Assembly: GCA_003696125.1 (NCBI GenBank)
Contig: RFHZ01000295.1
Location: forward strand, 1 to 5,038
Length of the DNA: 5,038 nucleotides
Direction of reading: 5' to 3'
Origin: Nitrospinota bacterium
GTDB lineage: Bacteria; Tectomicrobia; Entotheonellia; J063
Shown here piece by piece: positions 1 through 5,038 of this stretch (within the stretch, counting starts at the first letter, position 1; the number at the start of each line of letters is the position of its first letter). Below the pieces are notes generated by a model. The model searched no databases and was not told the DNA's origin. It saw only the letters and a list, made by a program, of their open reading frames with translations. Position numbers and translations under genes: made by a program.

Positions 1-30
1 ATCTTCAGGCCATGCGTGACCGGAAGAACT

Positions 31-110
31 TTTTACCGCCGAGCACGCAGAGAACGCCGGGAGAAATAAGCAAAAACGCTCGGCGGACTCGGCGGACTCG
101 GCGGTGTAAA
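31..110. repeat. Palindromic intergenic element with 9-nt periodic arms
   Basis: The left end reads TTTTACCGCCGAG (31-43). The right end reads CTCGGCGGTGTAAA (97-110), its reverse complement apart from a 2-nt insertion. Each arm is built of 9-nt units: ACCGCCGAG (35-43), CACGCAGAG (44-52) and a degenerate AACGCCGGG on the left; CTCGGCGGA (79-87), CTCGGCGGA (88-96) and CTCGGCGGT (97-105) on the right. An A-rich spacer of about 15 nt (64-78) lies between the arms, so the whole would fold into an imperfect hairpin. Many environmental bacterial genomes carry dispersed intergenic palindromes of this style, with CCGCCAAG- or CAGAGRC-type units. Assignment to that class is from recollection, and the copy number in this genome is unknown. 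It encodes nothing visible. Confidence 0.6.
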
Positions 111-181
111 CTTGTAGACAGCGCTAAGTTCGTGGGACAAAAAAGTGCGTAAACGTTAGTCATAGTTACTTATAACCCTGC

Positions 182-195
182 GGAGATACAGGATG
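182..195 (+). promoter_or_regulatory. Ribosome binding site fixing the original start of the nuclease-like gene
   Basis: GGAG at 182-185 lies 7 nt before the ATG at 193. The alternative ATG at 224, which opens the long frame, has no purine-rich Shine-Dalgarno sequence before it. This makes 193 the likely ancestral start and shows that the gene changes frame shortly afterwards. A TATAAC at 171-176 could be a -10 box, but no -35 element is convincing, so no promoter is called in 111-181. Confidence 0.55.
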
Positions 196-937
196 GCATT
201 TCAAGACTTTAAATCCGTGGCCGATGTACAGACGAAATATCATAATTTATGAAGAGTTTACCTTTAGTACAACCTATGTAGATGTCCTGACTTCAGAAGC
301 ATCCCGGTGTGAGAATATCATCTATCCCATCTTACGAGAGATATACAAACACTATGTCGACAAGTTATCACTCTGGAGCCATAAGGCGATACGGGTTGAT
401 GAGGTGCTTTCCGGAGCAGCTGACTATATCTTCTCTCTCCGATCAGCATTGGGAAAAACGGTCTTAGAAAAACCGCTTGTCCTGGTAGCAGAGGCAAAGA
501 AAAGCGATTTTGAACAGGGCTGGGGACAATGCCTGGCTGTGTTAGTGGCGGCGCAACGGATGAAGGAAAACGAGCATCTTCCTGTCTATAGAATTGTCAC
601 TGATGGACAGCTCTGGCAATTTGGAAGATTGGTGGAGCAGGTGTTTACCGTGCATAAGTCTGCCGTGACCACCTCGGATTTGGATCGCCTGTTTGGCTAT
701 ATCAACGCCATACTGCACAATGCTGTCGAGATGATAGCCTTACCTACCGGTTCATGGAAAGTAGTGAATCATAGCCCATGCCGTCCCCTTCAGGAGAAGG
801 AGCAGAGAGATGACAGATCCCTCACCGGAGATGCCGCTAGCTTCCTGGCTGGATTTAGACGAGCGGTATCGGATTCAGAGTACAGCCCGCCTCCCCCTGA
901 TCCCCTGCCGGGGAGAAGGGGCCTATTTCTGGGATAG
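193..937 (+). pseudogene. Frameshifted PD-(D/E)XK nuclease-like protein, probably non-functional
   Basis: From the ATG at 193 the frame reads MAFQDFKSVADVQTKYHNL and stops at 250-252. The frame opening at 224 then carries the rest, beginning EEFTFSTTYVDVLTSEASRCE at its residue 10. The opening words and the later SEASRCE, LGKTVL, EAKKSDFEQGWGQC and VTDGQLWQFG segments match, as I recall, one family of roughly 200-residue uncharacterised proteins related to the HsdR N-terminal nuclease fold. The PD-(D/E)XK-like residues are D67, E90-x-K92 and Q98/Q102 in the 224 frame (237 codons). Removing one base near 245 would join the frames. However, the remembered family has about 20 more residues between the two parts, so an internal deletion of 3n+2 bases is also possible. 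Beyond about residue 172 the translation looks unlike the family and overlaps the aminotransferase gene by 128 nt, so the proper stop also appears lost. The region is more AT-rich than its neighbours, consistent with acquisition by transfer. The alternative is a sequencing error in an intact gene. Confidence 0.6.
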
Positions 938-2171
938 CGAGGGGAAACGCTATCTCGACTTTGAGTCTGGTCAGGTGTGTGTCTCTACCGGTCACTGCCA
1001 TCCGCAGATGGTGGAAGCGATCACCAGACAGGCCCATCTGTTGATGCAAACAGGCTCCGGATTTACCACCCTGCCCCAGATCCTGCTGGCCAAGCGCCTG
1101 GCCGAACTCTCCTCGCCTCCTCTCCAGAAGAGCTACTTTGCCTGTACCGGTTCCGAATCGAACGAAGCCGCCTTGCGTCTGGCCAAGGTCTATACCGGAC
1201 GCTTTGAAGTCGTGGCCCTGCTCCGTAGCTATCATGGACGGACCTTTGCCAGTTGGTCCCTGACCGGGATGGGAGGCTCTGCCCGGGCAGGATACGGTCC
1301 TCCCATGCCCGGGGTAACCTTTATCCCTGCCCCCTACGAGTACCGGTGTGGGTATTGCCAGAGCACAGGCACCTGCAACCTCTCCTGCTTTGACGCAGCC
1401 AGGGACCTGATTGACCGCTCGACTTCGGGTAAACCGGCCGCCGTCTTCTTCGAGTTTGTGTTGAGCGCCGGGGGCATGATCGTGGTGCCCCGTAACTGGG
1501 TCATGGCCCTCCAGGAGTTCTGCCGGGAACGAGATACCCTCCTTGTGGCCGACGAGGCGCAGACCGGAATCGGTCGGGCCGGCAACTGGTTCTGCTACCA
1601 GGAATACGGGATCGTCCCCGATATCGTTACCCTGTCGAAGAGCCTGGGAGGGGGAGTCCCCCTTTCTGCGGTCATCACCTCGGCCGCTGTTGCCGATGAT
1701 GCCGTGGCCAAAGGGTACATGCAGAGCTCTTCCCATACCGGCGATCCGCTCCTCTGTGCCGCAGGATTGGCCAATATCGACATCATCGAGAAGGAACAGA
1801 TCCTGGCCAATGTCAAAGAGGTCGGAGCCTATCTGAAGGCAGGATTACAGCAAATCCAGCACCGGTACGAGATCATCGGCGATGTGCGCGGCATCGGCCT
1901 TCTGCTCGGGGTAGAGTTCGTCGAGGACAGGGAGCGCAAGACTCCATCAAGCCGGCTGGCCACCGCGGTGTGGCGTCACTGCCAGGAACGGGGCCTCCAT
2001 CTCTCTTACCGGCCTCCGGCACATGGACATGCCGGTGTTCTTGCCGATAACGTGATCCGTTTCCTTCCCCCTCTGATCCTGACCCGTTCCCAGGCCGCCG
2101 AAGCGTTACAGATCTTTGAGGAGGGGGTAAAAGCGGCTGCCCGGGGCCAGGGGTCTCAAAAAATTTTATAA
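810..2171 (+). CDS. Class III PLP-dependent aminotransferase, resembling 2,2-dialkylglycine decarboxylase
   Basis: A 453-residue cytosolic fold-type I PLP enzyme of the usual family length. Visible landmarks, in order: SGQ (53-55), GHCHP (61-65), the phosphate-binding TGSESNEAA (113-121), aromatic plus histidine YHG (141-143), E215, DEAQTG (248-253, with D248 for the pyridine nitrogen), LSKSLGGG with Schiff-base lysine K277, a THTGDP-like segment SHTGDP (308-313), GDVRGIGLLLGVE (357-369) and R417 for the substrate carboxylate. The segments SGQ, DEAQTGIGR, PDIVTLSKSLG, GDVRG-GLLLGVE and IDRSTSG resemble Burkholderia dialkylglycine decarboxylase as I remember it, including its Q52, K272 and R406 equivalents. 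Its Trp138 is replaced by Tyr141. Substrate is therefore open: dialkylglycine decarboxylation with transamination, or an ordinary omega-amino or amine transamination. A loop with C180, C183, C189 and C193 is notable. The start is supported by AAGGAG (797-802), 7 nt before the ATG. No strong terminator follows. Confidence 0.9.
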   Translation: MTDPSPEMPLASWLDLDERYRIQSTARLPLIPCRGEGAYFWDSEGKRYLDFESGQVCVSTGHCHPQMVEAITRQAHLLMQTGSGFTTLPQILLAKRLAELSSPPLQKSYFACTGSESNEAALRLAKVYTGRFEVVALLRSYHGRTFASWSLTGMGGSARAGYGPPMPGVTFIPAPYEYRCGYCQSTGTCNLSCFDAARDLIDRSTSGKPAAVFFEFVLSAGGMIVVPRNWVMALQEFCRERDTLLVADEAQTGIGRAGNWFCYQEYGIVPDIVTLSKSLGGGVPLSAVITSAAVADDAVAKGYMQSSSHTGDPLLCAAGLANIDIIEKEQILANVKEVGAYLKAGLQQIQHRYEIIGDVRGIGLLLGVEFVEDRERKTPSSRLATAVWRHCQERGLHLSYRPPAHGHAGVLADNVIRFLPPLILTRSQAAEALQIFEEGVKAAARGQGSQKIL

Positions 2172-2296
2172 TCCTTGACTCAACTCTAAAGTTTTTTCAC
2201 ACACCAGAGGCGCTCTCCACCTCCCCCTCTTGCTCTCTATTCTTCTCAAGGCCTGCGAAATACGGCAAAAAATTTTTTCTTTCTGTGCTTTTCCCC
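2172..2296. other. Non-coding spacer upstream of the sigma-54 promoter
   Basis: No gene is supported here. The + strand is pyrimidine-rich from about 2210 to 2249. A6T6 lies at 2267-2278, ending 19 nt before the -24 element, and a related A6T4 overlaps the end of the aminotransferase gene (2158-2167). Such tracts bend DNA and could help an upstream activator reach sigma-54 polymerase. No clear IHF site, and no convincing inverted repeat of a known activator-site type, was seen. The weak AACT/AGTT hairpin followed by T6 (around 2182-2197) is too A/T-rich to call a terminator. Confidence 0.4.
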
Positions 2297-2312
2297 TGGC
2301 ACACCTCTTGCT
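2297..2312 (+). promoter_or_regulatory. Sigma-54 (RpoN) -24/-12 promoter of the chaperone cluster
   Basis: The sequence TGGCACACCTCTTGCT matches the sigma-54 consensus TGGCACG-N4-TTGCW at all but one fixed position. GG (2298-2299) and GC (2310-2311) are separated by exactly 10 nt, the invariant spacing. Transcription would be expected to start about 12 nt downstream, near 2322-2324, giving a leader of about 100 nt before hsp20. Such promoters need an AAA+ enhancer-binding activator, and none is encoded in the window. The orientation and position, directly before hsp20 and away from any coding region, support function. Confidence 0.8.
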
Positions 2313-2322
2313 AATAAAGGAG

Positions 2323-2423
2323 GGTGAAAAGACGTCCCCCGGGTGGAGAAGCGGGGAACGAGAAAAGAGAAAGCACGGCATCCATCATAGATACACTACG
2401 ACCAGGAAAGGAGGCGAGGAACT
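2323..2423 (+). other. Presumed 5' leader of hsp20
   Basis: This is the leader expected if transcription starts at the sigma-54 promoter. It has one modest hairpin possibility, a C-run (2336-2340) against GGGG (2353-2356). The rest is purine-rich and looks little structured. The hsp20 Shine-Dalgarno AAAGGAGG (2407-2414) shows no obvious nearby complement, so a ROSE-type or four-U thermosensor is not supported. No small reading frame in it resembles a gene. Confidence 0.4.
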
Positions 2424-2864
2424 ATGGCATTGGTGCGATGGGAACCTTTTGAAGGCATGACTCGGCTGCGCGAAGAGATGGATCGGCTGTTTGAAGACTT
2501 CTTTGGCAGCACTCCGCTGCGCCTGCGGGATGGAGGCCTGCTGGAGCCGGCCATCGAGGTGGCGGAGACCGATGAGGCGGTGGTGGTGAAGGCTCAGGTT
2601 CCTGGGGTGAGCAAAGACAACCTCAACCTGACCATCACCGACGATACCCTCACCCTGAAAGGGGAGGTCAAAGCGGAAGAAGAGCAGAAAGAGAAGAATT
2701 ACTACCGGCGTGAAATCCGCTACGGCTCCTTCCAGCGGACCATTCCGCTGCCGGTGGCGGTGAAGGCGGACCAGGCCAAAGCCCAGCTCAAGGATGGCAT
2801 CCTGCAGGTGACCATCCCCAAGAGCGAGGAGGCCAAGAGCAAGTCGATCCCGATCGAGGCGTAA
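2424..2864 (+). CDS. hsp20: Small heat-shock protein, Hsp20/alpha-crystallin family
   Basis: A 146-residue ATP-independent holdase, the normal size for class A bacterial small heat-shock proteins. Such proteins form oligomers that bind unfolding proteins and pass them to DnaK. The short N-terminal arm (1-40) has the usual amphipathic start, MALVRWEPFEG, followed by REEMDRLFEDFF. The alpha-crystallin domain spans about 41-133. It includes PAIEVAETDEAVVVKAQVPG (42-61), TLTLKGE (75-81), the dimerisation-loop region EKNYYRREIRYGSFQR (90-105) and the family signature around A120-x3-DGIL-x-VTIPK (to 133). The C-terminal anchor motif I-P-I is at 142-144. The start is supported by AAAGGAGG, 9 nt before the ATG. 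It is the first gene after a sigma-54 promoter and is followed by an intrinsic terminator, so it may be made in larger amounts than the downstream genes. The paired location with dnaK fits the chaperone relay. Confidence 0.95.
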   Translation: MALVRWEPFEGMTRLREEMDRLFEDFFGSTPLRLRDGGLLEPAIEVAETDEAVVVKAQVPGVSKDNLNLTITDDTLTLKGEVKAEEEQKEKNYYRREIRYGSFQRTIPLPVAVKADQAKAQLKDGILQVTIPKSEEAKSKSIPIEA

Positions 2865-2878
2865 GCCGTTGTATCGAC

Positions 2879-2901
2879 GCGTGACGGTGTAGCCGTCACG
2901 C
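2879..2901. repeat. Perfect 9-bp inverted repeat (REP-like hairpin)
   Basis: GCGTGACGG (2879-2887) and its exact reverse complement CCGTCACGC (2893-2901) flank a 5-nt loop, TGTAG. No T-run follows, so it is not itself an intrinsic terminator. It begins 15 nt after the hsp20 stop. It could be a dispersed REP-type element, or a 3'-end stabilising hairpin protecting hsp20 mRNA from exonucleases. Only a genome-wide count would tell. Confidence 0.6.
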
Positions 2902-2922
2902 CGTGGCAGGGTAAGCAAGCAG

Positions 2923-2950
2923 GGGGTCACCACGGTGACCCCTTTCTTTT
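2923..2950 (+). terminator. Rho-independent terminator after hsp20
   Basis: GGGGTCAC (2923-2930) pairs perfectly with GTGACCCC (2935-2942) around a CACG loop, with a further possible C-G closing pair and a G-U pair at the base. TTTCTTTT (2943-2950) follows directly. This is a strong GC stem with a T-rich tail, 58 nt after the hsp20 stop. It would end or attenuate transcripts between hsp20 and the coiled-coil gene/dnaK pair. Confidence 0.8.
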
Positions 2951-2964
2951 GCCCGAAAACGCAC

Positions 2965-3109
2965 CAGAACAGAGAAGAGTTCTGCCTCCTGGATGATCCT
3001 GGTGTCTGCTTCCAGGAGCATCGCTGCGCTATGACAGGAGCGGTGTCAGCCGCGGCTCCAGAGGAGACGGTTTGGCCCTGCAGTCGCAGGCATTGGCTCC
3101 TGTCAGGAG
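2965..3109 (+). other. Highly self-complementary non-coding region, possible structured RNA or leader
   Basis: Between the terminator and the next gene there is no credible reading frame but a chain of complementary segments. CAGAAC (2965-2970) pairs with GTTCTG (2979-2984). CTCCTGGA (2986-2993) pairs with TCCAGGAG (3011-3018). TGACAGGAGC (3032-3041) is matched exactly by GCTCCTGTCA (3096-3105), enclosing CTCC/GGAG (3056-3059 with 3063-3066), the palindrome AGCCGCGGCT (3048-3057) and CCTGC/GCAGG (3077-3081 with 3086-3090). CAGGAG occurs three times (3013, 3035, 3104) and CTCCTG twice (2986, 3097), so alternative pairings exist. CTCCTG at 3097-3102 can pair either with 3035-3040 or partly with the adjacent GGAG at 3106-3109. 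It may be a regulatory leader of the downstream genes or a small RNA. I do not recognise it as any known riboswitch. Confidence 0.45.
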
Positions 3110-3163
3110 AAGGAAACCAGAGATGATATCCGAGCAGGAACAGGTGAAAGGAGGGAGATAGAG

Positions 3164-3880
3164 ATGACCGGGCTGGCATTGCTTATCGCATGTGTGGCGC
3201 TCGTCTTCAGCGGAATCGCCTACTGGCGATCCGGTGGTCGTAGCGATGTAGAGCAGGCACGGGAAGAGATCCGGCGAGAACTCGAAACACTGCGTACCAG
3301 ACAGAAAGCGTTGATCGAAGCGCTGACCTACCGGATCCAGCGCGGATACGAGCAGTCTCTGCAGCGGATCAAGCAGGCCCAAAGGCGGTTGCAAGAGATG
3401 AAGGGGGAGACGGTGGAAGGACTGCAAAAGCGGATAGATCTGGCCATGCAGGATCTGGAGAGCTTAAAGCAGAAGGCAGAGCAGGGTATGGCTTCGGTGA
3501 GAGGAGGCGTGGTGGAGAAAGCGCATCAGGCAGAAGAAGCGGTGTCCCGTCGTGTGCGGAGAATCGAGGGACGTATCCAGATCCTGTCTGGCAAATCGAC
3601 CATCAACCGGGCACAGCGCTTCATCGAGAAGGAGGAGTTTGATCAGGCAGAAGAACTGCTCAAAGAAGCGGTTGATGAACTCAGGGAGGCGAAGAGGTAT
3701 CTCCCCGATTACGATCCGTCGCTGAATACGGCGCTCACCACACTCCGAGAAGCCCTGAAGGCGGTGCAGATGAAGGCAGAGGATCTGCGTACCAAAGTCG
3801 AACAGGTGATGAAAGAAAACGAGCAACTGCTCTCCGCCTTGGAGGGAGCAGAACAGGAGGAGGAGAAACACCATGGCTAA
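3164..3880 (+). CDS. Membrane-anchored coiled-coil protein of unknown function, coupled to dnaK
   Basis: 238 residues, not recognised as a named family. One N-terminal hydrophobic segment (about 4-21, [18 protein letters not shown]) is followed by Arg-rich sequence (from R22). By the positive-inside rule this puts the long C-terminal part in the cytoplasm. Residues 28-135 are almost wholly charged helical heptad-like sequence rich in E, R, K, Q and L, predicted as coiled coil. Residues 145-180 (with [20 protein letters not shown] at 153-172) look like one helix pair of the TPR type. A second helical stretch (187-227) ends in an acidic tail. A strong Shine-Dalgarno AGGAGG (3149-3154) lies 9 nt before the ATG. 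The end overlaps the dnaK start by 8 nt, so translational coupling is likely. By location it may tether or assist DnaK or Hsp20 at the membrane, but that is inference only. Size and coiled-coil style recall PspA, though PspA lacks a transmembrane segment and no homology is claimed. Confidence 0.8.
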
Positions 3881-5038
3881 AGCCGTAGGAATAGATCTGG
3901 GAACAACAAACTCGGTCATCGCCTACATGGAAGGGGATAAGCCGACCGTCATCGTCAATGCCGAGGGTGGCCGGACTACCCCCTCGGTGGTGGCCTACAA
4001 GGAGAACGGCGAACGCTTGGTAGGACAGCTGGCCAAGCGACAGGCCGTCTTAAACCCCAAAGGGACCATCTATTCGGCCAAGCGCTTCATCGGCCGGAAA
4101 TGGGATGAGGTAGAAGAGGAGAGCAAGATCGTCTCCTACAAGGTGGTGAGAGGACCGAACGACGCGGTCCGCTTTGAGGTGCATGGCAAGCAGATTGCCC
4201 CGGAAGAGGTCTCGGCTGCGGTACTGCGCAAGCTGGTCGATGATGCATCCAGGTTCCTGGGAGAGAAGATCACCGAGGCGGTGATCACCGTACCGGCCTA
4301 CTTTAACGATGCCCAGCGGCAGGCGACCAGAGACGCAGGCCGGATTGCGGGTCTCAACGTCTTGCGGATCATCAACGAGCCGACCGCTGCCGCCCTGGCT
4401 TACGGCATGGACAAGAAACAGCACGAGACGATCATGGTCTTCGATCTGGGAGGAGGAACGTTTGACGTCTCCATCCTGGATGTCGGGGATGGGGTCTGCG
4501 AAGTGCGGGCAACGGCCGGAGACTCCCACCTGGGGGGTGACGACTTTGACAAGCGGATCGTGGACTGGATGGCCGACGAGTTCAAGAAGGAGTACGGCAT
4601 CGAGCTGCGCAACGATCCGCAGGCGTTGCAACGACTCTACGAGGCGGCAGAGAAGGCGAAGTGTGAGCTCTCCAGCACCATGCAGACCGAGATCAACCTC
4701 CCCTTTATCACCGCCGATGCCAGCGGTCCCAAGCACCTGCAGATGACCCTGACCCGGGCCAAGTTTGAGGCCCTGACCCATGATCTGGTGCAACGCTGTA
4801 TCGGACCGGTCAAGCAGGCGCTGGCCGATGCCAAGCTCACCGAGAAGGATATCGATGAGGTGATCCTGGTCGGGGGATCGACCCGGATCCCGGCGGTGCA
4901 GGCGCTGGTGCGGCAGTTGACCGGTGGAAAAGAACCGAATATCAGTGTCAACCCTGATGAGGTCGTTGCTCTCGGTGCTGCCGTGCAGGCCGGCATCATC
5001 AAAGGGGAAGTGGAGGATGTGCTCCTGCTCGATGTGAC
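3873..5038 (+). CDS. dnaK: Chaperone DnaK (Hsp70), 3' end outside the window
   Basis: 388 complete codons are present, covering the whole nucleotide-binding domain and the start of the interdomain linker (EDVLLLDV, 381-388). The substrate-binding domain lies beyond the window. DnaK is the ATP-driven cytosolic Hsp70 that refolds proteins with DnaJ and GrpE. The three Hsp70 signatures are present: GIDLGTTNS (6-14), [14 protein letters not shown] (189-202) and [14 protein letters not shown] (330-343). Catalytic K70 (in SAKRFIG), [13 protein letters not shown] (140-152), [11 protein letters not shown] (168-178) and the GGDDFD loop (221-226) are also present. The segment around 77-100 is the extra piece typical of Gram-negative-type DnaKs. 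The start has a repeated GGAGG-rich Shine-Dalgarno (3856-3865), 7 nt upstream, inside the end of the preceding gene, whose stop is overlapped by 8 nt. grpE and dnaJ, its usual co-chaperone genes, are not in the window and may lie downstream. No CIRCE operator was seen. Confidence 0.98.

Follow-up and report, generated by a model that had tools for sequence, protein, structure and literature searches.

The phage-shock response is a stress operon controlled by sigma-54 together with an enhancer-binding protein, PspF, and a sigma-54 promoter has also been reported for ibpB, a small heat shock gene of E. coli, where it supplements sigma-32. Conserved activators have been noted in the PspF context (PMC4641369), and the hrcA-grpE genes of Chlamydia are under tandem sigma-66/sigma-54 promoters (PMC8762339). 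At a larger scale, sigma-54 control of GroES, GroEL, IbpA, GrpE, DnaJ and DnaK has been predicted, with enrichment in Planctomycetota and Bacteroidota (PMC12316311). Because control of chaperones by sigma-54 has already been predicted in these two phyla, the kind of control considered here is a known one, and the statement of a first-pass annotation that it is uncommon was too strong.

We analyzed a window of 5,038 bases, which is the entire contig C616 of the draft genome G000, a bin from an uncultured bacterium (4.18 Mb in 990 contigs, 94.8% complete, 8% contaminated), and compared it within its class to four relatives belonging to a sister family (G001-G004), for a set of five genomes. Like E. 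coli ibpB, the hsp20 gene of the window is a small heat shock gene with a sigma-54 promoter, but unlike ibpB it has no visible sigma-32-type or CIRCE element. As in the phage-shock response, stress genes would be under the control of sigma-54 and an enhancer-binding protein, here deduced from the promoter type, whereas the targets in this case are cytosolic chaperones. The systems of PMC12316311 resemble ours in that chaperones, including a small heat shock protein, are tied to -24/-12 promoters by comparative genomics; ours differs in lineage, in the presence of the hsp20 element in every one of the five class genomes examined, in the orthologous activator and upstream half-sites that the sister family adds, and in that CIRCE was not found in G000. 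The features of the window that bear on this comparison are the following.

2253..2269, plus strand: CTGCGAAATACGGCAAA, a candidate activator site and a weak lead, from sequence comparison by eye.
2267..2278, plus strand: A-tract AAAAAATTTTTT, a short way upstream of the -24 box (sequence; inverted repeat list).
2297..2312, plus strand: sigma-54 (-24/-12) element TGGCACACCTCTTGCT, with boxes TGGCAC and TTGCT separated by ACCTC, an exact consensus match.
2424..2864, plus strand: hsp20, small heat shock protein (Pfam PF00011, 82 bits).
2921..2944, plus strand: intrinsic terminator 3' of hsp20, predicted by folding, with a 10-bp stem, a 4-nt loop and a T-rich tail.
3164..3880, plus strand: orphan ORF from the ORF list, a predicted coiled coil, uncharacterized.
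3873..5036, plus strand: dnaK (Hsp70), N-terminal part, running off the contig (Pfam PF00012, 609 bits).

Elsewhere in the window, an ORF of 237 aa at 224-937 (+) has no Pfam match and overlaps the start of an aminotransferase ORF at 810.

The textbook sigma-54 site that the first-pass annotation had placed before hsp20 is borne out. TGGCACACCTCTTGCT matches TGGCAC-N5-TTGCW at every consensus position and has the GG-N10-GC spacing, with the GG at 2298-2299 and the GC at 2310-2311; its position predicts a start of the hsp20 transcript at approximately 2322-2324, and the hsp20 start codon lies 111 nt downstream of the element. It is the sole exact sigma-54 match within the window, and no such site arose when the window was dinucleotide-shuffled 200 times. 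Shuffling the 252-nt hsp20 upstream region produced one in 3 of 40,000 trials, a small but non-zero frequency that leaves some room for TGGCACACCTCTTGCT being a chance match, as does the observation that the genome-wide totals of exact sites in G001 and G002 are at the control level. Against this, eight hsp20 operons in the five genomes carry an exact site 65-157 nt upstream, whereas the density of sites in each genome would predict 0.006, in a test that was devised after the pattern had been noticed and in which the G002 start is approximate. These operons comprise two in G000, one each in G001, G002 and G003 (C2), and three in G004 (C163, C183 and C233). Since the site is conserved at hsp20 operons throughout the class genomes, the chance reading is contradicted, and we consider it highly improbable.

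When ten upstream regions of hsp20 and groES genes from the class were aligned, the -24 and -12 boxes were the sole strongly conserved blocks and were invariant except for one C-to-T change. The first-pass annotation had proposed a search of relatives for these boxes upstream of hsp20, and they were kept in all four. No exact sigma-54 site was identified at the hsp20 operons on C1 and C11 of G003, or at those on C909 and C152 of G000. Outside the class, exact sites lie near hsp20 in G011 and G043, both of which encode RpoN, and among 80 loci three further records have an hsp20 site, one from Poribacteria and two from Planctomycetota; the out-of-class loci with an exact site upstream of hsp20 are L020, L021, L117, L176 and L177.

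The machinery for sigma-54 transcription is encoded in G000, where we found RpoN (PF04552, 218 bits, on C633) and 22 hits of PF00158, the sigma-54 activator domain, approximately 20 of them strong. This genome contains 14 exact sites, compared to none for the reversed control, and 12 of the 14, by eye, lie in gene upstream regions. One of them, TGGCACGCCTCTTGCT, precedes an hsp20 paralogue on C692 that is ~60% identical to the window hsp20, and another, TGGCACACGAATTGCT, precedes groES on C252; a third hsp20, on C456, has a site with one mismatch. Among the relatives, RpoN is encoded in G001 and G002 and was not found in G003 (77% complete) or G004 (89% complete), which have 11 and 16 activator-domain matches, respectively. 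RpoN itself, the genome-wide enrichment, the C692 and groES sites and the conservation across the class together strongly support sigma-54 control of hsp20, with further support from the activator gene and upstream half-sites of the sister family described below. On these comparisons, the element at 2297-2312 is very probably a real promoter of hsp20 that would function with RpoN.

We also considered whether the main promoter of hsp20 might be one of sigma-70 or ECF type that escaped detection, in which case the sigma-54 element would be secondary and condition-specific. The tandem arrangement at Chlamydia hrcA-grpE (PMC8762339) provides a precedent, and the promoter rules of this lineage are not established. 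However, the best sigma-70 candidates upstream of hsp20 have just 7 of 12 matches, and the class alignment is strongly conserved at the -24 and -12 boxes only; we therefore regard this arrangement as unlikely. Nor did other known controls of heat shock genes appear: the window contained no CIRCE with up to three mismatches and no exact match to the sigma-32 consensus (CTTGAA and CCCCATNT boxes), which agrees with the earlier annotation on both counts. An RNA thermometer was rejected, as the folding of the hsp20 leader is no better than that of shuffles (z -0.7), and no ROSE or FourU match was present within the window. A second candidate sigma-54 site, TGGCCCTGCAGTCGCA at 3073-3088 before the coiled-coil gene, has two mismatches, is not above chance and was likewise discarded.

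The first-pass annotation had read hsp20, the coiled-coil ORF and dnaK as a single cluster driven by the sigma-54 promoter. The gene identities and their order stand; the single cluster is not supported, as a strong predicted terminator at 2921-2944 intervenes (41-nt fold of -21.9 kcal/mol, z -4.5, with none of 200 shuffles as good). Because this terminator directly follows hsp20, the promoter TGGCACACCTCTTGCT probably drives hsp20 alone, and the transcription of dnaK is probably separate from that of hsp20. The coiled-coil ORF begins 300 nt past hsp20 and its 3' end overlaps the start of dnaK. Its product, which as judged from the sequence is probably a membrane-anchored coiled coil, matches no Pfam or NCBIfam family, and no relative of it turned up in G001-G004 or in a scan of the genome contigs; the best PDB match (E 0.013) was taken as coiled-coil background and rejected as homology. 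The chaperone genes of the relatives are spaced more tightly than those of the window. The G003 operon reads hsp20x3-degP-dnaK-dnaJ and those of G004 read hsp20-hsp20-dnaK and hsp20-hsp20-clpB-like (apart from hsp20 and dnaK, the genes were named from sequence), and the window dnaK shares 88% identity with that of the G003 operon, which a sigma-54 site precedes.

We propose that sigma-54 RNA polymerase would occupy 2297-2312 in a closed complex, that an AAA+ enhancer-binding protein, once switched on by a stress signal, would use ATP to remodel this complex, and that transcription of hsp20 would start at approximately 2322-2324 only after such remodeling, with the transcript probably ending at 2921-2944 such that the unit would be hsp20 alone. 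The need for an AAA+ activator at this promoter, as the earlier annotation had claimed, follows from the way in which sigma-54 works. Across the class, sigma-54 would then act as a control of chaperones, and thus of proteostasis, at hsp20 operons of each of the five genomes and at groES in the G000 species. Within this scheme we infer both real transcription from TGGCACACCTCTTGCT and a signal tied to protein damage. It is conceivable instead that the promoter is real and that its activator answers some other signal, such as one from nutrients, redox state or the envelope, hsp20 being one of several genes that respond. Consistent with this, further exact sites of G000 precede genes that, as read from sequence, encode an outer-membrane export-type protein (adjoining an activator gene) and secreted or redox-type proteins, as well as a gene for a sigma-70-family factor. 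On the other side, the class has the element repeatedly before hsp20 operons, and several of these run into dnaK, degP or clpB; the site at groES of G000 extends the proteostasis set. A signal unrelated to damage is thus a serious possibility, though one that we do not favor. The sigma-70-family gene lies at 403-1758 (+) of C509 (L099), downstream of its exact sigma-54 site and upstream of a gene for a predicted anti-sigma factor, an arrangement that could represent a sigma cascade.

Among the sister-family genomes, a candidate activator was identified. The gene L264 of G003 encodes a sigma-54 activator and is located directly before the promoter of the hsp20x3-degP-dnaK-dnaJ operon. Its reciprocal best matches are L246 in G001 (64%) and L243 in G002 (62%), genomes in which strong activator matches are few (four and three, respectively), and a truncated orthologue, L269, is present in G004 (56-60%), such that all four sister-family genomes have an activator of this type. 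In addition, all five hsp20-pair operons of the sister family have four to five TGCRAC/GTYGCA half-sites each, compared to 0.24-0.35 in shuffles, located at -133 to -66 relative to the -24 box. On account of this co-occurrence and position, the L264-group activators are putative ligands of these half-sites. The half-sites are absent at the window, C692 and groES promoters of G000 and at C163 of G004, and a single activator site common to all promoters of the class was rejected on these grounds; a reciprocal-best orthologue of L264 was not found in G000. At the window promoter itself, CTGCGAAATACGGCAAA has the half-sites CTGC...GGCAAA in common with a repeat at groES, CTGCCATTTGGGCAAA, with a spacer that is longer by one base, a likeness that may be due to chance, and the A-tract AAAAAATTTTTT could correspond to a bend in the DNA.

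The groES gene of G000 provides a point of comparison with HrcA/CIRCE control, of which groES is a classic target. Genes for HrcA are present in all five class genomes, and CIRCE elements occur in G001-G004, at groES in all four, with perfect copies among those at groES. In contrast, G000 has hrcA, yet no CIRCE was found anywhere in its draft assembly with up to three mismatches allowed, an absence that is provisional because the assembly is incomplete, and groES has a sigma-54 site instead, at 6325-6310 (-) of C252 (L098). An activator gene, cut by the contig end, lies directly upstream of groES, and the exact 16-bp palindromic repeat CTGCCATTTGGGCAAA is found at -201 and -100 of the groES promoter. 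These two exact copies are the only ones in G000; a role for CTGCCATTTGGGCAAA as a genome-wide site was rejected, as it had 33 matches with up to three mismatches and the control had 45. A join of the truncated activator to C103 was rejected as well, since C103 overlaps C698 in sequence. The hrcA-grpE-dnaJ operon of G000 (C643; L087/L231) has upstream, at 2550-2568, the inverted repeat TCAAGAG-N5-CTCTTGA, which is possibly a diverged operator. We suggest tentatively, and short of expecting it to hold, that the core chaperone response has here shifted from HrcA/CIRCE to sigma-54, with CIRCE lost and hrcA kept, with groES having gained a sigma-54 promoter, a neighboring activator gene and a repeated palindrome, and with at least two hsp20 genes under the same type of promoter, so that an AAA+ activator sensing protein damage would be the heat-shock switch.

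Relative to the openly searchable literature, what is new here is the lineage, the finding that the element is conserved at hsp20, an activator candidate together with half-sites, and a replacement of CIRCE that may have taken place. As a sigma-54 promoter stays silent until an activator acts on it, the chaperone genes would be gated by a signal and not by the temperature-set levels of a sigma factor or repressor. Our findings suggest that, in this lineage, part of the defense against protein damage is turned on by a dedicated, signal-driven activator and not by the usual heat-shock controls. The class would thus offer a concrete system for asking through which signal protein damage is relayed to an AAA+ activator and, with the hsp20 promoter kept throughout, the activator and half-sites present in one family and CIRCE apparently lost in another, for following how heat-shock control is rewired during evolution.
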